Shown here piece by piece: positions 1 through 9,625 of a DNA stretch of 9,625 bases; the first letter of the stretch is position 1; every line of letters starts with the position of its first letter. Made by a program: the position numbers and the translations under genes. This DNA is from Acidobacteriota bacterium (GTDB taxonomy: Bacteria; Acidobacteriota; Vicinamibacteria; Vicinamibacterales; UBA8438), in NCBI GenBank assembly GCA_012963185.1, contig DTWD01000157.1, positions 1 through 9,625 on the forward strand. Direction: 5' to 3'. The notes beneath the pieces were generated by a model. The model did no database searches. It saw only the letters and a program-made list of their open reading frames with translations, and had not been told where the DNA came from.

Positions 1-355
1 CCAATTGGTTGCTGGACAGGATGTCGTGTTGATTATAGATGTGCAGGGAGCGCAGCAGGTGCGGCAGCGATTCACGGACGTCGTATCGATCTTTCTCTTG
101 CCGCCTTCTTATTCAGCGCTGCAAGAGCGACTGTTTGAGCGGAGTCAATCAGAGATAGGTCCGGATGAATTAAATCGACGACTCGTCACAGCCAGGCAAG
201 AGGTCGCTGTCAGACAAGATTACGACTACATTGTTATAAATGACCAACTTGAACGATGCGTTAGTACGCTCTGTAATATTGTTACAGCGGAACGCTCAAC
301 CGCCGAAGCAATGCGGACGAGCGCAACCCAGATAGCAGAGACCTTCGGGACATAG
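1..355 (+). CDS. gmk: Guanylate kinase, C-terminal part (5' end outside window)
   Basis: Guanylate kinase phosphorylates GMP to GDP with ATP in the cytoplasm, feeding the GTP and dGTP pools. The open frame enters from the left edge (codons in phase with base 2) and ends at TAG 353-355, giving about 117 C-terminal residues of a protein usually near 200. The P-loop and GMP-binding N-terminus are therefore outside the window. Visible family marks are the core strand with IDVQGA, then IFLLPPS, the RL..R lid region, the basic RRL..A..E segment and the YDYIVIND motif near the end. A TTG at 5-7 is an internal codon, not a start. The stop is 15 bases before coaBC, so the two are probably co-transcribed. 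Many bacteria carry rpoZ directly after gmk; it is absent here. Identification is secure. Confidence 0.95.
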   Translation, partial: QLVAGQDVVLIIDVQGAQQVRQRFTDVVSIFLLPPSYSALQERLFERSQSEIGPDELNRRLVTARQEVAVRQDYDYIVINDQLERCVSTLCNIVTAERSTAEAMRTSATQIAETFGT

Positions 356-370
356 TCAGAGACGAAAACG

Positions 371-1594
371 ATGGCATTGATTGCACTTGGTGTCAGTGGT
401 GGTATTAGCGCTTATAAGTCTGTGGAAGTAGCTCGTCAACTGCAGCGACAGGGACATGAAGTTGTAGCTGTAATGACCGCCAACGCGCAAAAATTCATTG
501 GACCGTTGACGTTTGAGGCGATTACGCGTCGACGAGTACTGTTGGATCAGTACGAACCTGGTGTAAACACGGACATCGACCATATTGCGCTTGCGTCATC
601 GATTGACTTGTTGCTGGTGGCTCCGGCGACAGCAAATGTGATTGGGAAGTTTTCTCATGGGATAGCTGACGATTTTTTGTCCTCGTTGTTTCTTGCGACG
701 ACTGCTCCGGTGTTAGTTGCTCCTGCGATGAATACCAATATGTATGAAAACGTTGCGGTTCAAGCTAATTGTCGTGTCTTGGCAGAGCGAGGTGTTTCGT
801 TCATTGCCCCGGATGATGGCTACCTTGCGTGTGGTTGGATCGGAAAAGGCCGTCTCGCAGAACCCGATGTGATTGTGTCTGCGGTTGGAGGATGTCTTCG
901 TCGCGATGGGGATTGGGCGGGACGAGTTGTTCTAGTAACGGCAGGGCCGACGTATGAAGATGTCGATCCGGTCCGCTATGTCGGTAACCGCTCAAGTGGA
1001 CGTATGGGGTTTGCTGTGGCCGCGGAGGCGATTGCTCGTGGTGCCCGGGTGTTATTGGTGACAGGTCCAACAGTACTAGAGCCTCCTGTCGGAGCTGAGG
1101 TGACGTCGGTTCGGAGTGCCGATGAGATGCATCGTGCTGTGATGAAGGTTACGAGTAGTGAGCCTGTTGATGTGGTTGTAATGGCAGCCGCGGTTGCTGA
1201 TTATGCGAGTGGCATAGGACCGAGGGAAACGAAGATCAGAAAAAGTGATGATGAGTTAGTCCTTCGGTTACGCAAGACCCCGGACATTCTTGCTGGCCTT
1301 GGCGAAGCTCGCGGGAACTCGTCTAAACCGTTCCTTGTTGGATTCGCGGCTGAAACCGAAGATCTTATTGAGTCGGCCTCAGAGAAACTTCGCAGCAAAC
1401 GAATAGACCTAGTGGTTGCCAATGATGTGACTCAAGCCGGAGCAGGGTTTGATGTTGACACGAATATCGTGACACTTGTGACTCGAGATAAGGTTGAGCC
1501 GGTTACGAAACGATCTAAACGTGATCTAGCCCGTTTGATTTTTAACCGCATTGAATCATGCGTCCAAGATCGACTGACTGCCAACCGAGTGTAG
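371..1594 (+). CDS. coaBC: Bifunctional phosphopantothenoylcysteine decarboxylase / phosphopantothenate-cysteine ligase
   Basis: Catalyses two consecutive cytoplasmic steps of coenzyme A synthesis: CTP-dependent joining of 4'-phosphopantothenate to cysteine (CoaB) and FMN-dependent decarboxylation to 4'-phosphopantetheine (CoaC). At 407 aa it has the normal full length. The CoaC domain (about residues 1-175) shows the flavin-binding GVSGGISAYKS at 7-17, the catalytic His71 in HIALA, PAMN at 118-121 and the active-site flap Cys154 in GYLACGW. The CoaB domain (about 184-400) shows GPTYEDVDPVRYVGNRSSG around 192-210, AAAVADY at 272-278, a lysine-rich KIRKSD (288-293) and VGFAAET (323-329). All expected catalytic residues are present. 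ATG 371 gives the standard N-terminus; the upstream AGAGACGA is only a weak ribosome-binding site, consistent with reading through from gmk. The stop abuts the next start. Confidence 0.97.
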   Translation: MALIALGVSGGISAYKSVEVARQLQRQGHEVVAVMTANAQKFIGPLTFEAITRRRVLLDQYEPGVNTDIDHIALASSIDLLLVAPATANVIGKFSHGIADDFLSSLFLATTAPVLVAPAMNTNMYENVAVQANCRVLAERGVSFIAPDDGYLACGWIGKGRLAEPDVIVSAVGGCLRRDGDWAGRVVLVTAGPTYEDVDPVRYVGNRSSGRMGFAVAAEAIARGARVLLVTGPTVLEPPVGAEVTSVRSADEMHRAVMKVTSSEPVDVVVMAAAVADYASGIGPRETKIRKSDDELVLRLRKTPDILAGLGEARGNSSKPFLVGFAAETEDLIESASEKLRSKRIDLVVANDVTQAGAGFDVDTNIVTLVTRDKVEPVTKRSKRDLARLIFNRIESCVQDRLTANRV

Positions 1595-2278
1595 GTGTCT
1601 GTGAGCAGCGGTGGACCTCTTGCGGCGCACCTTCAATTTTTCAGAGAACTCGGTGTCAACGGAGTTAGCAGTGATGAGGTGTGGCGAAGACCGGGGGCGT
1701 CAGCGGACTCAGGAATGAATGCTAAAGCGGAGTTGAAACGCCTTCGTGGCGAGATTGGTGACTGTACACGTTGCAAACTGCACGCAGGGCGGACGAACTT
1801 AGTCTTTGGTGAGGGGAACCCGAAGGCAGATCTCATGTTCGTAGGAGAGGCTCCAGGGCGTGACGAAGACATCAAGGGCGAGCCGTTTGTTGGACGTGCT
1901 GGCAAATTGCTCACCAAAATCATTGAAGCCATCGACTTGAACCGTAATGATGTGTACATCGCAAATGTCATTAAGTGTCGTCCGCCACAGAATCGAAACC
2001 CAGAACCAGATGAAGTGGAAACGTGCGAACCATTCCTCTTTTCTCAGATTGATGCGATTCAGCCACGTGTGATTGTGGCTCTCGGGGCATTTGCGGTGAG
2101 AACATTGCTTCGCGATGACAAGACGCCTATTTCGAAACTACGTGGACGACAATACAGTTATAGAGGCACAATACTTATTCCAACATTTCACCCGGCGTAT
2201 CTCTTACGTAGCCCGGACAAGAAGCGGTATGTTTGGGAAGATATGAGGCAGGTTCGTGCCATTCTCCGTGGGGAGTGA
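1595..2278 (+). CDS. Family-4 (4Fe-4S) uracil-DNA glycosylase
   Basis: Removes uracil from DNA arising by cytosine deamination or dUTP misincorporation, starting base-excision repair. The protein is 227 aa. The four Fe-S cysteines of family 4 are present as C57, C60, C128 and C144. The catalytic loop reads GEAPG (84-88), followed by [21 protein letters not shown] lies at 127-136 and the second catalytic motif TFHPAYLLR at 197-205 (His199). The start is GTG 1595, directly abutting the coaBC TAG, so translation is probably coupled. An internal ATG at residue 41 would give a compact core starting just before the first cysteine. I prefer the longer form because residues 9-33 ([10 protein letters not shown]..) look like a structured N-terminal helix seen in relatives, as I recall, but this is not proven. 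It sits 12 bases before priA in a repair/replication pairing. Confidence 0.94.
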
Positions 2279-2290
2279 GCGGTTGTCGTC

Positions 2291-4612
2291 TTGTCTGTAT
2301 TTCAGCCGGTTACGACCACGAAAGACCGACAACTCGTGGCCCGTCAAATAACGGTTGCCGTGCCGGTGCCATTTCTGCCGGTGCTAACTTACGGAGTACC
2401 TGACGGAATAGGCACCCCCCCTTTTGGGACTCGTGTGGTCGTCCCGCTCGGGCATCGAAGTGTTATCGGCTGTGTAGTTGAAAGGGACACGCCGAGTAAT
2501 AACGTATCAAATGGTTCGCGAGAGCCCGTATCTGTAGAAGGTAGTCAAGTTCGGGACCTCGTCGAAGTGCTCGACGAGGAGCCATATCTGCCGCCAGATA
2601 TTCTAGAACTTGCTTGTTGGGTGGCAGAGTACTTTGCTTGCAGTTGTGGTGAAGCGATCGCCGCGGCGATGCCACCACTCGCGATGTCTGATCGAGGGAG
2701 AAGTAGAGCGTCAGTTTTTAGATATGAGAAGGTTGTCCAACTCTCTGATCTTGGTCGTGATGTTTGCCTTGGAACGCCTCCAAGTGATCTCGGACAACGG
2801 CAGCGACTTACCCTGCGCCGCCTGCAACAGGCGTCAGGTGGAGTTCCATTATCAATACTGAGAAGTGAAGGGATCGGAACTGACTCCGTAAATCGACTGT
2901 CGAGAAGAGGGTTGGTGTCGGTGCGTTCGGTGAAGGTCGAACGAGACCCATTGGGGCGCGAGGCTGTCATGCAGTCCGCACAGATAGATTCAGACGCTGA
3001 GCGAGAGTTAACCATTCATCAAGAACAGGCGATCAAACAATTAACAAAACTCAGTTCGGACAATTCATTTCAGGTTGCACTTTTACATGGAGTGACTGGA
3101 AGCGGAAAAACAGAGGTTTATCTCAGACTTGCGCAGCACATGGGGGTGCTTGGTCGAAGTGTGTTGATGCTTGTTCCGGAGATCGCACTCACGCCGGCGA
3201 TGGTGGCAACATTCCATGGTTGCTTTGGACGCCGTGTGGCAATACAGCACAGTGGATTATCTGATGGAGAACGGCACGATCAATGGCACAGGATTCGTCG
3301 TGGGGAAGTTGATATTGTGATCGGTACTCGGTCGGCAGTGTTTGCGCCTGTTGAGAATCTGGGACTGATTATCGTGGATGAGGAACACGACGGTTCGTAT
3401 AAGCAGGAGGAAACACCGAGATATCACGCACGTAGCGTGGCGATAATTAGAGCTCAACAGATTGGGGCACTGGTGGTGTTGGGTTCGGCGACACCATCCC
3501 TTGAGAGCTATCAGAATACCCGGACTGGTCGTTATCAGCTTGTTGTGATGCCCGAACGGGTACAACAACGACCTCTTCCTGAGGTTACCGTGGTCGACAT
3601 GCGTCAAGAAACAGCCATATTGGGAACAGAGGTTGTCTTAAGTCGAGCATTACGTGAGGCACTAGAGTTAACAGCTGCACGCGGTAATCAGGCATTAGTG
3701 CTCCTCAATAGGCGAGGGTATGCCACGGCAATGCTTTGCCGGCAGTGCGGGCGAGCATTGGAATGTCCAAATTGTAGCGTTGCGTTAACGCTTCATCGCG
3801 CTATCAATCGCGCGCGGTGTCACTATTGTGATTATTCTGTGGCCCGTCCGGAAACATGTTTGTATTGTGCCGGACCTTACTTAGAGTCGCTGGGTTTCGG
3901 GACGGAAAGAGTCGAAAGTGAGATTGCGGAAATACTACCTGGAATATCAGTAGCCAGACTGGACCGGGATACCGTGCGTCGACGCGGGGCCGGAGCATCA
4001 TTGTTATCGCGATTTCGTGAGGGCAAGATTCAGGTGCTCATCGGGACACAAATGATCGCGAAGGGGCATGATTTCCCGAAGGTTACGCTCGTTGGTGTCG
4101 TGTCTGCTGACATGGGCTTAACCGTCGCTGATTTCAGAGCCGGTGAGCGGACATTTCAGCTCTTAACACAGGTAGCTGGCCGTGCAGGTCGCGGTGATTT
4201 GCCGGGACAGGCGATTATCCAGTCCTACTACCCAGATCACTACAGTATCGGCTATGCCTGCCAACAGGCGTATGAGCCATTTTTCGAAGAAGAACTTCGT
4301 TTTCGGAAAGCACTGCGGTACCCGCCCACGTTGTCGATGGTCAATGTCGTCGCTCGAGGGCGGTCATATGACGAGGCCATCAGTGATGCGAAAGATTTGG
4401 CTACGCATCTCCGTTCGTGCGGTCATTTCTTTCAGGTAATGGGACCGGCGGTGGCTCCTATCTCAAAGATTCGTGGTCAGTATCGTGCGCAGTTGTTTCT
4501 GAAGGGGACCAACCGCCGGGCAATGAGGGATGCAGTTCGGTCAGCACTTGAGGTGCGACCGAGACTTCGACGAAAAGTTACGGTCGATATCGACCCCGTC
4601 AACATGCTATGA
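2291..4612 (+). CDS. priA: Primosomal protein N', replication restart helicase PriA
   Basis: 3'-to-5' superfamily-2 DNA helicase that recognises abandoned forks and D-loops and reloads the replicative helicase. The 773 aa fit the family. The N-terminal 3'-end-binding domain begins near residue 16 (VARQITVAVPVPF, then FGTRVVVPLG). The helicase core shows Walker A GVTGSGKT (267-274), Walker B DEEH (363-366), GSATPSLES (398-406), and later motifs IGTQMIAKGHDF (584-595) and QVAGRAGRG (627-635). Between the two lobes are eight zinc-binding cysteines: C483, C486, C492, C495, C510, C513, C523 and C526. No key residue is missing. The start is uncertain: TTG 2291 gives the stated length, while GTG 2336 starts exactly at the conserved region; neither has a convincing close ribosome-binding site. 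It is the last gene of the plus-strand run and converges on the M50 gene. Confidence 0.96.
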   Translation: MSVFQPVTTTKDRQLVARQITVAVPVPFLPVLTYGVPDGIGTPPFGTRVVVPLGHRSVIGCVVERDTPSNNVSNGSREPVSVEGSQVRDLVEVLDEEPYLPPDILELACWVAEYFACSCGEAIAAAMPPLAMSDRGRSRASVFRYEKVVQLSDLGRDVCLGTPPSDLGQRQRLTLRRLQQASGGVPLSILRSEGIGTDSVNRLSRRGLVSVRSVKVERDPLGREAVMQSAQIDSDAERELTIHQEQAIKQLTKLSSDNSFQVALLHGVTGSGKTEVYLRLAQHMGVLGRSVLMLVPEIALTPAMVATFHGCFGRRVAIQHSGLSDGERHDQWHRIRRGEVDIVIGTRSAVFAPVENLGLIIVDEEHDGSYKQEETPRYHARSVAIIRAQQIGALVVLGSATPSLESYQNTRTGRYQLVVMPERVQQRPLPEVTVVDMRQETAILGTEVVLSRALREALELTAARGNQALVLLNRRGYATAMLCRQCGRALECPNCSVALTLHRAINRARCHYCDYSVARPETCLYCAGPYLESLGFGTERVESEIAEILPGISVARLDRDTVRRRGAGASLLSRFREGKIQVLIGTQMIAKGHDFPKVTLVGVVSADMGLTVADFRAGERTFQLLTQVAGRAGRGDLPGQAIIQSYYPDHYSIGYACQQAYEPFFEEELRFRKALRYPPTLSMVNVVARGRSYDEAISDAKDLATHLRSCGHFFQVMGPAVAPISKIRGQYRAQLFLKGTNRRAMRDAVRSALEVRPRLRRKVTVDIDPVNML

Positions 4613-4618
4613 CGGGGT
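4593..4618. terminator. Convergent hairpin overlapping the priA stop codon
   Basis: A perfect 9-bp inverted repeat, ACCCCGTCA (4593-4601) and TGACGGGGT (4610-4618), with an 8-base loop. It covers the last priA codons and TGA and ends three bases before the M50 stop on the other strand. Being symmetric, it could serve both converging transcripts. There is no T-tract on either side, so it is not a canonical intrinsic terminator. It may act as a weak bidirectional terminator or a 3'-end-stabilising hairpin. Confidence 0.5.
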
Positions 4619-4621
4619 TCG

Positions 4622-5623
4622 TTAGGGGACGTCGGTTAATCCGCCGATATCAAATGGTGCTGGTGTAAAACAAAGCGCGAAGATTATCGCCGCTGCTACG
4701 GCCACCCAGAGTCGCGTGCGGTCTAACGGGACGTGTTCGTCAAGAGTAGGTGGATGCCTTAGGCCTCCGCTCACGATCATCATTATGAGGAGTAAAGAAA
4801 CTAGGACGAACCAGCTCGGAGTAACGAAACCAAGTCCGACTAACGCAATTAAACTGACGACGGTGACGGTTGTGGATTTGCGGCCAAATGCGGCGTATGA
4901 GATGTGACCTCCATCGAGTTGGGCGATCGGAAACAAGTTAAGAGCGGTTGCAAATAATCCGAACCATGCGGCAAACCCCATTGGGTGGAGGTTGATCGAA
5001 TAACCTTCCGGTGTGCTACCCCAAACGAGCCAGGCCGCTGCCTGGAATAGAAGTGGTTCGCCGAGTGTGATGAAGCTCGTATCGCCGCTAGGTAGTTGCG
5101 TAATACGCGATAACCAGAGACCAAGAAAGAGCGTGGGAACAGCGACGATAAACCCTGCGATTGGCCCTGCAACGCCAACATCGAAGAGTATTGCTTTTGT
5201 CGGAATGCGTTTCCGAATTCTGATCACGGCACCAAATGTTCCAGTCAAAATTGGAGCAGGCAGAAAGAACGGTGGTGACGCATCGATGTTGTAATAACGG
5301 CAGGCGTAGTAGTGCCCCAGTTCGTGCGTGCCGAGAATGGCTAATATTGTCCAGCTGTACCATGCACCATGGATCCATGACACTTCTGGCAATTCGGAAG
5401 ACGAAAAATTTGCCAGGAATCCTGCATAGTGCATACGGCCCCAGAACGTCGTTGTGAGCACGGTCGCGAGAAACAGTGCGACATGAAGCCACGTGCGTTC
5501 TCGGCGCTGTGGTGTTTGCAGTATCGATGACTCGTGGTCAAGCTGACCAGATGTCCCAAGGGGTAGTGGTGTTAACGCCTCCGATGTAGACGGGGCGAGA
5601 AGATTGTTAGTTTCTTGTGGCAA
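4622..5623 (-). CDS. Site-2 protease family intramembrane zinc metalloprotease (M50)
   Basis: A 333-aa multi-pass membrane protein of the M50 family, which cleaves substrates within the membrane, often anti-sigma factors or other regulators. The zinc-binding motif HELGH is at 100-104 inside a hydrophobic segment. The third ligand motif is N..P...LDGG at 229-239 (NLFPIAQLDGG). A FGAVIRI segment (130-136) follows the first motif, as in the EGY/cyanobacterial-like subgroup. Hydrophobic stretches lie at about 45-62, 87-100, 146-171, 188-202, 215-232, 252-284 and 304-320. The N-terminal 44 residues are soluble and rich in Pro and Ser; there is no PDZ domain as in RseP. The start is TTG 5621-5623 without a clear Shine-Dalgarno, so it probably relies on coupling to the HU-like gene 20 bases upstream. 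The substrate is unknown. Confidence 0.9.
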   Translation of the reverse strand: MPQETNNLLAPSTSEALTPLPLGTSGQLDHESSILQTPQRRERTWLHVALFLATVLTTTFWGRMHYAGFLANFSSSELPEVSWIHGAWYSWTILAILGTHELGHYYACRYYNIDASPPFFLPAPILTGTFGAVIRIRKRIPTKAILFDVGVAGPIAGFIVAVPTLFLGLWLSRITQLPSGDTSFITLGEPLLFQAAAWLVWGSTPEGYSINLHPMGFAAWFGLFATALNLFPIAQLDGGHISYAAFGRKSTTVTVVSLIALVGLGFVTPSWFVLVSLLLIMMIVSGGLRHPPTLDEHVPLDRTRLWVAVAAAIIFALCFTPAPFDIGGLTDVP

Positions 5624-5643
5624 GACGACTATTGTGGGCTTGG

Positions 5644-5916
5644 TTAGCCGTCGATATTCTGGAGTTCTTTACCAGGCTTAAATCGAATGGTTCGACCAGG
5701 CGGAATGCGAACTTCCTTGCCTGTTCGGGGGTTTCGACCGATACCCCGTTTACGGGGTTTTACTTGAAATACACCGAATCCACGCAGTTCAATCCGCTCA
5801 CCGCGTTGCATCGACATGCGCATGGCATCAAATACCGCGTCAACAGCAACTTCGGATTTCACTTTTGTGATGTCCGCGGCCTTCGACACTTCATTGACAA
5901 TGTCGACTTTGATCAT
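5644..5916 (-). CDS. HU/IHF family nucleoid DNA-binding protein
   Basis: A 90-aa histone-like protein that dimerises and bends DNA through two beta-ribbon arms. The N-terminal helical dimerisation part (1-45) carries VDIVNEVSKAADITK. The core shows RIELRGFGVF (41-50), the beta-arm tip GRNPRTGKEV (60-69) with the intercalating proline, and the closing RFKPGKELQ. The arm and RTIRFKPGKEL end lean towards IHF-type sequences, but a single copy cannot be assigned to HU versus an IHF subunit, so no symbol is given. The ATG at 5914-5916 is supported by GAGGAG ten bases upstream. It is the first gene of a minus-strand pair with the M50 protease and is divergent from der, 83 bases apart. The sigma-70 promoter at 5946-5975 fits the high expression expected for a nucleoid protein. 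Confidence 0.95.
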   Translation of the reverse strand: MIKVDIVNEVSKAADITKVKSEVAVDAVFDAMRMSMQRGERIELRGFGVFQVKPRKRGIGRNPRTGKEVRIPPGRTIRFKPGKELQNIDG

Positions 5917-5926
5917 GGTTATCCGG

Positions 5927-5932
5927 CTCCTC
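5927..5932 (-). promoter_or_regulatory. Ribosome-binding site of the HU-like gene
   Basis: On the minus strand the sequence reads GAGGAG, ten bases before the ATG at 5916-5914. It is one of the few strong Shine-Dalgarno sites in the window and confirms the start. Confidence 0.8.
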
Positions 5933-5945
5933 GGTATGTATAAAC

Positions 5946-5975
5946 ATCATAGATACTGTAATTTACGGCTGTCAA
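5946..5975 (-). promoter_or_regulatory. Sigma-70 promoter for the HU-like gene and M50 protease
   Basis: Minus strand: -35 TTGACA (5975-5970), an 18-base spacer, then -10 TATGAT (5951-5946). The -35 is a perfect consensus and the -10 matches five of six. Predicted transcription starts near 5939, leaving a short leader containing the GAGGAG site. On the plus strand the same interval must also drive der. A weak TTTACG / TAAACT pair (5962-5967 and 5984-5989) would start almost at the der ATG and overlaps the HU -35, so the two promoters may compete; that part is speculative. Confidence 0.8.
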
Positions 5976-5999
5976 GGGAACGGTAAACTAGTTAGCGAA

Positions 6000-7418
6000 A
6001 TGGTAACGAAGGGAGCTCGGGGCGCTCAAGGGAACCGTGTCGTATTAATCGGTCGTCCTAATGTCGGGAAGTCGACCCTATTTAATAGGGTCTCAGGTGC
6101 TCGTTCGGCGATTGTGAATCCTGTAGCAGGAACGACGAGAGACATTCTCAGACGACCTGTCGAATGGCTCGGCAGAGAGTTCGAGTTAGTCGATACGGGC
6201 GGACTGTTTGGGGCAAGTAGTGACCCGTTGCAAGAAGAGGTCGCCAAACATGGTCTGAGAGAAATCGAAACGGCAGCCGTGCTCGTTGTGTTGGTCGATG
6301 GGCGGGATGGACTAATGCCAGCCGATGAGGAGGTGGTGACGCATGCCCGCCGGATTGGAGTCCCATTGGTATTGGCTGTGAACAAGGTCGACAACCCGCA
6401 ACTACAAGATCGGTCAGCCGAGTTTTTCCAACTTGCGATTTCGCCAGTAGTAACCGTTGCCGCAGAACATGGCCTGGGGGTCGGTGATCTTCTTGATGAG
6501 GTCGCAGCGAGACTGCCGGGTCAGCGACGTCTAGCAAGAAAGAGTCAACTGAGTGCCAGTGATGACGTGGTTGAATCCTCCGAAGGCAGCACTGAGATCC
6601 GTCTAGCGATTGTTGGTCGGCCGAATGTCGGGAAGTCGTCTCTTGTCAATCGGTTGGTTCGAGAAGAGCGCGTATTAGTGAGTGATCTTCCGGGAACCAC
6701 GCGAGATGCGATCGATACTGTTGTTGGATGGCACGGTCGTCGTATCCGACTGGTCGATACGGCAGGGATTCGTAAGCCAGGGAAAATTGCCCAGTCAGGA
6801 CAGGTCGAATCGGTCAGCACGTTACTTGCGCGGCGTGCATTGAAACGGGCAGACGTTGCAATCGTGCTTATCGATGCGACTGCCGGTGTAACGAAGCAGG
6901 ATGCCGCGGTTGCTGGTGAAGCGGAGCGAGCTGGTTGCAGCATCATCATCGCGGTAAATAAATGGGACCTCGTGAAGAAGGAGGGGGCCGACTACGTGAA
7001 GACGTTCGATGCGGACCTACGGGACAATCTCAAATTTGCTGACTTTGCCCCGGTTCTGCATATTTCCGCACTGACCGGAGAACGTACACAACAGGTTTTC
7101 TTTCGGAGTTTGAAAGTGGTTGAGGCGCGCGCCAAGCATGTGTCAACGGCAGAACTCAACCGTATGGTGACCAAGGCGACAGCTCGGCATCAACCTCATA
7201 GTCGCGGTCGAAAAGAGGTGAAGATTTTGTATGCCACGCAAGTGTCATCGCGGCCACCGACATTTGTGTTCTTCACCAATATAGAGACGCGGTTTCATTT
7301 TTCGTACCAGCGGTTTCTCCGAAATCAGTTGCGGCGAGCGTTTGGATTTGAGGGTTCTCCGATTTGGTTGAAAGCTCGTGCTCGTCGAGTCCAACCGCGG
7401 CGTGGTCGTCGTTCGTGA
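6000..7418 (+). CDS. der: Ribosome assembly GTPase Der (EngA), tandem G domains
   Basis: Essential GTPase with two consecutive G domains and a C-terminal KH-like domain; it binds the 50S precursor and promotes late large-subunit maturation. At 472 aa it is full length. G domain 1: GRPNVGKS (18-25), PVAGTTRD (41-48), DTGG (65-68), NKVD (128-131). G domain 2: GRPNVGKS (206-213), PGTTRD (231-236), DTAG (253-256), NKWD (320-323), SALTG (356-360). The KH-like domain occupies about 362-460 and a basic tail (ARRVQPRRGRR) ends the protein. The linker at 176-198 is acidic and variable. The only start in frame is ATG 6000; no close Shine-Dalgarno is seen (AAGGGAACGG lies about 17 bases away), so a leaderless or weakly initiated message is possible. 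Transcription is divergent from the HU-like gene. Confidence 0.97.
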   Translation: MVTKGARGAQGNRVVLIGRPNVGKSTLFNRVSGARSAIVNPVAGTTRDILRRPVEWLGREFELVDTGGLFGASSDPLQEEVAKHGLREIETAAVLVVLVDGRDGLMPADEEVVTHARRIGVPLVLAVNKVDNPQLQDRSAEFFQLAISPVVTVAAEHGLGVGDLLDEVAARLPGQRRLARKSQLSASDDVVESSEGSTEIRLAIVGRPNVGKSSLVNRLVREERVLVSDLPGTTRDAIDTVVGWHGRRIRLVDTAGIRKPGKIAQSGQVESVSTLLARRALKRADVAIVLIDATAGVTKQDAAVAGEAERAGCSIIIAVNKWDLVKKEGADYVKTFDADLRDNLKFADFAPVLHISALTGERTQQVFFRSLKVVEARAKHVSTAELNRMVTKATARHQPHSRGRKEVKILYATQVSSRPPTFVFFTNIETRFHFSYQRFLRNQLRRAFGFEGSPIWLKARARRVQPRRGRRS

Positions 7419-7446
7419 CGTTCCGCGGACGAGTAATTCGACTGGC

Positions 7447-7464
7447 TGATATACTCGCGCGAGT
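7447..7464 (+). promoter_or_regulatory. Extended -10 promoter with overlapping 12-bp palindrome upstream of merR
   Basis: TGATATACT at 7447-7455 is a TGn-TATACT extended -10; no good -35 is found 17 bases upstream, as is common with this class. A perfect palindrome, ACTCGCGCGAGT (7453-7464), overlaps its last three bases and covers the expected start point near 7462. This is the right place for an operator, perhaps for autoregulation by the MerR-like product 28 bases downstream. The promoter is reasonably supported; the operator role is inference. Confidence 0.55.
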
Positions 7465-7491
7465 CTGAATGTTGGGGTGATCCAGAGACGA

Positions 7492-7995
7492 ATGGCGGTT
7501 GAGATCCCAAAGCGGTCGGTCTTTAAGGCAAGCGAAGTGTGTTCAATCGCCGAGGTTCAGCCTTATGTACTCAGGTCTTGGGAAGCTGAGTTTCCAGTGC
7601 TTGGAAAGTCGAAAGGTGATGCGCGCGTATATCGGCGTGCCGATGTGGAGACGGTGCTCGAGATAAAGCGGCTGTTATACGAGGAAGGGCTCACGCTCGG
7701 TGCAGCACGTCGAAAATTGGATGCCGGGCTAGAAGTCGACGATAGTGATGGGTCTGTCGATGAATCTCTTGGGGACGATGCGCGGGAACGGATAAATCTA
7801 GCCAAGAAGGGGCTCCGATCGATACTTGAGTTGTTGTCTACAAACGAAGCCAAGAAACAGGGATTATTCGATGCTGAACCAGTGTCAGTTAGCGGACTGG
7901 CGAATGAACTATCTAACAAACGACAAGTTAATAAAAAGGTGGGACGTAAGCCTAGAGTCCTTAGAGCAGCGAAGAAGGAAACAGACCGAGCATAG
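7492..7995 (+). CDS. MerR family transcriptional regulator
   Basis: A 167-aa protein with an N-terminal MerR-type winged helix-turn-helix (about residues 4-70). VFKASEVCSIAEVQPYVLRS forms the helix-turn-helix, FPVL and DARVYRRADVE the wing, and VLEIKRLLYEEGLTLGAARRKL the following helices. The C-terminal part is acidic, then helical (INLAKKGLRSILELL), then lysine-rich; no effector-binding domain or metal-binding cysteine pair is seen, so the signal is unknown. The start is ATG 7492: GGTGATCC at 7476-7483 matches the anti-Shine-Dalgarno complement over eight bases with eight bases of spacing. A GTG at 7477 (172 aa) lies inside that site and is less likely. A MerR-like gene beside tRNA-Pro, often after an IHF gene, is a recurrent bacterial arrangement; here tRNA-Pro-like sequence begins eight bases after the stop. 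Confidence 0.9.
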   Translation: MAVEIPKRSVFKASEVCSIAEVQPYVLRSWEAEFPVLGKSKGDARVYRRADVETVLEIKRLLYEEGLTLGAARRKLDAGLEVDDSDGSVDESLGDDARERINLAKKGLRSILELLSTNEAKKQGLFDAEPVSVSGLANELSNKRQVNKKVGRKPRVLRAAKKETDRA

Positions 7996-8002
7996 ATATT
8001 GC

Positions 8003-8075
8003 CGGGGTGTGGCACGGTTTGGTAGCGCTCCTGACTTGTCGTCAGGGGTTTGCTGGCTCAAATCCGACGCCTATC
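8003..8075 (+). pseudogene. Decayed tRNA-Pro-like gene
   Basis: The 5' part reads as a tRNA-Pro: acceptor strand CGGGGTG (8003-8009), D-arm 8012-8028 containing GGTTTGGTA, and a perfect anticodon stem CCTGA / TCAGG (8030-8034, 8042-8046). The loop is CTTGTCG where tRNA-Pro(UGG) has CTTGGGG, turning the anticodon into UGU. The T-arm (8052-8068) keeps a recognisable CTCAAAT loop but its stem has a mismatch, position 54 is C, and there is an A-C mismatch in the D-stem. The 3' acceptor strand, expected CACCCCG, is GCCTATC and does not pair. I read it as a dead tRNA-Pro at its ancestral position after merR. A functional tRNA-Thr(UGU) is excluded by the acceptor stem. Confidence 0.7.
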
Positions 8076-8155
8076 GTTTTCTTGCCCAACCCCAACACTT
8101 CCAAAGCAAAACACGACCGGTCCTACAGACAAATTCTCGAAGACTAATTCAGTCA

Positions 8156-8953
8156 TCACCAGACTCCAGTCCAGCGCGGGTGCGCTTCGTTCCATTCGCG
8201 CGCAAGGCGTCGGCCTTCGGCGCGTTGGTCAAAGGTAAGTCTCTCGTAGACTCTGTCGCGGTTTTTAGCTGCGCGCTCGAGTGCTTCGCCGCTGCTTCTT
8301 GACGCAGCAAGATTGAACCACATGTATGCCTGCACATCATCCTGCGGCACACCTTTCCCTTTGTCACACATGACGCCAAGGCTGTACTGCGCTCCGGCTG
8401 AACCTTGGTTTGCCGCCAACCGATACCAGCCAAAGGCTTGCGCGTGATCCTGTGGCACACCTTGGCCAATGTCATACGCGTAGCCGAGGCTGAACTGTGC
8501 TTGGGCAAGCCCCTGATCGGCGGCCAACTGATACCAGCGAACGGCTTCCGCTTCGTCCTTCAACACACCAAGTCCGGTGAAGTACATGTAGCCGAGGGAT
8601 GTTTGCGCGTCGGGGTAGTCTTTTTCCGCTGCTAATTGAAACAGCCTTGCGGCTTCTGCAAAATCCCGTCGCACACCGTACCCGGTCATGTGCAGGATGG
8701 CGAGATTGTTCTGCGCCTCGCCAAGCCCTTGGTCTGCCGCCAACCGAAACCATCTGGCGGCCTCTACGTCATCCGGTGCTACACCTTGTCCTTGGCGATA
8801 TATGACACCGAGGCTGTACTGTGCGTCGGCATCACCCAGTTCCGCCTTCGCCCGAATTTCTTCGATAGACTCCTGCTGCGCAATGCCCACGACAGAAGTC
8901 GCCGCGACCAGAACTGCGACGGCCAATAATAGGTACGTAGAACGTCGAGTCAT
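8156..8953 (-). CDS. Secreted Sel1-repeat (SLR) protein
   Basis: A 265-aa protein with an N-terminal signal peptide (MTRR, hydrophobic core about 7-23, probable cleavage after GIA at 25), so periplasmic or exported. Five consecutive 36-residue Sel1-like repeats span 41-220 (genomic 8294-8833), each with the pattern AQ..LG..Y..G.GV..D..EA..W..LAA.QG. They begin at residues 41, 77, 113, 149 and 185. A basic/acidic helical tail (221-265) follows. Sel1 repeats form alpha-solenoid protein-binding surfaces; no enzymatic domain is visible and the partner is unknown. It stands alone on the minus strand between two tRNA-Pro fragments, and its base composition looks more GC-rich than the AT-rich flanks. 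This fits a cargo gene, although these proteins are also widespread in core genomes. A clear Shine-Dalgarno is not seen upstream of ATG 8953. Confidence 0.88.
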   Translation of the reverse strand: MTRRSTYLLLAVAVLVAATSVVGIAQQESIEEIRAKAELGDADAQYSLGVIYRQGQGVAPDDVEAARWFRLAADQGLGEAQNNLAILHMTGYGVRRDFAEAARLFQLAAEKDYPDAQTSLGYMYFTGLGVLKDEAEAVRWYQLAADQGLAQAQFSLGYAYDIGQGVPQDHAQAFGWYRLAANQGSAGAQYSLGVMCDKGKGVPQDDVQAYMWFNLAASRSSGEALERAAKNRDRVYERLTFDQRAEGRRLAREWNEAHPRWTGVW

Positions 8954-9250
8954 CAGAGTCCAAGCCTACCGCAGCATACCGTGAACGCTCGTAGAGTAGC
9001 GTCGTATTCCAGTTTGTAATCGCCATGCCTTCATTGGTCTGAACCAGGCGCAGACCGTGGCCCTAAAGCGGCGCAGAACATGATGCAAAAATGATGCAAA
9101 TTTGCCAAGAAGAAATCGTCACGATTAAGAAAGGTTCGGAAAGCTCTGGAAATATCCGCGGGTGTTTTTTAATCTCTTCTAGCGAAATACTTCGATTAAT
9201 GGGGCTTCAACAGGAGACACCATCAAAAACACGTTAATATTTGCACGGTT
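8954..9250. other. Intergenic junction region without a convincing gene
   Basis: About 300 bases between the Sel1 gene start and the tRNA-Pro half. It holds a 6-bp hairpin (GGTCTG 9036-9041 / CAGACC 9051-9056, nine-base loop), the ATGATGCAAA direct repeats (9080-9100) and an overlapping palindrome GCAAATTTGC (9096-9105). An open frame from 9067 to TAA 9237 runs through the repeats; from ATG 9091 it would be 48 residues. It resembles nothing I know and has no ribosome-binding site. It could be the 3' remnant of an integrase, but I do not call it a gene. Confidence 0.5.
9080..9100 (+). repeat. Tandem 10-bp direct repeat ATGATGCAAA, 11-bp period
   Basis: Two exact copies of ATGATGCAAA at 9080-9089 and 9091-9100, separated by one A. 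The 11-bp period places both on nearly the same face of the helix, as in arm-type sites of lambda-like tyrosine recombinases. They lie about 150 bases upstream of the tRNA-Pro half. The role as an integrase arm site is inferred; no integrase gene is in the window. Confidence 0.65.
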
Positions 9251-9289
9251 CGGGATGTGGCGCAGTTTGGTAGCGCACCTGACTGGGGG
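9251..9289 (+). pseudogene. tRNA-Pro(GGG), 5' half only
   Basis: An intact tRNA-Pro 5' half: acceptor strand CGGGATG (9251-9257), TG, a paired D-arm GCGC...GCGC (9260-9276) with AGTTTGGTA, then CCTGA (9278-9282) and loop CTGGGGG (9283-9289) with anticodon GGG at 9285-9287. The next bases should begin TCAGG but read TAATT, so homology ends at the 3' edge of the anticodon loop. No matching 3' half (acceptor strand CATCCCG) is found anywhere in the window. It agrees with the decayed copy at 8003 in 30 of the first 34 bases. It is either a gene split by an insertion whose 3' half lies beyond the right edge, or a truncated leftover. Confidence 0.75.
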
Positions 9290-9295
9290 TAATTC

Positions 9296-9321
9296 GATCG
9301 CGGGTCTCCGGATCTTTTTTT
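9296..9321 (+). terminator. Intrinsic terminator-like hairpin after the tRNA half
   Basis: Stem GATC-(G bulge)-CGG (9296-9303), loop GTCT, return CCG-GATC (9308-9314), followed by seven T (9315-9321). Seven base pairs with one bulge plus a T-run make a plausible rho-independent terminator. If the tRNA promoter still works, the product would be a roughly 70-base RNA carrying only half a tRNA. Confidence 0.55.
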
Positions 9322-9369
9322 GTGCGTTTCCCCTAATGTTTTCGCATTTATGCAATTTACGAATTTCAT

Positions 9370-9390
9370 TAGCGCCAATCTAGCGCCAAT
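9370..9390 (+). repeat. Tandem 10-bp direct repeat TAGCGCCAAT, 11-bp period
   Basis: Two exact copies of TAGCGCCAAT at 9370-9379 and 9381-9390, separated by one C. The architecture (10-bp unit, 11-bp step) equals that of the repeat at 9080-9100 although the sequence differs, and it lies about 80 bases downstream of the tRNA-Pro half. It is a candidate arm-type integrase site, possibly for a different recombinase. The remaining spacer 9391-9486 is AT-rich and shows no gene. Confidence 0.65.
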
Positions 9391-9486
9391 TAGGACGAGA
9401 TTCCGCTTTGCACTTTAGCTTCGTACGGCTACCCCTATTTACAAAATCTCTTTGAAGGATCTCAAATGAATCGCTAGGCTACGTGA

Positions 9487-9625
9487 GTGTTGGCGACGTC
9501 TGATTTCGCGGAATTTCTCGAGTCGTTCGATTTAGATGCCAAAAAACGTGGGACTCAATGGGAGCATGTCTGTCAATGGTTTCTTGAAACAGACCCCGTC
9601 TACCGTGCCCCACAATCGGTGTCCG
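9487..9625 (+). CDS. N-terminus of a probable restriction helicase (COG4889 / type ISP-like), truncated by window edge
   Basis: An open frame starts at GTG 9487 (or TTG 9490) right after an in-frame TGA and runs off the right edge, giving 46 residues. The segment FAEFLESFDLD, KKRGTQWEHVCQWFLETDPV and YR strongly recalls the N-terminal Mrr-like nuclease domain of large DEAD/DEAH helicases found in single-chain restriction systems (LlaGI/LlaBIII-like type ISP and COG4889 proteins). There a (K/R)G..(F/W)E..(C/V)..(F/Y)L..DP.Y helix opens the domain. Those proteins run to 1,000-1,600 residues, so nearly all of it is missing here, including the helicase and any methyltransferase parts. No strong Shine-Dalgarno or promoter is seen just upstream. 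The family is called from one short motif, so it is provisional. Its place beside a broken tRNA suits a defence island. Confidence 0.55.
   Translation, partial: MLATSDFAEFLESFDLDAKKRGTQWEHVCQWFLETDPVYRAPQSVS

Follow-up and report, generated by a model that had tools for sequence, protein, structure and literature searches.

Two truncated 5' ends of tRNA-Pro(GGG) behind merR in an Acidobacteriota genome, probably left by integrative elements

Integration into tRNA genes that displaces the 5' end of the gene is known from both bacteria and archaea. Among the mapped tDNA islands of the Islander database, a 5' fragment was reported for 159 of 3,919 (PMC4383910). A review describes archaeal integrases of the pTN3-like type, which take the 5' half of tRNA genes as their target, regenerate an intact tRNA and place its expression under the integrase promoter; it calls a comparable situation in bacteria seldom encountered (PMC8371274). 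The thaumarchaeal element CalSub-E1 sits at the 5' part of a tRNA-Ser gene, and Zhao and Williams 2002 is cited in the same source for 5' targeting (PMC6563490). Short direct repeats flanking an att core have been interpreted elsewhere as putative arm-type integrase sites (e.g. PMC8074189). Because of the 5' fragments in Islander and the archaeal pTN3-like precedents, the mode of integration is already known, and the locus described here adds a case. A lone 5' half, which the original prediction regarded as a departure from the usual reconstitution of the tRNA, is on the Islander count a known minority outcome. Among the titles listed by a literature search on tRNA-Pro islands in Acidobacteria, none concerned such elements.

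Two 5' pieces at the native tRNA-Pro(GGG) site

The window, by which we mean the whole analysed stretch of 9,625 nucleotides, is a piece of bacterial chromosome, and the loci best matched by its MerR protein were found in Acidobacteriota MAGs. When 193 genomes of the class were compared, the closest Der proteins were 67-69% identical to that of the window. The gene for the merR-type regulator (7492..7995, + strand, PF13411) has tRNA-Pro(GGG) downstream of it in relatives, and the order der - merR - tRNA-Pro(GGG) is maintained among them. ARAGORN placed the tRNA behind merR in all five of the genomes with the closest Der protein, and it was located no more than 3 kb behind merR in 43 of the 80 loci found by MerR, some of the remaining loci ending shortly past merR. 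At this native site, the window carries a decayed copy that begins at 8003, and an intact first half of the gene follows 1.25 kb further on.

The intact 5' half covers positions 1-40 of tRNA-Pro(GGG) at 9251..9290 on the + strand and is identical at 40 of 40 bases to complete genes in seven genomes; matches to this tRNA at E<=1e-6 were present in 90 of the 193 class genomes. The break is sharp and lies one base past the anticodon loop. Beyond position 40, the closest of 20 different 3' halves agreed with the DNA at 13 of 37 bases. This is the chance level, as the same value was reached by 1325 of 5000 shuffles and, for random pieces of the window, by 1697 of 5000. That the 3' half had merely decayed in place was also considered and was dropped, since the tail was no better than chance against the 20 3' halves. 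The predicted conserved 5' half, with similarity stopping right after the loop, was thus confirmed.

With a complete gene as query, blastn-short returned the half at 9251, the piece at 8003 and, beyond these two, nothing longer than matches of 8-12 bases, and therefore no 3' half of tRNA-Pro lies downstream within the window, which ends at 9625. ARAGORN, whose use had been proposed together with the prediction, called no tRNA gene over the window, and none at 8003-8064 in particular. Neither a group I intron nor a tRNA was reported by Rfam for the whole window at E<=1. The sole Rfam match, to ASdes at 2394-2454 on the - strand inside a priA-like ORF, scored 21.5 bits where the curated score is 40, and was taken as chance. 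An ordinary tDNA island supplies the 3' half and completes the tRNA at the junction, and no 3' half was found after position 40 at the 9251 junction. Exact scans of viral contigs gave no match to the 5' half, the hairpin region behind it or the repeat at 9370.

The second piece, which the original prediction had overlooked, is located 1,248 bases from the 9251 half. It corresponds to positions 1-62 of tRNA-Pro(GGG) at 8003..8064 on the + strand, with 33 of 40 and then 18 of 22 identities, followed by 1 of 15. Compared with the 20 distinct 3' halves, the part at 41-62 matched at 19 of 22 bases (reached by 0 of 5000 shuffles) and the part at 63-77 at 3 of 15 (reached by 4890 of 5000). As the match runs through 62 and falls away at 63-77, this piece also ends sharply, in the T stem. 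It has accumulated changes since its truncation, and we read it as an older displaced 5' fragment, the scar of an earlier element. No pair of direct repeats was found beside its cut at 8064 among 8-base repeats spaced by 10-13 bp. In local alignment, the presumed older element showed no likeness between its two sides (523 of 2000 shuffles as good).

A second case in a relative and its integrase

We compared the contexts of the 5' half in the class. After similar ones were merged, which makes them fewer than the total of 5' half matches, there were 83 distinct contexts, comprising 79 complete genes, two cut by contig ends and two lone 5' pieces. The lone pieces were found on contig C18 of genome G056 and on contig C100 of genome G179 (L140); the latter, at 1796-1855 on the - strand, is a tRNA-Pro-like 5' piece that ends in the T arm. 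The lone-half pattern occurred in 0 of 396 phylum genomes, a sample in which G056 happened not to be drawn; the pattern would not have matched it. A lone 3' half was also observed, on contig C1224 of genome G181 (L249, 1467-1507, - strand); it is a tRNA-Pro(GGG) half that starts from position 37 with 41 of 41 identities, and, judged by eye, the DNA behind it nearly repeats that behind the complete gene on contig C205. By its sequence, this half is apparently the mark of a usual 3'-supplying island.

In G056, the lone 5' half of tRNA-Pro(GGG) on C18 occupies the merR site and is truncated at the same place as in the window, to within one base. A different contig of this genome, C92, carries a complete tRNA-Pro(GGG) that is identical to the C18 half over the 41 shared bases. 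A tyrosine integrase of 377 aa (PF00589), which is identical to DMG02_27655 of Acidobacteria bacterium in a protein listing, ends 105 nt upstream of this tRNA and is oriented in the same direction. The DNA to the right of the C18 cut and the interval between integrase and tRNA on C92 share a repeat-bearing stretch of 25 bases at 22 identities, for which 0 of 2000 shuffles were as good. This layout on two contigs has the appearance of an element supplying the 5' half. The separate contigs C18 and C92 could not be linked through the genes that follow the tRNA in seven relatives. As a further observation at 2008-2125 of L141, the complete tRNA on C92 ends without an encoded CCA, and behind it lies an 11-bp pair of a different motif, perhaps belonging to a further element, of the 3' type, on its other side.

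Relatives of the G056 integrase were found in 2 of the 193 class genomes (E<=1e-25) and 1 of 396 genomes of the phylum sample (E<=1e-40), with none in viral contigs and none in plasmids at E<=1e-40. Four places carried one. The integrase on C92 and the C-terminal remnant of a close relative on contig C76 of G056 directly precede a tRNA-Pro, which is tRNA-Pro(TGG) in the case of C76. In G192 (C10), a copy in two pieces is located ahead of tRNA-Pro(TGG) across a run of N, and in G329 (C61) there is an integrase fragment with no tRNA in its 3.3-kb locus.

The junctions of the window were then compared with those of G056 and C76. By local alignment, 1196, 1993 and 604 of 2000 shuffles were as good, and 372 of 2000 in a separate run; only with the cut as anchor was the result better, 4 of 1000 shuffles being as good. 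A likeness between the DNA to the right of the window's cut and that of G056 was therefore not upheld by local alignment. As the junctions are not significantly alike, the integrase of the window would be a different one.

Direct repeats, neighbouring genes and the hairpin

Only two 8-base direct repeats with a spacing of 10-13 bp occur in the window; both have an 11-bp period, and they flank the 9251 half with different motifs. The upstream repeat, ATGATGCAAA in two copies at 9080..9100 on the + strand, lies 151-171 nt before the half and is a putative pair of arm-type integrase sites of an older element. The downstream repeat, TAGCGCCAAT in two copies at 9370..9390 on the + strand, begins 80 nt after the cut and may represent the arm-type sites of an element that starts at the cut. 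Both pairs look like integrase arm sites, and this role is putative.

Similar pairs were observed at other loci of the class. Within 150 nt behind tRNA-Pro(GGG), 11-bp pairs were present in 18 of 82 loci (among L081-L250), with differing motifs, compared with 0-2 of 82 loci for each other spacing from 8 to 16; 150-nt pieces drawn at random from other loci had an 11-bp pair in 0.13% of cases. Since pairs of differing motifs follow 18 of the 82 loci, tRNA-Pro(GGG) looks like a hot spot of integration in this class of Acidobacteriota. On the upstream side, within 200 nt, an 11-bp pair was found in only 1 of 86 loci, which is the integrase end of G056; upstream pairs at other spacings were not rare (0-7 of 86 class loci). 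The 21-mer of the 9080 repeat is present in five viral contigs representing three distinct settings, with three of the contigs having identical surroundings, and in one setting (L260) its surroundings, judged by eye, look like an att region, with a tyrosine-recombinase-like ORF and the 3' fragment of a tRNA nearby. For the 9370 repeat, the 193 class genomes gave four matches, each with three mismatches, and a reversed control also gave four; a longer upstream pattern had no match in these genomes.

According to the original prediction, an island interrupts a real tRNA-Pro gene, whose 3' half lies at the far end. Such a split would arise if a usual island had entered the anticodon loop without bringing a matching half. 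The distance of 80 nt between the cut and the downstream repeats would also fit elements of the 3' type, and the lone 3' half in G181, starting from position 37, indicates that usual crossovers in the anticodon loop do occur at this gene in the class. Nevertheless, 79 of the 83 class contexts are complete, so that splitting without repair looks rare or absent; G056, the lone case with a cut in the anticodon loop, has a complete copy behind an integrase on another contig; and the upstream repeat pair of the window suits an element that supplies the 5' half. We consider the split gene unlikely. The island of the prediction was retained, whereas its far end probably does not carry a lone 3' half, because the other junction in G056 is a complete tRNA and the element there brings its own 5' half.

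Between the two tRNA pieces lies a gene for a Sel1-repeat protein (8156..8953, - strand; PF08238, E 1.4e-54), which had no tblastn match at E<=1e-3 beside merR in the five closest relatives, in stretches of 9-19 kb. No integrase gene was recognised between the pieces from the ORF list and the Pfam search of the Sel1 gene, and no tyrosine integrase anywhere in the window. At 9487..9625 on the + strand, a gene begins that runs past the window end; its start resembles a DEAD/DEAH box helicase by tblastn, with 45% identity over query residues 2-41 to a helicase on a Rhodococcus plasmid (E 7e-6). This ORF had matches in 2 of 72,556 plasmid records (E<=0.01) and in 2 of the 193 class genomes (E<=0.001) and no Pfam family above the cut-off; it is perhaps cargo of the element. 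The lack of a recognised integrase gene between the pieces, and the presence of a second, degenerate piece so near, would suit inert debris, that is, a spare copy of tRNA-Pro truncated by duplication and deletion or by other illegitimate recombination with no site-specific event. Such debris, however, would have to end by chance at the anticodon loop, no more than one base from where the G056 half is cut, and to have the only 11-bp repeats of the window on either side of it; we regard this origin as very unlikely.

Behind the cut, a weak hairpin at 9296-9314 is followed by seven T at 9315-9321, together forming a possible terminator (9296..9321, + strand). The hairpin and the T run are present as the original prediction described, but the stem is bulged, its folding energy of -8.4 kcal/mol was equalled by 12 of 200 shuffles, and a consensus scan counted no terminator there or anywhere in 7400-9625. 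As an alternative, the original prediction had the tRNA half turned into a short terminated RNA. Its 5' half free of mutations and the hairpin with seven T behind it speak for a functional product, yet an unmutated half is also explicable by a recent insertion, no sigma-70-like promoter was found on the + strand in 8665-9250 by a consensus scan that covers this type, and the 120 nt after the cut in G056 contain no stretch of five T or longer. Nothing that we found supported a functional short RNA, which we hold to be extremely improbable.

Proposed origin and comparison with known systems

The two stubs, their sharp ends, the 11-bp repeats on both sides of the 9251 half and the same layout on two contigs of G056 were observed directly. 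They are probably explained by an element that carried its own 5' half and, at its left junction, displaced the 5' end of tRNA-Pro(GGG) now seen as the half at 9251-9290, with the piece at 8003 as an older scar. A tyrosine integrase would have recombined in the anticodon loop of tRNA-Pro(GGG), and the copy of the 5' half brought by the element would have rebuilt a working tRNA downstream of the integrase gene at the far end, where it would be expressed from the element. The far end here lies outside the window, so that we infer the reconstitution, as we do the expression and the order of events. An earlier, broadly similar element would have cut in the T arm and left the piece at 8003-8064 as its left scar. 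The stubs end in the anticodon-loop region (after 40) and the T arm (after 62), where the recombination would have taken place. Each insertion would move the working tRNA further from merR and leave a stub behind. Because a repeat pair lies upstream, at 9080, the 9251 copy itself may be the 5' half supplied by the older element, whose other scar is 8003.

A more extended version is that the merR-tRNA-Pro(GGG) site of this lineage has become a ladder of successive 5'-supplying elements, each entering the last working copy of the tRNA and moving the gene further away from its original place, with the gene now under the promoter of an element. We consider this quite unlikely; if true, the decoding of the codons read by tRNA-Pro(GGG) would be controlled by mobile DNA. 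Under the displaced-end origin itself, the window would provide a bacterial case, with a second in a relative, of an uncommon mode of integration in which the DNA of the element takes the place of the tRNA gene's front and thereby of its promoter. A single junction, through its stub and the 11-bp repeats, may also suffice to recognise such insertions.

The element in G056 shares with the window the same tRNA, a cut within a base and the merR neighbour. It differs in the arm repeats, in the lack of significant similarity at the junction, in having no T run after the cut and in that its integrase is known. As in the tDNA islands described for Islander, which are delimited by a displaced fragment at one end and the complete tRNA gene at the other, with the crossover often in the anticodon loop, a displaced fragment was found here, in this case a 5' one; unlike those islands, the window shows the fragment end alone, and two stubs in succession. 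CalSub-E1, as described, likewise involves recombination with the 5' part of a tRNA gene, although in another domain and with another tRNA. The proposed element of the window has in common with the pTN3-like elements, as the review presents them, an attB formed by the 5' half of a tRNA gene, and is distinguished from them by its bacterial host and by its target, tRNA-Pro(GGG).
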